Origin: an uncultured Rhodospirillales bacterium
Lineage (GTDB): Bacteria > Pseudomonadota > Alphaproteobacteria > Azospirillales > Azospirillaceae
NCBI GenBank assembly: GCA_903927615.1
Contig: CAIYNU010000052.1
Coordinates: 1 to 63,343, forward strand
Length of the DNA: 63,343 nt
Direction: 5' to 3'
Below, piece after piece: positions 1 through 63,343 of this stretch. Within the stretch, counting starts at the first letter, position 1. Each line of letters begins with the position of its first letter. The notes beneath the pieces were generated by a model. The model had not been told where the DNA came from. It was given only the letters and a program-made list of their open reading frames with translations, and did no database searches. The translations under genes and the position numbers were made by a program.

Positions 1-675
1 CGCCCCCCCCCCCCCCGCCCGGTTCCTGGTTGGCGGTAGGGTCGGGGCCGAATCATTGCTGCCCTCTATCGGGTTGGGCGTCCGGACGAGGTCGCTTGGA
101 TGCTGACTCTTGGTTGCTGGAAAACAGCATTCAGCAACCAAATATTTAATCATTTGGTAACAGCATCGATATTGTTGGAATGATGGTGGTAATTTTGCGC
201 CTGGAGTAGCGTTGGTATAATACTAATATATGTTGCGTAATGATTTCAAATTACTATCTTGACAGTCACCGGCTTGATGCAGCTACTCTGTGGCCACTTC
301 ATGCGTGGTCCGGCCAAGCATGGGAGAAAAGGGCCTGGATGTTCGGTTAACCGGCACCATCCCCAAACGCCCGGTAAGGGTAATATGGTGCCCGAGCCAG
401 GCGAGGCCAATCGGTGTAGTCTTTTTTTGTCAAGAATCGCGACTCAACCTGAGATAATTTAACGCAACGCAACCCAAAGACGAGCAACGGACCGGCGAGT
501 TTTACGAGACGCTGGAAGATCTGGACGGACGCCCTCTTTACTTAAGGCGCTTGGGTGAAGGGGAGTGTCTTGGCACTCGAGGTGTGGCGCGAGAGCGACT
601 GAGTGCGATGCCCTCCTTTATGTCTCGGTGTGAGAAGACTGGCGCGGTTTGGGTGTTCGCAAGGAGGATAAACCC
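1..675. other. Leader region at the window edge, no convincing gene
   Basis: The window opens with a run of C that may be a sequencing or assembly edge. The next 240 bases are AT-rich and hold promoter-like boxes: TATAAT at 215-220 and TTGACA at 259-264. A 67-codon reading frame at 259-462 has no family resemblance and no good ribosome-binding site, so I do not call it. An inverted repeat (353-360 with 385-392) and a T-tract near 421-427 suggest a structured transcript. A short hairpin of arms GAGTG and CACTC lies near 560-580. Confidence 0.4.
345..428 (+). ncRNA. Possible structured RNA ending in a T-tract (tentative)
   Basis: GGCACCAT at 353-360 pairs with ATGGTGCC at 385-392. It is followed by a smaller GC-rich fold (CCGA near 392, TCGG near 412) and seven T residues. 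A TTGACA box lies upstream at 259-264. The arrangement could be a small RNA or a leader with an intrinsic terminator. I do not recognise any known riboswitch core, and the closing hairpin is weak. Confidence 0.2.
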
Positions 676-906
676 ATGGCGCAGACAGAGCACGCAAACG
701 AAGCTAAAGTAAAAAATGGATCAATTTACTGCATTGTTGATCCCGGGTCGCCCGAGACGACTGCGGATGATATGCTTAATTATCCGGGTATGCAGGAAGC
801 TTTGTCGGAATGCATATCTAATGAATATGAAGAACATGAGGATATGACTGATGAAGAGATGTCAAATATGATTATTGGTGTTGGTAAGCTGATATTCCGC
901 TCTTGA
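676..906 (+). CDS. Small acidic hypothetical protein
   Basis: A 76-residue acidic protein of unknown function. The ATG at 676 is preferred over an upstream in-frame codon because AAGGAGG at 661-667 sits at ideal spacing. The sequence is rich in Glu and Asp, especially EEHEDMTDEE in the second half. It has two cysteines and no signal peptide or membrane segment. Codon use is more AT-rich than in the neighbouring housekeeping genes, which with the adjacent transposase relic fits accessory DNA. I recognise no family. It probably encodes a real protein because of the strong ribosome-binding site. Confidence 0.6.
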   Translation: MAQTEHANEAKVKNGSIYCIVDPGSPETTADDMLNYPGMQEALSECISNEYEEHEDMTDEEMSNMIIGVGKLIFRS

Positions 907-999
907 AGAGCGGGACACTGACGTCAACAGGTATTCGTATTTTCTTGTCAAATTTGATCGGATGCTCGCGCGAGCATCCGAAACTGGTGTGCGTGTGCC

Positions 1000-1713
1000 A
1001 TGAGCGAGAGATTGACTATAACGTGTGATCAGGCTCTCTGTGATCGTTGCGGTAAAGACTGCGACGTGCCGCCGAAGGGAGAGTTATGCGATATTCACGA
1101 TCGGGTTAAACTTCCCGAGGGCCACGGTAAACGAGAAGTTTGCGCCAAGATGCCCCTGAGGTGGGGGACCTATTGTGCCTATGAGAAACATTTCATCGAG
1201 ATGCGGCGGCGGCAATTAAAGTTGCTTTGGACGCAAATCCAAAAGACGCTCACAGGCATTAATTGGAAAATGTTTGAAATAAATCCGGTTCGGCTTTGGT
1301 ATATTTGCTATGTTTACGCCAATGATCTTAAGCCAATCCGTAAATTTCATACTATTGAGGGTGGCTGCGATCGTTCCCGGCGCGCGGCTTTGCTGGCCAG
1401 GTTGATCTCCAAACATCGTCCGATTGAGTTAAAGGACAGTTTTGCCGAGATGGAAGAAATTGGTATTCCAGACACCGGAGATAAACAAAATGCCCGGCGT
1501 CTGAAGGTCAACGAGATATTTGCTCTCTACGCCATCTTCTTTTTTCAGAAGATTAACATGCCGCAGGAGGCCTACGAGAAAAATAAGGTTGTGCAGAAAA
1601 TTTCTGAGGAATTGCTATTTATTTTTACCCACCGGGATCCGCAAATTGAACAGCTGGTGGTTATTGCCCGACTTTTGAAAAGTGCGAGTGATGGGGGTGG
1701 TGGGGCGGCGTAG
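1000..1713 (+). CDS. Hypothetical protein with Cys-rich N-terminus
   Basis: A 237-residue soluble protein of unknown function. The first 60 residues contain several cysteines (CDQALCDRCGKDC and two later Cys) and could bind a metal, but they do not match a zinc-finger family I can name. The rest is predicted helical and basic in the middle (EMRRRQLKLLW). Codon use is AT-rich. The last ~25 codons run into a diverged intergenic repeat also found at 4600-4745, so the original C-terminus may have been replaced by repeat-derived sequence ending in a Gly/Ala tail. Confidence 0.55.
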   Translation: MSERLTITCDQALCDRCGKDCDVPPKGELCDIHDRVKLPEGHGKREVCAKMPLRWGTYCAYEKHFIEMRRRQLKLLWTQIQKTLTGINWKMFEINPVRLWYICYVYANDLKPIRKFHTIEGGCDRSRRAALLARLISKHRPIELKDSFAEMEEIGIPDTGDKQNARRLKVNEIFALYAIFFFQKINMPQEAYEKNKVVQKISEELLFIFTHRDPQIEQLVVIARLLKSASDGGGGAA

Positions 1714-1735
1714 CGCCGTTTTCCCACCGTTGGGT
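1626..1735. repeat. Diverged dispersed repeat, copy 1
   Basis: This stretch matches 4600-4745. Aligned by eye over 67 bases (starting at AAATTGA), about 70% of positions are identical. Both copies continue into a GC-rich block ending in GGTTTTCC or CGTTTTCC. In one frame of the minus strand both read as related peptides with a shared TRTF motif followed by paired Asn. That suggests an old coding relic or a conserved repeat family. Copy 1 overlaps the 3' end of the preceding gene. Confidence 0.5.
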
Positions 1736-1744
1736 TCATCTGTT

Positions 1745-1904
1745 TCATGCGCTTGAGTGCCAGCGGGCCGGGCAGGTTCTCCAGTGGGGTCATCGTCGGT
1801 TGAGAACACCGATCGCCACCGCCCTCGGGCAGCCGCCCGAGGGCCATTTTGAAGGCCGGATCGGTGCGAAGCGTGTCGCCGTCGCCAAAGCCTGGAAGCT
1901 TCAC
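1745..1904 (-). pseudogene. IS1380-family transposase fragment
   Basis: About 53 codons on the minus strand resemble an internal segment of IS1380-type DDE transposases. The tell-tale runs are DPAFKMALGRLPE, then CSQPTMTPLENLP, which match the family pattern (DPxFKlAxGRLPxSG, then SQPTlSRxEN). The N-terminal and catalytic parts are missing, and the reading frame runs on into unrelated repeat sequence. It is a remnant, not an active element. I see no terminal inverted repeats. Confidence 0.65.
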
Positions 1905-1992
1905 CGGCTCACTCTTGCTCGACCGACCCCAGTCTAACCCGACTGCGGCCCGAGGAAACAGACAAGCGGTTTCCGATCAAGTTGCATCGCCG

Positions 1993-2045
1993 TCGGGAGC
2001 GCGGGCGTCTCGTCCGCCCCTTTGCGGCCGGGACGGCCGCGGTCC
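1993..2045. repeat. REP-like double hairpin
   Basis: Two adjacent GC-rich hairpins lie just after the chemoreceptor stop codon. The first has arms GCGGGCG (2001-2007) and CGTCCGC (2011-2017) with one wobble pair. The second has arms GCGGCC (2024-2029) and GGCCGC (2035-2040). This paired form is typical of repetitive extragenic palindromes. Only one copy is visible here, so its repetitive nature is inferred. It may also stabilise or end the chemoreceptor mRNA. Confidence 0.35.
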
Positions 2046-2073
2046 TGATTCTGCAACCTGTTCGGAAGTTGCT

Positions 2074-3996
2074 CTAGAATCGGAACTGATCGACGGCATT
2101 CCTGGTATGATCGGCCAACCGCGCCAGTTCAATAACAGTGGCCGTGACCTCTTCTGCCGCTGCGGCATTCGCCTCGCCGATGCGCGACAGGTCAACGATA
2201 CTGGACCGGATTTCCTCGACGGCGGCGGTCTGTTGGGCCATGGTGGTCGCAATGCTGGCGGCCATGCGGTCACTTTCACTGACGACATGGACGATTTTAT
2301 CAATGCTGGCGCCGACCGCGCCGGCTTTTTCGACGCCTTGGGCGGTGTCGGCCTGGGCCTTATCGATCAGGGAGTCGATATCCGAGACCGAACGCCTGGA
2401 ATGCTCCGCCAATTTGCCGACCTCTTCGGCCACCACGGCAAATCCCTTGCCCGCTTCGCCGGCCCTGGCCGCCTCGATCGCGGCATTGAGCGAAAGCATA
2501 TTGGTCTGGGTTGCAATTCGGCCAATGACGTTGGTGATCCGGGATATCGCCCGGGCGTTGACCGCGATGGCATTGACCGACTCGATCATACCGGCAACGT
2601 TGGACCGTCCGCTTTGAACCAGAGCCGCAGCTTCCCGGGCGTGGTTGCTGGAGTCGACGGCGTGGGCTGAGACGCTGTCAATGGCCTGTGCCGTCTGCCG
2701 GACGCCGACCGCAATCTGCCGGACCGCATTGGCCTGGTTCTGGGCGCCATGGGTGATCTGGCCGATCGCGGTGTTGACCTCGCCGATGGCCGCGGCGATC
2801 TGGCGAATATCAGCTATAATCCGCTCGGCGCGCCGTTGGCGCTCCTCCTGCTCGGTCCGCTGCTGCTCGGCAAGACGTCCGGCCTTGATCATGTTCTCCT
2901 TGAACACTTGCACGGCCCGGGCCATGACGCCCAGTTCATCAGCCCGATCCTGACTGGGGATCGCGACCGCAAGGTCTCCGTTCGCCAAACGATGCATCAC
3001 CGGTTCCAACCCTAGCAGCGTGGTGACGATTGTTTTTCCCAGCGCCCGGGAAGCAAACCCGGCAACCAACAGCGCCACCACCGAGAGCACGCCGATCACC
3101 GTCCGAGACAGCGCGACTGACCGGTGCATGGTTTTGGTCGCCGCGGTCTGTTCACCGATGTCGGTCTGGTTCAACGCGACAATCAAGGCCAGCAACGTGT
3201 CAGCGGCGATTTTACGCTCGGTATTGGTACGTCCCGACTGGTCGGTGGCGACGATCAGTGCGTCGATGGCCTGGGTATAGGCTGAAATCTGTGGTGCGAG
3301 AATCTTGAGAAACTTTTGAATCCGTTCCGAGGTTGCCGCAGCGGTGCGTAAGGCTTCGACCGACTCGTCCAGGCTGCTCGCCAACTGTTTTGCCGTATTG
3401 GCATAGGCGGGATTCCGGGTGGCGAGGTATCGGGCCACGGCAACCGCTCCGGCTTGAGGAGTGTCGTTGAGTTTGGTCCCGATGGACAGCACATCAATCC
3501 GGTTCTCTCGGAACAGAGCGGTGACGACGGCCGATGTGGTGGTTGAGATCGCGGTGGCGGCCTGGGTGAAATCTTCTGAACTGCTTTTGTGACTGCCGAT
3601 TGCCGTTATCTGCGCACGAACCGTCGTATTATAATCGTTGTATGCTTGCGTAATATTTGAGAAAGAACTCTGTTCTTGCGCAGTCGTCGCGGAAAGCGTC
3701 GCCAATCCGCTCTTGAGGCGATCCAAACCGGTATTCGCGGCCGCCAGGTCTCCATTCGACTCCGTCAAGGTGTAGGCGGTGACCAGGGTCTCGGAGTTGA
3801 GAAGGGCGGCCTTCAAGTTTTCCGCATCCAGCGTCGCCGCGATCTTCCCGGTGACGACATCGGCTGCGGTGTCGATGGTGGCCAGATTCAGCCACGTCAC
3901 CACGCTGACACCGGCCAGCAGGAGCACAATCGCACCCAAACTGAAACCAATTTTATGGCTGATTCCCAGGCGATTCCAAATTCGCATGATTCCCAT
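2074..3996 (-). CDS. Methyl-accepting chemotaxis protein (transmembrane)
   Basis: A 640-residue chemoreceptor that passes ligand information to the CheA/CheW array. Transmembrane helix 1 is at about 17-36 and helix 2 at about 298-318. The periplasmic region between them (~260 residues) is all-helical and of the size of a helical bimodular (HBM) sensor. HAMP follows at ~319-372, then the coiled-coil signalling domain at ~400-640. The hairpin-tip signature [20 protein letters not shown] is at ~505-524. There is no C-terminal CheR-binding pentapeptide; it ends DQFRF. The ligand cannot be read from sequence. It is monocistronic, and an inverted repeat lies upstream at 4037-4065. Confidence 0.95.
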
Positions 3997-4036
3997 CCAC
4001 GTCGTCGGCGAAAGACTGGCCAGCAGTCGCTACGGT

Positions 4037-4065
4037 AAGGCTAATGTCCAACCCACCTTAGCCTT
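4037..4065. promoter_or_regulatory. Inverted repeat upstream of chemoreceptor gene
   Basis: Perfect 8-bp arms AAGGCTAA and TTAGCCTT are separated by 13 bases, about 40 bases before the chemoreceptor start codon on the minus strand. It could be a regulator binding site or a 5' UTR hairpin. No known motif is recognised. Confidence 0.3.
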
Positions 4066-4599
4066 TCCAGCGTTTAATTAGTATCGCTATCTGTGGAACG
4101 ATCGATTTTCCGACGGCGGCTCCCGGTTCGGATCCCATGAGGGCGAGTAACGACGTGAGTCACCATAGATCAATCCTCTGAACCTCTTCAGCCCTAAGCT
4201 GACGCATGGCGTGGTGCGACCCAGAGCATGTGACGCCAAGTCTTCGCCGCCGCCTTTTACCGTGTTAATCGGCGCTCCATATCCGGATATTGGTTCCGGC
4301 ATCGGATTCTGATGATCATTGGATTTCAGGCTTGTTTTAAGAGCGAGTAATCGGGATGTCTAGCTAAATAGAACATATATTTCTGTTGGTTCGGAATCTC
4401 AAGATTTTTTCAGCCAACATACATTAGCAACCGTCGCCCGGCGGAGGTCGATTCGGGAATTCGCGATTATCTTTTTAGGAATACTGATTTCAAAGGATAC
4501 CGATTTCATCGCCGGATAGTGATAGTCCGGCCTTCAGCGACATCCAGCATGAATTCGGCATGGCTGCCATCGAACGGACCAATGCCGCACGAGATTTTG

Positions 4600-4745
4600 A
4601 CCCGCCGGACTCTGAAAATTGAGCCCCTCGTCGTTATTGTTCGGCTTTCGAAAGGTGCGCGTGACCGGGTTGTGGGGGCGACCCAGCCGACAGCGGGGGC
4701 GGGGTGGAACGGCGCGGCGCGGTGCGGTTTTCCGGCCGCCGGGAC
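4600..4745. repeat. Diverged dispersed repeat, copy 2
   Basis: Related to 1626-1735 at roughly 70% identity over the core. It carries an apparent GC-rich insertion of about 30 bases before the shared GGTTTTCC end. It abuts the merR stop codon. A short similar string (CACAACCCGGT on the minus strand) also occurs at the extreme 3' end of the cstA-type gene near 51460, which may be chance. Confidence 0.45.
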
Positions 4746-5156
4746 TCATTCGTTCCCATCGTGCAGCGCCTTCAGAATGGTGCAACTGTCGATCCGCTGG
4801 CCGGAGCAGGCGTCGATCAGGGCCTTGAACTGGGCTTTCAGGGCGGTGAGTTCGGCGATGTGGTGTTCGATCGCCGCCAGATGGGTCTCGGCGATGTGAG
4901 TCGCGGTGGTGCAAGGCTGATCGCGGTTACCGTCCAGTCGCAGCAGATCGCGGATGGCTTCCAGGCCCAGGCCGAAGTCGCGGGCGCGTCGGATGAAAGT
5001 CAGGCAGTCCAGATGGGCCGACCCGTAAAGCCGCCGGTTGCCGCTGCTGCGTGGCGGCTCGGGCAACAGGCCGATGCTTTCGTAATAACGGATCGTCGTG
5101 ACCTTGACGCCGGTCAGGTCCGACAAGCGGCCGATGGCGAAATAATCGGTCCCCAT
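4746..5156 (-). CDS. MerR-family metal-responsive regulator
   Basis: A 136-residue MerR activator. The N-terminal winged helix-turn-helix (residues ~6-70) has the family core TTIRYYESIGLLPEP. A dimerisation helix follows at ~85-117, then a metal loop. Cysteines fall at 82, 117 and 125, nearly the Cys82/117/126 positions of mercury MerR. ZntR and PbrR, which sense divalent metals, also keep the first Cys; copper-type CueR lacks it. The Cys117-Cys125 loop is x7, the length seen in CueR. A soft divalent metal such as Zn, Cd, Pb or Hg is the likeliest signal (inference). It is divergent from the MlaA-like gene, with a MerR promoter between. Confidence 0.9.
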   Translation of the reverse strand: MGTDYFAIGRLSDLTGVKVTTIRYYESIGLLPEPPRSSGNRRLYGSAHLDCLTFIRRARDFGLGLEAIRDLLRLDGNRDQPCTTATHIAETHLAAIEHHIAELTALKAQFKALIDACSGQRIDSCTILKALHDGNE

Positions 5157-5169
5157 GTGTCATTCCCTC

Positions 5170-5200
5170 TTGCTCCTCCAGCGCCTGGAGATCGTACACT
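5170..5200 (+). promoter_or_regulatory. MerR-type promoter with 19-bp spacer and operator dyad
   Basis: The -35 box TTGCTC (5170-5175) and -10 box TACACT (5195-5200) are 19 bases apart, the overlong spacer diagnostic of MerR-activated promoters. A perfect dyad, CTCCAG-CGC-CTGGAG (5176-5190), begins right after the -35 box, as in mer, zntA and cueR-type operators. It reads toward the MlaA-like gene, whose start is 33 bases beyond the -10 box. Control by the divergent regulator is strongly implied. Confidence 0.85.
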
Positions 5201-5232
5201 GGCCACCGGTAAAATGAAGAGGACATATCGTC

Positions 5233-5982
5233 ATGGGGATCAAAGCCGTTGTCGCTACCATGGCCGCCGTGGCGGTCCTCGCCAGTCCGGCGATTGGCGA
5301 TGCACAAACTCAGACCGCCGCCGGTACCGGAGCGGTTACGATCGAGACGCCGCGGGATGTCCTGGAACCGCTCAATCGCGCGGTCTTCGACTTTAACAAT
5401 TTGGTGGTCGACTATGTCGTTGATCCGGTCGCGGCCGGCCTGGGCGCGGTGACGCCGGCGTTGGTGCAACGCTTGGGCGTCAATCTCTATGAAAACATCA
5501 GCGAGCCCGAATTCGTCTTTACCAATCTGTTGGCCGGGCATCCCAGGGATGCCGCGGTGTCGGTGGGGCGGTTCGCCGTCAACAGTACCGTCGGGCTGGG
5601 GGGGCTGTTTGACGCGGCGACGCCGCTTGGTTTGGAACGGCGCACCACAGAGGTTAGCGAGGCCATGTGCAAGGTCGGCATTCCGCCCGGCCCGTACATG
5701 GTTCTGCCGTTGATCGGGCCGACAAATATGTTCAGTGGCGGTCTGTTGGGGGCGGCGCTGGCGGCGGAGTGGTACGCCCTGAGCTTGGTTTCGGCGGCGC
5801 TGGCCGCTGGTGACGCCATCTTCGACGTGAGCGTGTCGGTCGCCAGTTTGCGCCATGTGCGTGATATTCCATCGGACGGGAACAGCGATACCTACGCGCT
5901 TCAACAAAAAGAGTTCTGGGATTACGTGAAAGATGGCTGCGGTCCGGCCAATGCCAAAGTCGCATCAGCCGCCAAGGGATAA
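5233..5982 (+). CDS. MlaA/VacJ-family protein without lipobox
   Basis: A 249-residue member of the MlaA family, which removes phospholipid from the outer leaflet of the outer membrane. The family motif appears as LEPLNRAVFDFN, followed by the NSTVGLGGLFD and GPYMVLPLIGPTN blocks. A Sec signal peptide covers about residues 1-24, but there is no lipobox cysteine, so it is not an obvious lipoprotein. That differs from the MlaA at 48 kb. It is the first gene after the MerR promoter and is followed 25 bases later by a Met/His-rich gene. A link between metal stress and envelope lipid homeostasis is inferred. Confidence 0.9.
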   Translation: MGIKAVVATMAAVAVLASPAIGDAQTQTAAGTGAVTIETPRDVLEPLNRAVFDFNNLVVDYVVDPVAAGLGAVTPALVQRLGVNLYENISEPEFVFTNLLAGHPRDAAVSVGRFAVNSTVGLGGLFDAATPLGLERRTTEVSEAMCKVGIPPGPYMVLPLIGPTNMFSGGLLGAALAAEWYALSLVSAALAAGDAIFDVSVSVASLRHVRDIPSDGNSDTYALQQKEFWDYVKDGCGPANAKVASAAKG

Positions 5983-6007
5983 CATATGTTGAATCGGGGA
6001 GGTCCTC

Positions 6008-6433
6008 ATGAGCAAGCCTGACAGGACACGTGCGATGGTGTTGGGAGCGGTGGTCGGACTGGCCCTGCTGCCGTTGGTCGGCAACACGGCGGCGGTGGCC
6101 CAGGGTGCGGGGTCGCCTCCGACCGTCAACCGGGCGGCGGTGGCCCCGCCGGTGACGCCGCGATATGCCTATCCCCACGAGTTGATGACGTATCGCGAGC
6201 GATTCGACATGTGGCGGCGGATGCGGGCGGCGCAATCTCCGGATGAACGATTTGAGTTGTGGGCCAGTCAGCATGCCGAGTTGGAAAAACGGGCCGCCGA
6301 ACAGGGAGTGATCCTGAGGGATCACGGCCCGATGATGGGGTCCGGCATGATGGGGTCCGGTCATCCGGATGGCATGCAGGGCCGCCCGTATGGATCGGGT
6401 GGGGGGATGATGCGCCATCCGATGGCCTGGTAA
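6008..6433 (+). CDS. Met/His-rich periplasmic protein
   Basis: A 141-residue exported protein. The signal peptide spans ~1-31, ending near AAVAQ. A conserved helical segment (LMTYRERFDMWRRMRAA, then a ERFELWASQHAELEKRA-like run) resembles a small family of proteobacterial periplasmic proteins often found near metal-resistance genes. The C-terminus is a flexible tail with repeated MMGSG and scattered His and Met, suited to soft-metal binding such as Cu(I) or Ag(I). GGGGAGG lies 5-11 bases upstream of the ATG. It is co-directional with the MlaA-like gene and probably in the same MerR-controlled operon. Confidence 0.75.
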   Translation: MSKPDRTRAMVLGAVVGLALLPLVGNTAAVAQGAGSPPTVNRAAVAPPVTPRYAYPHELMTYRERFDMWRRMRAAQSPDERFELWASQHAELEKRAAEQGVILRDHGPMMGSGMMGSGHPDGMQGRPYGSGGGMMRHPMAW

Positions 6434-6484
6434 CATTCTTTCACGGCGATAGGCGGCCACCCGGGCCGGGGGCATCCCTGTGAT

Positions 6485-6532
6485 GGCGGGGTTCTCCGGC
6501 TGTCACTCGGCGGGGTTCCCCTGCTGTCACCC
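6485..6532. repeat. 24-bp tandem duplication
   Basis: Two adjacent 24-bp units (6485-6508 and 6509-6532) differ at three positions and begin GGCGGGGTTC. They lie between the Met/His-rich gene and the EipB-like gene. If translation of the latter began at 6480 they would encode part of its N-terminus, which is one reason for preferring a later start. Confidence 0.6.
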
Positions 6533-6644
6533 GGACTCCCCGGTCACGGAAAATTCTGAACCAGCCCTTTCGAAATGCGTTGAAAGTCGCCATAGTTCTC
6601 GGGGTCCAACTCCTGGCCCGTTCTCTTGTCTGGTGGTCGCCATC

Positions 6645-7538
6645 TTGTCCTATCGTCGTTTCGCCCGCCGTGGTGCCGTCTTTGTGTTCGGCATGGTGGC
6701 TTGCCTTGCCGCCACCCCTGGCCCTGCCGCGACCCCAGGGGTTTCGGCAAACGATATCGTGCCCCATCGGGCGATCTATCGGCTGTCGCTGTTGTCGGCC
6801 CGCAATAGCAGTGCTGTGGCCGATGTGTCCGGTGCCATGATGTTTCAGTGGGCCGATGCCTGCGATGCCTGGACGGTCGAACAACACTTCCGCATGGACT
6901 TCGTCTATACCGAAGGCGAAGAAGTCCAGATGACCACCAACTACGCGACTTGGGAGGCCAAGTCCGGCACCCGTTATCGGTTCAATGTGCGTAAGACCGT
7001 TAACGGTGATCTCGATGAAGAGGTTAGGGGCCAGGCGGCGATAGACCCCGCAGGCAAGCACAGCACGGTTCATCTGGACAAGCCGGACGCGGGAGATCAG
7101 CCCCTGGCCGCCGGTACCCTGTTCCCAACCCAACACACCCTGGTGCTGCTGGAGCAGGCTTTGGCTGGGGAGCACTTTGTGGCGCGCACGGTGTTCGACG
7201 GCGCCGATGCCGAGGGACCGACCGAAGTCAGTGTGGTCATCGGCAAGCGAATGACCTTGAAGGATGGCGTCGGCGTGACGGTCGGTTCTAAAGACCGACC
7301 CAGCCGGGAAGTGCTGGTGGCCGATGCCAAGCGCGACAACCGCCTGCTGTCGGGTGCGGCGTGGCCGGTGCGGCTGGCATTTTTTCCCGCAAAGAGCGAC
7401 AGTTCATCTCCTGAATACGAGATGAGCATGTTACTGTTGCATAACGGCATTGCCGAGGCCATGCAAATCGACTACGGCGACTTCACCGTCAATGCCGTGC
7501 TCGAGACTCTGGAGCCCTTGCCCAAATCCGGGTGCTGA
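6645..7538 (+). CDS. eipB: EipB-like cell-envelope integrity protein (DUF1849)
   Basis: A periplasmic protein of the DUF1849/EipB family, beta-spiral proteins that support envelope integrity in Brucella. The conserved features are PHRAIYRLSLL near the mature N-terminus, a central FRMDFVYTEGEE strand, and a paired-Cys arrangement (Cys in DACDAW and the C-terminal Cys). The frame is open from 6480, but those first ~55 codons contain a tandem duplication and no signal peptide. A TTG at 6645 (or GTG at 6633) gives a short basic leader and a hydrophobic stretch ending in Ala-x-Ala. The start is uncertain. It lies downstream of the MerR-controlled genes and may belong to the same operon. Confidence 0.75.
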   Translation: MSYRRFARRGAVFVFGMVACLAATPGPAATPGVSANDIVPHRAIYRLSLLSARNSSAVADVSGAMMFQWADACDAWTVEQHFRMDFVYTEGEEVQMTTNYATWEAKSGTRYRFNVRKTVNGDLDEEVRGQAAIDPAGKHSTVHLDKPDAGDQPLAAGTLFPTQHTLVLLEQALAGEHFVARTVFDGADAEGPTEVSVVIGKRMTLKDGVGVTVGSKDRPSREVLVADAKRDNRLLSGAAWPVRLAFFPAKSDSSSPEYEMSMLLLHNGIAEAMQIDYGDFTVNAVLETLEPLPKSGC

Positions 7539-7558
7539 CCGCGTTGGGGACCGATATC

Positions 7559-8275
7559 ATGACCCGATCCCATGGTGGTTCCATTGTCATCCTCACCGGG
7601 GCCGGCATTTCGAAGGAATCCGGCCTCGATACCTTTCGCGATACCGACGGCATCTGGGCCAAGGTGCGGATCGAGGATGTGGCGACCCCGGAAGCGTTCG
7701 CGCGCAATCCGTCCCGCGTGCACGAGTTCTACAACACAAGACGGCGCCGGCTGCTGGCGGAGGATATCGGACCCAATGCCGCCCATCGGGCTTTGACCGA
7801 ATTGGAAGCCCAATGGCCTGAATCGGTCTTGCTGGTGACGCAAAACATTGACGATCTCCACGAGCGGGCCGGGCATCGTCAATTGATTCATATGCATGGA
7901 GAGCTTCTTAAGGCACGATGCGCGTTCTGCGGGTGCATCCGAGCCTGGCGTGCCGACCTGTCGGTGGCGTTGTCGTGTGACGCTTGCGGTCGTAGCGGCG
8001 GCCTGCGGCCTCATGTGGTTTGGTTCGGCGAAATGCCGTTGGAGATGGACGCCATTTTTTCGGCTCTGGCGGCGTGCAAGCTGTTTCTGTCCATCGGGAC
8101 GTCAGGCCATGTCTACCCGGCGGCCGGTTTCGTGGGCGCCGCCGCCAGCCATGGTGCCCGGACCGTTGAATTGAATCTGGAGCCGTCGGCCGGAACCAGC
8201 CTTTTTGACGAATCGATCCAGGGACCGGCCAGCGTTATCGTTCCGGCCTTTGTTCAACGCCTGCTGGCGGGGTGA
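7559..8275 (+). CDS. cobB: NAD-dependent protein deacylase, sirtuin class III
   Basis: A 238-residue Sir2-family enzyme that removes acyl groups from lysine using NAD. It has the NAD pocket GAGISKESGLDTFRD, TQNIDDLHERAG, the catalytic His in HMHGE, a four-Cys zinc site (CAFC and CDAC), and RPHVVWFGE. The Tyr-x-x-Arg pair in EFYNTRRR marks class III enzymes, which prefer succinyl or malonyl lysine. The ATG at 7559 is chosen over an upstream GTG. The stop codon overlaps the start of the uracil-DNA glycosylase gene, so the two are probably co-translated. Confidence 0.93.
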   Translation: MTRSHGGSIVILTGAGISKESGLDTFRDTDGIWAKVRIEDVATPEAFARNPSRVHEFYNTRRRRLLAEDIGPNAAHRALTELEAQWPESVLLVTQNIDDLHERAGHRQLIHMHGELLKARCAFCGCIRAWRADLSVALSCDACGRSGGLRPHVVWFGEMPLEMDAIFSALAACKLFLSIGTSGHVYPAAGFVGAAASHGARTVELNLEPSAGTSLFDESIQGPASVIVPAFVQRLLAG

Positions 8276-8889
8276 TGGTCGCCGGGGCGACGGTTCCAGA
8301 CGAAGAGTTGGCGGCGTTGCTGGCGGAGGTTCGGGCCTGCCGGGTGTGTGCGGCGGCACTGCCGCTCGGTCCCCGTCCGGTGCTGCGGGTCACCCGAACA
8401 GCCAGGTTGCTGATTGTCGGCCAGGCGCCGGGAACCCGGGTCCACGACACCGGCATTCCGTGGAACGACGCCAGTGGTGACCGTTTGCGTCAATGGCTGG
8501 GGCTGGACCGGGGCCTTTTTTATGACGAGCATCGGGTCGCCATTCTGCCGATCGGTTTCTGTTATCCCGGCACCGATGCAAAGGGTGGCGACCGGCCGCC
8601 CCGTCCGGAATGCGCGCCGCTGTGGCATCCACCGTTGCGAGCCCACTTGGCTTGCGTTCGTCTGACACTTCTGGTTGGCGGCTATGCCCAGGCCTATTAT
8701 TTGGGAGCGCGCCGAAAGCAGACCGTCACCGCGACCGTCCAAGCCTGGCGGGACTATTTGCCGGAATTCCTGCCGACGCCTCATCCCAGTTGGCGGAACA
8801 CAGCCTGGCTTCAGCGCCATCCCTGGTTCGACGCCGAGTTGGTGCCGATGTTGCGGCAGCACGTGGCGGAGTTGGTGGCGGGCGGCTGA
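8275..8889 (+). CDS. Uracil-DNA glycosylase superfamily protein
   Basis: A 204-residue member of the family 4-like uracil-DNA glycosylases, which excise uracil from DNA. The motif GQAPGTRVHDTG corresponds to the water-activating loop and PTPHPSWRN to the DNA-intercalation loop. Four cysteines (CRVC near residue 23, then two spaced by 16 residues around GFCYPG and RPEC) fit the 4Fe-4S site of this family. The start ATG overlaps the cobB stop, and a GTG lies one codon earlier. Activity on uracil is inferred from family. Confidence 0.85.
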   Translation: MVAGATVPDEELAALLAEVRACRVCAAALPLGPRPVLRVTRTARLLIVGQAPGTRVHDTGIPWNDASGDRLRQWLGLDRGLFYDEHRVAILPIGFCYPGTDAKGGDRPPRPECAPLWHPPLRAHLACVRLTLLVGGYAQAYYLGARRKQTVTATVQAWRDYLPEFLPTPHPSWRNTAWLQRHPWFDAELVPMLRQHVAELVAGG

Positions 8890-8940
8890 TTTCGGTGACG
8901 GTTATCCTGGTTCGGTGCTTTGGCTGGTTCGAGGGGCCGG

Positions 8941-9732
8941 TCAGAGGTCCAGGGCGTCGGCCGCCCGCTCGCGCGTGGGGATGACATTCGTGATGCCAAG
9001 GGCAATGATCCGGTCCTTGAGCGGGCAATCATCGAGCGATAGGTAGGCTTGCTTGCCCAGCGTTTCCAGGTATCCCCCTGCGATCATGATGGTTCCGTAC
9101 CCAAAGTCGTCCGCCTTATCGACATTGTTAAGATCAAGGACGATCAATTCGGCGTAGACCTTGTCAATCTCCTTGAGCGCGGTATTGACCAGCACCTTGT
9201 TCTCGTCGGTCAGGTGCCCCGTTAATTCCAGAATCGCCAGTGCCCCGCGATTGATGATGCAATACGTCAGGGTCGGCGGGAGTTGCCTGGTGGCGTCCGG
9301 TGGTGCCGGTCGGTAATCGTCAAGTTTCTTGGTCGGCGTGATGGCGCGTGCGCGGCGGGCGACGAAATCGACAACTTTCTGTTGTAGCTTTTGCACATCG
9401 AATGGCTTCACCAAAAGGTCGTTGACCTTCATCCGCTGTCCCCGAATCAGGGCAATCAGGTCGTGATCAACAATGCCGGTCACCATGATGATGTGCGTCT
9501 TGTGCACTGCGGGGTCTGCCCGAAGCTCCATCAGAAATTCAAGGCCCGTCATGCGGGGCATGATATTATCCAGCACGATCAGATCGTGATGTCGATTCCG
9601 ATAGCCGCGCAAAGCTTCAACCCCATTCCCGGCATAGTCGATATCCGAAATACCGGCTGCCGATATTGCCTTCTCGATGATCGAGCGCATCATAGGGTTG
9701 TCGTCAACGATCAAGGCAGACAATGACGTCAT
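8941..9732 (-). CDS. Receiver-STAS two-domain signalling protein
   Basis: A 263-residue protein. The N-terminal CheY-like receiver (~1-125) has the acidic pair VDD, the phosphoacceptor Asp in LIVLDNIMP and the conserved Lys in LLVKPFD. The C-terminal ~110 residues look like a STAS domain of the anti-sigma-antagonist type (LDLNNVDKADDFGYG). The phosphorylatable Ser of the DSSG motif is not conserved; the site reads DDFG. The receiver may therefore replace Ser phosphorylation as the switch. It is convergent with the glycosylase gene and has no kinase beside it. Confidence 0.85.
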   Translation of the reverse strand: MTSLSALIVDDNPMMRSIIEKAISAAGISDIDYAGNGVEALRGYRNRHHDLIVLDNIMPRMTGLEFLMELRADPAVHKTHIIMVTGIVDHDLIALIRGQRMKVNDLLVKPFDVQKLQQKVVDFVARRARAITPTKKLDDYRPAPPDATRQLPPTLTYCIINRGALAILELTGHLTDENKVLVNTALKEIDKVYAELIVLDLNNVDKADDFGYGTIMIAGGYLETLGKQAYLSLDDCPLKDRIIALGITNVIPTRERAADALDL

Positions 9733-9939
9733 TGACCCGGTCCTATCATGTTGTGCAATCGGCTTTGGCGGTGTCGTTGATGCAAGATATAGCTCACGTT
9801 GATTGCTGATGGGACAGAAAAAGTTTTCGAATAGCGAAGGTGCTAAGCTCTAACATTTCTCTCGACACAAAAACCTGAATATCAAATCTTTTACACGATC
9901 CTTCAACCAACGACAGGCTCAATGTTAATCCATTAATAT

Positions 9940-10140
9940 GAGCGCGGTGATCGCACACCAACTGATCCTAGGAAGATCACTGGGAGCACCCCACATATGT
10001 ACGTTTCGCGCGCAATGTCAAAAGAAAACATCAACGGACATATTGGGCCTGAAAACCGTCATCATAGTGGCTGTTTATTATCTGGCTTTGTAGATATTAG
10101 GGAGTGTCTGCCGGTTTGATGCCGGCAGACATCTTTTCAT
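9940..10140 (+). ncRNA. Candidate small RNA (boundaries uncertain)
   Basis: The region is inferred from the orphan intrinsic terminator at its 3' end and from internal dyads. It has no open reading frame of note. The 5' end is a guess, because no confident promoter can be read. Confidence 0.25.
10105..10140 (+). terminator. Intrinsic terminator, plus strand
   Basis: A perfect 10-bp stem, TGTCTGCCGG (10105-10114) with CCGGCAGACA (10122-10131), has a 7-base loop and is followed by TCTTTTCATTT. On the minus strand no T-tract follows, so it does not serve the DUF4139 gene. Confidence 0.7.
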
Positions 10141-10165
10141 TTAAAACGAAAAGTAACCGTCGGCT

Positions 10166-12256
10166 TTACAGGTTCAGCGCCTTAACATAGTCTGCCAGCG
10201 CCTGCTGGGCGGTTTCGGCTGCCGCTCGGGCTGCGGTCAGGTCCTGGCTGAGCTTGTCCATCCGGTTCTCCTGATCTCCAAGTCTGGCCACGTAGCGATG
10301 CCCCAGATCGCTGGCGGCGGTGACTGCCTGAAGGTTATCGCGCAGTCGCTGCTGATCCTTGGTCAACTCTGTCATATTCCGTTCCAATCGGTCGACCTTT
10401 TGCTGGTTTTCAGCGATGGTGGCCCGCAACTGCGCGATTTTAGCCACCGCCTGTCGCAATTCGGTGGACAGTGTGCGGGCATTGAGCATGAAATTGATCT
10501 GTTCGGCCGGAATGTCAACCAGCTCAAAATGATCCTGGCGCGGCCGTTCAACCGCTACTGTGACCGTCGCGGTCTGCCCCGCGGCCACGGTGGCGGTGAT
10601 GCGGTAAGCATCGGCGGTGGTCTCGACGATGTCGGCCGCCGGGACCACGAGGTCCCAGCCGGTTTGGCGTGGATGCTCGATCACCAGTTTCCGCGGTTCG
10701 TGGGCGGCGCCGGTGATGGTGTAGGTGGTGGTGGCGCGATCGATGGTGATCAGCTCCAGCACCCCGTCGGCGATGCGACCGCGCGATAGCGTCTCGGTCT
10801 GGCTGTCGCTGCGATCAATAGTCATTTTCTGGTCGACGGCAAAGCTGAGCAGGCGAACCTCCCCGGCGGGCAGAGTCGCGAGCCGGGCATCCCCGACATA
10901 GATCACGTCACCATTGGCGTCGCGCTGGTAAAGGGTCAGAATCCCCGGGGGCAGGCCGGCGCCGCTGTCGTTGGTCAGCCGCACCGCGGCCAGCGGATGG
11001 CGGGGTTCGGTGGTCGGCTGATAGAGCGCCAGGGGCTCCGCCGGTACCGAACGGTTCAGAAGCGGAAGCAAAAGCGAGTGGCCGTTGGCGACCGTGACCG
11101 GGGCCGGGTCGTGGAAGGTGACGTGCGTTGCCGCTTCGCCCGCTTCGGCGGCGGCGACGGCGGCAAATTGTCCGGGGGGCGCCGCCTTGGCGGCGGGCGC
11201 CGGCATCATTGGCGCGGGCACACCGGTTGCGTCGTTCATCATCCCCAGTCCCAGTCCGCGGGTGAGGGAGCGATGGGCCTGTTCTTCGGTCAAGGCCCGC
11301 GGCGGCGGTGCCGGCGTTGCCCCTTGGTCGAGCTTGGGCAACACCCGACCCATGACTTCAACCGGTATCTCGGGGCGGGCGACGTAATAGGCCTCGTACA
11401 GCGCCTGACGAAAGGTTACGGGTTGGCCCGAGATGACGGTCAGGTCGACGCCGTTCCAGTCTTCTCCGCTCAGATTTTCGAGCACGGCCCAGCCCTGGAG
11501 CCCTCCCCGGGGGGCGGCACCGGTATCATCGGCGAGGGTCAGGCGATACGTGGTCTTCCACAGCGGCGCGTCGACCACATAGGCGACTCGCACCGTCCGC
11601 TCCCGGGGGCCGGTACCGGTGGTGTGCAACGTCAGAGTGCGGCGGTCGCGCTCGCCATGCTGGGCGATGGCGGTGAGGGCGGCGTCCAACTGGCTTCGGA
11701 GGCGGTCATCGGTCGGTCGGACGGTCTCGACGTCCTCAAGGAGCGCCTGACGCAACCCATCACTGGTCATCAGACTCAGACGATGGCGCGTCACGGTGCC
11801 GGCATGGTCGGGCAGTTGAACCGGCTCTGCGGTGATGGACACCAGCCGGCCGGTTAGCGGGTGAGGACCGGTGAGTTGAAGTTCGGCGCCGCGCAGCGCC
11901 TTGAACAGAGCCTGGGGCGATTCCAGCGATTCGGGTCCGAACGGCAATTCCCGGAATAGGGCGTGGAGCGGTTCGCGGCCGGGCAGGCTGATGGTGCCGA
12001 TCCCGCCCTGATCGTCATAGACGACGATGCTTTTGAGAATATCGTCGACCCGATCCCGCGGGACGGTCAAGGACAGGTCGGCGTCCCCCGCGACGGTGGC
12101 CTGGTATTCGAAATAACCGACGCCGCCGGTGGACAGCATCACCCGCTTGAGGATCAATGCCGGTTCTGCGGCGGCGCCGGGCGCATCGGCCAGTCCCGCC
12201 AGCAGCAAGAGTACAGCGGGGACCATGGCGGTCCTGACACGGCGTTTCGGTAGCAT
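10166..12256 (-). CDS. Secreted DUF4139-domain protein
   Basis: A 696-residue exported protein. The start at 12256 is favoured by AAGGAG just upstream and gives a clean signal peptide (RTAMVPAVLLLLAGLADA, residues ~8-30). The N-terminal domain contains STGGVGYFEYQ. The DUF4139 core includes LWKTTYRLTLADD and LENLSGEDWNGVDLTVISG. A Pro/Ala-rich insert follows in the middle, and the last ~110 residues are coiled coil (repeated Gln/Leu/Asn heptads). The family has no firmly known biochemical role in bacteria. Its surface or periplasmic location is inferred. Confidence 0.85.
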   Translation of the reverse strand: MLPKRRVRTAMVPAVLLLLAGLADAPGAAAEPALILKRVMLSTGGVGYFEYQATVAGDADLSLTVPRDRVDDILKSIVVYDDQGGIGTISLPGREPLHALFRELPFGPESLESPQALFKALRGAELQLTGPHPLTGRLVSITAEPVQLPDHAGTVTRHRLSLMTSDGLRQALLEDVETVRPTDDRLRSQLDAALTAIAQHGERDRRTLTLHTTGTGPRERTVRVAYVVDAPLWKTTYRLTLADDTGAAPRGGLQGWAVLENLSGEDWNGVDLTVISGQPVTFRQALYEAYYVARPEIPVEVMGRVLPKLDQGATPAPPPRALTEEQAHRSLTRGLGLGMMNDATGVPAPMMPAPAAKAAPPGQFAAVAAAEAGEAATHVTFHDPAPVTVANGHSLLLPLLNRSVPAEPLALYQPTTEPRHPLAAVRLTNDSGAGLPPGILTLYQRDANGDVIYVGDARLATLPAGEVRLLSFAVDQKMTIDRSDSQTETLSRGRIADGVLELITIDRATTTYTITGAAHEPRKLVIEHPRQTGWDLVVPAADIVETTADAYRITATVAAGQTATVTVAVERPRQDHFELVDIPAEQINFMLNARTLSTELRQAVAKIAQLRATIAENQQKVDRLERNMTELTKDQQRLRDNLQAVTAASDLGHRYVARLGDQENRMDKLSQDLTAARAAAETAQQALADYVKALNL

Positions 12257-12382
12257 GGCGGCTCCTTCTTCAGTGTTTCCGTTGGTGTTACCGCCTGCGG
12301 CGTCCAACTCATGGCGCCAACAGGCGATGATGGCATCCCATCATCGCTTACGATCGCGGACGCGGCCATCCGGAGGTTCGCT

Positions 12383-12417
12383 GCGGCGCTGGGGGCGCAA
12401 GCCGCCCCCGACGCTGC
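12383..12417. other. Strong GC hairpin in intergenic region
   Basis: GGGGGCG (12391-12397) pairs with CGCCCCC (12403-12409) across CAAGC, and outer bases extend the stem to ~15 bp with two wobbles and one mismatch. It lies downstream of the CoA transferase on the minus strand. No T-tract follows, so it could be a Rho-assisted 3' end or an mRNA-stabilising element. Confidence 0.4.
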
Positions 12418-12525
12418 GGCGGGAGATCGGCGATGGTGTTGTGCGCTTCCCGCGCCGGCATCCATTGGCCCAAAGGACAGTCTGCCCGGTTCCGGTGGCC
12501 GGCGTCATGCTGGACCGGTCACTGG

Positions 12526-13638
12526 TCACAACCAGATGGCATCGGCCGTTGCGGCGTCAACCTCCACCAGGGGGGCGCGGCGGGGCGGCGGGGCGCCGTC
12601 GACGCGGAGGCCAAGCAGGGCTTCGATCAACGGCTCCTGGCCGTCATGGCGGACCAGTTGGCCGCGCGCCGCGACTTGGGGGTGATCGGGCAGTGTTTCG
12701 AACGGGACCACCGCTTCGAAGCAACAATCAGCCGGGTCAAGGCGTTCGCGCCAGTGCTCCAGCGTGTGAGCGGCGAACATCTTCGTCAGGTCCTGGATCA
12801 AAGACTGTTGCGGCATCGGTTCGTTCTGGCGGTCGATCCAGTCGCGCCGGTCGACCGCCAGGCAGAAGGATTCCCAGAACTTGGGCTCGAGGGCGGCCAA
12901 GACCGCGAATCGGTCGTCGGCGGTGCGATACAGATGATAACAGGCGCTGCCGCCGGTCAGCAGGCCGGTTTCACGGGCGGGCAGAGTGCCGCGCGCAGCC
13001 AGGGTCAACGGGACCGATTGCCAGGCCAGCACCGTTTCCATCAGGCTCACGTCCAGATGAACGCCGCGACCGCTGCGACTGCGTCCGAACAGCCCCGCGA
13101 CGGCCGCCAAAGCCGCCTGCTGCGCCGCGGCATGGTCGCTCATGGGCGGGCAGATCATCACCGGCGTTTCGGCGGTGCCCGAACCGGCCAATCCGCCGCC
13201 CACCGCAACGTAGGTCAGGTCATGGCCGGCGCGGAGCCGGTAGGGTCCGCTTTGCCCCCAACCGGACAGCGCCACATGCACCAGGCCAGGATTGAGCGCG
13301 GCAAGGCGCTCGCGGCCCAAACCCAGGCGGTCGAGGGTGCCGGGCCGGAAGCTCTCGATCAGGACGTCGGCTCGAGTCAATAACCGCCCGACCGAGTTCC
13401 GTCCGGAGTCGGTCTTCAAGTCGAGTTTCAGGACTCGTTTTCCAGCATTCACCAATTTGTAATCCGCGGCCCAGCCTTCGGCGTCGGGTGGCCCGAAACG
13501 GCGCAACGGGTCGCCGATCGGCGGTTCGACTTTTATCACGGAGGCCCCCAAATCAGAGAGTATTTGGGCGGCTAATGGCCCCGGAAAATATTGGCTAACG
13601 TCAAGGACGCGGATTCCGGAGAGTAATTTATGAGTCAT
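12526..13638 (-). CDS. Family III CoA transferase / alpha-methylacyl-CoA racemase-like
   Basis: A 370-residue CaiB/BaiF-family enzyme. These either transfer CoA between carboxylic acids or epimerise 2-methylacyl-CoAs. It opens with LLSGIRVLDVSQYFPGP and carries GASVIKVEPPIGDPLR. The block SGWGQSGPYRLRAGHDLTY has the GHD Asp typical of the racemase branch. Racemase is thus likelier than formyl-CoA-type transferase, but the substrate is unknown. Sixty-seven upstream codons are open but lack family similarity, so the start is set at 13638. Confidence 0.85.
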   Translation of the reverse strand: MTHKLLSGIRVLDVSQYFPGPLAAQILSDLGASVIKVEPPIGDPLRRFGPPDAEGWAADYKLVNAGKRVLKLDLKTDSGRNSVGRLLTRADVLIESFRPGTLDRLGLGRERLAALNPGLVHVALSGWGQSGPYRLRAGHDLTYVAVGGGLAGSGTAETPVMICPPMSDHAAAQQAALAAVAGLFGRSRSGRGVHLDVSLMETVLAWQSVPLTLAARGTLPARETGLLTGGSACYHLYRTADDRFAVLAALEPKFWESFCLAVDRRDWIDRQNEPMPQQSLIQDLTKMFAAHTLEHWRERLDPADCCFEAVVPFETLPDHPQVAARGQLVRHDGQEPLIEALLGLRVDGAPPPRRAPLVEVDAATADAIWL

Positions 13639-14302
13639 GTCGCACCATATACGTCGTTGTGAGGGTCTGATGCCGCTTTTTTGCACATAATCACCCGCGA
13701 CGGCGGGCATGATGCGCCTTGAATCCCAGCGGGGCTGTTTGGAATTGTAGCCAAAATCTATGCTCTTTCGTAACGAAATGTAAACCGTCCGGAATTGGCG
13801 TCGTTGACGAAATTTACAAATGGTTATCATTTTCGACAAATGCAGAAATAAAATGTAGCCATTGGGAACCCGGAGCGGCGGTGTGAAATAGGGTTAGGGC
13901 TTAGTGCCTACAACTAACAACTTACACCGTCTGATCGGTCTTGACCTTTTCCGGACTTTATGCAATCAAATGACCAATACGATTGAGCTGCGTTACTATG
14001 GTTGAGAACAGAGGGCGGAAATCGTCATCATGTGCTCAATGACCGGTATTCGCGGGCGATCCAACTGTTTGGTAAACCAAGGGCTGACAAGAGAAAAAAG
14101 ACAGTTAACATAATAACCATTATTTGCAAAAAAAAAACGCATTGCTTCTGAGCCGGTCGGGAAAATTGGCATTGTCTGAGCAGGACAAGGCGTCTGAAGG
14201 TGCCGGCAGGGAGTGTTTAGCACTGGATAGAAGTCGTCACGGCTTGATCAAGTGACGGTTCTCAACCTAAGTCGTTCCTAGATCAAATGAAGGAAACGGT
14301 CC
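13639..14302. other. Divergent intergenic region
   Basis: About 660 bases separate the CoA transferase (minus) from the XRE regulator (plus). The region is AT-rich with an A10 run near 14128. A 75-codon minus-strand frame (13996-14223) shows no family features and is not called. A dyad near 14236-14256 is annotated separately. Promoters for both flanking genes must lie here. Confidence 0.5.
14236..14256. promoter_or_regulatory. Dyad upstream of XRE regulator, possible autoregulatory operator
   Basis: GTCAC (14236-14240) and GTGAC (14252-14256) are perfect inverted arms enclosing the palindrome CTTGATCAAG. The centre lies ~57 bases before the start codon of the helix-turn-helix gene, a usual position for self-repression. 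The motif is not known to me. Confidence 0.35.
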
Positions 14303-14884
14303 GTGAAACGGAAAACGCGAGGAAAGGGCGAAGGCCCAAACGAAATTGACGGTCTTGTGGGGGAGAGATTGCGGGAGCTGCGGATGCTGGTGGGCTTGAG
14401 CCAGAGCGAGTTGGCCGCGACCATCGGTCTTACCTTCCAACAGTTGCAGAAGTATGAGCGCGGCGTTAACCGGATTTCTGCAAGCAAGCTCTATTTACTG
14501 TCCCGTCACCTGAATGTTCCGGTGACCGCGTTGTTTGCCGATTTGGAGGGGACCCGGGGCGGGCAGGCCGTATCGCCCTCCGAGGAAGACGGTGCGCCCG
14601 CAACCGAAATGACCGAAGAGATCAATGGTCAGTTGCGGTCGCGCGAGGCGCTGGTGCTGGCCCGGCATTACATGCGCATCAAGGATGTCGAGGCGCGAGC
14701 GGCGCTCAGGGCCTTTGCCGATGCCTGTGCCGGGCTGATGCCGGCGGAGTCCCGGACTTATCCGCCACGGGTTCCAATGACTCGGCCGAGGTCTGCGGTG
14801 GTTTACGATCAGGACCAGGCGCCGCGGCGCGCAAGACGGCCGCGCGGCGTGGTCTGGCATCCCACCGATATCGGACGTCTTTGA
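14303..14884 (+). CDS. XRE-family helix-turn-helix regulator
   Basis: A 193-residue cytoplasmic DNA-binding protein. The Cro/CI-type helix-turn-helix lies at ~18-75 (LRELRMLVGLSQSELA, then the recognition helix FQQLQKYERGVNRIS). This form is common in alphaproteobacteria, often with roles in surface or stress control. The C-terminal half is basic, disordered and Arg-rich. The GTG start has AAGGAA about 8 bases upstream. Autoregulation through the dyad at 14236-14256 is possible. Targets cannot be read from sequence. Confidence 0.88.
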   Translation: MKRKTRGKGEGPNEIDGLVGERLRELRMLVGLSQSELAATIGLTFQQLQKYERGVNRISASKLYLLSRHLNVPVTALFADLEGTRGGQAVSPSEEDGAPATEMTEEINGQLRSREALVLARHYMRIKDVEARAALRAFADACAGLMPAESRTYPPRVPMTRPRSAVVYDQDQAPRRARRPRGVVWHPTDIGRL

Positions 14885-14969
14885 TCGGAAGCTTGAGGGG
14901 ATCGGAAGCTTGGGGACTGGCCGGGCGAACTGGTGTTGCTCAGCCTGTGGCCGTTTCCTCGTGGGTTGG

Positions 14970-15602
14970 CTATCGCCGGCGGGGGGGCGGGGGCGGCCGG
15001 GTTGCCACCAGTTCTCGATAACGCTGTAGGAACTGGGCCATGGCGGCGTCGGGATCGAGGGGCTCGATGGCCGTTGCCGCTGGCGGGGGCAGGTTGCGCC
15101 AATTGACCCGGTGGGGGGCGCACAGATCCCGCAACTCGGTGGCCAGGGCGCGCTGGTCCGCGATTTTGACGACCTCCGGCTCCGGACAGCGAAAGCCAAA
15201 ACGCGCCGCCAGGGCGTCTTTGAGGGGGGCGATCGCGTCCCGGATCGCGGCACGACCGATCCGGATTTTCCAGGGGGTTGGCCAGTCTCCGGTGAAGGCT
15301 TCTTCGCTGTCATGCATTAAGGCGTCGAAGGCGAACGCGGCCGGGGCCAGTTCGCTGGCCAGCACGCAGTGCTGGGCGACGCTGTAGAAGGCCCGGGTGT
15401 TGCCCGCAAACCGGCATTGATACGCCAGCGGCCGGGCAATGTCCTCGATTTCGAAGCGGCTGAAGTCCGGGCGTTCCAGGTCCACCGTTCGTCCGGAATA
15501 GGTCAGCAGAACCGCAGTCGGTTCCGGCAGGTCGAGCAGGTCGAACTGGTCGGGGTCGGCCTGGAGGGGGGAACGGGGCTGGGGCCGGGGACGACGGGAC
15601 AT
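14970..15602 (-). CDS. HD-domain phosphohydrolase (YfbR-like)
   Basis: A 210-residue HD-superfamily hydrolase. The metal ligands are visible in order: His in YSVAQHCVLAS, His-Asp in ALMHDSEEAF, and a distal Asp in VVKIADQRA. Relatives include YfbR-type 5'-nucleotidases and phage-borne HD hydrolases that act on nucleotides. The N-terminus (Pro/Arg-rich) and a Pro/Arg tail are extra. The frame is open 43 codons further up, but that part lacks family similarity, so the start is placed at 15602. The true substrate is unknown. Confidence 0.8.
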   Translation of the reverse strand: MSRRPRPQPRSPLQADPDQFDLLDLPEPTAVLLTYSGRTVDLERPDFSRFEIEDIARPLAYQCRFAGNTRAFYSVAQHCVLASELAPAAFAFDALMHDSEEAFTGDWPTPWKIRIGRAAIRDAIAPLKDALAARFGFRCPEPEVVKIADQRALATELRDLCAPHRVNWRNLPPPAATAIEPLDPDAAMAQFLQRYRELVATRPPPPPRRR

Positions 15603-15765
15603 GACGCCTGTTATATAGCGGAAGCGATGGTTGCTGACACAAGCCGGCTGACGGTTCGGTGCGCCGGCCATGAGTCCGTCGCCCCTGATGATCGTCTTCC
15701 CGATATGGGGGGCGCCGATAAGTGTTGACACCCGGGGCGGGTTGTTTCCATCCTATCACCTGTGA

Positions 15766-15958
15766 CGGTTCCCGGATGGTGGTTGTCCGCCCGAAGGGAT
15801 GAAAAGGGAACGCGGTGTGGCTTTCGAGCCAAAAGCCGCGGCTGCCCCCGCAACTGTAAGCGGTGAGTCGTTGCCTAACCCGTGCCACTGGTCGTCCGCA
15901 GGACGGCTGGGAAGGCTGGCGACAGACGGTGACCCGCGAGCCAGGAGACCTGCCGTCA
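15766..15958 (+). promoter_or_regulatory. Cobalamin riboswitch
   Basis: Nearly all conserved blocks are present in order: GGGAA and CGGTG near 15806-15817, GCTGCCCCCGCAACTGTAAG (15841-15860), GCCACTG (15884-15890), GGGAAGGC (15909-15916), GACCCGCGAGCCAGGAGACC and TGCC (15931-15954). Adenosylcobalamin binding would shut off the downstream permease. The element ends ~125 bases before the start codon, leaving room for an expression platform. Confidence 0.95.
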
Positions 15959-16084
15959 CAGGCGCATCGGGCGCAGGACGTTGGCCGGGGTGGCCAATGG
16001 GGTCTGGGGCGGCACGGTGGTGCCGTGTCCGGTGTTGTTCCTGCGTGCGGTTGTGCTGGTCCATCAACCGCATTCGTGGGTGAA

Positions 16085-17134
16085 ATGCCGATGAATTTTT
16101 CCATGATTCCCGTCGGACTGAGTGGCCGGCTGTTCGGGATGTATGCCGTCCTGGTGGGGACGAACGTCCTGGCCTGGCTATGGGCCTTGGCCTTGTTTCG
16201 CGATCAGCCGCTGCTGTTGGGGAGCGCGCTGTTGGCCTACGGGTTTGGCTTGCGCCACGCTTTTGATGCCGATCACATCGCCGCCATCGACAATGTGACG
16301 CGGAAATTGATGCAGGAGGGCCAGCGCCCGGTCGGCGTGGGGCTGTTCTTTTCGTTGGGGCACGCCAGTGTGGTGGTGTTGCTGACGCTGGCCATTGTGC
16401 TGGGCGCGGCGCTGGCCGAGGGTGAGTTCGACGTCCTCACGGGGGTCGGCGGCGTGGTTGGAACCACGATCTCGGCGTTATTTCTGTTCGTCATCGCGGC
16501 GGCCAACACCGTGATCCTGGTGGGGGTGTGGAAGAGTTTCAATCGTGTTCGCCGCGGTGGCCATTTCGACGAGGCGGACCTGGATATTCTGTTGGCCAAT
16601 CGCGGCTTTCTGGCCCGGCTGTTCCGGGGATTGTTTCGGCTGATCAGCCGGAGCTGGCACATGTACCCGTTGGGCTTTCTGTTCGGTCTTGGCTTCGAAA
16701 CAGCCACCGAGGTCGGCCTGATCGGGCTGTCCACCACCCAGGCGGCGAACGGCATGTCGGCGTGGTCGGTGTTGGTGTTCCCGGCGCTGTTCGCGGCGGG
16801 AATGACCCTGGCCGACACCACCGATTCCGTGTTGATGCTGGGCGCCTATGGCTGGGCCTTCGTCAAACCGATCCGCAAGCTTTACTACAACCTGACCATC
16901 ACACTGGTTTCGGTGGTGGTGGCGGTTCTGGTCGGCGGTATCGAGGCGGCGGGCCTGCTGGTGGATCAGCTTGACCTTCACGGCGGCGTTTGGGACGTGA
17001 TTTCGATCACCAACGGCCAGATGGGAACTTTGGGTTACGCCATCGTCGGGCTGTTTATCGTGTCATGGGTGGCTTCCACGGTCATTTACCGGGTGAAACG
17101 GTATGACGAGATTGGCGCCGAGATCGCCCCCTGA
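16085..17134 (+). CDS. HoxN/NixA-type nickel/cobalt permease
   Basis: A 349-residue inner-membrane permease with about eight membrane helices. The family signatures are RHAFDADHIAAIDNVTRK, FFSLGHASVV, LGFETATEV and FAAGMTLADTTDS. Because a cobalamin riboswitch precedes it, cobalt for B12 synthesis is the likely substrate rather than nickel (inference). The frame is open back to 15863, but that lies inside the riboswitch, so the start is placed at 16085 (ATG 16091 is an alternative). Length matches the family. Confidence 0.95.
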   Translation: MPMNFSMIPVGLSGRLFGMYAVLVGTNVLAWLWALALFRDQPLLLGSALLAYGFGLRHAFDADHIAAIDNVTRKLMQEGQRPVGVGLFFSLGHASVVVLLTLAIVLGAALAEGEFDVLTGVGGVVGTTISALFLFVIAAANTVILVGVWKSFNRVRRGGHFDEADLDILLANRGFLARLFRGLFRLISRSWHMYPLGFLFGLGFETATEVGLIGLSTTQAANGMSAWSVLVFPALFAAGMTLADTTDSVLMLGAYGWAFVKPIRKLYYNLTITLVSVVVAVLVGGIEAAGLLVDQLDLHGGVWDVISITNGQMGTLGYAIVGLFIVSWVASTVIYRVKRYDEIGAEIAP

Positions 17135-17149
17135 AGAGGCCTTGGTCTT

Positions 17150-18346
17150 TCAGCCCAGCACGCCTTCGGCAAACAGCAAGCCAAGGTCCGGTTGGCCGTC
17201 CCAATCGATCAAGGCCGGGTGATGGGGGCCGGGTATGACGTCGGTTCCGGAAGCGGTGCGCTTGAAACACAGGAGCGCATCGCGTCCGACGCGGCGAACG
17301 ACCAGGGGAGAATGGGTGGTCAGGAGCACTTGCGCGCAAGGGATCGCCGAGAGTGACCGGAGGATGAGGTCAAGGCCAACCGGGTGAACACCCTGGGCCG
17401 GTTCTTCCACCAGATAAACCGCGGCGGTTGGCGGCAGGACGGCGGGAAGGGTTAGCCCGAGTAAACGCAACGTGCCGTCGCTGAGGACCCAACTGGGACG
17501 GTCCAATCCGTCCTGGTCCTTGAGCAGCAGGTATTCGGCGTTGTCGGTCTCGCGCCTGGCCCAACCGATCGCGGCGAGATCGGGCAGGGCAGAACGCAAA
17601 TGCTCGGCCCACCGCCCAACCGGGCTGTCCGCTGTCGCCCATCGGGGCCGAGACCCCGAGGAGGGTGGCTGGCTTTCCAGCAGTTGCCCGACCACCCGCG
17701 CCAGATTGGCGCCGTTTGGCTCAAATCCGGTCCCCGGTGTCCCCGGGCGGGGGAAACGCATGGCCTGGCTGTCAAGTCGCAGGGGGCGAATACCCTGCAT
17801 CAGGAAACGCTTGACGGCATTGGCGGTCGGATAATTGGTGTCGTCCGGCGGAATCAGGGCAAGCGCCAGCTTGTCGTGATCGAGGTCAAATTTTGAGATA
17901 TTTTTTCGGTCCTCGCCGAAGTAATAGCCTTTTCCGCTCGGCGTCTTGCCAAGCAATTTTCCAACTAATTTTGAGGTCCAGCGTTGATGATACAGTTGCT
18001 CGTCGTCAACATAAATGCAGGATGCATCATTTTGACCGATCGCGAACCCATAATGAACCAGATTTCCGGATTGTGTGAGATTGTTTCTACTAATGTCGAG
18101 CCAAAGCTCAATCTCGATACGGCCGCCTCGCTGTTGCCAGGTGAGATCAGCGAAACCGCGCTGTGTCCGGCTCTCGACCGCCCGTCGGGGGCCCTGCACC
18201 AGGCAATCATGAACAAACTCGATGGCATCGAGAAAGGCCGATTTTCCCGCACCATTCGAGCCCACCAGCACATGAAAGGCTGAGAGCGGCAGTTTATCGA
18301 GTTGTCGGATCGACCGGAAATTGCGAACGGTTATGCCAACGATCAT
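17150..18346 (-). CDS. Stand-alone AAA/ABC-type ATPase
   Basis: A 398-residue SMC/RecF-like ATPase of the AAA_21/AAA_15 kind. It begins IVGITVRNFRSIRQL, has Walker A GSNGAGKS at ~28-35, an ABC-like signature LSDGTLRLLGL, Walker B-like VYLVEEPAQGVHP (Glu in place of the usual Asp) and a switch His in LLTTHSPL. It lacks a TOPRIM nuclease, so it is not a full OLD protein. Such ATPases occur in anti-phage and toxin systems, but no partner is adjacent. It is 31 bases downstream of the LysE gene on the same strand. Confidence 0.85.
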   Translation of the reverse strand: MIVGITVRNFRSIRQLDKLPLSAFHVLVGSNGAGKSAFLDAIEFVHDCLVQGPRRAVESRTQRGFADLTWQQRGGRIEIELWLDISRNNLTQSGNLVHYGFAIGQNDASCIYVDDEQLYHQRWTSKLVGKLLGKTPSGKGYYFGEDRKNISKFDLDHDKLALALIPPDDTNYPTANAVKRFLMQGIRPLRLDSQAMRFPRPGTPGTGFEPNGANLARVVGQLLESQPPSSGSRPRWATADSPVGRWAEHLRSALPDLAAIGWARRETDNAEYLLLKDQDGLDRPSWVLSDGTLRLLGLTLPAVLPPTAAVYLVEEPAQGVHPVGLDLILRSLSAIPCAQVLLTTHSPLVVRRVGRDALLCFKRTASGTDVIPGPHHPALIDWDGQPDLGLLFAEGVLG

Positions 18347-18377
18347 GACCGCGCCTCGCTGAATCCTCCACCGGTGG

Positions 18378-19034
18378 TCAGAATGTGCCTGGAAATCCGA
18401 AGCCGGGGCCGCCGGCGACGGAACTGATGATGGCCCAGGTTCCGAACAGCGCAAGGGCGATGGCGGTACAGTGGTTGATCAGGACCAACCGGTCTTCGGA
18501 GATGCGGTGGCGGACCAGGGCCACGCCGGAACTGAGAGTCAGCCACCAGGCGGCGGAGCCGAAGAAAACCCCCAGGACCAGCAGCAGGGCGTTGTTGAAG
18601 CTGAGATTGCCGGTGATGCCGACGCCCGCGAACAGTCCGATGAAGGCCAGGATCGTAACCGGGTTGGTCAGGGTCAGGGTCAGGCCGGTGGCAAAACCGC
18701 CGACGCAGGTCTTGGCACCGGGGGGGTCGCAGTCGGCGACCGGTGGCTTGGAGAGGTAGGTGCGCAACGCCACAGCCAGTAGAAACAGGCCCCCCAGCAG
18801 TCGGAACGTCGCTTCGTGACCGGTGAGGAACACCAGGGCTGCGCTGACCCCGAACGCGGCGATGGCACCATAGATGGTGTCGGCAACCGCGGCGCCCATG
18901 CCGGTCGCAAAGCCCAGGACCTGGCCATGCTCAAGGGTCCGGCGAATACAGAGCAGTCCGATCGGACCGACCGGAGCCGCGATGGCGACACCGAGGAGAA
19001 AGCCCTGGAACCACACTACTACGCCACTGATCAC
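18378..19034 (-). CDS. LysE/RhtB-family amino-acid exporter
   Basis: A 218-residue inner-membrane exporter with about six helices. The typical opening is LLGVAIAAPVGPIGLLCIRR, followed by GFATGMGAAVADTIYGA and TLTNPVTILAFIGLF. The GTG at 19034 is preferred because GGGAGGA lies at good spacing and it begins directly with the first helix; longer open upstream sequence is not family-like. Substrates are probably amino acids or related small molecules. It is followed by the AAA ATPase on the same strand. Confidence 0.9.
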   Translation of the reverse strand: MISGVVVWFQGFLLGVAIAAPVGPIGLLCIRRTLEHGQVLGFATGMGAAVADTIYGAIAAFGVSAALVFLTGHEATFRLLGGLFLLAVALRTYLSKPPVADCDPPGAKTCVGGFATGLTLTLTNPVTILAFIGLFAGVGITGNLSFNNALLLVLGVFFGSAAWWLTLSSGVALVRHRISEDRLVLINHCTAIALALFGTWAIISSVAGGPGFGFPGTF

Positions 19035-19104
19035 CCGCTGATCCTCCCGGCCGGCTCCCGGTGTCCCGTACCGAACCGGCACCTTGATCCCCAGGGCTCT
19101 GTTA

Positions 19105-20391
19105 TCAACATTTGGCGGCGAGTTCCAAGGATTTCGGTAGATGTCGGAGCGGCGGCAGGCCGGAGGCCGCGAGCGAGCGGATGGCGTTGACCAGATCGCG
19201 GTTGGTGGTGCGTGATTTAACCAGGGCGCCAGCCAGGGCGGCACCCGAATGAGGGGTGATTTCGGTGGCGGAAACCAGCAAAACCGGCACGGGCGGCACG
19301 AGTTTCTTAATGTCGTCCAACAATTCGAAGCCCGAGCCGTCGGGAAGTCTCAGGTCGAGAATGACCAGATCGAAGGGCTCGGAGGCCAGCCGTAAACGTG
19401 CTTGACCCAAGGTGGTCGCCGACTCAATCAGGGCGATGTCGCCAACCTCGGCCGCGACCCATGGGATCAGATCGCGGTCGTCCTCCACATGCAGCACCCG
19501 ATGGCGAAAGTGGCCAGGATGGTCGACCGCGTGGCGTAATGTTTCCGTGAACCGGCGTTCGTCACCGGGCTTCTGAATCCAGTCGACGATCCCGAAGGCG
19601 CCCCCGGCCAGATCAGGACGCTCGGGGCCGCGAGGGCGGCCACGCTCGGCCTTGGCCGAGACCACGATCACCGGGAGGTCACGGGTCTCGGGGTGGCTGC
19701 GCAGGTCGCGGACCAGAGCGAGCCCGTCCTGGTCGGGCAGCATCAGGTCGACGGTCATGGCCGCGTAACCGGTGGATGCGATCAGCCGTCGCGCCTGGCC
19801 GCCATCGGGGGCGAGGTCAACGCCGAAACCGGCAGTTTCGAGCAGTGCTTTGAGCCGCGCGCCGATCACGGCATCAGGTTCGCAGACCAGCAACCGGCTG
19901 GTGTCCATACCGATGCCGGCCGGCGAGTTGTCCTCCCGGGGCTCGAAGGCCGGTTCGGCCGCCGCTTCGCGCTCGGGCCGTCGTCGGACAATGGCGGTCA
20001 GACGGGCGCCGCCGGCGCCGGTCAGCACGGTCAAGTCTATGGGAAATGCGGCACCGGTGCGGTTCTGTCCGATCGCGGCGACGGTGACAGCATGCCCGGT
20101 CGGACCGCCGGAGCCGGTCGCAGTTGGGTGGGCGCCGTCGTGGCCGGGTCCCGGCGGCTGCCGGGATGCGGCGATGCTCAGGACCCGTTCAAGATGGCTC
20201 CCTCGCAACTCCTGCTCGGTGAAACCGAAAAGCCGCTCCGCTTCCTCATTCATGGCGAGGATGGTACACCGACGGTCAAAGACCACGATCGCCTCGGCCG
20301 GACCATGGATGATGGTGTCAAGAATGCCCGCCGCCTGGTCTTGCTCCCGCTCCTGCTCCCGCTCCCGGGAGTCCTCGTCTCGTTCGACCAT
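19105..20391 (-). CDS. PAS-receiver-receiver signalling protein
   Basis: About 428 residues with no catalytic output domain. The PAS domain (~25-140) has AIVVFDRRCTILAMNEEAE. The first receiver (~165-285) has phosphoacceptor-like TVDLMLPDQDG. The second receiver (~295-405) has HVEDDRD, LVILDLRLPDGSG and VKSR near the end. With two receivers and no kinase or effector domain, it may act as a phosphate sink or scaffold for a separate hybrid kinase. The start is uncertain; 20391 (MVERDED) is chosen, and the frame is open to 20460. A Glu/Arg-rich helix precedes the PAS domain. Confidence 0.8.
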   Translation of the reverse strand: MVERDEDSREREQEREQDQAAGILDTIIHGPAEAIVVFDRRCTILAMNEEAERLFGFTEQELRGSHLERVLSIAASRQPPGPGHDGAHPTATGSGGPTGHAVTVAAIGQNRTGAAFPIDLTVLTGAGGARLTAIVRRRPEREAAAEPAFEPREDNSPAGIGMDTSRLLVCEPDAVIGARLKALLETAGFGVDLAPDGGQARRLIASTGYAAMTVDLMLPDQDGLALVRDLRSHPETRDLPVIVVSAKAERGRPRGPERPDLAGGAFGIVDWIQKPGDERRFTETLRHAVDHPGHFRHRVLHVEDDRDLIPWVAAEVGDIALIESATTLGQARLRLASEPFDLVILDLRLPDGSGFELLDDIKKLVPPVPVLLVSATEITPHSGAALAGALVKSRTTNRDLVNAIRSLAASGLPPLRHLPKSLELAAKC

Positions 20392-20536
20392 GACGTGAAC
20401 GCCTTTCGCTTGCCACCGGGTCCGGCCTGGCCGAACGGTCAGTATGAGAATTGGCCTCAAGATGTCTTGTTATTAATATGAGTTTGCCCGTGTGCCGACC
20501 AAGGGTGTGCCCGCGACAGAGTTTGAGGTTGAAACG

Positions 20537-21472
20537 ATGATTACATCCGGAGGTCCATTGACCGTCTTGTCCAAGGCCCAGTGGCGAGCATCACCTGGAA
20601 TCGGCATTGCTTTGGTGGCGATCGGTTACGCGGTGTCCTCGATCAGCGATAGCGCCGTCAAGTGGTTGAGTGGCGGTTATTCAGCGTCGACAATGGTCTT
20701 CTATACAGGACTCTTTTCTCTGGTCCCGATGATTGTGGCGGTTGGGTTCTGCGGCGGGCCGGCGGTCTTGCGCACCGGCCGGCCAGGGATTCATCTGCTT
20801 CGGGGGGGACTCGGGCTGTCCGGCTATTTGTGCGGTTACTATGCCCTCGGCCATATGCCGCTGGCCGATTTCTACGCCATGGTGTTTACCGCACCCCTGT
20901 TCATCACCGCGCTGTCGGCGGTCATTGCCCGGGAACCGGTTTGCCGGCAACGCTGGCTGGCGGTGGCGGTCGGGTTTGCCGGCGTCGTGGTGATGGTTCG
21001 GCCGGGCGCGGGATTGGCCGGGCCGGGCACGCTGGCCGCGCTTGGCGGCTCTGTGTTTTTCGCGCTCTCGGTGTTGCTGGTCAGGCGCATGGGGGGCAGA
21101 GAGAAAGCGGTGGCCTTCGGCTGCTATGGGGCGCTGGTGATGGTGTGTGGCGCCGGGTTGCTGCTGCCGGCGCTGGAGCTTCCGAGTCGCCACGACCTGA
21201 TGCTGTTCGCGGTGAGCGGAATCGGCATGGGGTCGGCCCTGCTGTGCATCTTCGCCGCCTTCGGGCGGGCACCGGCGGCGGTGCTGGCGCCGTTTCAATA
21301 TTCTCAGATGATTTGGGGCGTGCTGGCCGGTCTGTTCCTGTTCGGCGAATGGCCGGACCGGGCGGTGGCCCTGGGGTCGGGGCTGGTGGTGGGGGCCGGG
21401 CTGTATATTTTATATCGTGAGACCAGGAGCAGTGCTCCTGGTCTCAGACCGGGGTCTGTTGACGTGTTGTGA
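20537..21472 (+). CDS. EamA/DMT-family transporter
   Basis: A 311-residue membrane protein with about ten helices built from two EamA repeats. The first repeat contains YYALGHMPLADFYAMVFTAP and the second ends FGEWPDRAVALGSGLVVGAG. These transporters usually export metabolites or amino acids. The substrate is not predictable. The ATG at 20537 has GAGG upstream. The 3' end of the gene contains a perfect 13-bp hairpin (21418-21446), so the terminator of the convergent dps gene may overlap the last codons. Confidence 0.88.
   Translation: MITSGGPLTVLSKAQWRASPGIGIALVAIGYAVSSISDSAVKWLSGGYSASTMVFYTGLFSLVPMIVAVGFCGGPAVLRTGRPGIHLLRGGLGLSGYLCGYYALGHMPLADFYAMVFTAPLFITALSAVIAREPVCRQRWLAVAVGFAGVVVMVRPGAGLAGPGTLAALGGSVFFALSVLLVRRMGGREKAVAFGCYGALVMVCGAGLLLPALELPSRHDLMLFAVSGIGMGSALLCIFAAFGRAPAAVLAPFQYSQMIWGVLAGLFLFGEWPDRAVALGSGLVVGAGLYILYRETRSSAPGLRPGSVDVL
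21418..21446. terminator. Perfect hairpin between convergent genes
   Basis: TGAGACCAGGAGC (21418-21430) and GCTCCTGGTCTCA (21434-21446) are perfectly complementary with an AGT loop. It lies inside the last codons of the EamA gene and 41 bases beyond the dps stop codon. There is no long T-tract, but AT-rich sequence follows on the minus strand. It probably serves as a 3' end for dps. Confidence 0.45.
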
Positions 21473-21486
21473 CCGCCGGTATCACC

Positions 21487-21960
21487 TCAGGCATCCAGGC
21501 TGCGGAGCATCCAGGCGGTCTTTTCGTGGATCAGCATGCGTTGGGTCAGCAAATCGGCGGTGGGGGCGTCGTGGACCTCGTCGACCACGGGAAAGACCGA
21601 GCGCGCGGTGCGGGCCACCGCCTCGTGATCCCGGACCAACTGGCGGACCATCGCCTCGGCCGGGGGGACCCCTTCATCCTCGGTGATGCTGCTCAGGCGG
21701 CTATATGCAGCGTAGCTGCCGGGGGCGGGGAACCCCAGCGCGCGAATGCGTTCGGCGATTTGGTCGACCGCCAATGCCAACTCCATATAGTGCTGCTCGA
21801 ACATCAGGTGGAGGGTCTGGAACATCGGCCCGGTCACGTTCCAGTGATAATAATGAGTCTTGAGATACAACGTATAGCTGTCAGCCAGCAAGCGGGACAG
21901 ACCTTGGCTGATCTCGTGGCGCTTTCCTTCGGTGATGCCGATATCAACGTCTTGGGACAT
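21487..21960 (-). CDS. dps: Dps-family ferritin-like DNA-protection protein
   Basis: A 157-residue member of the Dps family, dodecameric proteins that oxidise iron with hydrogen peroxide and shield DNA. Ferroxidase-site residues are visible in [13 protein letters not shown] (His) and the following [19 protein letters not shown] (His, Asp, Glu). A second conserved region is [11 protein letters not shown]. The start at 21960 has a GGTGG element upstream. It sits in a peroxide-defence group with ahpD, ahpC and oxyR. OxyR control is inferred. Confidence 0.93.
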
Positions 21961-22017
21961 GATTTCCACCTTTGGGTGTGTTGTGAATCGATGCGAGGTG
22001 ATGACCGGCAGTGGCCG

Positions 22018-22551
22018 TCACACCGCCAGTGCGGCCTCCGCATCCAGTGTGACCGCGACCGCATGAATGACCGCGGCAATACGCACGGCGTTCTGGACCG
22101 CCGGGATGCCGAGGCCCGCCTTGCGCACCTCATGTTCATGGGCTTCCAGACACATGCCGCATCCATTGATTGAGGACACCGCCAGAGACCACAGCTCGAA
22201 ATCGGCTTTATCGACGCCCGGCTTTGCCAGCGCATTCATCCGCAACCGGGCCGGCATGGCGCGATAGTCGGGTTCGCTGACCAGATGCAGGAAGCGGTAA
22301 TAGATGTTGTTCATGGCCATCACCGCTGCGGCCGTTTTCGCGGCGCTGATGGCTTCCGGTGTCAGGTGCCGGCTGGCTTCCTGATGGATGGCGGTGATCA
22401 CCGTGGCATTGCGGCTGGCGATCGCCGACGCCAGCAAAGTGCCCCAGCGTTGCTGTTCGGTGAGCCCGGGTTCGCTGGCGACCGATGACAGATTCAGCTT
22501 CAGGTCCCGGGCGTAGTCGGGCAGGCGGTCCTTCAAGGTCTCGATGGTCAT
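22018..22551 (-). CDS. ahpD: Alkylhydroperoxidase AhpD
   Basis: A 177-residue carboxymuconolactone-decarboxylase-fold protein. It reduces AhpC in systems that lack AhpF, as in Mycobacterium. The active site is [12 protein letters not shown] (CxxC plus the downstream His). The N-terminal half carries [11 protein letters not shown], typical of AhpD. It lies 64 bases after ahpC, separated by a strong hairpin (22584-22611), and 57 bases before dps. The ATG at 22551 is chosen; upstream open codons antisense to ahpC were ignored. Confidence 0.93.
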
Positions 22552-22583
22552 GGTCTCGATTCCAGTTGATTGGGGGTGGGGGC

Positions 22584-22611
22584 GGGCGGCGGAGCCGTGG
22601 CTCCGCCGCCC
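22584..22611. other. Perfect GC hairpin between ahpC and ahpD
   Basis: GGGCGGCGGAGCC (22584-22596) pairs perfectly with GGCTCCGCCGCCC (22599-22611). There is no T-tract. It could partly terminate transcription or protect the ahpC message, giving more ahpC than ahpD product. Confidence 0.5.
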
Positions 22612-22615
22612 GGTG

Positions 22616-23155
22616 TTACGCCACCTTGATGGTGTCGTCGCCCGGCTTCCAATTGCAGGGGCACAGCTCGTCGGTTTGCAAAGCGTCGAGGACGCGCAAG
22701 ACCTCTTGGGGATTGCGACCGACGCTGAGATCATTGACCGAGACGAAGCGGATCACGTTGGTGGGATCGACGATAAAGGTCGCCCGCAACGCTACCCCCT
22801 CCTTGTGGTCGAGAACGCCCAGGGCGGTCGACAACTCGCGCTTGATGTCCGACAACCAGGGTTGGGAAACCCGGCCGAGGTCTTCGCGACTTTGACGCCA
22901 GGCCAGGTGGACGAAGTCAGAGTCGGTACTGGCGCCGATCACGACGGTGTCGCGGTCCCGAAACTCGCCGTCAAGTTCCGAGAAAGCGACAATCTCGGTC
23001 GGACAAACAAACGTGAAATCTTTCGGCCAGAAGAAATATACTTTCCACTTGCTCGGGAAACTTTGGTCAGTCAGCTCCTCGAACGCGGATGAAGACTTGC
23101 TGGAACGAACGGACGTGAGGCGGAAGCTGGGGAAGGTAGCGCCGACGGTCAACAT
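22616..23155 (-). CDS. ahpC: Peroxiredoxin AhpC (AhpD-coupled type)
   Basis: A 179-residue two-cysteine peroxiredoxin reducing hydrogen peroxide and organic peroxides. The peroxidatic Cys is in [10 protein letters not shown]. The resolving region is [10 protein letters not shown], with a Cys-Pro-Cys typical of the actinobacterial AhpC type that works with AhpD. AGGAG precedes the ATG at 23155. It is divergent from oxyR with a LysR-type dyad in between, so peroxide induction by OxyR is very likely. Confidence 0.95.
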
Positions 23156-23284
23156 TTCTGGTGTCTCCTGATACTCAGCTTGGGGGTTTCCGGTTTCGGC
23201 GGCTCGGTCCGGGTGACCAACCGCAATGACCGGACCATAGAGACCCTCGACAAATCGATCCAACGAGATATTATGGTTTCAGAA

Positions 23285-23299
23285 ATCGATTTTAACGAT
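23285..23299. promoter_or_regulatory. LysR-type dyad in ahpC-oxyR intergenic region
   Basis: ATCG-N7-CGAT has the interrupted dyad shape of LysR-family half-sites (T-N11-A). It lies between the divergent oxyR and ahpC genes and partly overlaps a block of 16-bp tandem repeats. OxyR is the natural candidate ligand. The sequence does not match the E. coli consensus closely. Confidence 0.4.
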
Positions 23300-23342
23300 T
23301 AGTGAGTTGGACGATTCACGAGTTGAACGATTCACGAGTTGA
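23295..23342. repeat. Three 16-bp tandem repeats before oxyR
   Basis: Units at 23295-23310, 23311-23326 and 23327-23342. The second and third are identical (ACGATTCACGAGTTGA) and the first differs at four positions. They end 18 bases before the oxyR start codon, so they fall in its promoter or 5' UTR and could set expression by copy number. Confidence 0.7.
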
Positions 23343-23360
23343 ACGTCTCAAGGGACTTTG

Positions 23361-24278
23361 ATGCGGCCGTTACCCACCCTTCGCCAAGTTGCCTATCTGA
23401 TTGCGTTGGCCCAATACGGCCATTTCGGGCGGGCAGCCGAGGCCTGCTTCGTGACGCAGTCGACTCTGAGCGCCGGTCTTCAAGAGTTGGAGGCGGTGCT
23501 GGGAGTAACGCTGGTGGAGCGGACCAAGCGGCGGGTCCATGTCACACCCCTGGGCCGGGTGATGGCGGCGCGCGGCCGGGAACTGGTTCGCATGGCCGAG
23601 GAGATGACCGAACTGGCCCGCAGCGCCGCAGCCCCGCTCAGCGGCCCGCTTCGGCTGGGCGTGATTCCCACCATCGGGCCGTTCCTGTTGCCGACCCTGT
23701 TGCCCGGTTTACGCCGGGACTTTCCGCTGTTGCGGCTTTACTTGCGGGAGGACTTGTCGGCCCGCCTGCTCGATCAATTGGATACCGGCGACCTCGACGC
23801 GGTGATCCTGGCGCTGCCTTACGCCGGCGACCTGGAGTTGATGGAATTGGGCCAGGACCCGTTTCTGCTGGTTTGTCCGCCCGACCATCGGCTGGCCGAT
23901 CGTCGGGCGGTTCAACCTGCTGACCTGTCCGAAGGGGAACTGATCCTGCTGGAGGATGGCCATTGCCTGACCAGCCATGCGCTTGCCGCGTGTCGGCTCG
24001 GTGCGCCCGGCTTCGGTCAGCGCACTGGCGGTCGGGCGGTGGTTCATGGCACCAGTCTGCATACCATCGTACACATGGTCGCGGGCGGGCTGGGCCTGAC
24101 GCTGCTGCCTCGCCTGGCGGTGGACGCCGGCATTCTGGCCGGCACCGGCCTGGTGGCGCGTCCTCTGGTCGGGGCTGGTGTCCGGACGCTGGCTTTGGGC
24201 TGGCGTCACTCGGCACCGCGACCGGCTGAATTCCGGTTGCTGGCCGACCGGATCACGGCGGCGTTGCCCCTGTCCTGA
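23361..24278 (+). CDS. oxyR: OxyR peroxide-sensing LysR regulator
   Basis: A 305-residue LysR-family regulator. The N-terminal helix-turn-helix is in GHFGRAAEACFVTQSTLSAG. The redox pair is visible in EDGHCLTSHALAAC: two cysteines nine residues apart, matching Cys199 and Cys208 of E. coli OxyR. Oxidation by peroxide forms the disulfide that activates target genes. Divergent from ahpC. The ATG at 23361 is used (a TTG lies one codon earlier), with AAGGGA upstream. Confidence 0.95.
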   Translation: MRPLPTLRQVAYLIALAQYGHFGRAAEACFVTQSTLSAGLQELEAVLGVTLVERTKRRVHVTPLGRVMAARGRELVRMAEEMTELARSAAAPLSGPLRLGVIPTIGPFLLPTLLPGLRRDFPLLRLYLREDLSARLLDQLDTGDLDAVILALPYAGDLELMELGQDPFLLVCPPDHRLADRRAVQPADLSEGELILLEDGHCLTSHALAACRLGAPGFGQRTGGRAVVHGTSLHTIVHMVAGGLGLTLLPRLAVDAGILAGTGLVARPLVGAGVRTLALGWRHSAPRPAEFRLLADRITAALPLS

Positions 24279-24340
24279 CCCCAGGGCCGGCCGGTAACGT
24301 CGATGATTTTATGGGCATGGCAGCCTTTTATTGACGCGGA

Positions 24341-26608
24341 TCAGGTCCGCGCCCCAATGCGAAAGCCCCCCCAGTGTTGCCCGCGAACCAGGATCGGTGC
24401 GGAGACATCCCTCATGCTGACGAATTCGCCGCCGCCCATATCGCGGCGGTAGGTTTGGATCAGGATCGGCTGGCGGTTGCGGGCTGCCAGCAGGCCGGTT
24501 CGATCGTCAAAGATGCGACGATTGCGACTATTGGCGGTATTCCAAACTTTGTCGCCAGGGCGTTGAGGCGCGGAATATTTCTTGTTGTGAGTCGGCAGGT
24601 AACCATTGCGATCAACCGTTGCGGTAAACGTGATACGCGAATTGGTCTCAAGCAGTGGCTCCTGAAGGGCCGGCAGAATCCGGTCACAAAGCGCCAGGAA
24701 CTTAGTGGTATATTGGGGCGGTTCGGAGTCCTTGATCATCCGGTAATCCACGTCCCAGAGCTGTTCCCAGGTGATCTCCTTGCGGTCGATGGCCTCTTCG
24801 AACAGGCGGCCGACCAGGGTGGCGGTGTCTTTGGCGAGGGCCACGATTTCGGCGTCGGCACGCCGGCAGGAATCCACCACGTCACCGAGTCGTCGTTCAA
24901 CGGCGCCGTCCAACCGGTCGAACCGAATGTGCAGCGCGTCGGCCTCAACATTGACGATATTGGCCGGAATTCGACCGATATCGGCGATATCGACGGTGAT
25001 TGGGGTGTTTTCACCGGTGATGGTCCGAGCCAGTTCAACGGAACGGAGTTGTGTGCCGCCCATGGACAGGTTGTCGGTGCGACAGGGCCAACTTTGGCCA
25101 CTCATCTCAACGGCGGCGGCCCGGTCGATGGCGACGCGGATTTCCCGGCGGCGATCGGCAAAGTGGGTGTTGCGCAACGTTGCGATCACCCGTCGCTTGA
25201 TGCCGACCACCTGATCGACCATGCCATGGGTGTCTTGTTGGAATTTGGTGGTTTCGCGGTTGCTGGCCTCGGCCTGACTGGCGACGCTGGTGATCCGATC
25301 ATGGACGATATGGATACTGTCGGCGGTTTTGGCGGCGCTTTGAGCGATATCCCGTGTCACCGCCTCTTGCTCGGTGACGGCACCGGCAATGCCTGAAATA
25401 TTCCCGGTGGCTACATCAACTTTTGCCGCCACTTCGCCGATGGCCTCGGCGGTGTTACGAATCACGGCCTGCATGGCGTGTATTTCCGAACGGATATCGC
25501 CGGTCGCACGATTGGTCTGGTCGGCCAGGTTTTTGACCTCGTTGGCCACCACCGCGAAACCGCGGCCGGCATCACCGGCGCGAGCCGCCTCAATATTGGC
25601 GTTAAGCGCCAACAGGCGGGTTTCTTTGGCGATTTTTTCAATCAGGAGAACGATCGAGCCGATGCGCTGGGATACCGTGTTCAGGTTTTCTGCAAGGGCC
25701 TTGGCGCCTTGGGAGTGTTCGGAGGCGTTCTGCGCCGCTTGAGTCGAGGACTCGACCTGACGCGAGATTTCAGCGATGGAGGCCGACAGTTGTTCGGCGC
25801 CCGCGGCGATGGACTGGGCGTTAGTATCGGCGTCTTCCGACGCCCGAGTCGCCTTCTCACTGTCCTCGGCGACCCGGCGCGCCGCCTGGAGCACAGCGTC
25901 GGAGGCGGTTTCCATATCCGTGGCGCTTCGGCGGACGAATTGCACCGCCTGATCCAACTCGTTTTCGAAGGTTTCGGCCAAATCCTGCATGCAGAGCAGC
26001 ATCTTCTGATTGCTGCTGGTTTTGGCATAAACCTCGCTGGTGATGTAGGCTTCCATCAGGAACGCGCGAATGAGGGCGGCGACCCGGGCTTCGGCTTCCG
26101 CGGGACGGCGGCGGTGGTGATGGAACACCGAGCGGATCAATCGTTCGAGAAGAAATGAGTAACCGGACAGCAAGTATCGGGTCGGCAATCCGACCCGGGC
26201 GTGCGCGGCCCCGATCTTGTGGACCCGCGTCAGATAGTCTTGATTGAAATCACCGCAAAAGAAGACTTTCCAATGCTCTTTTTGCAGAAGCCGCAAACAA
26301 TCAACCTTGCCCTTGTCGGCGAGATGCGGCGCATTCTCGGGAAAACTACCCATGAAGCGGTAGAACTCGTCGAGTATTGAGTCAAGTTCATTGGTTAGTT
26401 TGGGCCACATGTCGCGCAACATGGTCCCGGTGTTGCCATCAAGCCGCCATAAGGCGGGATCAAAAGCAACCGCAACAATCTCGTCCGCCGGGTCTCCGAT
26501 GGTTTTCCCGGCTTTGCTGTCGGCCGTCTCCGCTCGTGCGGTGCCCTTGGCTGCTACGGCACGACCCGACGATGTCGCGGACGGCTCCAGCGATGCGTAC
26601 GTATCCAT
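24341..26608 (-). CDS. Globin-coupled soluble chemoreceptor with PilZ and Cache-like tail
   Basis: A 755-residue cytoplasmic protein. A protoglobin-type sensor (~50-200) carries the proximal His136 in [17 protein letters not shown]. The chemoreceptor signalling domain (~240-455) has the tip [19 protein letters not shown] PilZ domain (~485-575) has the c-di-GMP motif pieces RRREIR and DNLSMGG. The last ~145 residues ([18 protein letters not shown], then [15 protein letters not shown]) match a Cache/PAS-like C-terminal domain seen in soluble alphaproteobacterial chemoreceptors. No membrane helices. The likely ligands are O2 or NO (heme) and c-di-GMP. Divergent from an EAL-CBS-GGDDF gene. Confidence 0.9.
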
Positions 26609-27012
26609 CTTCGTTTCCTCCCCAGGGCGGTCGGCGATTTCGCCTGGTGCCGTCCCCGGAATATTTTTTTTGTTTATCCTCGGAAGTATGACGAGAATCT
26701 GACCAAAAGACCAGAGGCCTTGCTATTGATCGCTTTTGAGCTAAACATTCGGTATTGCCGCGGTCACGCCGTAACAAGAGCCGTGCCGCGCCTGGGAAAT
26801 GTCCCGCCGGATGGTCTCGGGTGGGTGGGCAACCACAAAAGTTTATGCGGTGTGCCGACCACCTGGGGGGCGGATATGGCCACTTGGTGCAGGAATTTTT
26901 TGTTAACGGTGATCCTGTCATCAAAATGCCACCGATTTTACTGATATTCATACGATCATGCAGTCCCGGCCGATAGGGCACTCCGGGTATCGGGAGGAAT
27001 CGGACGGAGCCG
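26609..27012. other. Divergent intergenic region between two signalling genes
   Basis: These 404 bases separate the globin chemoreceptor (minus) and the EAL-CBS-GGDDF gene (plus). Promoters for both must lie here. AT-rich segments occur at 26660-26690 and 26890-26960. I see no additional gene and no known operator. Confidence 0.5.
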
Positions 27013-28845
27013 ATGGCGGAGCCAGGCAACGATATGTTGACGAGCATCAATGTCATCGAGAACCGGCCGTTGGTCGCCGGCGTTGGCGCCGATCCGCTGT
27101 TGGAAGCGATTCGGCGCGAGGTCTATTTCGTCTATCAGCCTATTGTCAGTGCCTATTCAGGACTGTGTTTCGGCTATGAGGCGACGCCCCAGGGCCAGGA
27201 TCGATTGGGCTTTCCAACTTTCGCGGCGCTCTTCGAGCACGCTCGGCAAAGTGGCGGACTCTCGTCACTAACACTGCTGTTGCGCGAAAAAGCCGCCAGA
27301 GATTTCGGCCGCTTTTCGGTACGGGGCGAGCGGTTGTTGCTCAACCTGGATCGAACCCTGCTGGTGTCGGCAGACGATACGCCGCGCAGGACCGCCGAAA
27401 TTTGCACGGGCGCCGGTCTCAGTCCGACCGCCGTCTGTTTCGCGGTTTCTGAAACCATGCTCTCGCCGCAAGACGGATTAGACCGTCGGGTCATCGGTTC
27501 GGTTCTCGACAGCTATCGACAGCAGACTTACTTGCTGGTTCTTGATGGCTTTGGCGCCGGAACCGCCGGACTTAAGGCCATTTACGAGTATCAGCCTAAT
27601 ATCGTGCGGATAGACCGCTACTTCACCGATGGCATTGGCGGCGACGAACGCAAAAAGCTGTTTGTCGCAACCGTTGTGAACCTTTCCCATGTTCTTGGAA
27701 TCTTGGTTATTGCCGATGGCGTCGCCTCGGAGGCCGATTTCAGCGCCTGCAAGCAAATTGGCTGTGATCTGGTGCAAGGACAGTTTGTCGGCGCACCGAC
27801 CGGCATTGCGACTGTTTTTAATCGGTCATATACGGTAATTGCCGACACAAACCGTCGAGAACGGCGCGAGCGGCGCAGTGATCGAAAATTATTGCGCGAA
27901 GAACTTTCGATGGTGCCGCCACTGTTTGTCGGCGACGCCATGTCCAAGGTGTTCCAGGCGTTTCGCTCCCAAAAGGAACATGACTTTTTACCGATTGTCG
28001 ACGACCGTCACCAACCGGTCGGGATCATTCGGGAATTCGATCTCAAGGATGTCATCTATTCCCGTTATGGCAAAGACCTGCTGCACAATAAAGCATTGCA
28101 TCGGGGTTTATTGGACTTTCTTCGCCCGTGCCCGGCCTGCGATATTAATACCGATGCGGAAAAGATTTTGGAAACGTTCTCCCAGGCCGCCAATCCGCCC
28201 GGAATCTTGCTGGTGGATGAATTTAAATATGTTGGAGTGCTGAGTGCCGCCTCGCTATTGCGCGTGATCAATGAGAAGAATCTGGCGTTGGCGCGCGATC
28301 AGAACCCGTTGACCCGGTTGCCGGGGAATAGCAGCATCACCGATCACTTGACTGTGGCACTGGACATTACGGCAAGTTCATGGGTATTTGCATATTTTGA
28401 TCTTGATAATTTTAAGCCGTTTAATGATAGATACGGATTTCGCCAAGGCGATCGTGCTATTTTACTCTTTTCTGACTTGATGCGCAGTACGCTCGGGACC
28501 AACCAGACCTTCTTGGGCCACATTGGCGGCGATGATTTCTTTGCCAGTTTCCGGGATATCTCGGCCACGGTGGCGACCAGCCGCGTTGAAGCGTTGCTGG
28601 CCAGCTTTCGGCGCGACGTGGAAAGCTTTTACGATGTCGATTCGCGAGAACGCGGTTATATCGTCGGCCGGAGTCGCGACGGCACCACCCAACATTTTCC
28701 CCTGCTGACGTGCAGTGCGGCTTTGGTTGAGATTCCAGACGGCGTGCGCGCGGTGACGGTGGATGATTTGGGCGACGCCATTGCCATTCTGAAAAAGACT
28801 GCCAAACAGGCACCCCACCACATCGCGATGAAGCGATTGGGCTAA
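27013..28845 (+). CDS. EAL-CBS-GGDDF c-di-GMP signalling protein
   Basis: A 610-residue soluble protein. The N-terminal EAL-like domain (~25-265) is degenerate: the EAL triad reads Glu56-Ala-Thr, and the usual DDFG loop is DGFGAG, so phosphodiesterase activity is doubtful. A CBS pair (~295-430) could bind adenine nucleotides. The C-terminal GGDEF domain (~445-600) has GGDDF at 505-509, a variant retained in some active cyclases, and FDLDNFKPFND. The net function may be synthesis or regulated binding. The neighbouring PilZ chemoreceptor is a plausible receiver of its product (inference). Confidence 0.9.
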   Translation: MAEPGNDMLTSINVIENRPLVAGVGADPLLEAIRREVYFVYQPIVSAYSGLCFGYEATPQGQDRLGFPTFAALFEHARQSGGLSSLTLLLREKAARDFGRFSVRGERLLLNLDRTLLVSADDTPRRTAEICTGAGLSPTAVCFAVSETMLSPQDGLDRRVIGSVLDSYRQQTYLLVLDGFGAGTAGLKAIYEYQPNIVRIDRYFTDGIGGDERKKLFVATVVNLSHVLGILVIADGVASEADFSACKQIGCDLVQGQFVGAPTGIATVFNRSYTVIADTNRRERRERRSDRKLLREELSMVPPLFVGDAMSKVFQAFRSQKEHDFLPIVDDRHQPVGIIREFDLKDVIYSRYGKDLLHNKALHRGLLDFLRPCPACDINTDAEKILETFSQAANPPGILLVDEFKYVGVLSAASLLRVINEKNLALARDQNPLTRLPGNSSITDHLTVALDITASSWVFAYFDLDNFKPFNDRYGFRQGDRAILLFSDLMRSTLGTNQTFLGHIGGDDFFASFRDISATVATSRVEALLASFRRDVESFYDVDSRERGYIVGRSRDGTTQHFPLLTCSAALVEIPDGVRAVTVDDLGDAIAILKKTAKQAPHHIAMKRLG

Positions 28846-28981
28846 CCGGCGGCGCTTGCTCCAACCCGGCGCGGCGGATTAGGGTGTGGCGCCTTCGGTG
28901 TTTAGGGGCCTTGCCTCCGGCGGAAGGCCGGGCGATGCCCCCGACTGCCGAGGACCGCTGTACCCATCAGGAGCGTTGTTG

Positions 28982-29620
28982 ATGTCGGCCATCGATCTCG
29001 AGGCGTTCCGGGCGGCGCCGCTGGTTTCCGATCCTTTTGACTTCATCTGCGTTCCGGGTTTCGTCCGGGCGGACGCACTGGACGCCATCAACCGCGATTA
29101 TCCCAAGTTGGATCAGGCGGGCAGCATTCCGCTGGGCATCTTTCCCCACGGTCCGGCGTTCCAGGGGCTGATCGATGAGTTGCGGGGGCCGGCGCTGGTT
29201 GCCGCCTTCGAAGAGAAATTCAAGCTCGATTTGCGGAAATATCCGCAGATGTTCACGGTGAGGGGACGCTGTCGGGCCAGTGATGGAAAGATTCATCCGG
29301 ATTCGGCGAGCAAAGTCGTCACGGTGCTGGTCTACATGAACCCGCCATGGGAGGTGTCGGGCGGGCGTTTGCGTATCTTGCGTTCGCCCCGGCTCGACGA
29401 TTTCGTCGCCGAAGTTCCGCCCAATCAAGGAACCCTGCTGGCGTTCCGCCGGTCCGACACCTCCTGGCACGGCCACGAATCCTTCGAAGGCCAACGCCGG
29501 GCGGTGCAAATGAACTGGGTCAGGGGCCGGCGTTACATCTGGTTGGAACAGTGGCGCCATCGTCTGGGATCCTGGTCCAAAACCCTGACCGGTCGGGATC
29601 TTCGCCCGAATGGTTACTGA
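28982..29620 (+). CDS. 2-oxoglutarate/Fe(II) dioxygenase
   Basis: A 212-residue member of the prolyl-hydroxylase-like 2OG-Fe(II) oxygenases. The double-stranded beta-helix ligands are visible: His-x-Asp in DGKIHPDSASK and the distal His with downstream Arg in SWHGHESFEGQRRAVQMNW. The N-terminal helix region (CVPGFVRADALDAINRDYP) is typical. The ATG at 28982 has AGGAG upstream, and the 32 open codons before it are not family-like. The substrate (a protein residue or a small molecule) cannot be deduced. Confidence 0.85.
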   Translation: MSAIDLEAFRAAPLVSDPFDFICVPGFVRADALDAINRDYPKLDQAGSIPLGIFPHGPAFQGLIDELRGPALVAAFEEKFKLDLRKYPQMFTVRGRCRASDGKIHPDSASKVVTVLVYMNPPWEVSGGRLRILRSPRLDDFVAEVPPNQGTLLAFRRSDTSWHGHESFEGQRRAVQMNWVRGRRYIWLEQWRHRLGSWSKTLTGRDLRPNGY

Positions 29621-29644
29621 ACACGACGCTGTCGGAGTCTGGTT

Positions 29645-30667
29645 ATGAACTGTCGTCTCTTTGGGGTTTGTGCCGCCGCATTGGCCGCCTTGTTGTTGGT
29701 TATGGCGCGTGGTGTCGCGGCTCCTGGCGCCGATGGCGGAACGCCGGAGGTGACGGCGCCCGTGGGAGACTGGCGGGTCGGGCCGGTGGTGAACAAGGAC
29801 GGTGCCTTTGTCTACTGTATTGCCGAGGCGCGATTCGCGAACGGTGACAGTTTGGTGATCGGTCGCAGTCCTAAGGATGAATTCAACCTGGCGGTGGGGA
29901 TACCCGAGGCGCATCTGACGAAAGGTGGGGCCTGGCAGGTTCAAATGACGGTCGATGACGGCCTCAAGCGCGATCGACAGGCGGTGGCGGCAGATCCGGA
30001 TATGCTGGTCATTGCCAATGGGAATGATAACGACTTGTATGAGGCCATCACCCACGGCAGCAAGCTGACCATTTCTTCGCCGACCGATACCATTCGTTTT
30101 CAGCTTAAGGGCACCGGTCTGGCTCTGCGCGAACTGCGCAGTTGCGTTGAACGCGCACGCGCGGGCCAGCCGATGACGCCCTTGGGGCGGCTGAGCGGCG
30201 GTGAAAGTCCCTTGTTGCCACCGCTGCTGAAGGAATTGCTCAATCAGGCGGGGTTCCATAAGATTGATCTGTTGGCGCCGTCGGCGACACCGCCGGGTTA
30301 TCCCACCGCCAACACCCTGTGGCGGGTGGGGAGCGTGTTGAGCGGGATCAGTACCTCTACCCGGTTGGCCGGTGAGACCCTGAGCAGCCTGGGTGATGCC
30401 TATCTGGCGCGGTTAAAACCCCAATGCGGCGATGACTTTGAGGTCAAATGGGATGAACCCGAGACCTTGGCGGTGGCGTCGTTGCGCACCGCCGTGGTGA
30501 ATTGTGGCCGGCACGCCGGTCCGGTGCATGTGGCGCTGACCTTTCATCTCGGCCGTGGCGGCTTGCTTCAAGTGTTCTTCCACGAAGCCCCCGCGGCGGC
30601 GGCCGCCGCCGCCGACAAGGACCGCAGCGCCATTGCGGAGGTGTTGCGCCGGTTAGGGAACCCGTGA
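29645..30667 (+). CDS. Secreted hypothetical protein
   Basis: A 340-residue exported protein with a clear signal peptide (residues ~1-25, ending VAA). The first part (VGDWRVGPVV, FVYCIAEARF, up to SCVERARAG) resembles the general layout of small periplasmic proteins of the invasion-associated locus B type, with two Cys that may pair. The second half is a separate domain with two more cysteines. I do not recognise it. GGAG precedes the ATG. It is followed by two further secreted genes and may form an operon with them. Confidence 0.65.
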   Translation: MNCRLFGVCAAALAALLLVMARGVAAPGADGGTPEVTAPVGDWRVGPVVNKDGAFVYCIAEARFANGDSLVIGRSPKDEFNLAVGIPEAHLTKGGAWQVQMTVDDGLKRDRQAVAADPDMLVIANGNDNDLYEAITHGSKLTISSPTDTIRFQLKGTGLALRELRSCVERARAGQPMTPLGRLSGGESPLLPPLLKELLNQAGFHKIDLLAPSATPPGYPTANTLWRVGSVLSGISTSTRLAGETLSSLGDAYLARLKPQCGDDFEVKWDEPETLAVASLRTAVVNCGRHAGPVHVALTFHLGRGGLLQVFFHEAPAAAAAAADKDRSAIAEVLRRLGNP

Positions 30668-30755
30668 CGTTTGCCGGTAAAGTTTGCCAGTTGATTTTTC
30701 GTTGTCCCGGCGCCGAAATACCGCCCGGGGCAACGCCGAACGAAGAGGGCGGCCG

Positions 30756-31124
30756 ATGGCTTGGGAGCGGTGGGGTCGGGTCTCGGCGCGGTTGGCGCTT
30801 GGCATGATGATTGGGGCGGGGCTGTCGGGCGCCGCCGGGGCTGCGGATCGCAACGGTGATTATGCGATCGTCGGTTATGGCAGCTATCCGTGTTCCAGCC
30901 TTCATCCGGATACCGATGCCGGTGTCGCCAACTGGCTGGCCGGCTATTTGACCGCCATCAATCAGATGTATGATAACACCTATGATCTTAAGGGAGACCT
31001 GGACTTGGACGGCGTGGTCGATTGGGTTTACACCTACTGCTCAAGCCATTCCAACGAAGGGATATCCAAGGCGGCCACCGCCTTTTTCGACTCGCGCATC
31101 TCGGCGCGGCGGAGCGCCCCATGA
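30756..31124 (+). CDS. Small secreted protein, paralog 1
   Basis: A 122-residue exported protein. A signal peptide covers ~1-29. The mature domain has GYGSYPC, WLAGYLTAIN, DLDGVVDW and a Cys in YTYCSSH, then a helix. The layout (two Cys, GYxTxxN helix, C-terminal Cys helix) recalls HdeA/Rap1a-like small helical proteins (tentative). The next gene is a clear paralog and overlaps by four bases, so the pair is co-translated. The ATG at 30756 is chosen; the frame is open further upstream. Confidence 0.7.
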   Translation: MAWERWGRVSARLALGMMIGAGLSGAAGAADRNGDYAIVGYGSYPCSSLHPDTDAGVANWLAGYLTAINQMYDNTYDLKGDLDLDGVVDWVYTYCSSHSNEGISKAATAFFDSRISARRSAP

Positions 31125-31504
31125 CCGCGCGCGCGCTGCTCGCCGCGACTGCCGCGGTGGTTCTGGTTGCGCAGGTCGCGTTGGCGCCTGCTCCGGGTTG
31201 GAGCGCCGACGGTCAGGGGCGCTACAAGGCGATTGGCTACGGTTCGTACCATTGCGAGGATTATACGGCGTCTTACGGTAGCCGGCGGGTGGATGATTCC
31301 GGTTTTGGTGACTGGCTCGCGGGCTATGTGACCGGGATCAATTTCGTCGTGAGCAGCACCTATGACATCAAAGGGGTGCTTGATCTTGATGGAGTTCGGG
31401 ACTGGCTGGCCGCATATTGTCAACACAATGGGGGTGACAGCGTGGCCAAGGCGGCGCGGATGTTCGTAAGAGAAAAGTATGAATCCCGCCAGCAGTCGCG
31501 ATAA
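31121..31504 (+). CDS. Small secreted protein, paralog 2
   Basis: A 127-residue exported protein with signal peptide ~1-28. It repeats the landmarks of the preceding gene in the same order: GYGSYHC, WLAGYVTGIN, STYDIKGVLDLDGVRDW and AYC. The ATG overlaps the previous stop codon in an ATGA. Products of a recent tandem duplication, they may form a heterodimer (inference). No function is known to me. Confidence 0.7.
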   Translation: MTARALLAATAAVVLVAQVALAPAPGWSADGQGRYKAIGYGSYHCEDYTASYGSRRVDDSGFGDWLAGYVTGINFVVSSTYDIKGVLDLDGVRDWLAAYCQHNGGDSVAKAARMFVREKYESRQQSR

Positions 31505-31528
31505 TGGCAGGACGCGTGCCGCAGGAAC

Positions 31529-32662
31529 CTAACCCAGCCAGGAGACCGGGGTCAGGCCGGTCAGGCCATGCAGTTCCTGCGTCATCTTGCCGATGCGGAT
31601 CGACTGATTTCCATAGAAGTAAACATTGAGCTTGATGTTGCAGACGACGTGGCTTAACCCATGCTTATCGGTGATGCAATATTGCTGTACTTCAAAACCG
31701 TTACTGGTCTTGTAGCCGGTCAAATAGGTCCGGATGTCGATGACGGACTTGGTGTAAATATGAAGGCGACTCATGCCGTCGATTTGTTCCTGACAGTCTC
31801 TCATGAAATTAATGATATTAACCTTATCATCTAATTGGTAGCTCATCAGGAGTTGGTCTTCTGCGCACGAGTTGACGATCCGCGACAGTTTGATGGTGAC
31901 GTCGCCGACAATGTACTCAATACCGCGGGGGACTGTATCGACGTGGTGGTAGGTAAAATGGGAGCCAATCGCAAAGGCCGAGCGCAGTGGAATCTTATTT
32001 TCGTTGACGGAGTTAAGTGCCAACATCAGGGCTAAGGCGATATAGGTCCGTATGCTGTGTTCGTATCCAACATTGTCATTCCATATGTAGTAGCCATCAC
32101 CGGTGGTGGAGCGATGGAGGTCAACGGGCATATCATTATCGGCCATGATGCTTGATGCTTTATCAATATAATATTCCAGTGTTTTGAGTTGACATAATTG
32201 TTCGGTCGGTAATTTCAGGGAAAACTTAACAATATCGAATAAGATAACAGCTCTGTTCTCGGTATATGTAATACAATACCGCTTAATCAGATTATTTATG
32301 GTATTGACGTTGATATTATAACGGGCGATGCCGATCGTCCCCGACACCTTGATGCGAACCCGGGGAATATCAAGGCCGACGACGATCATGCTAAACGTTT
32401 TGGTACTGAACAGGCGATTCCCCTGAAATACCCGAGAAAACTTCTCGTAGCCTTTGATCGCGATCTCCACTGGAGCATAACAGATGTCGACATTATTACT
32501 GTCGTGAGTCCATCCGATGACCGTATTCCGGCCGCAGTCACGGATATTTTCCAGTGTATCACTGATTCGATTTAGAGAAATGGCTTCGTCCGCTTTAAAA
32601 TTTTGCAGCAAATAATTCTTAGAGACATTTTGTAAATAGGGATTGTTGCGAGGCTGGGTCAT
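31529..32662 (-). CDS. Divergent class III nucleotide cyclase-like protein
   Basis: About 377 residues, AT-rich compared with its neighbours. The C-terminal two-thirds resembles a class III adenylate/guanylate cyclase: first metal Asp in VILFDIVKFS, second in STTGDGYYIW, and an Arg in GDVTIKLSRIV. The substrate-specifying Lys (KTIGD in cyclases) is Ser/Thr here, and the transition-state Asn is replaced. It may be inactive or use a different nucleotide. The N-terminal ~130 residues are unknown. No membrane segment. GGAG upstream favours the start at 32662 over 32689. Divergent from glyQ. Confidence 0.7.
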   Translation of the reverse strand: MTQPRNNPYLQNVSKNYLLQNFKADEAISLNRISDTLENIRDCGRNTVIGWTHDSNNVDICYAPVEIAIKGYEKFSRVFQGNRLFSTKTFSMIVVGLDIPRVRIKVSGTIGIARYNINVNTINNLIKRYCITYTENRAVILFDIVKFSLKLPTEQLCQLKTLEYYIDKASSIMADNDMPVDLHRSTTGDGYYIWNDNVGYEHSIRTYIALALMLALNSVNENKIPLRSAFAIGSHFTYHHVDTVPRGIEYIVGDVTIKLSRIVNSCAEDQLLMSYQLDDKVNIINFMRDCQEQIDGMSRLHIYTKSVIDIRTYLTGYKTSNGFEVQQYCITDKHGLSHVVCNIKLNVYFYGNQSIRIGKMTQELHGLTGLTPVSWLG

Positions 32663-32689
32663 TTGCGTATTTTTCTCCGAACTGCACAT

Positions 32690-32983
32690 ACAGCTATAGG
32701 ATCATAGCCGATGACATGAGGAGCGACGTCCCATTGTCGGAAGTCAGCGCATTCTACGAAGTCGGCCCACCCGCATTCAAGACTGTTCAGGGCCAACGGT
32801 CCTTCTTTGGCCCGCACTGGCTTTGGGGCTGCGGGCGACCGACGGTCCACCGAAAAAAGGCCCATCGTGGGAGGCGCTTGCTTCGGCGTGGGCGGGCTAG
32901 TATCGTTCCCCCTGAAAAAAAACAGTCATGGGAACCGCCATGGCGCCGAGTGGGCCGACACCCAAACATATGGGACCAAACAT
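32690..32983. other. Intergenic region before glyQ
   Basis: These 294 bases lie between the divergent cyclase-like gene and glyQ. They include promoters for both and the 13-bp direct repeat and mini-ORF at the glyQ start. The glyQ frame is open back to 32807, but that part has no similarity to glycyl-tRNA synthetase. Confidence 0.5.
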
Positions 32984-32996
32984 ATGGGGAACCTGA
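32962..32996 (+). promoter_or_regulatory. Direct repeat and 8-codon mini-ORF overlapping glyQ start
   Basis: CCAAACATATGGG occurs twice (32962-32974 and 32976-32988), and the second copy contains the glyQ ATG. The first copy holds an out-of-frame ATG at 32970 that opens MGPNIWGT and stops at 32994-32996, ten bases past the glyQ start. It has two Gly codons. Neither start has a good ribosome-binding site. A translational-control role is conceivable but unproven. Confidence 0.35.
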
Positions 32997-33844
32997 GTTT
33001 TCAGGCGCTCATCCTCAAGCTCCAGAATTATTGGGCCGAGCAAGGCTGCGTTGTGCTCCAACCCTATGATATGGAGGTGGGCGCGGGAACCTTCCACCCT
33101 GCGACCACTTTGCGCGCCCTGGGGCCGCAGCCCTGGCGCGCGGCTTATGTCCAACCGTCGCGCCGGCCCAAGGACGGCCGCTACGGCGAAAATCCCAATC
33201 GGTTGCAGCACTATTATCAGTTTCAGGTCATTCTCAAACCATCACCGCCGGACAGTCAGGCGCTCTATCTGGACAGTCTGCGCATGCTGGGCATCGATCC
33301 CGGACATCACGACATTCGCTTTGTCGAAGATGACTGGGAAAGCCCGACGCTGGGCGCCTGGGGTCTGGGCTGGGAGGTTTGGTGTGACGGCATGGAGGTG
33401 ACGCAGTTCACCTATTTTCAGCAGGTGGGCGGCATCGAGTGTGACCCCGTGGCCGTCGAACTGACCTACGGCCTGGAGCGCCTGGCGATGTATGTCCAGG
33501 GGGTGGAGAACGTCTATCACCTGGACTTCAACGGCGCCGGCGTCAGCTACGGCGACGTGTTCCTGCGGGCGGAACGGGAATATTCGGCGTTCAATTTCGA
33601 ACACGCTAATACTGACATTTTGCTCCGGCACTTTAAAGATGCGGAGGGTGAATGTCAATCGCTGTTGGAGCGTAAGTTGGCGCTGCCTGCCTATGATCAA
33701 TGCATTAAGGCCAGTCACCTGTTCAATCTTCTTGATGCGCGCGGTGTGATCAGCGTCGTCGAGCGCGCCGCCTATATCGGTCGGGTGCGCGCGCTGGCCA
33801 AGGCTTGTTGCGAGGGCTGGCTCGCCGGGGCAGGCGGAGCCTGA
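32984..33844 (+). CDS. glyQ: Glycyl-tRNA synthetase alpha subunit
   Basis: A 286-residue class II aminoacyl-tRNA synthetase subunit forming the alpha2-beta2 enzyme that charges tRNA-Gly. It carries the active-site core of the family: [36 protein letters not shown], and [10 protein letters not shown], the Gly-activating block. The start at 32984 (MGNLSFQ) agrees with homologs; longer upstream reading is not conserved. glyS follows after 165 bases. Confidence 0.97.
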
Positions 33845-34009
33845 CCACGGGTGTTCAGACCAACTGCGCCACATCCAGGATCATGCGGATCGACTGGAGA
33901 CGCTGAGGGTGGCGATGCGCGCCGGGGTGATTTTGGGCGGACCGGCCGCGGCATATAACGACGGTCCGGGGGGGCGAGGCCACCCCGATCTTGAGAACAG
34001 GACGGAGAC

Positions 34010-36157
34010 ATGGCCGAGCTTCTCGTCGAACTCTTCTCCGAGGACATTCCGGCCCGCATGCAGGTGCGGGCTGCCGACGACCTCAAACGACTGGTCACCG
34101 ACAAGCTGGCGGCGGCCGGATTGGGGTTTGCCTCGGTCCAGGTTCAGTCGACGCCGCGTCGGCTGACCTTGGTGGTGGATGGCTTGCCGTTGGCGCAGCC
34201 CGACGTCCGGGAAGAACGGCGCGGGCCGCGGGTCGGGGCGCCCGAGGCGGCGGTGCAGGGCTTTCTGAAAGGGGCCGGTCTTGCTTCGCTCGACGGATGT
34301 GAGCAGCGTGATACCGGGAAGGGAGTGTTCTGGTTTGCGGTGATCGAAAAGCCTGGACAGGCGACGGCCCAAGTGCTGCCCGGTCTGATTGAGGCGGCCA
34401 TCCGGGAACTGGTCTGGCCCAAGTCCATGCGCTGGGCCGATACCAGTTTCCGGTGGGTGCGGCCCTTGCACTCGATCATCGCCCTCTTCGATGGCCAGAT
34501 TGTGGCCGGCGGCCTGACCGTCGCGACCCGGGAGGCGCCGCCTCGCACCGACGCAGACGCCAACATCTGCCTGGCGGGCGAGCTTGCCGCGACCCGGTTG
34601 ACCTTCGGTGCCGGAACCCGCGGTCATCGTTTTTTGGCGCCCGCCGGCGTGACGGTGACGTCGTTTGCGGACTACCGGGAAAAGCTGGCGGCGGCCTACG
34701 TGTTGCTCGACCGGGAGGCACGCAAGGCCCGGATCGTGACCGAATCGACGCGCCTGGTGGCCGCCGAGGGCCTGAGCGTGGCGCCCGATGACGCCTTGCT
34801 GGAAGAAGTGGCCGGCTTGGTGGAATGGCCGGTGGTGCTGTTGGGCACCATCGATCCCCAGTTCATGGACGTGCCCGCCGAAGTGCTGATCACCTCGATG
34901 CGCACCCATCAAAAGTATTTTGCCACTCTGAGTCCGGACGGGGCCCTGGGACCACGCTTTATCGTGGTGGCGAACATGGTCACCGACGACGGCGGCGCCG
35001 CCGTGGTTGCGGGCAATCAACGGGTGTTACGGGCGCGGTTGAGCGACGCGCGGTTCTTCTGGGACCAGGACCGGAAGACGCGGCTTGATGATCGGGTTGC
35101 GGCGCTGAAGGCCATAACCTTCCATGCCCGGCTGGGCACCGTTCACGACAAGGGGGAGCGGCTGGTCGAATTGGCGGGGGCTCTGGCGCCGCTGATTCCC
35201 GGGGCCGACGCCGGTCTGGCCCGGCGTGCCGCAATCTTGGGTAAAGCCGATCTCACCACCGGCATGGTGGGCGAATTTCCCGAATTGCAGGGCGTGATGG
35301 GGCGTTACTACGCCTTGCATGACGGTGAGGACGGCGCGGTGGCGCAGGCGATCGCCGAACATTACAAACCGCTCGGCCCTACCGACGGCTGTCCGACCGC
35401 TCCGAACAGCGTCGCGGTGGCGCTGGCGGACAAACTCGATGGCCTGGTGGGATTCTTCGCCATTGACGAGAAGCCAACTGGCTCCAGAGATCCTTATGCG
35501 CTTCGCCGGGCCGCACTCGGGATCATTCGGCTGGTGCTGGAAAACCGGCTGCGGCTGGCGTTGCGCGCCTTGTTCCTTCAAGCTCATGCCGGTTACCGGG
35601 TGGCCGGACTGGCGGCGGCCGATGTTGTGGCGAGCCAGTTGCTGGAGTTTTTCGCGGACCGGCTGAAGGTGGTTCTGCGTGACCGCGGTGTTCGCCATGA
35701 CCTGATCGACGCGGTGTTTGCGTTGGGCGGCGAGGACGATTTGGTGCGCTTGCTGGCTCGAGTCGAGGCGCTGGGGGCGTTTTTGGCCACCGACGACGGG
35801 TCAAACCTGCTGGTCGCCTATCGTCGGGCCGCCAACATCGTGCGAATCGAAGAAAAGAAAGACGGTGTCACCTATGACGGCGCGCCGGACGCGGAACTGC
35901 TGGTTGAGGACGAAGAACGGGCACTGAAGGCCGCGCTTCTGACGGTGGACGACGCGGTGAGGACGAAGCTGGTTGGGGAAGACTTTGCGGGCGCCATGAC
36001 CGAACTGGCGCGCTTGCGGGCGCCGGTGGACGCCTTCTTCAACAAAGTGACCGTCAATAGCGAGGATCGTCGGCGACGAGAGAATCGTTTGAGGTTGCTG
36101 ACCCAAATCAGGGCGACCATGAACGGTATTGCAGATTTTTCCCGGATCGAGGGCTGA
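34010..36157 (+). CDS. glyS: Glycyl-tRNA synthetase beta subunit
   Basis: A 715-residue partner of GlyQ that supplies tRNA binding, including a C-terminal anticodon-binding (DALR-like) domain. It opens with [17 protein letters not shown] and has [19 protein letters not shown] and [19 protein letters not shown], all characteristic of the family. GGACGGAG lies upstream of the ATG. Expected full length. ppdK follows after ~65 bases, the usual order in Rhodospirillales. Confidence 0.97.
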
Positions 36158-36223
36158 ACGCCGGAGATCGGGCGACGCGCCGTCCGGGTCCATCCGGCGG
36201 CGGATGTGACGCTTCGAGGAGCG

Positions 36224-38917
36224 ATGGATACGATGAGCAGCCAGGGCAACACCAAGTGGGTCTATGGTTTCGGAGACGGTACCGCCGAGGGAAGTGCCGC
36301 CATGAAAAACCTGTTGGGTGGCAAGGGGGCCAATCTGGCCGAAATGAGCAGCCTGGGGCTGCCGGTGCCCCCTGGTTTTACCATTACCACAGACGTCTGC
36401 ACCTATTATTACGCCCATGACCAGAAGTATCCGGTCGAACTCGAGGCTGCGGTGGCGACCGCGCTGGCTGAAGTTGAAGCCAGGGTTGGTGCGCGTTTTG
36501 GTGATGTGACCAACCCTTTGCTGGTGTCGGTGCGTTCGGGTTCGCGCGCCTCAATGCCGGGGATGATGGATACGGTTCTCAATCTGGGCCTGAATGACCA
36601 GACGGTGGAAGGCCTGATCGCGCGCAGCGGCGATTCGCGCTTTGCTTATGACAGCTATCGCCGCTTCATTCAGATGTATGGCAACGTGGTATTGGGTGTC
36701 GACCACCATCTGTTTGAAGAAATACTGGAAGATTTCAAGCACCAGCATCGGCGATCGTTGGATACCGATATGACCCCCGAGGACTGGCGGGCGGTGATTG
36801 CCGGCTATCAGGAGATGGTGGAGCGCGAGTTGGGAGCGCCCTTTCCTCAGGATGTTGGCCAGCAATTGTGGGGAGCGATCGGCGCGGTGTTTGGTTCCTG
36901 GATGAATTCCCGGGCGATTACGTATCGGCGTCTGCACGACATCCCGGGCGACTGGGGGACTGCGGTCAATGTTCAGGCGATGGTGTTCGGCAACATGGGT
37001 CAAGACTGCGCCACCGGCGTTGCCTTTACCCGTAATCCGTCTACCGGGGAAAATGCCTTTTATGGTGAGTATCTGGTCAATGCCCAAGGCGAGGATGTGG
37101 TCGCGGGCATCCGGACGCCCCAACACCTGACGATTGCGGGAAAGGTGGCGAATCATTCGGATTTGCCGTCCATGGAAGAGGTCATGCCCGAATTGTTTGT
37201 TCAGCTTGATCAGGTTAGGGATAAGCTGGAGCGGCACTACCGGGATATGCAGGATATCGAATTTACGGTGCAGCAGAGCAAGCTCTACATGCTCCAGACC
37301 CGCACCGGGAAGCGCACGGCACCGGCGGCGCTGAAAATTGCGGTGGACATGGTCGAGGAAGGGCTGATTACCAAAGCCGAGGCGGTTCAGCGCATCGAAC
37401 CGGCGTCTCTTGACCAGTTGTTGCATCCGACCCTGGATCCGAAGGCACCGCGTAGGGTGGTGTCGCGTGGTTTGCCGGCGTCGCCCGGTGCCGCCTCGGG
37501 CAAGGTGGTGTTCACCGCCGAAGAGGCGGTTGCCCAGGCTGGCCTGGGGGAGGCGGTGATTCTGGTTCGAATTGAGACCAGTCCCGAGGATATTCATGGT
37601 ATGGCAGTGGCGCGGGGTATTCTAACAACCCGTGGCGGCATGACCAGCCATGCGGCAGTGGTGGCGCGCGGTATGGGTCGGGCCTGTGTGGCCGGCGCCG
37701 GTGAATTGCGAGTGGACTACAAGAGTCAGCAGATACTGGTGGGGCACAACCGTATCCGTGCCGGCGAAATCATCACCATTGATGGTTCAACGGGCGAGAT
37801 TATGCTGGGTGAGGTGCCGACGATACAGCCCGAACTCTCGGGTGATTTTGCGCGACTGATGGAGTGGGCCGATGGGTTGCGGCGGCTGCGGGTGCGGGCC
37901 AACGCCGAGACCCCGCTGGACGCCCGCACCGCCCGTCGCTTTGGCGCCGAGGGCATCGGTCTGTGCCGGACCGAGCATATGTTCTTCGACGCCGAGCGTA
38001 TCGTTGCGGTGCGCGAGATGATACTGGCGGAAAACGAAGCCGGACGGCGTGCGGCGCTGGCCAAGATTCTGCCGATGCAGCAAAAGGATTTCGTCGAGCT
38101 GTTCCGGATCATGGAGGGGTTGCCGGTCACGATCCGGTTGCTGGACCCGCCGCTTCATGAGTTCCTGCCGAACAGTGAAGATGAAATGGACGAGGTGGCG
38201 CGGGCTGCCGGCACCGACTCGCTGAAGGTGCGTCAACGGGCGCTCCAACTCCACGAAGCCAACCCGATGCTTGGGCATCGCGGCTGTCGGTTGGGGATCA
38301 CCTATCCGGAAATCTACGAAATGCAGGTTCGCGCCATCTTTCAGGCTGCGGTGGAAGTGACGCGGACCGGCGGGCAGCCGGTGACACCGGAAATCATGGT
38401 GCCGCTTATTCTGTCCCGCCGGGAATTGGAAATCTTTAAGCAATTGATCGATCGGGTGGCCGCCGAGACCATCGCCGCGCTCGGCGTCGAACTCACCTAC
38501 ATGGTGGGCACCATGATTGAATTGCCGCGGGCGGCGCTGCGGGCGGCCGAGATCGCCGAGCAGGCGGAGTTCTTCAGCTTTGGCACCAACGACCTGACTC
38601 AAACGACGCTGGGAATCAGTCGTGACGATGCCGGCAGTTTTCTTCCCGACTATCGGCGTTTGGGGGTGTTCGAACAGGACCCGTTTGCGACGTTGGACGC
38701 GGAAGGTGTGGGTGAACTGATCGCGCTTGCGGTGGAGCGTGGTCGCGGCACCCGGCCCACCCTGAAGCTTGGCATTTGTGGGGAGCATGGGGGGGATCCG
38801 GCCTCGGTCCATTTCTGCGAAAGGGTTGGCCTCGACTACGTGTCGTGCTCCCCCTACCGGGTGCCGATCGCCCGGTTAGCCGCGGCCCAGGCGGCCTTGG
38901 CCAATACGGCGGCTTGA
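36224..38917 (+). CDS. ppdK: Pyruvate, phosphate dikinase
   Basis: About 897 residues. The enzyme interconverts pyruvate, ATP and phosphate with PEP, AMP and pyrophosphate, linking glycolysis to gluconeogenesis. The N-terminal nucleotide-binding domain has LLGGKGANLAEM and RSGSRASMPGMMDTVLN. The phospho-His domain has GGMTSHAAVVARGMGRACV. The C-terminal PEP/pyruvate barrel has TEHMFF and SFGTNDLTQTTLG. The start at 36224 or 36233 cannot be separated; GAGGAG lies just before the first. Full-length. Confidence 0.96.
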   Translation: MDTMSSQGNTKWVYGFGDGTAEGSAAMKNLLGGKGANLAEMSSLGLPVPPGFTITTDVCTYYYAHDQKYPVELEAAVATALAEVEARVGARFGDVTNPLLVSVRSGSRASMPGMMDTVLNLGLNDQTVEGLIARSGDSRFAYDSYRRFIQMYGNVVLGVDHHLFEEILEDFKHQHRRSLDTDMTPEDWRAVIAGYQEMVERELGAPFPQDVGQQLWGAIGAVFGSWMNSRAITYRRLHDIPGDWGTAVNVQAMVFGNMGQDCATGVAFTRNPSTGENAFYGEYLVNAQGEDVVAGIRTPQHLTIAGKVANHSDLPSMEEVMPELFVQLDQVRDKLERHYRDMQDIEFTVQQSKLYMLQTRTGKRTAPAALKIAVDMVEEGLITKAEAVQRIEPASLDQLLHPTLDPKAPRRVVSRGLPASPGAASGKVVFTAEEAVAQAGLGEAVILVRIETSPEDIHGMAVARGILTTRGGMTSHAAVVARGMGRACVAGAGELRVDYKSQQILVGHNRIRAGEIITIDGSTGEIMLGEVPTIQPELSGDFARLMEWADGLRRLRVRANAETPLDARTARRFGAEGIGLCRTEHMFFDAERIVAVREMILAENEAGRRAALAKILPMQQKDFVELFRIMEGLPVTIRLLDPPLHEFLPNSEDEMDEVARAAGTDSLKVRQRALQLHEANPMLGHRGCRLGITYPEIYEMQVRAIFQAAVEVTRTGGQPVTPEIMVPLILSRRELEIFKQLIDRVAAETIAALGVELTYMVGTMIELPRAALRAAEIAEQAEFFSFGTNDLTQTTLGISRDDAGSFLPDYRRLGVFEQDPFATLDAEGVGELIALAVERGRGTRPTLKLGICGEHGGDPASVHFCERVGLDYVSCSPYRVPIARLAAAQAALANTAA

Positions 38918-38937
38918 TGGGGAGGCTTCCGACCGGC

Positions 38938-38965
38938 GAGCTTTGAGGGCGAGCCCTTAAAGCTC
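38938..38965 (+). terminator. Hairpin after ppdK
   Basis: GAGCTTTGAGGGC (38938-38950) pairs with GCCCTTAAAGCTC (38953-38965), 13 bp with one G-T wobble, 20 bases after the stop codon. There is no T-tract, so termination may be Rho-aided, or the hairpin may simply protect the mRNA. Confidence 0.5.
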
Positions 38966-39085
38966 CCGGAGCCAGCGTCGAGGGCCCGGCCCGGCAGGGG
39001 GGCGGGCTCCCGTACTTGGCGATAGGGTAGCCATGGGCGGCGCCGCAGGTTTGGGCCACGACAGAGGGGGCAATACCTTTTGGAG

Positions 39086-39682
39086 TTAGGTTGGAATGAG
39101 GCCGGCAATGCTGGCCTTGACCGCCGCTTGAATACGGGTCGCAACCCCCAGTTTCCGCATGGCATTGGTGATGTGGAAGTTGACCGTGCGTTCGGAGACG
39201 TTCATTAGCACGGCGATATCGGTTGAAGACTTGCCCTGGGCGGACCAGGATAGCGCCTCAATTTCCCGCTCGGTCAGGCTGACCTTGGGCGGTGGCGTTC
39301 GATTCTGGTTGGTGCGGGCGAGTCGGGCCTTGATGATCTCGACCAGCATTTCAAAATCGATGGGTTTAGTGATATAGTCATCTGCTCCCAGTCTGCGGCC
39401 CTTCAGCACATCGACTCGGTCGTTGAGCGCGGACAGAAAGACGAAGGGGATCGACGCCACCCGGTCGGTCCGGGCGCGAATCTGCTCCAGCAAATCGAAC
39501 CCTGAGGGGGGAGGCATCATGATGTCGCAAACCACCAACTGCGGATCGAAGGTTAATATTTCATTGATGGCCTTGGCGCTGACGGTGAGTCCGCGAACTT
39601 CGAATCCATGGTCCGCCAAGTCCTCGACCAGGAGGTCGAGGATACGCTGTTCGTCGTCGATGCAGAGCAATCGTGTTGCCAC
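39086..39682 (-). CDS. NarL/FixJ-type response regulator
   Basis: A 198-residue two-component regulator. The receiver (~1-120) has CIDDE, phosphoacceptor Asp in LVVCDIMMPPPSG and Lys in DDYITKPID. A LuxR-type helix-turn-helix (~133-195) has SLTEREIEALSW and VSERTVNFHITNAMRKLG. Its divergent neighbour is a membrane histidine kinase, which is the likely partner. Target genes are unknown. Confidence 0.93.
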   Translation of the reverse strand: MATRLLCIDDEQRILDLLVEDLADHGFEVRGLTVSAKAINEILTFDPQLVVCDIMMPPPSGFDLLEQIRARTDRVASIPFVFLSALNDRVDVLKGRRLGADDYITKPIDFEMLVEIIKARLARTNQNRTPPPKVSLTEREIEALSWSAQGKSSTDIAVLMNVSERTVNFHITNAMRKLGVATRIQAAVKASIAGLIPT

Positions 39683-39870
39683 AGTGGCCTCTCGCCTAAC
39701 CTGTAACCATTATTGTGCAGCTTACCAGATTTCACCCGACCTTAGCGCAATTTTCTCCCGGGTGCGAGTGCTCCGGACCCGGTGAAGGCGATCGAGTGGC
39801 CGGGGGGGCTCCCCGAGTTTGGGGGGGGGCGGTGAAATTGGAAGATGATTATGAACGAGGGTAATCGGCA

Positions 39871-40917
39871 ATGGTCAAGACTGTGGTTGGGCTCGAATGG
39901 TTCTTTGTCATCATCGCGACCGATGTCGCAATATTTTTTTTGGATATAAGCATAAGAGAAGATAATGTGTCCATTGGATTTCTTTATACGTTACCTGTAT
40001 TAATGGGATTCTTTGTAAAAGACCGAATATTGCAATCGACTATCGTCGGTATTTCAATTATGTTGATCATCATTGGTTGTTTTCTGCCATTGCCGGCGCC
40101 CGATAGTTTGCCGGTATTCGTGGCTAATCGAGTCCTCTCGGTGTTTACCGTACTGATCACCGGCATCATGGTCTATTTCCGAGTCCGGCTAGAGCAAACG
40201 CTGGGCGATGCGCTGGCGAATGAGAAGAATGCGTCGGCTACCCAGCGCGCCTTTGTTTCCATGGTTTCTCACGAATTCCGGACACCATTAACCATTATCG
40301 ATGGGGAAGCCTACCGCCTGATAAAAATTAAAGATATAATTGGCTCAGATGATATCGAAAAAAGAGCCAGCTCAATTCTTTATTCTGTAACAAGAATGAT
40401 TAATTTGATTGAAGGCGTTCTTTTTTCATCGCGGGCTCAGGAAAATAAAATTGTATTGCAATTACAACAGGTTAATCTCAATAATCTTATTTATTCAGTT
40501 TGTGATCGCCAGATGCAAGTGTCTGGGCGGCATGTTATCGAGTGCGATATTGATAAGCTACCGGTAATCATTAGGGCAGATTCGAATCTCTTAACCTATG
40601 TATTTGATAACTTATTGATTAACGCGATTAAATATTCTTCCGAGGGAACCGTCGTGACGGTCGTGGGCCATGTCGAAGGCCTTTATGCCGTGGTTGCGGT
40701 GCGTGATTGCGGGATCGGAATTCCGGCCGAGGACCTGCCCAAGCTGTTTGAACCTTATTTTCGTGCCAGCAACGCCTCCGGCTTTTCGGGCAGCGGGGTC
40801 GGACTGTATATTGTTCAAACTTTCATCAAGCTTCATGGCGGGCGGGTTACGGTGGACAGCGTAGTCGGGCAGGGTTCGGTTTTTACGGTTCATCTGCCCA
40901 TTGATGGACCGACTTGA
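39871..40917 (+). CDS. Membrane sensor histidine kinase
   Basis: A 348-residue kinase. Four predicted membrane helices fill residues ~8-110, with almost no periplasmic sensor domain, so it may sense the membrane or use a partner. The H-box is SHEFRTPLTIIDG near residue 132, the N-box DNLLINAIKYSS, then DCGIGIP (G1) and SGSGVGLYI (G2). Codon use is AT-rich in the first two-thirds. It probably phosphorylates the divergent response regulator at 39086-39682. Confidence 0.92.
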   Translation: MVKTVVGLEWFFVIIATDVAIFFLDISIREDNVSIGFLYTLPVLMGFFVKDRILQSTIVGISIMLIIIGCFLPLPAPDSLPVFVANRVLSVFTVLITGIMVYFRVRLEQTLGDALANEKNASATQRAFVSMVSHEFRTPLTIIDGEAYRLIKIKDIIGSDDIEKRASSILYSVTRMINLIEGVLFSSRAQENKIVLQLQQVNLNNLIYSVCDRQMQVSGRHVIECDIDKLPVIIRADSNLLTYVFDNLLINAIKYSSEGTVVTVVGHVEGLYAVVAVRDCGIGIPAEDLPKLFEPYFRASNASGFSGSGVGLYIVQTFIKLHGGRVTVDSVVGQGSVFTVHLPIDGPT

Positions 40918-40967
40918 CCGGCGGCGGGTCGGAGCGGCGCGTGGGACTGGCAGCAAAAGGAGCGGTA

Positions 40968-41867
40968 ATGGCGGCATCTGAACAGTGGCGGGTCGCGTTG
41001 ACGGTGACCGGAGTCGCGGCGGCGGCGGCGTTCGCCGAAGCGGTGGGCGACGGTGCGTTGGCAGTGTCGACTTTCGAGGTGTCGGAACACGGCAACGACT
41101 GGTTGGTGGAAACAACCTGGGCCGCGGAACCGGAGCGGGGGCGACTGGTGGCCAGGGTGGCGATGCTGTCCCGTGCGATGGCGATTGCCGAACCGGTGCT
41201 GACAGTGGAACCGCTGCCCGCCATCGACTGGGTTACGCGCGTTTACGAGGGCTTTCCGCCCTTGCGCGCAGGGCGCTACTTCGTTTATGGGTCCCACTTT
41301 GACGGGCGGGTGCCATCGGGGACGGTGGCGCTCAAGATTGATGCTGCCACAGCCTTCGGTACCGGCGAACATGGCTCGACCCGAGGCTGCCTGCTGGCAC
41401 TTGACCGTCTGGCCAGGCGCGGCCGGGGACGACGGCGACTCGGACAGATCCTTGATTTGGGATGTGGCTCGGGTATCCTGGCTCTGGCGGCAGCCCGAAC
41501 TTGGCGGGTACCGGTGCTGGCGGTGGACCTTGATGGAGAATCGGTGCGGGTGGCGGCGGTTAACGCCCGGATCAATGGCCTGGCCGGCTTGGTTCGAACC
41601 GGGCGCGGGGACGGCTATCGGGTGGGCGCAGCGCGCAAGCAGAGTCGCTATAGTTTGGTGCTGGCCAACATTCTGGCCCGCCCGTTAGCGCGCCTGGCGC
41701 CTGGCTTACGCCGGCACTTGGCCCCGGGCGGGGTGGCGATTCTGTCCGGGCTGCTCGCTCGGCAAGAGCGGTTGGTGCTGGCCGCGCATCGGGCACAACG
41801 ATTGGTCTTGCGTCAACGGGTGACGGTGGGGGAATGGCGTACATTGGTTGTGGCTCGACGGGGGTAA
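40968..41867 (+). CDS. prmA: Ribosomal protein L11 methyltransferase
   Basis: A 299-residue SAM-dependent methyltransferase that modifies ribosomal protein L11. The PrmA-specific block is TAFGTGEHGSTRGCL, followed by the SAM-binding motif ILDLGCGSGILALAAAR and the catalytic-region motif SLVLANILARPL. AAAGGAGC precedes the ATG at 40968; 18 open upstream codons overlap the kinase gene and are not conserved. Normal family length. The start lies 50 bases after the kinase stop. Confidence 0.94.
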   Translation: MAASEQWRVALTVTGVAAAAAFAEAVGDGALAVSTFEVSEHGNDWLVETTWAAEPERGRLVARVAMLSRAMAIAEPVLTVEPLPAIDWVTRVYEGFPPLRAGRYFVYGSHFDGRVPSGTVALKIDAATAFGTGEHGSTRGCLLALDRLARRGRGRRRLGQILDLGCGSGILALAAARTWRVPVLAVDLDGESVRVAAVNARINGLAGLVRTGRGDGYRVGAARKQSRYSLVLANILARPLARLAPGLRRHLAPGGVAILSGLLARQERLVLAAHRAQRLVLRQRVTVGEWRTLVVARRG

Positions 41868-42007
41868 CCAAGGGTCTAGATAGTTTACCGCGTACGGTTT
41901 GGTATGAATAAGGGTAATGGATCTGAGCTTTTAATCGCGATGAGACATTAGTGTTATTGGGTCGTATCATCAGGGCTGGATTGGAAGATGCGCAAGCTTG
42001 GAGGTTA

Positions 42008-42205
42008 TTAGCTTGTCAATAATTCGTGGTTCATTTTGGTCAACGTCGGGGTCTGCCAGCGGGGCATTTGGTTAGCCAAGGGGAAACAATCGCCGCTGCG
42101 GAGCAGATCTTCGTTGCTGAGGTCAAACAAACCACGCTTGAACACGGCGCGACGGTCGTTGCAGACGACGGTCGGCCATCCTGGAGTCAATATGGGCGGA
42201 CCCAT
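42008..42205 (-). CDS. Possible small gene or gene remnant
   Basis: A 65-codon minus-strand frame inside the 366-base gap (41868-42233). From about codon 14 on, third positions are mostly G or C, as in coding DNA of this genome, and the peptide looks natural (RRAVFKRGLFDLSNEDLLR, then FPLANQMPRW). I cannot assign a family. It could be a short gene or the tail of a decayed one. The remaining gap is AT-rich with no other feature. Confidence 0.35.
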   Translation of the reverse strand: MGPPILTPGWPTVVCNDRRAVFKRGLFDLSNEDLLRSGDCFPLANQMPRWQTPTLTKMNHELLTS

Positions 42206-42233
42206 GCCGGGTTCGCCGGGAGAACATAAGAGT

Positions 42234-42449
42234 ATGACCGCACGTCACCCCGTTGCTGTTGGCGACCAGTTCATTCGCACCGGACAGCCGCATAAGGTTT
42301 ATGTCGTGACCCGTATCGACGAACGGCCCCATCATCCACCCCATGCCCGGTTGACGGCGTCGACACCCAGCGGGGACCAGATCACCATCGCCGTGGGGAC
42401 GTTGACAGACCGCCGCTACTTCATGCCTGCTCCGGCGGCGGTAGGGTGA
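42234..42449 (+). CDS. Small conserved hypothetical protein
   Basis: A 71-residue protein with the feel of a compact beta-barrel: VGDQFIRTGQPHKVYVVTRI, then PPHARLTAS and TIAVGTLTDRRYF. Similar short proteins occur in Rhodospirillales, without known function (recollection, not a search). The ATG at 42234 has a weak GGAGA upstream. The open frame extends upstream to 42036, but that part shows no such pattern. Confidence 0.6.
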   Translation: MTARHPVAVGDQFIRTGQPHKVYVVTRIDERPHHPPHARLTASTPSGDQITIAVGTLTDRRYFMPAPAAVG

Positions 42450-42555
42450 GGGCGTTTGCCTGAATAAAACGGTTTAGCCGGGCTGGCAACCGTGATGGTT
42501 GGCGGAAACCGGAGTCGTGGCCAGCCGTAGGGCGAACGCCGAAGGAGAGTTGCGC

Positions 42556-43272
42556 GTGTCGGAAAAGTGGGTATGGCGATGGACCGCCGGTATCGGTCTC
42601 GCATTGATTATCTTCCCGGGTATTGATCTGTTTGTGTCCCGGCAGTTTTTTCTGAGCGATGTGGCCGATCGCTCGGCTAACTTTGTTTTGGCGAGTGTGC
42701 CCGCGGCAATTTTCGGGCATGAAGTGGTAATGCGCACGTTTCAAACCCTCGCTGTGGTTTTGGTTTTAGGACTGCTGTATTGTAGCGTCAGGCTTCGCCG
42801 TTTGTTTGATCTCGGCGCGATGCAGTGGCTGTTTCTGGCGCTGGCGCTGGCCATTGGTCCCGGTTTGGTCGCTAATGTTTTGTTTAAAGAAACCTGGGAT
42901 CGTGCTCGGCCGTTCCAAATCGAGGAGTTTGGCGGGCCACTGGAATTTACCCCTCCACTCGTTCTCAGCAACCAGTGTCATCACAATTGCTCATTCGTGT
43001 CGGGGGACGCCGCTGCGGGTTTCTTTTTGCATTCATTCGCTTATGTCGCGCAGCGACGGCGGCGAATGATTTTTTATGGTGGCTTGGGCGTCGGATTATT
43101 GGTGGGGTTGATGCGGATTGCGCAAGGGGCCCATTTTTTGAGTGATGTTCTTTACGCCGGCGCTTTTATGGTTGCGACGACTGCTGCGGTTCATGCGTTG
43201 CTTTATGGTCGGGCCGCCACTGCGGACTGGTGGCGCCGTCATATTCTGCGTTCCTGCCGCTCAGATCCGTAA
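42556..43272 (+). CDS. PAP2-superfamily lipid phosphatase
   Basis: A 238-residue inner-membrane phosphatase with about six helices. The three PAP2 motifs are KETWDRARP, CSFVSGDAA (the usual PSGH has Asp in place of His) and RIAQGAHFLSDV with the catalytic His and Asp. The SGD variant is known in LpxE-like enzymes. Likely substrates are lipid A, undecaprenyl or phosphatidylglycerol phosphates. The GTG start at 42556 follows AAGGAGAG at good spacing. Confidence 0.88.
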   Translation: MSEKWVWRWTAGIGLALIIFPGIDLFVSRQFFLSDVADRSANFVLASVPAAIFGHEVVMRTFQTLAVVLVLGLLYCSVRLRRLFDLGAMQWLFLALALAIGPGLVANVLFKETWDRARPFQIEEFGGPLEFTPPLVLSNQCHHNCSFVSGDAAAGFFLHSFAYVAQRRRRMIFYGGLGVGLLVGLMRIAQGAHFLSDVLYAGAFMVATTAAVHALLYGRAATADWWRRHILRSCRSDP

Positions 43273-43383
43273 TGGGCTTTAGGAGCCTGTACGCTCCGTT
43301 TGCGCAGGGTGGCCTGTTCTGATAATCAGGGAGAGGGGGACGGCGTCAGTCGGTCCGCCGGCGACGCTTGGGCGTGACCGGCG

Positions 43384-43830
43384 ATGAAAAAGGGGGCACC
43401 GATGGTGATCTGGGGCAAGGCGTTACGCCGGCACGGTTCGCGGGCGCGGCATTTTTTGGGGATTCTGATTGTCGGCATGCTGGCGGGATTGAGCCTGCCG
43501 GGGGCCAAGGCCAATGCGCATGCCATCATCGTGTCTTCGGAACCGGCCTCGGGAACCGTGGTGACGGGCCCGGATGTCGCATTTGTGCTCCATTTTAACA
43601 GCCGGATCGACCACCAGCGCTCGCGGTTGATGCTCAAGCAGCCGGACGGCACCGCCACACCGGTGCCGGTGGCTCCTCCGGAGGCGGACCAAACGGTCAT
43701 GACGGCTCGGGTTGTCGGGTTGATTCAAGGCGCGTACAGCCTGCACTGGCAAGTTTTGTCAATCGACGGACATTTAACCCGAGGCGACATTCCCTTCACG
43801 GTAGGTCCCGCGACCGCTGGCAGGCGATAG
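43384..43830 (+). CDS. copC: CopC-family periplasmic copper-binding protein
   Basis: A 148-residue exported protein. After a long signal peptide (~1-46, ending NAHA) the mature protein would begin with His, the usual N-terminal Cu(II) ligand of CopC. It continues with SSEPASGTVV and ends with a second conserved His in SIDGHLTRGDIPF. It lies 6 bases before copD, so the two are an operon. Copper uptake or handling is the family role. ATG 43402 is an alternative start. Confidence 0.9.
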   Translation: MKKGAPMVIWGKALRRHGSRARHFLGILIVGMLAGLSLPGAKANAHAIIVSSEPASGTVVTGPDVAFVLHFNSRIDHQRSRLMLKQPDGTATPVPVAPPEADQTVMTARVVGLIQGAYSLHWQVLSIDGHLTRGDIPFTVGPATAGRR

Positions 43831-43836
43831 ACGGCC

Positions 43837-45495
43837 ATGGCAACGCTGATCGATCTCTTCGGCTTCCTGACTGTTCTGCTGGATGGTCTGGCTATGGTGA
43901 CGCTGGCCTTTACGGTTGGCGGCATCGTTTTTTTGGGGTTGCTGGCGCAGCCCTTGGCCGAAATCCTGGGGGCCACCGGCAGGGACATTCTGCGGCGGAG
44001 TCGGTCCATTCTGACCGCAAGTGCGCTTGGACTGGTGGTGATCATAGGTTGTCGGACCGCACTCGAGGTGTCTGTGCTGGCGGGAACCACAGATATCCCG
44101 TTGGCGGGCATTGTCGGGGCCACCTTCGTGCGCGCCGGCGTGGTGATCGTCCTCGCCGCACTGTTGGCTGCATTGGTGTCTGCCACCCGCCTGGACGATC
44201 GGCGCCCGCTGCTGTTGCCGCTGCTGGTTTGTATGATCCTCGGCGCGGTGTCGTTGTTAACCCATGGCGCCGCCCGGTTGGACGACCGCTGGGTGCTGGT
44301 GGCCCTGATTTTCGTCCATTTGGGCGCGGTGTCAGTCTGGCTTGGTGGTTTGCCCTATTTCCTGGGGGCGCTTGCCCTCTCGAAGGACCATGTGGCCTGC
44401 CACCGGGTCGGCGCGCGCTTTTCTCTGATGGCCATGATTGCGGTGTTGGCAGTGGTGACCAGCGGTCTTGGCATGGCTTATGCTTATATCGACTCGCCGG
44501 CCGCGGTTTACGGTACCGCCTACGGCGCCATGCTGTCGGCCAAAGTTTTGATGTTTGTTGCTTTGCTTGGTTTTGGTTTCAAGAACATGCTGATCGTTCA
44601 GCAATTGCGACGGTCGCCCGACGCGCCGGTGCTGGTGATGCGCCGCTTTGCTGAAGTAGAGTTGGGGGTTGGTGTCGCGGTGTTTTTATGTGCGGCGTCC
44701 CTCACGTCGCTACCGCCCGCCATTGATCTGAAGCAGGATCGGGTCACTTGGGACCAACTGGTGGACCGGATGACACCGGAGATTCCGCGTCTGACCAGCC
44801 CGGATCATGACGCTCTGGCCATTCCCCAGCTTGAAGCCCGATTGGCCGCAGCGCGGCTGGCCGGGGGGGCCGAGCCGTTGCCGGCGGCCTATGTGCCGGG
44901 GAGCGGGGTGATCGTTCCGCCCACCGCCGCCGACATGGCCTGGTCCGAGTTCAATCACCATTGGGCGGGGATTCTGGTGTTGGCCATTGGCCTTCTGGCG
45001 CTGCTGGAGCGCAGCGGCATGGCGCCCCTGGCGCGGCATTGGCCGCTGGTCTTTTTGGCGCTGGCGGCGTTTATGGTCGTACGCTCCGATCCCGAAGGTT
45101 GGCCGCTCGGCAGCCTGGGCTTCTGGGAGACATTACGCGATCCGGAGGTGACACAGCATCGAGTCTTCGCGTTGCTGGTGATTGGCTTCGGGCTGGTGGA
45201 ATGGGGCGTCTGCACGGGCGTTCTTGCTTCAAAGCGCGCTGCCCTGGTCTTTCCGCTGCTGGTGGCTTTGGGCGGTACCCTGATGTTTGCCCACTCTCAT
45301 TCGCTGGGGAATATCCGGCAGGAATTGCTGATCGAGTGGACGCATATCCCCATTGCGCTGCTGGGTGTCGCGGCCGGTTGGGCGCGGTGGTTGGAGTTGC
45401 GCCTGCCGCCGCCGCGCGGGCGACTTCCGGGTTGGTTGTGGCCCGTCACCTTCGTCCTGATCGGCATGATTTTGTTGATGTATCGGGAATCCTGA
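43837..45495 (+). CDS. copD: CopD-family copper transport membrane protein
   Basis: A 552-residue inner-membrane protein with about twelve or more helices. The N-terminal half holds the CopD domain (VHLGAVSVWLGGLPYFLGA, and TSGLGMAYAYIDSP). The C-terminal part (ILVLAIGLLALLERSG through AHSHSLGNIRQE) adds His-containing membrane segments. It pairs with CopC to import copper. hpnN starts ten bases after the stop codon, so copper and hopanoid genes may share a transcript. Confidence 0.9.
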   Translation: MATLIDLFGFLTVLLDGLAMVTLAFTVGGIVFLGLLAQPLAEILGATGRDILRRSRSILTASALGLVVIIGCRTALEVSVLAGTTDIPLAGIVGATFVRAGVVIVLAALLAALVSATRLDDRRPLLLPLLVCMILGAVSLLTHGAARLDDRWVLVALIFVHLGAVSVWLGGLPYFLGALALSKDHVACHRVGARFSLMAMIAVLAVVTSGLGMAYAYIDSPAAVYGTAYGAMLSAKVLMFVALLGFGFKNMLIVQQLRRSPDAPVLVMRRFAEVELGVGVAVFLCAASLTSLPPAIDLKQDRVTWDQLVDRMTPEIPRLTSPDHDALAIPQLEARLAAARLAGGAEPLPAAYVPGSGVIVPPTAADMAWSEFNHHWAGILVLAIGLLALLERSGMAPLARHWPLVFLALAAFMVVRSDPEGWPLGSLGFWETLRDPEVTQHRVFALLVIGFGLVEWGVCTGVLASKRAALVFPLLVALGGTLMFAHSHSLGNIRQELLIEWTHIPIALLGVAAGWARWLELRLPPPRGRLPGWLWPVTFVLIGMILLMYRES

Positions 45496-45504
45496 GGAAG
45501 GCTG

Positions 45505-48168
45505 GTGGCGGACGTGGAACAGATCGACCGCCTTTTAGATCGATTGGCGTTGTGCCTGGTCGAGAGCAGTCGGCGCTTTGCCGTGCTGGTGGTGCTGGCC
45601 TGTCTGGCCGGGGCTGGCGCCCTGGGTTGGATTGCGGCTACTCGACTGGGTATGGATACGGATCTCGACAAGCTGCTGTCGGTGGAAGAACCCTGGCGAC
45701 AACAGGAAATTGCCTTCGATCAGGCTTTCCCACAGTTTGACGACCTGCTGATCGCCGTGGTTGACGGTGATGCGCCGGAGGCCGTGGAAGCGGGGGCGGC
45801 GGCACTGGCGGATCGTCTGAGCGGGCGCAGCGACCTGTTCCGCAGCATTAGCCGGCCCGACGCCAATCCGCTATTCCGGCGCGAAGGGCTTTTATTTCTG
45901 CCCGTTTCCGATGTGGCGGCCATCACCGCTCAGGTGATCGAGGCCCAGCCTTTTATCGGCTCACTGGCGGCGGATCCCAGCTTGCGGGGCCTGTTCGGCA
46001 GCCTTAAATTGGCTCTGGACGGCGTGATTGGTGCGGATGCCGCGTTTTCCCGCCTGGAACGGCCGTTGGCGGCCATCACCGAATCGGTCGCGACCACCCT
46101 GGCCGGTCACGGCCGGCCCCTGTCCTGGCAGGGCTTCTTAACCGGAGAAAAACCCCGGGCCGAGGCGTTGCGCCGCTTCGTGATGCTGAAAGTGGTGCGG
46201 AACTTTGGTGAGCTGGCGACCGGTGAAGCCGCGATCACGGCGGTTCGTCAGGCGGTCGTCGACTTGGGGCTGACGGCTGATCGGGGGCTGCGGGTGCGGT
46301 TGACCGGTTCCGTGGCCATCGAGAACGACGAGTTACAGACCCTGTCCCGGGGGGCCAGTGTTTCGATCGAATTATCGCTTGGGCTGGTGTGTCTGGTGCT
46401 GTTTGCGGCCTTGCGATCCATTCGGTTGATCTTGCCGATTTTTGTGACCTTGATCGTCGGGTTGGTTGCGACCGCAGGATTTGCGGCGTTGGCGGTGGGG
46501 ACCCTCAATCCGATCTCGGTGGCCTTTGCGGTTTTGTTCATTGGTCTTGCCGTCGATTTTAGCATTCAGTTTACCGTTCGTTACCGAGAGGAGCGCTATC
46601 GTGCGCCCGATCCGGACGAGGCGCTTCGCCGGACCGCTGTGAACATCAGCCGAGCCCTGTTCCTCGCCGCGGTGGCGACGGCCTTGGGCTTTTTGTCCTT
46701 TTTGCCCACCGCCTACGTCGGTGTGTCTCAGTTGGGACTGATCGCGGGCGTCGGTATGTTTATTGCGGTAGCGCTCAACTTTACATTGCTTCCGGCCTTA
46801 CTGACCCTGTTCCGGACTCGGGGGGAACCGGCGTCGGTGGGCTTTGCCGGGGCGGCTCCCATCGACCGTTTTCTGATTGAGCGAGGGCGCTGGGTGCTGG
46901 CGGGGGCCGGCATTATCGCCGTTCTCGGGATCGCCCTGACCCCTCTTTTGCGTTTTGACTTCAACCCGATGGATCTGCGCGACCCCAAAACCGAGTCGGT
47001 GGCGGCCGCGCTGGACCTGATGGCGAATCCCGATACGTCGCCGTTTACGGCGGAGATTTTGGTCAAGTCGGTGGCGGAGGTGCCGGCGCTGATGGCCAAG
47101 CTTGAATCGCTTCCCGAAGTTCATCGGGTGCTCGCCGTCACCAGTTTCGTACCGGAACAGCAGGACGCGAAGCTGGCGCTGATTGATGACGCGAATATGC
47201 TGCTGGAGCCAACCCTGACGCCGGCGGTGGTGGCCCCGCCGCCCGATGTCGCCGCGATTCGGCTGCTGATGGCGGCGACGGTTCAACGGTTGCGCGCTTT
47301 GGACCGGGAACCCGTGGCGCATCGGTTGGCCGATCTGCTGGATCAGGCGCGCGGTCGCAACGATGCCTTTTTTGCGGCCTTGGGTCGGACTCTGTTGTCG
47401 GGTTGGTCGGTTCGGCTTGATGCGTTACGGGAGGCGCTCCTTGCCGAACCGGTGACGCTGGGAAGTTTGCCTGACTCAGTGACGCGGGACTGGATCGCGC
47501 CCAACGGTAGCGCCCGTCTTCAGGTATTCCCGGCGGGCAATGTCGGCGATACGGTGGTGCTTGGGCGATTCGTCGATGCCGTGCGGCGTGTGGCGCCAGG
47601 GGCGACCGGGACGGCGGTGACGGTACGGGAGTCGGCAGTCACAATTATTCGGGCCTTTATTGAGGCCGGCATCCTTTCGCTGCTGGCGATTTCGCTTCTG
47701 TTATGGCTGGTATTGCGGCGGCTTGGCGACGTTTTGCTGGTGTTGGGGCCGCTGCTGTTGTCGTCGTTGATGACGGTAATCGCCAGCGTCGCCTTGGGGC
47801 CGGTCCTGAATTTCGCGAATGTTATCGCCCTGCCGCTGTTGCTGGGCATCGGGGTTGCCTTTAACATCTATTTCGTCGTGAACTGGCGGCGCGGCTTGGT
47901 CGGGCCGTTGCAGTCCAGCACCGCTCGAGCCGTCGTGTTCAGTGCGCTGACGACGGTGGTTGCGTTTGGCAGTCTCGCGCTATCAAATCACCCAGGCACG
48001 GCATCAATGGGTCTGCTGCTCATGATCTCCCTTGGGTTTACGTTGTTGAACACTCTGGTGACATTGCCGGCGTTGCTGGGTTGGGCTGGCCGGGCGGACT
48101 TGATGCGACCAACCGCGGCGCGCCAGACCATCCCCAGAGAGTCGCCGGCCGATGACGCAACTCCTTGA
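45505..48168 (+). CDS. hpnN: Hopanoid-associated RND transporter HpnN
   Basis: An 887-residue inner-membrane RND-family transporter that in other bacteria moves hopanoids to the outer membrane. The topology fits: one helix at ~25-45, a large periplasmic loop with TDLDKLLSVEEPWRQQE, five helices from ~285 containing FIGLAVDFSIQFTVRYREER, a second loop, then five more helices (ALPLLLGIGVAFNIYFVVNW). The GTG start has GAGGAAG upstream. It is followed directly by mlaA, and hpnM and hpnK are nearby, which supports the assignment. Confidence 0.92.
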   Translation: MADVEQIDRLLDRLALCLVESSRRFAVLVVLACLAGAGALGWIAATRLGMDTDLDKLLSVEEPWRQQEIAFDQAFPQFDDLLIAVVDGDAPEAVEAGAAALADRLSGRSDLFRSISRPDANPLFRREGLLFLPVSDVAAITAQVIEAQPFIGSLAADPSLRGLFGSLKLALDGVIGADAAFSRLERPLAAITESVATTLAGHGRPLSWQGFLTGEKPRAEALRRFVMLKVVRNFGELATGEAAITAVRQAVVDLGLTADRGLRVRLTGSVAIENDELQTLSRGASVSIELSLGLVCLVLFAALRSIRLILPIFVTLIVGLVATAGFAALAVGTLNPISVAFAVLFIGLAVDFSIQFTVRYREERYRAPDPDEALRRTAVNISRALFLAAVATALGFLSFLPTAYVGVSQLGLIAGVGMFIAVALNFTLLPALLTLFRTRGEPASVGFAGAAPIDRFLIERGRWVLAGAGIIAVLGIALTPLLRFDFNPMDLRDPKTESVAAALDLMANPDTSPFTAEILVKSVAEVPALMAKLESLPEVHRVLAVTSFVPEQQDAKLALIDDANMLLEPTLTPAVVAPPPDVAAIRLLMAATVQRLRALDREPVAHRLADLLDQARGRNDAFFAALGRTLLSGWSVRLDALREALLAEPVTLGSLPDSVTRDWIAPNGSARLQVFPAGNVGDTVVLGRFVDAVRRVAPGATGTAVTVRESAVTIIRAFIEAGILSLLAISLLLWLVLRRLGDVLLVLGPLLLSSLMTVIASVALGPVLNFANVIALPLLLGIGVAFNIYFVVNWRRGLVGPLQSSTARAVVFSALTTVVAFGSLALSNHPGTASMGLLLMISLGFTLLNTLVTLPALLGWAGRADLMRPTAARQTIPRESPADDATP

Positions 48169-48215
48169 CCGGAACAGGAGTCAAGGCAAATTATTTGCAG
48201 GAGGTCCCAATTCCC

Positions 48216-49085
48216 ATGAAACGGACAAATGTGATGGCAATTGATCGAGCAGAGGCAGATCATTTGGAGGCCGTTCCGACCGCCTGTGGTTCGGAGCGGC
48301 GCAACGCCGGCAGGATGCCGCTGTTGAGTCTGATGGTGGGGAGCGTGGTATCGGCGCTGGTGGCCGGGTGCGCAACACCGCCGGCCGATCCGGCGGCGAA
48401 GGCGGAGTTCGAGCAGAACAACGATCCGTTGGAACCGGCTAATCGCTACTTCTTCGAGGTCAATCGGTTTATCGACTTCTTGGTGATCAAGCCGTGGGCG
48501 GATACCTATCGTCGTATTGTTCCTGACTACGGGCGGCAACGGGTACACAATGTCCTTGGCAATATGAATCAGCCTTTGGATCTTGGCAACGAATTGTTGC
48601 AAGGCCGGTTCTCGGATAGTGTCACGACTGGCTGCCGGTTCTTGATCAACTCAACGTTGGGTTTGGGTGGAATCTTCGATGTAGCCACTGATCTTGGTCT
48701 ACCCAACAAGAACGGCGACTTTGGTCAGACCCTTTACACGTGGGGGGCTCCTGAAGGCCCGTATTTGGTCCTGCCTTTGTTTGGCCCCTCGAATCCCCGT
48801 GACGCCGTCGGTCTTGGCGTTGATGCTTATGGCGACCCCGTGAGTTATGTCTTTGGTGCGAATAAGCTGGTGCTGGCCAATGACGCCCGGTTCCTGGCGA
48901 CCGCGACCGACTTACGCGCCAGCTATATTGAACCGTTGGAGGCGCTGGAGAAATCATCCATCGACTTCTATGCTCAGATGCGGAGTACATCGCGGCAGCA
49001 TCGGGCCAAGGAACTGGGCCAGTCAGCGGCGGACACGTCTTATCCCAGCTACGATTCCGAGGATCAAAAGCCGGCGGCTAAGTAG
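48216..49085 (+). CDS. mlaA: MlaA-family outer-membrane lipoprotein
   Basis: A 289-residue lipoprotein. A lipobox, LVAGCA, is clear after a hydrophobic stretch. The family core follows: NNDPLEPANRYFFEVN, INSTLGLGGIFDVA and GPYLVLPLFGPSN. The ATG at 48216 has AGGAGG upstream, though it leaves an unusually long N-terminal leader. ATG 48315 would give a normal signal peptide. It lies ~50 bases after hpnN and probably forms the outer-membrane end of that transporter. A second MlaA-like protein without lipobox is at 5233-5982. Confidence 0.92.
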   Translation: MKRTNVMAIDRAEADHLEAVPTACGSERRNAGRMPLLSLMVGSVVSALVAGCATPPADPAAKAEFEQNNDPLEPANRYFFEVNRFIDFLVIKPWADTYRRIVPDYGRQRVHNVLGNMNQPLDLGNELLQGRFSDSVTTGCRFLINSTLGLGGIFDVATDLGLPNKNGDFGQTLYTWGAPEGPYLVLPLFGPSNPRDAVGLGVDAYGDPVSYVFGANKLVLANDARFLATATDLRASYIEPLEALEKSSIDFYAQMRSTSRQHRAKELGQSAADTSYPSYDSEDQKPAAK

Positions 49086-49097
49086 CCTGAGGCCGGG

Positions 49098-49135
49098 CTG
49101 GCCGCTATTTGGTAGCGGCCAGGGCTTTGATTTTA
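49098..49135 (+). terminator. Bidirectional hairpin between mlaA and hpnM
   Basis: CTGGCCGCTA (49098-49107) pairs perfectly with TAGCGGCCAG (49113-49122) with a 5-base loop. On the plus strand a T-rich stretch, GGCTTTGATTTTAG, follows. The right arm lies inside the final codons of hpnM, so the two convergent genes share the structure. Confidence 0.6.
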
Positions 49136-49785
49136 GCCTCCAGTAACTCGTTGAGGGCCTGGGCACCGCCGCGGTTGAGTATCGAACTGAACTCAGAGCG
49201 GCGGGCGGCCATCTCGCTGATCGTGCCGTTGATAAAGATATCGATGATTTGCATTTTGCCGTTATTTCGGCGTAACAGATAGCCCATCTCAACCGGATCG
49301 CCTTTTTTAGGGATCAGTTGGGTTTTGACGATGATGCGACCGTTATTTCCCGGTGCGGGGGTTTCCTGTTCGACTTCGAATCGTTCATCATCGTAGCTGT
49401 CGAAGTTGGCGGCATAACTGGCGATGCTGAACCGGCTGAAGGCGTTGATGAGCCGGCTCTGGTCGTCGGGCGAGAGAGTGGGCCAGACGGCGCCGGCTGC
49501 GATTTTGGTCATGGCCGGCAGGTCGAAGGCCTGAGTGATGGCGGGCGTGAGGCGACTAACCCGGCCGTCGAAGCCTAACGCCGGCCCGTCCTTCATGGTC
49601 GCCAGTAAGGTCTGATAGAAAGCATCGACCACGGGCATTGCTGACCCGGCCTGGACGGTGGTCCCGGTCGTTGATTCGGCGGCATGGACCAGGATTGATG
49701 TCGGGCCTGCGGCGGCCAGTGCCAAGGCGATCCCGCACACGGCGCCAGTGTGAATGGGGGTAAAACGAAAAGAGAACGCAGACAA
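49105..49785 (-). CDS. hpnM: HpnM/MlaC-type periplasmic lipid carrier
   Basis: A 226-residue exported protein of the Tol/MlaC-like family (Ttg2D), used to ferry lipids across the periplasm. In hopanoid clusters it is called HpnM. A signal peptide spans ~1-30. Typical segments are VVDAFYQTLLATMK, LPAMTKIAAGAVWPTLS and MGYLLRRNNGKMQIIDI. The start is a TTG at 49785, chosen because GGAGG lies 7 bases upstream; 32 open codons before it are not conserved. It is convergent with mlaA and divergent from hpnK. Confidence 0.88.
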   Translation of the reverse strand: MSAFSFRFTPIHTGAVCGIALALAAAGPTSILVHAAESTTGTTVQAGSAMPVVDAFYQTLLATMKDGPALGFDGRVSRLTPAITQAFDLPAMTKIAAGAVWPTLSPDDQSRLINAFSRFSIASYAANFDSYDDERFEVEQETPAPGNNGRIIVKTQLIPKKGDPVEMGYLLRRNNGKMQIIDIFINGTISEMAARRSEFSSILNRGGAQALNELLEAKIKALAATK

Positions 49786-49898
49786 TGAACGACCTCCGGC
49801 ATGGCTCAGCGGCGACGGCGATGACGGAATGGGGCAGGCGCCGCAGGCAGAAGGTATAAGGGCGCAGCGGATTGGCGACAAGGACTGGTGTGCAGAAT

Positions 49899-50726
49899 AT
49901 GAAGCGCGTGATCGTCACCGCAGATGATTTTGGCTTGGCAGTGGCCGTCAATGAGGCGGTGGAGATTGCCTGCCGCGATGGGGTGCTGACGGCGGCCAGC
50001 CTGATGGTTGGTGCTGCGGCCGCTGGGGACGCCGTGGCGCGGGCACATCGCTTGCCTCAGTTGCGCGTCGGTCTTCATGTTGTGTTGGTGGATGGCCGGC
50101 CCATGCTGTTGCCCGACCGATTGCCGGCACTGGTCGGGGCTGACGGTCGGTTTCGACGTGACCTGATGGCGGCCGGGGTTCGATGCTTCTTTTGGCCCGA
50201 TGCGCGCCGCCAGATTGAGTTGGAGTTGCGTGCCCAGTTTTCCGCCTTCGCCGCCACCGGCTTGCCGTTGGACCATGTCAATGCCCACAATCATTTTCAC
50301 CTTCACCCGACGGTTTTGGGGCTGATTCTGAAAGTCGGCCGTGAGTTTGGGATGCGGGCCATCCGGTTACCGCGCGAGCCCGCTGTGGCCGGGGCGGGGG
50401 GATGGGCTTTGGCGCCATGGACGGCGTTGATGCGGCTACGGCTACGTCGGGCTGGCCTGCGATTCAACGATCATGTGCTGGGACTGAGCCAAACCGGAGC
50501 CATGACGGAGCCGGTGGTGCTTGGGCTGCTGGAGCGGGCTCGTGGACTGTCCGATCGCAGCGTGTCCGAACTTTACTTTCATCCGGCAACCCGGCAATGT
50601 CCGGAGTTGACCGAGGCGATGCCCGACTATGATCATCCCGGCGAATTGCACGCCCTGACCAGCCCGCGGGTTCGTGCTGCCCTTGATGTGGGGGGATTTG
50701 AACGGGTGGCCTTTTGTGATCTTTGA
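49899..50726 (+). CDS. hpnK: HpnK/YdjC-like deacetylase family protein
   Basis: A 275-residue YdjC-fold protein, the family annotated as hopanoid biosynthesis associated HpnK. The metal-binding and catalytic residues appear in VIVTADDFGLAVAVNEAV, LRVGLHVVLVDGRP and LPLDHVNAHNHFHLHP. The fold suggests hydrolysis of an acetylated sugar or similar, but the reaction in hopanoid metabolism is not established. The ATG at 49899 is chosen over an open upstream codon. It is divergent from hpnM with a ~110-base gap. Confidence 0.88.
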   Translation: MKRVIVTADDFGLAVAVNEAVEIACRDGVLTAASLMVGAAAAGDAVARAHRLPQLRVGLHVVLVDGRPMLLPDRLPALVGADGRFRRDLMAAGVRCFFWPDARRQIELELRAQFSAFAATGLPLDHVNAHNHFHLHPTVLGLILKVGREFGMRAIRLPREPAVAGAGGWALAPWTALMRLRLRRAGLRFNDHVLGLSQTGAMTEPVVLGLLERARGLSDRSVSELYFHPATRQCPELTEAMPDYDHPGELHALTSPRVRAALDVGGFERVAFCDL

Positions 50727-50859
50727 GGCGCGTCCGGAAAATGTCGGAATCAAGCCCTGGCGGGGGAAAAGTTTCACCGCTGATCCGGTCGATGGAACGT
50801 CGTTTTCGGGCGTCGGCCGTGAAGCGGTCTGCCCCGATCCAACCGTAAAGTGACGTTCA

Positions 50860-51495
50860 GTGTCTCGGCTGATTTTATTCAACAAGCCTTTTGGCGTGTT
50901 GTCGCAATTCACCGATAGCGAACACGGCCGTTCGACCTTGGCACCCTATATCCCGGTTCCCAAAGTGGTTCCGGCCGGCCGGTTGGATAGCGATAGCGAG
51001 GGCCTGTTGGTCCTCACCGATGATGGCGCCCTACAGGCTCGCATTGCCCAACCCCACCATAAGCTGCCCAAGGTCTATTGGGTCCAGGTCGAAGGCCTTC
51101 CGACCGGGGAGGCTTTGGAACGCCTCAGTCAGGGAGTTGAGTTGCGCGACGGACTGACCTTGCCGGCCCAGGCTCGGGCGATTCCCGAACCGCCGGGCCT
51201 GTGGCTTCGGCAGCCGCCGATTCGGACTCGTGCGCAGATTCCCACCGCTTGGATTGAGGTGACGCTTCGTGAGGGCCGGAACCGTCAAGTCCGACGAATG
51301 ACGGCGGCGGTCGGATTTCCCACCTTACGCTTGATTCGCTACTCGGTGGGAGAGTGGACCCTTGAAGGGTTGGCGCCGGGGATGTGGCGGGAAACGCCAC
51401 CCCCGGCAGTCCGTTCTGGAGCCCATCGGGTCGTCAACAGCACCGGGTTACCGGGTTGTGGTGGCCCGAAGGCGCGGCGTCCTCGACCGCGGTAA
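50860..51495 (+). CDS. rRNA pseudouridine synthase, RsuA/RluE type
   Basis: A 211-residue pseudouridine synthase. The catalytic Asp is in [18 protein letters not shown], and the second and third family motifs are KVYWVQVEG and [16 protein letters not shown]. It lacks an S4 domain, and the size fits RluE, which modifies 23S rRNA. The start is a GTG. The last 62 bases overlap the 3' end of the convergent cstA-type gene, so the Pro/Arg/Gly-rich tail (from ~residue 180) may be poorly conserved. Confidence 0.9.
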
Positions 51496-53530
51496 TGTCG
51501 GGGTTACGGTAGGCCAGCAGGCAGCAGCGAATGCCAAAGACGAGCATGGTTAGGACGACCCCCATAAAAATAAGGGTCAGGGTGGCGTCCAAGTGGTCGT
51601 TGGCCACCACCTGTGCGACCTGATCCAGAGTTTTGGCCGGGGCCAGGACCTGATTATTCTGCAACGCACCCTGATATTTGGCGGCGTGCGCCAGGAAGCC
51701 GACCGACAGGCTGGGGTCGAACACCTTCAGGGCGCCGGCGGTCAGGGTACACAGCACCAGCCAAGTGGCCGGAACGAGGGCGACCCACGCCAGCCGTTGG
51801 CGTTTGAGCTTGAACAGCACCACGGTTGCCAGGATCAGAGCACAACCGGCCAGCATCTGGTTGGAGATGCCGAACAATGGCCATAGGCTGTTGATGCCAC
51901 CGAAGGGATCGATCACACCGGTGTAAAGAATATAACCCCAGGCGCCGACCGCCACCGCCGTGGCCAGGATGTTGGCAGACCAGGACGAGGTTCGGGCCAA
52001 CGGTTTGAACACCGCACCGAACATGTCCTGGACCATGAAACGGCAGGCGCGGGTTCCGGCGTCGACGGCGGTCAGGATGAACAGCGCCTCGAACAGGATC
52101 GCGAAGTGATACCAGAACGCCATCCATCCGGTGCCGCCAAACAGGCTCAGCAGTTGCGCCATGCCCACCGCCAGGGTAGGAGCCCCGCCGGATCGGGACA
52201 GGAGGGTCTTCTCGCCCACCTCTTGGGTTAATTGGTTCAGCGTATCGGGGCTGAGGACGAAACCCCAACCGTTGATGACCTGGGCGGCGCTGTCGACGGT
52301 GGTCCCCAGCACCGCCGGCGCAACATTCATGGCAAAATAAACCCCGGGCTCCAGGATCGAAGCGGCACATAGCGCCATGATGGCGACGAAGGATTCCATC
52401 AGCATGCCGCCGTAGCCGATGAAGCGGGCGTCCCGTTCGTCGGCGATCATTTTGGGAGTGGTGCCGCTGGCGATCAGGGAATGAAAACCGCTACAGGCGC
52501 CGCAGGCGATGGTGATGAACAGGAACGGGAACAGGCTGCCGCTCCACACTGGCCCCGAGCCGTTCACGAAGGGAGTGATCGCGGGCATTTTGAGCACCGG
52601 TGCCATCGCCACAACGCACAACGCCAGCAGGAAGATGGTGCCGAGTTTCAGAAAGGTCGACAAATAATCCCGCGGCGTCAGCAATAGCCAGACCGGTAGA
52701 ATCGAGGCCACGGCGCCGTATCCGATCAGGCACCACGTCACTTGGATCGGGGTGAGGGTGAACAGTGCGGCGAGGGTCGGGTCGGCGGCAATCCGGCCGC
52801 CGCCGACGATCGCGGCAATCAACAGCGTCACCCCGATGGCGGAGGCTTCATCCACGCGACCCGGACGCAGCACTTTCATGTAGAGGCCCATCAACAGGCC
52901 AATCGGGATGGTCATGGCCACGGTGAACACCGACCATGGGCTGTTGGCCATGGCCTTGACGATAATCAGACTCAAGACCGCCAGAATGATGGTCATAATG
53001 CCGAAGATGCCGACCATGGCGATGGTACCCGGAATGGGCCCCATTTCCTCGCGGATGATTTCGCCCAGAGAGCGGGCGCCGCGCCGCATGGATATCCCCA
53101 GGATCAGCAGGTCCTGGACCGCACCGGCCAGTACGACGCCGAAAAGAATCCACAGCATGCCCGGCAGATAACCCATCTGCGCCGCAAGCACCGGTCCGAC
53201 CAGCGGCCCGGCGCCGGCGATGGCGGCAAAGTGGTGGCCGAACACCACCAGGCGATGGGTCGGTACGTAGTCTTTGTTGTCGTTATAGCGTATGGCCGGC
53301 GTCGGGCGATGGCTGTCCAGGGACAATACGGTATCGGCGATGAACAGGCTGTAATAGCGATAGGCCACCGCGTAGACGCAGAGGGCCGCGATGACCAACC
53401 AGACGGCGTTAACCGTTTCGCCGTGGAAAACGGCGACCATGGCGAAGGCGACCGCCCCGACAATCGCGATGATCGGAAAGGTCAGCAGCCGGAATAGACT
53501 GGTGGTCCTGTGCAACGCTATGGTGCTCAT
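51434..53530 (-). CDS. cstA: CstA-family peptide/pyruvate permease
   Basis: A 698-residue membrane protein with about 16-18 helices. CstA relatives import peptides or pyruvate and are induced by carbon starvation. Family blocks include [52 protein letters not shown] and [17 protein letters not shown]. Full length. The 3' end overlaps the pseudouridine synthase gene by 62 bases. The ~300-base upstream region (53531-53828) holds its promoter, is GC-rich and has no gene. Confidence 0.95.
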
Positions 53531-53828
53531 TCCGGCTCACTCCTGCCAAAGGTTACCCGCCGGGACCGGTGCTGCGGCTCGGCCGGGACTCCCCCGCGCT
53601 TCCGGCTTCCGATGAAAGGGCGCAGGGCGCCTTGGGAATGAAGTATAACAGGTTCGCTGTAGGTCTAGATTGATTCGCATGTTTTGGCGTTGCAACATCA
53701 TGGTTGCGCCGGTGTTAAACCACCCTGAGGCGGGTCGCTCGGGGGCACCGTATTCCAACCTCCCGGTCCCCCGGCCCCCCGGCTCGACCGTCAGACTCTT
53801 GGTGCTGTCGGATTGCAGGGCGGCCGGC
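53531..53828. other. Intergenic region upstream of cstA-type gene
   Basis: No gene is supported in these 298 bases. A C-rich run occurs near 53760-53780. The promoter of the permease gene is expected in the AT-richer part near 53630-53700. Confidence 0.45.
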
Positions 53829-55001
53829 TTACCTTGGCGCGTGAGGTGCGGTGCTGGGGGTCTGGCCGTTTTTGCGCAAGCTGAATTCGCCCCGCAGGGC
53901 GGCTTCGGCCATCGGCAGGCTATCGGGGCCGTAATGGCGGGCAATCTCCGGCGGCACAACGCTGATGAAGTCGGCCAACGCCTTCCTGGTCATCGGCCCC
54001 ATCAGGCCGTTGGGTTCACCGTGAAAGAATCCTAATGTTATCAATGCTTTTTGCAGCAAAAAGGTTCTCGAGCCGGTCATCTCCGGCGCTGCCGGAGCCG
54101 CTGCCGGAGCGGGCGTGGCCTCTGGGGCCGGACTGGGCGGCACCGGTACGGCGGCCATCACCATGGCGGGCATTGCCGTTGGTGCAACATCCGGCTTGGC
54201 CGGCGGCACCGCTGTTGCCGGGATCGCTGTTACCGGAACCGGCATGGCGACCGCCCCCTGGGGGGGGGGCGCTGCGGCTTCCGGTCCGGGCACGACCGCC
54301 GCCTCGGACCGGGTACCCGGGGCCGACGAGGGGGACGGGGCGTGGGATCGCATCAGATGAGGGATTTGGAGGGCCAGGAGCGTCAGGATGCATCCGGCCA
54401 CCGTAAACAATCCGTACCAGGCGACATTTTTGACGGGGAACATCGTCCCTTGTGGGAGTGCCCATCGTTTGACCGGTGCGGCCCACCGTTTGATAGGGGT
54501 TGCCCACCGCGCGAGACGGGAAAAATGCAGGGCGGGTTGTTTTGGAGGCACCTTCAGCGGGAGCTCGCCAACGGGGGGGGCAATCGGGACGTCGTCTTTA
54601 GCGTCAGCGTCTTTAGTGTCGACGGTGTTTCCGATAATAGCCGCAATATCGGAGATAAAATGGCACACCATATAGTATTTCAGGATGTGAGTTTTCAGGC
54701 TTGTGCCATCGGCATAGTAGTATGAGACATCGTATCCTGGGATGTTAATCTGATAGGCGGCTTCTGATGAAATTAGCCCCCAATCATATTTCTGAATTTC
54801 GTTAATAACACGAACGAAAAGTGCTCTCCGATCGATAGAGTCGAAGAACTCTTTAGAGTCCGTTTCAACCTCTTCCCTACTGGTGCATTGCAGTGCATTT
54901 TTCGGCGCGGTTAAGGTTGGTTCAACCACTTCAATGCATCGTTTCTCGATTGATATCTTAAAATCAACTCCGAGAACTAGATTGCTTTCGGTTGTATTCA
55001 T
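53829..55001 (-). CDS. Membrane-anchored protein with C-terminal peptidoglycan-binding domain
   Basis: A 390-residue protein of mosaic build. Residues 1-130 are an AT-rich-coded, probably cytoplasmic domain I do not recognise. A short basic tandem repeat of the unit RWAxPxK follows (~165-184), then one membrane helix (~193-213). A long Pro/Ala-rich linker (~220-305) leads to a peptidoglycan-binding type 1 domain (SRTFLLQKALITLGFFHGEP, GLMGPMTRKALADF). Expected topology is N-in, C-out, so it may tie a cytoplasmic activity to the cell wall. It lies 86 bases after gcvPB, with a terminator in between. Confidence 0.7.
   Translation of the reverse strand: MNTTESNLVLGVDFKISIEKRCIEVVEPTLTAPKNALQCTSREEVETDSKEFFDSIDRRALFVRVINEIQKYDWGLISSEAAYQINIPGYDVSYYYADGTSLKTHILKYYMVCHFISDIAAIIGNTVDTKDADAKDDVPIAPPVGELPLKVPPKQPALHFSRLARWATPIKRWAAPVKRWALPQGTMFPVKNVAWYGLFTVAGCILTLLALQIPHLMRSHAPSPSSAPGTRSEAAVVPGPEAAAPPPQGAVAMPVPVTAIPATAVPPAKPDVAPTAMPAMVMAAVPVPPSPAPEATPAPAAAPAAPEMTGSRTFLLQKALITLGFFHGEPNGLMGPMTRKALADFISVVPPEIARHYGPDSLPMAEAALRGEFSLRKNGQTPSTAPHAPR
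54461..54523. repeat. 21-bp tandem repeats inside membrane protein gene
   Basis: Three imperfect 21-bp units begin with CCCATCG or CCCACCG at 54461, 54482 and 54503. They encode the repeated heptapeptide RWAxPxK just before the membrane helix. The basic Trp-rich repeat may lie at the inner-membrane surface. Confidence 0.65.
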
Positions 55002-55020
55002 CGGGGGCCTTGCCTGTCTT

Positions 55021-55061
55021 TAAAAGGAATCGGCGACCGGAGGCATTGCTCCTGGTCGCCG
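55021..55061 (-). terminator. Terminator of the glycine cleavage operon
   Basis: On the minus strand a stem formed by 55061-55049 and 55042-55031 (CGGCGACCAGGAG with CTCCGGTCGCCG, one bulge) has a 6-base loop and is followed by ATTCCTTTTA. It lies 26 bases after the gcvPB stop codon. Confidence 0.75.
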
Positions 55062-55086
55062 CTGGGGCTGAACGCCCCAAATCCGA

Positions 55087-56580
55087 TCAGGACTCTGACT
55101 TCCAGCGCAGAACGGGCTTGCGGGCGGCGGCGGTTTCATCCAGACGTCGGCGCGGGGTGAGGCGTGGGGCTGCCTGAAACCAAGCCGTATCACCGGCCTT
55201 GGCTCGGTCCGCGAGCCCGGTCATGGTGGTAATGAACTGATCGAGAGTCGCCTTGGTCTCACTTTCGGTCGGTTCGATCAGCATCGCCCCGTGAACAACC
55301 AGCGGGAAATATACCGTCATGGGATGGAACCCTTCGTCGATCAACGCCTTGGCGATGTCAAGGGTGGTAACCCCGGTGCCTTTCAAGCCGCGGTCGTCAA
55401 ACAACGCTTCGTGCATACACGGCCCCGCGAACGGCGCGTTGAACACGCCTTTGAGCCGGGCCAGCAGGTAGTTGGCGCTGAGCACGGCATCGCCCGAGGC
55501 CTGGTGCAAACCGTCGGCGCCATGACTGAGGGTGTAGGCCAAGGCGCGCACGAACATCCCAACCTGGCCGTGGAAGGCCTTCATCCGGCCATAGGCCAGG
55601 GTCGTGCCGTCATCTTCGTCTTGGGTTTCCGCCAAACGCAGGCCGTCGTCACCATGGATGATCCGCGGCAGCGGCACGAACGGTGCCAGGGCCTGAGAGA
55701 ACACCACCGGGCCGCTGCCCGGGCCGCCGCCGCCATGGGGCGTGGAGAAGGTCTTGTGGAGGTTGATGTGCATGGCATCGACGCCGAGATCGGCTGGCCG
55801 GACCCGTCCGACGATGGCGTTGAAGTTGGCACCGTCGCAATAGAGAAAGGCGCCGGCGTCATGCACCGCCTGGGCGATGGCGAGGATGTCTCGCTCAAAC
55901 AAGCCGCAGGTATTGGGGTTGGTGAGCATCAGTGCTGCCACATCAAAGCCAAGTTTGGCTTTGAGGGCGTCAACGTCAACCCGTCCATCGGCGGTGGCGG
56001 GGATGGTCTCGACCGCGAACCCCAGCGCGGCGGCCGTAGCGGGATTCGTGCCGTGGGCGGACTCGGGAACCAGTACCCGTGGCCGCCGCGGGCCGCCCCG
56101 ATGATCATGGGCGGCGCGGATGGCCATCATACCGCACATTTCGCCGTGGGCGCCGGCGGCGGGAGTCATGGCGACCGCCGCCATCCCGGTCAGCGCCTTT
56201 AACCAGCCCGCCAGCGCGTCCACCAGTGCCAGCGCCCCCTGGACGGTGGAGAGGGGCTGCAACGGATGCAGGTCGGAAAAGCCCGGCAGCCGCGCCAGTT
56301 TCTCCCCCAGTCTGGGGTTGTGCTTCATGGTGCATGAGCCAAGCGGATAAAAGCCGGCATCAATGGCATAGTTCTTTTGGGAGAGTCTTGTGTAGTGGCG
56401 CACGACCTCCGGCTCGGTCAGGCCCGGCAGGCCGATCGGCCCGCGCGCCGCCACCCGCCCTAACCGGGTGTGGGTGGTGGGTAACGCGGGCAGATCAACG
56501 CCACTCTGGCCCGGGGCGTCGAGTTCGAAGATCAGCGGTTCGTCCATCTCCAGGCCGCGGTGGCCGGATATCGTGGTCAT
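55087..56580 (-). CDS. gcvPB: Glycine dehydrogenase (decarboxylating) subunit 2
   Basis: A 497-residue C-terminal half of the split P protein. It carries the pyridoxal-phosphate lysine in MHINLHKTFSTPHGGGGPG and other P-protein motifs (GSCTMKHNPR, PNTCGLFERD). With GcvPA it decarboxylates glycine and loads the aminomethyl group on GcvH. It begins one base after the gcvPA stop codon, so translational coupling is likely. The C-terminal ~30 residues are basic and less conserved. Confidence 0.97.
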   Translation of the reverse strand: MTTISGHRGLEMDEPLIFELDAPGQSGVDLPALPTTHTRLGRVAARGPIGLPGLTEPEVVRHYTRLSQKNYAIDAGFYPLGSCTMKHNPRLGEKLARLPGFSDLHPLQPLSTVQGALALVDALAGWLKALTGMAAVAMTPAAGAHGEMCGMMAIRAAHDHRGGPRRPRVLVPESAHGTNPATAAALGFAVETIPATADGRVDVDALKAKLGFDVAALMLTNPNTCGLFERDILAIAQAVHDAGAFLYCDGANFNAIVGRVRPADLGVDAMHINLHKTFSTPHGGGGPGSGPVVFSQALAPFVPLPRIIHGDDGLRLAETQDEDDGTTLAYGRMKAFHGQVGMFVRALAYTLSHGADGLHQASGDAVLSANYLLARLKGVFNAPFAGPCMHEALFDDRGLKGTGVTTLDIAKALIDEGFHPMTVYFPLVVHGAMLIEPTESETKATLDQFITTMTGLADRAKAGDTAWFQAAPRLTPRRRLDETAAARKPVLRWKSES

Positions 56581-56581
56581 G

Positions 56582-57928
56582 TCACAGCAACTCCGCGAGG
56601 GCCCGGCAAAGGGCGTCCATGTCGGCTTCGGTGGTGCATTCGGTGCAGGCGAGCAACAACAGGTCAGACATGCCGTCGGCTTCGGGGAACAGACGCACCG
56701 CCGGCACGCCGCCCAAGATGCCGCGTTTGGCCAGCTTGTTAACCAGCTTGCTGGCGCGGCGCGGCAGGCGCACGGTGAATTCGTTGAAGAAGCTGTCGTT
56801 GAGAACCCGAACCCCGTCGATATCGCCGAGCTTGCCGGCCAATTGAACCGCCTTGGCGTGGTTCAGCCGGGCAAGGCCGGTGAACCCGGCTTCACCCAAC
56901 AGCGATAGGTGGATGGTGAAGGCCAGTGCGCACAAACCCGCGTTGGTGCAGATGTTGCTGGTCGCCTTTTCCCGGCGGATGTGTTGTTCCCGGGTGGACA
57001 GGGTCAGGACCCAGCCGCGGCGGCCGTCGGCGTCGCTGGTCTGGCCGACCAGACGCCCGGGCATCTGGCGAACATATTTGTCCCGGGCGGCAAACAGGCC
57101 GAGATGAGGTCCGCCGAACGACAGCGGATTGCCCAACGACTGGCCTTCGCCCGCGACGATGTCGGCGCCCATGGCCCCGGGCGGGGTCAGCAACCCCAGC
57201 GACATCACCTCGGTGACGACCACCACCAGGAGCGCCCCCTTGGCCCGGCAGGCGGCAGCCAGTGGCGTGAAATCGTGGATGTGTCCGAACACGTCAGGAT
57301 TCTGCACCACCACGCAGGAGGTTGCGTCGTCGATGCTGTCCACCAGGGATTCCCGGCCGCGGGGATCGGGCGCACCCGCAACCACCTCGAAGCCGGTGAA
57401 CCGCGCCAGTGTGGCGGTGGTGTCGCGGTAATGGGGATGCAGGTTGCCGGCCAGCACCGCCCGATGGCGGCGGGTGACGCGGTTGGCCATCATCACCGCT
57501 TCGGCACAGGCGGTGGCGCCGTCGTACATGGAGGCGTTCGCCACGTCGAGGCCGGTGATCAGCGCCACCTGGGTCTGAAACTCAAACAGGGACTGGAGCG
57601 TCCCCTGACTGATTTCCGGCTGGTAAGGGGTGTAAGACGTCAGGAACTCGCCGCGTTGGATCAGGTGGTCCACGGTTGCCGGCACATGATGGCGGTAGGC
57701 GCCGCCCCCCAGAAAGCAGGGCCCGCTGCCGGCCGGCATATTCCGGGCGGCGAGGGCCGAGAGGGCGCGCTCGACCTCCAATTCGCCTTGGTGTCCGGGC
57801 AGGCCGGGAATCGGCCCCGGGAGCAAGGTGGTCGCCGGCGCGTCGGCATAAAGCTCGGCCACCGACGCTACCCCGATCTCGGCCAGCATGGCCCGGCGGT
57901 CGGCCTCGGTCAGGGGCAGGTAGCGCAT
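56582..57928 (-). CDS. gcvPA: Glycine dehydrogenase (decarboxylating) subunit 1
   Basis: A 448-residue N-terminal half of the split P protein. It opens [20 protein letters not shown], and contains [18 protein letters not shown] and [20 protein letters not shown], hallmarks of this subunit. It lacks the pyridoxal-phosphate Lys, as expected. The start codon overlaps the gcvH stop by one base. Confidence 0.97.
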
Positions 57929-58305
57929 CAGGCCAATCCCTCCAGATAGGACTGGTAGCCGTCGCTGTCCATCAGTGCCTCAAGCTGGGTCGGATTGGTC
58001 AGGCGCAGCTTGAAGAACCAGCCGTTGCCTTGCGGATCGATGTTGACCTGGGCCGGTTCTTCGGTCAGTCCGCCGTTGATGGCGATCACCTCGCCGTCGA
58101 CCGGCGCGTAAACCTCGCTGGCGGCTTTGACCGATTCAACCACCGCCGTGTCGCTGCCCTGAACCACTTCGCGGCCGATCTCCGGGAGTTCGACGAAGAC
58201 GATGTCCCCCAGGGCATGCTGGGCGTGGTTGGTGATGCCGACGGTGCCAACGTCACCCTCGACTTTGATCCACTCGTGGTCTTTGGTGAACTTGATCAGG
58301 CTCAT
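57928..58305 (-). CDS. gcvH: Glycine cleavage H protein
   Basis: A 125-residue lipoyl carrier that shuttles the aminomethyl group between P, T and L proteins. The lipoylated Lys is in [13 protein letters not shown], and the fold markers [19 protein letters not shown] and NGWFFKLRL are present. Normal length. It lies 89 bases after gcvT. Confidence 0.97.
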
Positions 58306-58394
58306 GCCAGTGTCCTTCCCGATGAGGGTTCGGGCACGCTCTTGGCAGGAGAGCGGTCCCGGTGGTGCCCAGGTTGGCGCGATCGACGGAGCCG

Positions 58395-59522
58395 TCAGCC
58401 GCGGTAGTAGCTTTGCTTGACGAACGGTAGGCTGACGACCCGGGCGGGCAGAGGCTTGCCGCGCACCACCAGAGTCACGGCGGTGCCCGGGGTCGCGAGG
58501 GCGCCCGGAACATACCCCATGGCGATGGGCGCCCCCACGGTCGGACCGAAGCCGCCGCTGGTGATCTGGCCGATCCGCTGGCCGTCGCCGTCGGTGATCC
58601 CGGCGCCTTCCCGGGCGGGAGCCCGGCCGTCCGGGCGCAGGCCAACCCGACGCCGGCCCGGCCCGTGCTCCAGGTGGTTGCGGATCACCGGGAAGCCGGG
58701 GAAGCCGCCTTCGGCGCGGCGACGCTTGCTGATGCTCCAGGTCAGACCGGCCTCCACCGGCGTGGTGGTCTGGTCGATGTCATGGCCATAGAGGCACAGC
58801 CCGGCCTCAAGTCGCAACGAGTCCCGGGCGCCGAGGCCGATGGCCGCGACCTCGGGTTCGGCCAGCAGCAACCGGGCCACGGCCTCGGCCTGATCGCCGG
58901 CCACCGAAATCTCGAAGCCGTCTTCACCGGTATAGCCCGATCGGGTCAGCAGCACCGGGATGCCCGACAGCAGGGCTTCGCCGTAGCTCATAAACGGCAT
59001 AGTTGCAACCTGAGGCAGAAAACGGGCAAGCACGGCCACGGCCGCCGGTCCCTGGAGCGCCAGCAGGGCCCGGTCAAAATGGGCTTCGATGGTAACGCGG
59101 TCGCCGAGCCTCTGCCGCAGGTGAGCCAGGTCGGTGTGTTTGCCGCCGGCATTGACCACCACGAACAGGTGATCGCCAGTATTGGTGATCATCAAATCAT
59201 CGAGGATGCCGCCGCCGTCATTCAGGAGTTGGGTATAGCGCATCCGCTGGGGTGCGAGACCCAGCAGGTCACCCGGAACCAGCGTTTCCAAAGCCGCCGC
59301 CGCCCCGGTGCCATGCACGCAAAGCTGGCCCATGTGCGAGACGTCGAATAACCCGGCTTGGCTGCGGGTGTGAAGATGCTCCTTGAGGATGCCGGCGGGG
59401 TATTGCACGGGCATCTCATAGCCTGCGAACGGGACCATTCTGGCGCCAAGTTCGCGGTGTAAGGCATCAAGCGGTGTCCGAGCCAGCGGGGTCTCGGTGA
59501 GGGGGGGCGTCGTTTCGCTCAC
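58395..59522 (-). CDS. gcvT: Glycine cleavage T protein (aminomethyltransferase)
   Basis: A 375-residue tetrahydrofolate-dependent enzyme that releases ammonia and forms methylene-THF. Family motifs are [37 protein letters not shown] and [13 protein letters not shown]. The GTG start has GGAG eight bases upstream. It is the first gene of the gcvT-H-PA-PB operon and is preceded by a tandem glycine riboswitch. The L protein is not in this window. Confidence 0.97.
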
Positions 59523-59580
59523 AAGCGGTTCTCCAGAGGTTCTGTGACCAAGGCACGACGCGCCGTTGCCGGCGCGGTTC

Positions 59581-59826
59581 TACCCCCTCTGTCACCGGAC
59601 CTGAGAGATTCACCGTCGTTCCTCATCAGCGGGCTTCCCACGGAAACTGCCGATCAGGGGACCGGTTTACGCCTTCGGTGAGGCCGTGCCGGGATACGTC
59701 GTCCCGGTGCGGTCTGCTTTCCAGAGTGCTTCTCCCCGCGGTCCTTTTGCCTGAGAGTTTATGGGGCATTTGCTCCTTCGGCGCCGACGGGCCATGGCCC
59801 ACCGGTCTCTCCCGCCAGGGATCGTC
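59581..59826 (-). promoter_or_regulatory. Tandem glycine riboswitch
   Basis: Two aptamers lie upstream of gcvT on the minus strand. The first (~59826-59712) has GGGAGAGACC near its 5' end and CTCTCAGGCAAAAGGACC in its core. The second (~59700-59583) has CTCTCAGGTCCGGTGACAGA. Spacing and order fit the classical gcvT glycine riboswitch, which normally turns the operon on when glycine is plentiful. About 60 bases remain before the start codon for the expression platform. Confidence 0.93.
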
Positions 59827-59864
59827 AGCATGTGACCGGGAGCGTAGCGCCTCGGCCCGGAAAG

Positions 59865-60275
59865 TCAATCGGGTCGTTGGTCGTTTTGAGGCTCGAGACA
59901 ATAGGTGACCGTCCTATCGTCGACGCCGGGAATCGCCGCCGGCGGACGCTGGGGCGGCTTCGGATCGCATTGGTTGTGCTGAAGGCAGTCGATCACCTGC
60001 TGCTGGGAGGGCAGACCCTGTTCGGCCTGCCATGCCTGGACCGTGTCGCGTATGGTCTGGCAGGCTTCGGCGGTGGGGGGGCACCAGACCAAGTGTCCAA
60101 GATTGCGGCAGACCAGCGTGGCGCCGGTTTCCCGGTCGGTTCGGATAACCTTGGTCGGATCGTCGAGTTGGATCGAATAACGGTAGTCCGATGCTTGCGC
60201 TGGCGCGCCGGCCATGGACACCGACAGGGCCAGCCCAAACAGGGGCAACAGACGGAAACAGCAAGCCGAGCGCAT
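59865..60275 (-). CDS. Small secreted hypothetical protein
   Basis: A 136-residue exported protein with signal peptide ~1-28 (ending AQA). The mature part has six or more cysteines (LVCRNLGHLVWC, EACQTI, IDCLQHNQC, TYCLEP) that could form disulfides, and a Pro-rich stretch near the end. Length and Cys pattern are protein-like, but I recognise no family. The start at 60275 is chosen because it begins the signal peptide; the frame is open much further upstream in antisense DNA. Confidence 0.65.
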   Translation of the reverse strand: MRSACCFRLLPLFGLALSVSMAGAPAQASDYRYSIQLDDPTKVIRTDRETGATLVCRNLGHLVWCPPTAEACQTIRDTVQAWQAEQGLPSQQQVIDCLQHNQCDPKPPQRPPAAIPGVDDRTVTYCLEPQNDQRPD

Positions 60276-60354
60276 GGGTCCGCGTTTCTCATTCCATGGG
60301 GTCGAAACCGCCCGGTCCGGGGTCGCGCGGGTCGGGTGTTTCCGGGCGCAAGGA

Positions 60355-60819
60355 TCACACCACCTTGAACACCAGCTTTTTCGCGGCGGTGAAGTTAAAA
60401 AACATGCCGGCAATCGAGCCCGCGGCAACGCCCAGGACCGGGTGCGCCGCCACCAGCGGGCTGTATGCAATGAGGGCGGCATAGGTCCCGTAATTGAGCA
60501 TGCCGCCAAAGCTGTTGGCGGCGACGAATTTTGCCCATTGGCGCAGCAAGGTCCCGTCATGTTCGCCCCGGAAGGTGAAATTACGGTTAAGCGTCCAGGT
60601 GGTGGTTGATGCCGACAGAAAGGATAACACCCGTGAGCCGTAGCGCCCGAAGTCGGTGGTCGCCAGCAGCAGATAGAGCACCGCCACATCAACAATGAAT
60701 CCGACCACACCAACCATCCCGAATTTACCGAATTGGAGGGCAAGCCGGCCGATTCGGGTTCGGGAGATGCGCGCATCCAGGGTGGATAGCAGGGTGGCAG
60801 CGGAAGACGGCTCGGTCAT
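60355..60819 (-). CDS. GtrA-family membrane protein
   Basis: A 154-residue protein with four membrane helices, a family linked to flipping or handling polyprenyl-phosphate sugars in O-antigen and cell-wall polymer modification. Signatures are KFGMVGVVGFIVDVAVLYLL, TWTLNRNFTF and FFNFTAAKKLVF. It is divergent from a large polytopic membrane protein that may act in the same surface-sugar pathway (inference). Confidence 0.9.
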   Translation of the reverse strand: MTEPSSAATLLSTLDARISRTRIGRLALQFGKFGMVGVVGFIVDVAVLYLLLATTDFGRYGSRVLSFLSASTTTWTLNRNFTFRGEHDGTLLRQWAKFVAANSFGGMLNYGTYAALIAYSPLVAAHPVLGVAAGSIAGMFFNFTAAKKLVFKVV

Positions 60820-61002
60820 GGCGGCGGCGCGATCCAAACTCGATTTGGTGACGGTGTTTTTCGTTCTACGGGAAGGCCGGAGAAAATGCTACGATTCAGT
60901 TTCACACGTGAGCCGCGGTTTTCGACTGGCGACACCGACACCGACCGGCTATCACTGGTTCACATTCGGCAACAGGCTGAAGAATCCGGACGTTTTGGCA
61001 CC

Positions 61003-62499
61003 ATGACCGACCTGAGAACGTTGCTGTCCCGCCTGATCGTGCCTGCATTGCTGGTCGCTGCGGTGACGATGGTTTACGGCCACGCCTTTTCTTATCCGAC
61101 GTTCAATCCCGAGCATTCATTCCACTACATGCTTAATGCCGGCCTGACCGGGCGGGCTTGGCTGGATCACTATCTGACCGTCGGTGACCTGTTCTATCGG
61201 CCAACCGTCTATTTTACCTATTATCAGACCCTGACTCAACTGATCGGGTGGCATGATATTTTCGGCTTTAAGCTGTTTGGGCTGGCGCTGCTGGTGGTTC
61301 TGGGACTGGCGGTGCATTGGTTGGGGCTGCTGCTGTGGCAGGGTGATCGCCTGGCCGCCGGGATCGCGGCGCTGGTGACCGTGGTTCATCCGATTATGTT
61401 CGTCAGCGTTTACGAAACCACCGGCTTCGATCTGCTGTATCAGTTGCTGGTTCTAGCCATCGTCGCCCCGTTCGTCAGCCCGGCTCTGACCGGACCAGGG
61501 CGCTGGCGGGCGGCCGGGCTGTGCCTCGGTCTCTATCTGGTGGCGCTGACCACCAAGGAACAGGTGGTGGCGTTGCCGGGATTCCTGCTGCTGGTCGTGG
61601 TGCTCGACCGGCACGAAAACAAGGCGTCTGCGCGCTGGCTGGTGCTGGCGGGTACCATCGCACTGACGATTGGCTATGTTTTGTTCAATTTGCCTCGAAT
61701 GGGTTACGTCGACAGCGGTGAGTATCGAACAGGCATTAATTTTGCCGAGATTTTAAGCAACATTGAATCCGGGCCGTTGTGGCTGGCTCATCTCTTCGTC
61801 ACCGACAGCCAGAGCTGGCCGTGGATGACTGTACATAATACCGTCCCGAATTTGCTTTATGGGTTCGCGGTGGTGGGCGTGGTCGGCTGGTACGGCATCC
61901 GGGTGTTTCGGACGGGTGATCCCGGGGAACGGCGTTCCGCGTTGATCACAGCGGCTTTCGTTGCGAGCTTCATGGCCATCCCGATCTATTCGGGCGGCCG
62001 GTCCTGGCACTACGCCTTGCCCTTGGCGGGTTTCGCCCTGATCCAAGGGCGGGCGACGGCAACGGCCATCCGGTCTCTTGGCTGGGGTGACGGGCGTCGG
62101 CTTCTGGCCGCAACGGCTTTGGTGGCGGCGTTGCCGGTGACATTGTCCGGAGTCGGCTTTGCTCGGGAAATGGACGCCCGCTTGTCGCTTTTTCGGATTA
62201 ATACCGAAGCCATGCTCCACCCGCCGTTGGCGCCGGAAATCATGCCTCACGGCGCCACCGTTCTTTACGCCACCGGTGTCAATTCCTGGATGTATGGACT
62301 TGGCCGGCTGTTTCGCTTCGCTTACCTTGATCCGAGTATCGACGAACAGATCGTCCCGACCCTGGCGGCGCTGACGCCGCCGTTGGCCAAGGCCTGGTTG
62401 GCGGCCCCTCACGCTTATTATTTCGTCTATGACCCGGATCACCTGCCGGCGTGGGCCGACCACAGCGCCGAGTTGCGCGCCCGGCTGGCCGCACCGTAA
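61003..62499 (+). CDS. Polytopic membrane protein, possible lipid-linked glycosyltransferase
   Basis: About 498 residues with ten or more predicted helices. The layout (a short loop with acidic and aromatic residues after helix 1, FYRPTVYFTYYQTLTQLIG, then repeated helices and a soluble C-terminal tail) resembles GT-C type transferases of the PMT/ArnT class, but the family DE/DxD motif is not clear. The divergent GtrA gene supports a role in surface sugars. The start at 61003 is chosen; the upstream frame is open to 60886. Confidence 0.6.
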   Translation: MTDLRTLLSRLIVPALLVAAVTMVYGHAFSYPTFNPEHSFHYMLNAGLTGRAWLDHYLTVGDLFYRPTVYFTYYQTLTQLIGWHDIFGFKLFGLALLVVLGLAVHWLGLLLWQGDRLAAGIAALVTVVHPIMFVSVYETTGFDLLYQLLVLAIVAPFVSPALTGPGRWRAAGLCLGLYLVALTTKEQVVALPGFLLLVVVLDRHENKASARWLVLAGTIALTIGYVLFNLPRMGYVDSGEYRTGINFAEILSNIESGPLWLAHLFVTDSQSWPWMTVHNTVPNLLYGFAVVGVVGWYGIRVFRTGDPGERRSALITAAFVASFMAIPIYSGGRSWHYALPLAGFALIQGRATATAIRSLGWGDGRRLLAATALVAALPVTLSGVGFAREMDARLSLFRINTEAMLHPPLAPEIMPHGATVLYATGVNSWMYGLGRLFRFAYLDPSIDEQIVPTLAALTPPLAKAWLAAPHAYYFVYDPDHLPAWADHSAELRARLAAP

Positions 62500-62529
62500 G
62501 GCCGAGATGGACCGGAATGAGCATGGGGG

Positions 62530-62976
62530 TTAGCGACGGTTGGCCTTGAGGGACGCATAATAGTGACCAAAACGTTTGTCGTGCGTATCGATATGCTGGG
62601 TGATCCAGTTCCGAATCAGGTGCGTGAGTTCTGCTAAATCGGCTTGTTGTTGTTCCAACCGGCCGGTTAACTCGTCCAATTTGTTATAGAAGCTCCAGTG
62701 ATCAGCGCGGTGTGCTTCCAGGTCGGGGTATTTGAGCGTCCGCATGAGAGATTCTTCGGTTCGGAAATGATATTCGGTATAGGAAAAGACCTCTGCCAGG
62801 AACGGCGACAGGATAATCGGCCCTCGTTCGCTCGAATTTATTTGCAGGACAAGCTCGTTATAGAGGTCGAGAAAATAAGCGTGCTGCTGATCAATGGCCC
62901 GGATTCCAATCGACCGTGATTGGAAGGAATGGGTGAGCCCATCATCAATTTCGAATTGCGGCAGCGAACCAGGCAT
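62530..62976 (-). CDS. Bacteriohemerythrin
   Basis: A 148-residue di-iron oxygen-binding protein. The iron ligands appear in order: His in DQQHAYFLDLYNEL, His/Glu in YHFRTEESLM, His-x3-His in HRADHWSFYNKL, and His plus Asp in QHIDTHDKRF. It may carry or sense O2 for a microaerophile. GGAGAAG lies upstream of the ATG at 62976. The frame is open further upstream, but that part is not hemerythrin-like. Confidence 0.92.
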   Translation of the reverse strand: MPGSLPQFEIDDGLTHSFQSRSIGIRAIDQQHAYFLDLYNELVLQINSSERGPIILSPFLAEVFSYTEYHFRTEESLMRTLKYPDLEAHRADHWSFYNKLDELTGRLEQQQADLAELTHLIRNWITQHIDTHDKRFGHYYASLKANRR

Positions 62977-63343
62977 CGGCTTCTCCCCGTTAGCAACTGT
63001 CAGCAGGACCGGTTGTTTGCAAGCAAAGATCGTGCCGTGATCCGCATTTGGCCTGGAATGCCCCGTTGGTGCGACAAAGCGCCGCGCAGAGTGATTATTA
63101 GTGATGCAGGAGCGCCTGATTTGCCGATAAAATAGGCTGTTGTGCGGTTCGAGCTCGTGTGCCGGCCGTCGTTTTTTTTGCCCCGTCACTTTTTTTGGCC
63201 CTTGACGATCGGGCGCGAGTTCGGCTAGAAACTCTTATCGTCGCGAAACGTGGGCTTGAGGTTTGGTGACAGGAATTGATGCCTGGGGCGGGGGACCGCG
63301 CCGGGTTTTTTTGTGTTGATCGGGTCGACGTTGGTTTGGAGGC
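62977..63343. other. Region at the right edge of the window
   Basis: Upstream of the hemerythrin gene. No further gene can be supported in the last 367 bases. It includes the hemerythrin promoter and an intrinsic terminator at 63282-63312. Confidence 0.5.
63282..63312 (+). terminator. Intrinsic terminator near the window end
   Basis: CCTGGGGCGG (63282-63291) pairs with CCGCGCCGGG (63296-63305) with one mismatch and one wobble, a 4-base loop, and seven T residues after it. No plus-strand gene lies upstream inside the window; the plus-strand transcript it ends is unknown. Confidence 0.6.

Follow-up and report, generated by a model that had tools for sequence, protein, structure and literature searches.

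The window analysed here, a 63,343-nucleotide stretch of DNA from an uncultured Rhodospirillales bacterium, carries near its start a merR gene (4746-5156, reverse strand; 136 aa) that is divergent from a gene for an MlaA-like protein (mlaA, 5233-5982, forward strand; 249 aa). A MerR-type promoter/operator for mlaA lies between them (5170-5200, forward strand). Downstream of mlaA by 25 bp is a gene we call metHis (6008-6433, forward strand; 141 aa), whose probably exported product combines a small helical region with a tail rich in Met and His. The genes for an EipB-like protein (eipB, 6633-7538) and a member of the NAD-dependent deacylase family (sir2, 7532-8275) follow on the same strand. A sequence-only reading of the region had proposed a MerR regulator with Cys82, Cys117 and Cys125, a divergent MlaA-like gene, a Met/His-rich gene 3' of it and an EipB-like gene, all in one metal-responsive envelope operon. 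The first three of these elements stand in our analysis, as detailed below, and the proposed extent of the operon does not.

The merR product has the helix-turn-helix and the DNA-binding/dimerisation domains of the MerR family, with PF13411 (MerR_1), PF09278 (MerR-DNA-bind) and PF00376 (MerR) all above the Pfam cut-off, and its Cys triad is unchanged in all nine aligned homologs. CadR (6jgv) is its best PDB match (2.2e-23); in that alignment C82 pairs with C77 of CadR, at a position used by divalent-metal sensors, and CadR cysteines also lie opposite the two loop residues C117 and, across a one-residue gap, C125. Among the NCBIfam models, CadR-PbrR scores best, at 115 bits against a cut-off of 151.45, and the CueR (101.1 bits, cut-off 147.4), ZntR (90.8 bits, cut-off 167.95) and MerR (88 bits, cut-off 150.85) models likewise stay below their thresholds. 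As the regulator reaches no equivalog cut-off, we do not give it a single-metal name. CadR-PbrR is the top-scoring model in three of three merR orthologs. By its sequence the regulator is of the divalent-metal (Zn/Cd/Pb) type, and the metal sensed would presumably be one of these three.

The mlaA promoter is made up of TTGCTC (5170-5175), a 19-bp spacer (5176-5194) and TACACT (5195-5200), and the spacer holds the dyad CTCCAGCGCCTGGAG (5176-5190), in which the arms CTCCAG and CTGGAG flank CGC. The earlier description of this element as a perfect MerR promoter is right about the 19-bp spacer and its dyad but overstated in the word perfect, as by eye only three of six bases agree with TTGACA at -35 and four of six with TATAAT at -10. 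A strict operator pattern, TTGNNCCTNYAGNNNCTRNAG, for which we expect by chance about 0.1 matches per genome (a rough figure from the base composition of the window), has one exact match each in G000, the genome of the window, and in G002 and G004, every one directly 5' of mlaA. It has none in G001 and G003, the two genus genomes without merR. Only exact matches were used, because the counts in the genus genomes for an earlier operator pattern, in which as many as two mismatches were allowed, were at the level of its reversed control. Near matches of the strict pattern also carry no weight, since permitting one mismatch gave 13 matches versus 66 for the reversed control (a control total not divided by mismatch number); eight of the ten one-mismatch matches lie within called ORFs and two, at G002:C69:613 and G004:C184:13404, lie outside. 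A sigma-70-like match before mlaA (TGGAGA/TAAAAT with an 18-bp spacer, 9/12 bases, 5186-5215; one found against 0.6 expected) could be a source of MerR-independent mlaA transcription.

To place the locus among its relatives, 30 merR loci with flanks of about 1.5 kb were compared, each the best match of one of 30 genomes (a match was present in 48 of 59 genomes) and including those of the window, G002 and G004. An operator of the window type is found at 21 of the 30 loci, the window's own counted. Neighbouring genes were called with a crude gene finder, whose output includes a number of antisense shadow ORFs; for the key neighbours, examples were checked with Pfam. On this basis, a P-type ATPase lies within about 1.5 kb of merR at 13 loci and a CDF exporter at seven, and mlaA is the neighbour of merR in G000 and G004. 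Five of the ATPases carry GMDC..C and CPC motifs, and in L073 the strict operator lies 5' of the ATPase gene and not beside merR. The same comparison bears on the possibility that the regulator is CueR-like and senses copper, or some other signal, rather than Zn, Cd or Pb. The CueR-like spacing C117-x7-C125, the 101.1 bits of the CueR model and the fact that CueR is the best model for a homolog facing a CDF gene (L069) all point in that direction, and the Met-rich tail of metHis would suit Cu(I). However, C82 is present and aligned with C77 of CadR, CadR-PbrR tops the scores in the orthologs, and relatives of the regulator adjoin CDF genes and GMDC-type ATPases. In addition, the tree sets the merR group apart from L092, whose regulator is of CueR type by curated score, from L095, which clusters with L092, and from L094; L092 and L095 are among the 13 ATPase-bearing loci. 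We therefore regard a CueR-like regulator as rather unlikely.

Within the genus, whose genomes are fragmented and probably metagenomic assemblies, merR and the mlaA operator are jointly present in three of five genomes (G000, G002 and G004) and both missing in the other two. Over 34 bp, the operator of the window is identical to that of G004 at 32 bases and to that of G002 at 28, in both cases before mlaA. By eye, there is no MerR operator in the DNA upstream of mlaA in G001, G003 or L011. The sequence-only reading had named conservation of operator and gene order in relatives as a test of its proposal. The operator is conserved to the extent given, but merR directly adjoins mlaA in just two of the five genomes, and both the adjacency and the operator were seen within one genus only. 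As G001 retains the mlaA-metHis pair without merR and without the operator, the pair appears to have a role outside MerR control.

This patchy distribution could be taken to mean that an ancestral merR-CDF unit lost its exporter, leaving mlaA and metHis under an old operator with little adaptive meaning. Consistent with such a history, CDF genes adjoin merR relatives at seven of the 30 loci, and in G003 the mlaA ortholog and a CDF exporter gene overlap by ATGA, the latter sharing 52-57% identity with the CDF genes beside merR relatives in G012, G013 and G028. The CDF ortholog of G000 is on another contig, without an exact operator match. The arrangement in G002 argues otherwise: there merR is on contig C33 and mlaA on C247, yet the mlaA operator is intact (28 of 34 bases) and it is the copy beside merR that has decayed (23 of 34 bases, missed by the patterns). 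Retention of the one and decay of the other suggest selection for the mlaA operator, and we consider passive inheritance of the promoter a rather improbable account of the locus.

The MlaA-like protein matches PF04333 at 1.7e-38 (132.7 bits, cut-off 25). Its structural model, of medium confidence (pLDDT 64.9), matches 5nuo_D in Foldseek with an E value of 2.2e-7 and TM scores of 0.59/0.70, and the matches at E <= 0.001, including 5nuo and 8i8r, are MlaA without exception; as modelled, the protein has the MlaA fold. Proteins of the MlaA type remove stray lipids from the outer membrane, and known MlaA is anchored by a lipobox. While the family and the fold are those of MlaA/VacJ of the Mla pathway, the protein encoded in the window has an N-terminal signal-like stretch without a lipobox, contains a conserved Cys pair (C146 and C236) and is encoded behind a metal-type operator. 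Judged by a crude regular expression, a lipobox is absent in 24 of 25 MlaA-family rows, the MlaA-like protein included, and present only in the MlaA-family protein encoded at 48165-49082 of the window (L001). A search of the genome for Mla partners, which covered MlaE and MlaC and left out MlaB, MlaD and MlaF, found MlaE at three loci and MlaC at 49108-49881 of the window.

Relatives of MerR, CDF or HMA-ATPase genes were found at two of six loci of close MlaA relatives versus none of 64 other MlaA-family control loci, in a search with single query sequences at E 1e-6 that can miss distant relatives and in which 42 of the 64 control loci were below 4 kb. The neighbours of the MlaA relatives of g11, g10 and g8 (10 loci), as well as those of a second MlaA paralog group (five loci), gave no match to the MerR, CDF and HMA-ATPase queries. 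In some genomes, a VIT1/CCC1-like gene was seen by eye upstream of the second paralog group.

The metHis gene adjoins mlaA in G000, G004, G002 and G001 (contig C40). The last 37 residues of its product contain eight Met, three His and no Cys. The product has no match in Pfam, a single and unrelated match among PDB sequences (E 0.93) and nothing at E <= 0.001 in Foldseek. A relationship to Spy, CpxP and ZraP thus found no support, and none of ten members scanned has an LTXXQ-type Pfam match. Given the composition of the tail, mlaA and metHis might together form a metal-handling module that helps to move or retain metal, whether within the periplasm or across the outer membrane, and has no part in lipid traffic. 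The missing lipobox, the occurrence of C146 and C236 in 20 of 20 aligned MlaA-family members and the CDF-mlaA overlap in G003 would fit this proposal, which we nevertheless think unlikely. Since relatives that are not adjacent to any of the metal genes sought also have the Cys pair, it is more likely structural, as a disulfide; Met-rich tails occur also in metHis relatives located elsewhere; and the structural matches of the MlaA-like model point to MlaA alone.

The EipB-like gene matches PF08904 at 1.6e-73, so that the family proposed for it in the sequence-only reading holds, but its membership of the operon does not. Its GTG start at 6633 is separated from the metHis stop by 199 bp, and the sequence block upstream of it at 6567-6596 is kept in all five genus genomes. 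In G001-G004, eipB is on a different contig from mlaA and has a different gene upstream, and G004 has no eipB 3' of metHis; linkage of eipB to merR-mlaA-metHis is seen in the window only. The gene is followed by sir2 (PF02146; NF001755 above cut-off) in G001, G002 and G004 as well. A single metal-induced envelope operon spanning 4746-7538 might be read from the shared strand and 199-bp spacing in the window, from the metHis-eipB gap, in which only a single, weak terminator-like match lies (6602-6619; four in the region against 2.3 expected), and from G002, where eipB, without mlaA, adjoins merR behind the decayed operator. With a conserved upstream block of its own and different surroundings in the other four genomes, eipB was excluded from the MerR unit, and an operon including it is highly improbable. 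The EipB (PF08904) family member and sir2 are instead predicted to form a separate transcription unit.

Given the above, we conclude that mlaA and metHis are the predicted output of the Zn/Cd/Pb-type MerR. Control of the MlaA-family gene and metHis by this regulator is a well-supported prediction, based on conservation of the operator, including in G002 where merR is distant. We favour, with a probability of roughly 0.6, a one-promoter divalent-metal MerR regulon in which an envelope module, mlaA-metHis, has taken the place of the pump. Under this model, a MerR dimer bound to the operator would keep mlaA and metHis off, and Zn(II), Cd(II) or Pb(II) at C82, C117 and C125 would untwist the 19-bp spacer and allow their transcription. 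The MlaA-like protein would most likely work at the outer membrane, its partners being the Mla components whose genes lie in other parts of the genome. Toxic cations may displace the Mg and Ca that bridge LPS, phospholipids would then appear in the outer leaflet and the MlaA-like protein could remove them, with the Met/His-rich protein serving as a periplasmic metal buffer. Metal-induced remodelling of the outer membrane would be the outcome. More tentatively, and with somewhat less than even confidence, we propose that a non-lipidated MlaA paralog and a periplasmic metal-binding partner are the sole target of a Zn/Cd/Pb MerR and provide a pump-free, metal-triggered repair of outer-membrane lipids.

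In the textbook case, a metal-sensing MerR protein switches on a pump, and regulators of the present kind usually do so for zinc, cadmium or lead. The closest known relatives of the system, CadR-cadA, ZntR-zntA and PbrR-pbr (COG0789), mostly have a divergent layout with a dyad in a 19-bp (ZntR, 20-bp) promoter spacer (PMC1526738 and PMC3431237). The window shares with them the type of Cys-bearing regulator, the divergent layout and the dyad in the promoter spacer; it differs in its output, an exporter-free unit of an MlaA-family gene and a gene for a Met/His-rich protein. The sequence-only reading took MerR regulons normally to control metal pumps, reductases or chaperones, which is too restrictive a view, as the PbrR operon includes a C55-PP phosphatase/predicted signal peptidase (PMC3431237), and LspA or BacA/UppP genes adjoin MerR-linked exporters at two of our loci (L130 and L210). 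PbrBC of the pbr lead operon resembles the present case in placing an envelope-lipid enzyme under a metal-sensing MerR (PMC3431237), but PbrBC stands with a pump and the MlaA-family protein stands without one. Among the literature matches listed, the titles and opening lines of abstracts contain no description of an MlaA/VacJ gene under a metal-responsive MerR.

In this lineage, the regulator would have kept its sensor and operator while the class of its target changed. The sister genomes may preserve intermediate states, with the CDF-mlaA overlap in G003 and the separation of merR from its target gene in G002. With one operator and two genes, mlaA-metHis offers a compact test case for such a change. 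If our interpretation is true, divalent-metal toxicity would be tied directly to the lipid order of the outer membrane.

The window (contig C52) is one of 104 contigs of a 4.57 Mb genome (G000), and within it merR (4746-5156, minus strand) diverges from an mlaA-like gene (5233-5982, plus strand) across 76 bp. The Met/His-rich ORF metHis (6008-6433, 141 aa) begins 25 bp after the mlaA-like gene. The predicted promoter before mlaA (5170-5200) reads TTGCTC - 19 bp - TACACT and contains the dyad CTCCAG-CGC-CTGGAG; a footprint and 19-bp spacer are described for PbrR in PMC3431237, and divergent MerR-family regulator-target pairs are documented in PMC1526738. Judged from sequence, mlaA and metHis are supported as target genes of a metal-type MerR operator. 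A sigma-70-like match at 5186-5215 (one found, 0.6 expected) could be an added source of MerR-independent transcription.

The operator pattern, TTGNNCCTNYAGNNNCTRNAG, was searched in the five genomes of the genus, giving one exact match each in G000, G002 and G004, all before mlaA, and none in G001 or G003; base composition predicts about 0.1 exact matches per genome by chance. Orthologous merR (74-75% identity) is confined to the same three genomes, the matches in G001 and G003 being weak (8.3e-4 and 5.8e-9), and the operator proposed by the sequence-only reading is thus conserved in the relatives holding the regulator. Near matches are uninformative, since one mismatch yielded 13 matches versus 66 for the reversed control; eight of 10 fall in called ORFs, and those outside (G002:C69:613-633 and G004:C184:13404-13424) are at chance level. 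In G002, mlaA-metHis on contig C247 retains an intact operator (28/34 bases as in the window), and the one next to merR, which neighbours eipB-sir2 on C33, is degraded (23/34), so the operator was kept with mlaA and not with the merR surroundings. The decayed copy, between merR and eipB (L067:1914-2220), suggests that mlaA-metHis was lost from that place; the genus assemblies are fragmented and probably metagenomic, and a misjoin in G002 is possible. Each genome was counted once (G004, G002, G001 and G003 corresponding to L006, L007, L008/L010 and L009, which are titled as MAGs).

The placement of eipB (start taken as GTG 6633, followed by sir2) in the MerR operon did not hold. An upstream block, CTTTCG..AA ... 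CATAGT (6567-6596), is kept before eipB in all five genus genomes, and in the four others eipB and mlaA are on separate contigs, with a different gene upstream of eipB than in the window. The order eipB then sir2 recurs in G000, G001, G002 and G004, the G003 contig ending after eipB. The upstream gene in G002 is merR, and eipB may there have been brought near the degraded operator.

The merR product scored above cut-off in all three MerR Pfam models and had CadR-PbrR as its top NCBIfam equivalog (115 bits); neither it nor its G002 and G004 orthologs reached a metal-specific NCBIfam cut-off. C82, C117 and C125, singled out beforehand, are present and invariant in nine aligned homologs. Its best solved relatives are three CadR entries, followed by 5gpe (annotated simply as a MerR-family regulator), MerR and CueR. 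Copper is a rival candidate signal for this regulator. A tree built from 30 homologs, with 10 of its 27 inner branches open, unites the three proteins of the genus in a single starred clade whose branch is long (0.79); this clade belongs to a group separated (support 99/98) from L092, L094 and L095. L092 is CueR by curated cut-off (169.4 vs 147.4). Assignment of the merR product as a metal-type regulator is supported by these comparisons.

A merR match was found in 48 of 59 genomes, and the best from each of 30 was taken as a locus. Within about 1.5 kb of merR there is a P-type ATPase at 13 loci and a CDF exporter at seven; mlaA is the neighbour at two (G000 and G004). Queries for these three were unmatched at eight (L067 of G002, L071, L080, L085, L087, L089, L093 and L094); the L071 contig ends in a CDF fragment, and this locus was labelled CDF in the tree. 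GMDC..C and CPC motifs are present in each of five ATPases inspected. In Pfam, one MerR-linked ATPase shows both HMA and E1-E2 ATPase domains, and a CDF that faces merR matches PF01545. The operator type TTGnnCCTnYAGnnnCTRnRG is present at 21/30 loci, window and G004 counted. A class-level MerR search at 1e-36 matched five of 385 genomes, the window's own among them; the four further relatives (48-54% identity) include three with the operator, one with a CDF and one with a P-type ATPase. In genus g11, a DUF411 gene (PF04214, L124:9778-10245; by eye also in L123 and L125) follows a MerR-linked HMA-type P-ATPase, and its product may be a metal-binding partner.

Promoter hitch-hiking, with mlaA-metHis left under an old operator after CDF loss, is a rival explanation of the unit. 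A further tie to metal export comes from G003, which lacks orthologous merR: its mlaA ortholog (75%) and a CDF gene overlap by ATGA, the exporter being 57% identical to the merR-facing CDF of G013 and 52% to those of G012 and G028. On contig C17 of G000, a P-type-ATPase-like gene precedes the ortholog of this CDF (72%); G000 has no exact operator match besides that of mlaA, so none at this CDF. At L206:6277-9489, on the same contig, an odd 852-aa protein with a partial P-type ATPase profile (PF00122) is encoded about 45 bp before a CDF gene, and a second long ORF of similar size (853 aa) occupies the other strand (L206:3254-5815). Queries for MerR, CDF and HMA-ATPase matched at two of six loci in the close MlaA group, plus the window itself, and at none of the 64 MlaA-family control loci, which total 370 kb and include 42 shorter than 4 kb. 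No such neighbours flank the two close mlaA copies of G001, one followed by metHis, or the close mlaA (71%) of L011. The latter has a P-II-like gene (PF00543, L011:5268-5690) directly upstream and a DUF4139-like gene downstream, of a family also in the window at 10166-12307.

The mlaA-like product carries the MlaA profile (Pfam), and its medium-confidence model (pLDDT 64.9) resembles the MlaA fold (5nuo_D, E 2.2e-7). By a crude regular expression, 24 of 25 MlaA-family rows, including this protein, lack a lipobox; MlaA at 48165-49082 has one. That gene, MlaC (49108-49881, minus strand) and, by eye, an HpnN-like RND protein and an HpnK-like deacetylase make 46921-50510 look like a hopanoid/Mla cluster. 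G000 has five MlaA genes, three MlaE genes and an MlaC gene. The metHis model is predicted confidently for a helical part (residues 51-100, block pLDDT 92-96), its tail being of low confidence, and metHis had no family or fold match in Pfam, PDB sequence or Foldseek searches. Proteins related to the helical part but differing in their tails are encoded at other places in the genus and family (a match in 8/59 genomes). Also noted were small, probably exported proteins that form a family with an LMT/LIT..ER-type helical core; their tails vary and are in some cases Met-rich, some genomes having several copies (L116 on G000:C35, L119, L121, L122, L118 and L115); a Pfam scan of this family gave no model. 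Both proteins might alternatively be metal handlers, metHis being Met/His-rich and C146 and C236 being invariant in 20 aligned MlaA members. A disulfide is the simpler reading of this pair, because it also occurs in members that had no match to the metal-gene queries among their neighbours.

Envelope-lipid enzymes in a metal MerR regulon are already known from PbrBC, as PMC3431237 describes. Two similar cases accompany MerR-linked exporters here: LspA after an ATPase (L130, PF01252 at 3917-4489) and BacA/UppP after a CDF (L210, PF02673 at 2762-3637). None of the literature matches listed describes an MlaA-family gene as a metal-MerR target. By analogy with the known family mechanism, MerR would repress mlaA-metHis without metal, and Zn, Cd or Pb would turn the genes on through it; the MlaA-like protein may then restore lipid asymmetry while the Met/His protein would buffer metal.
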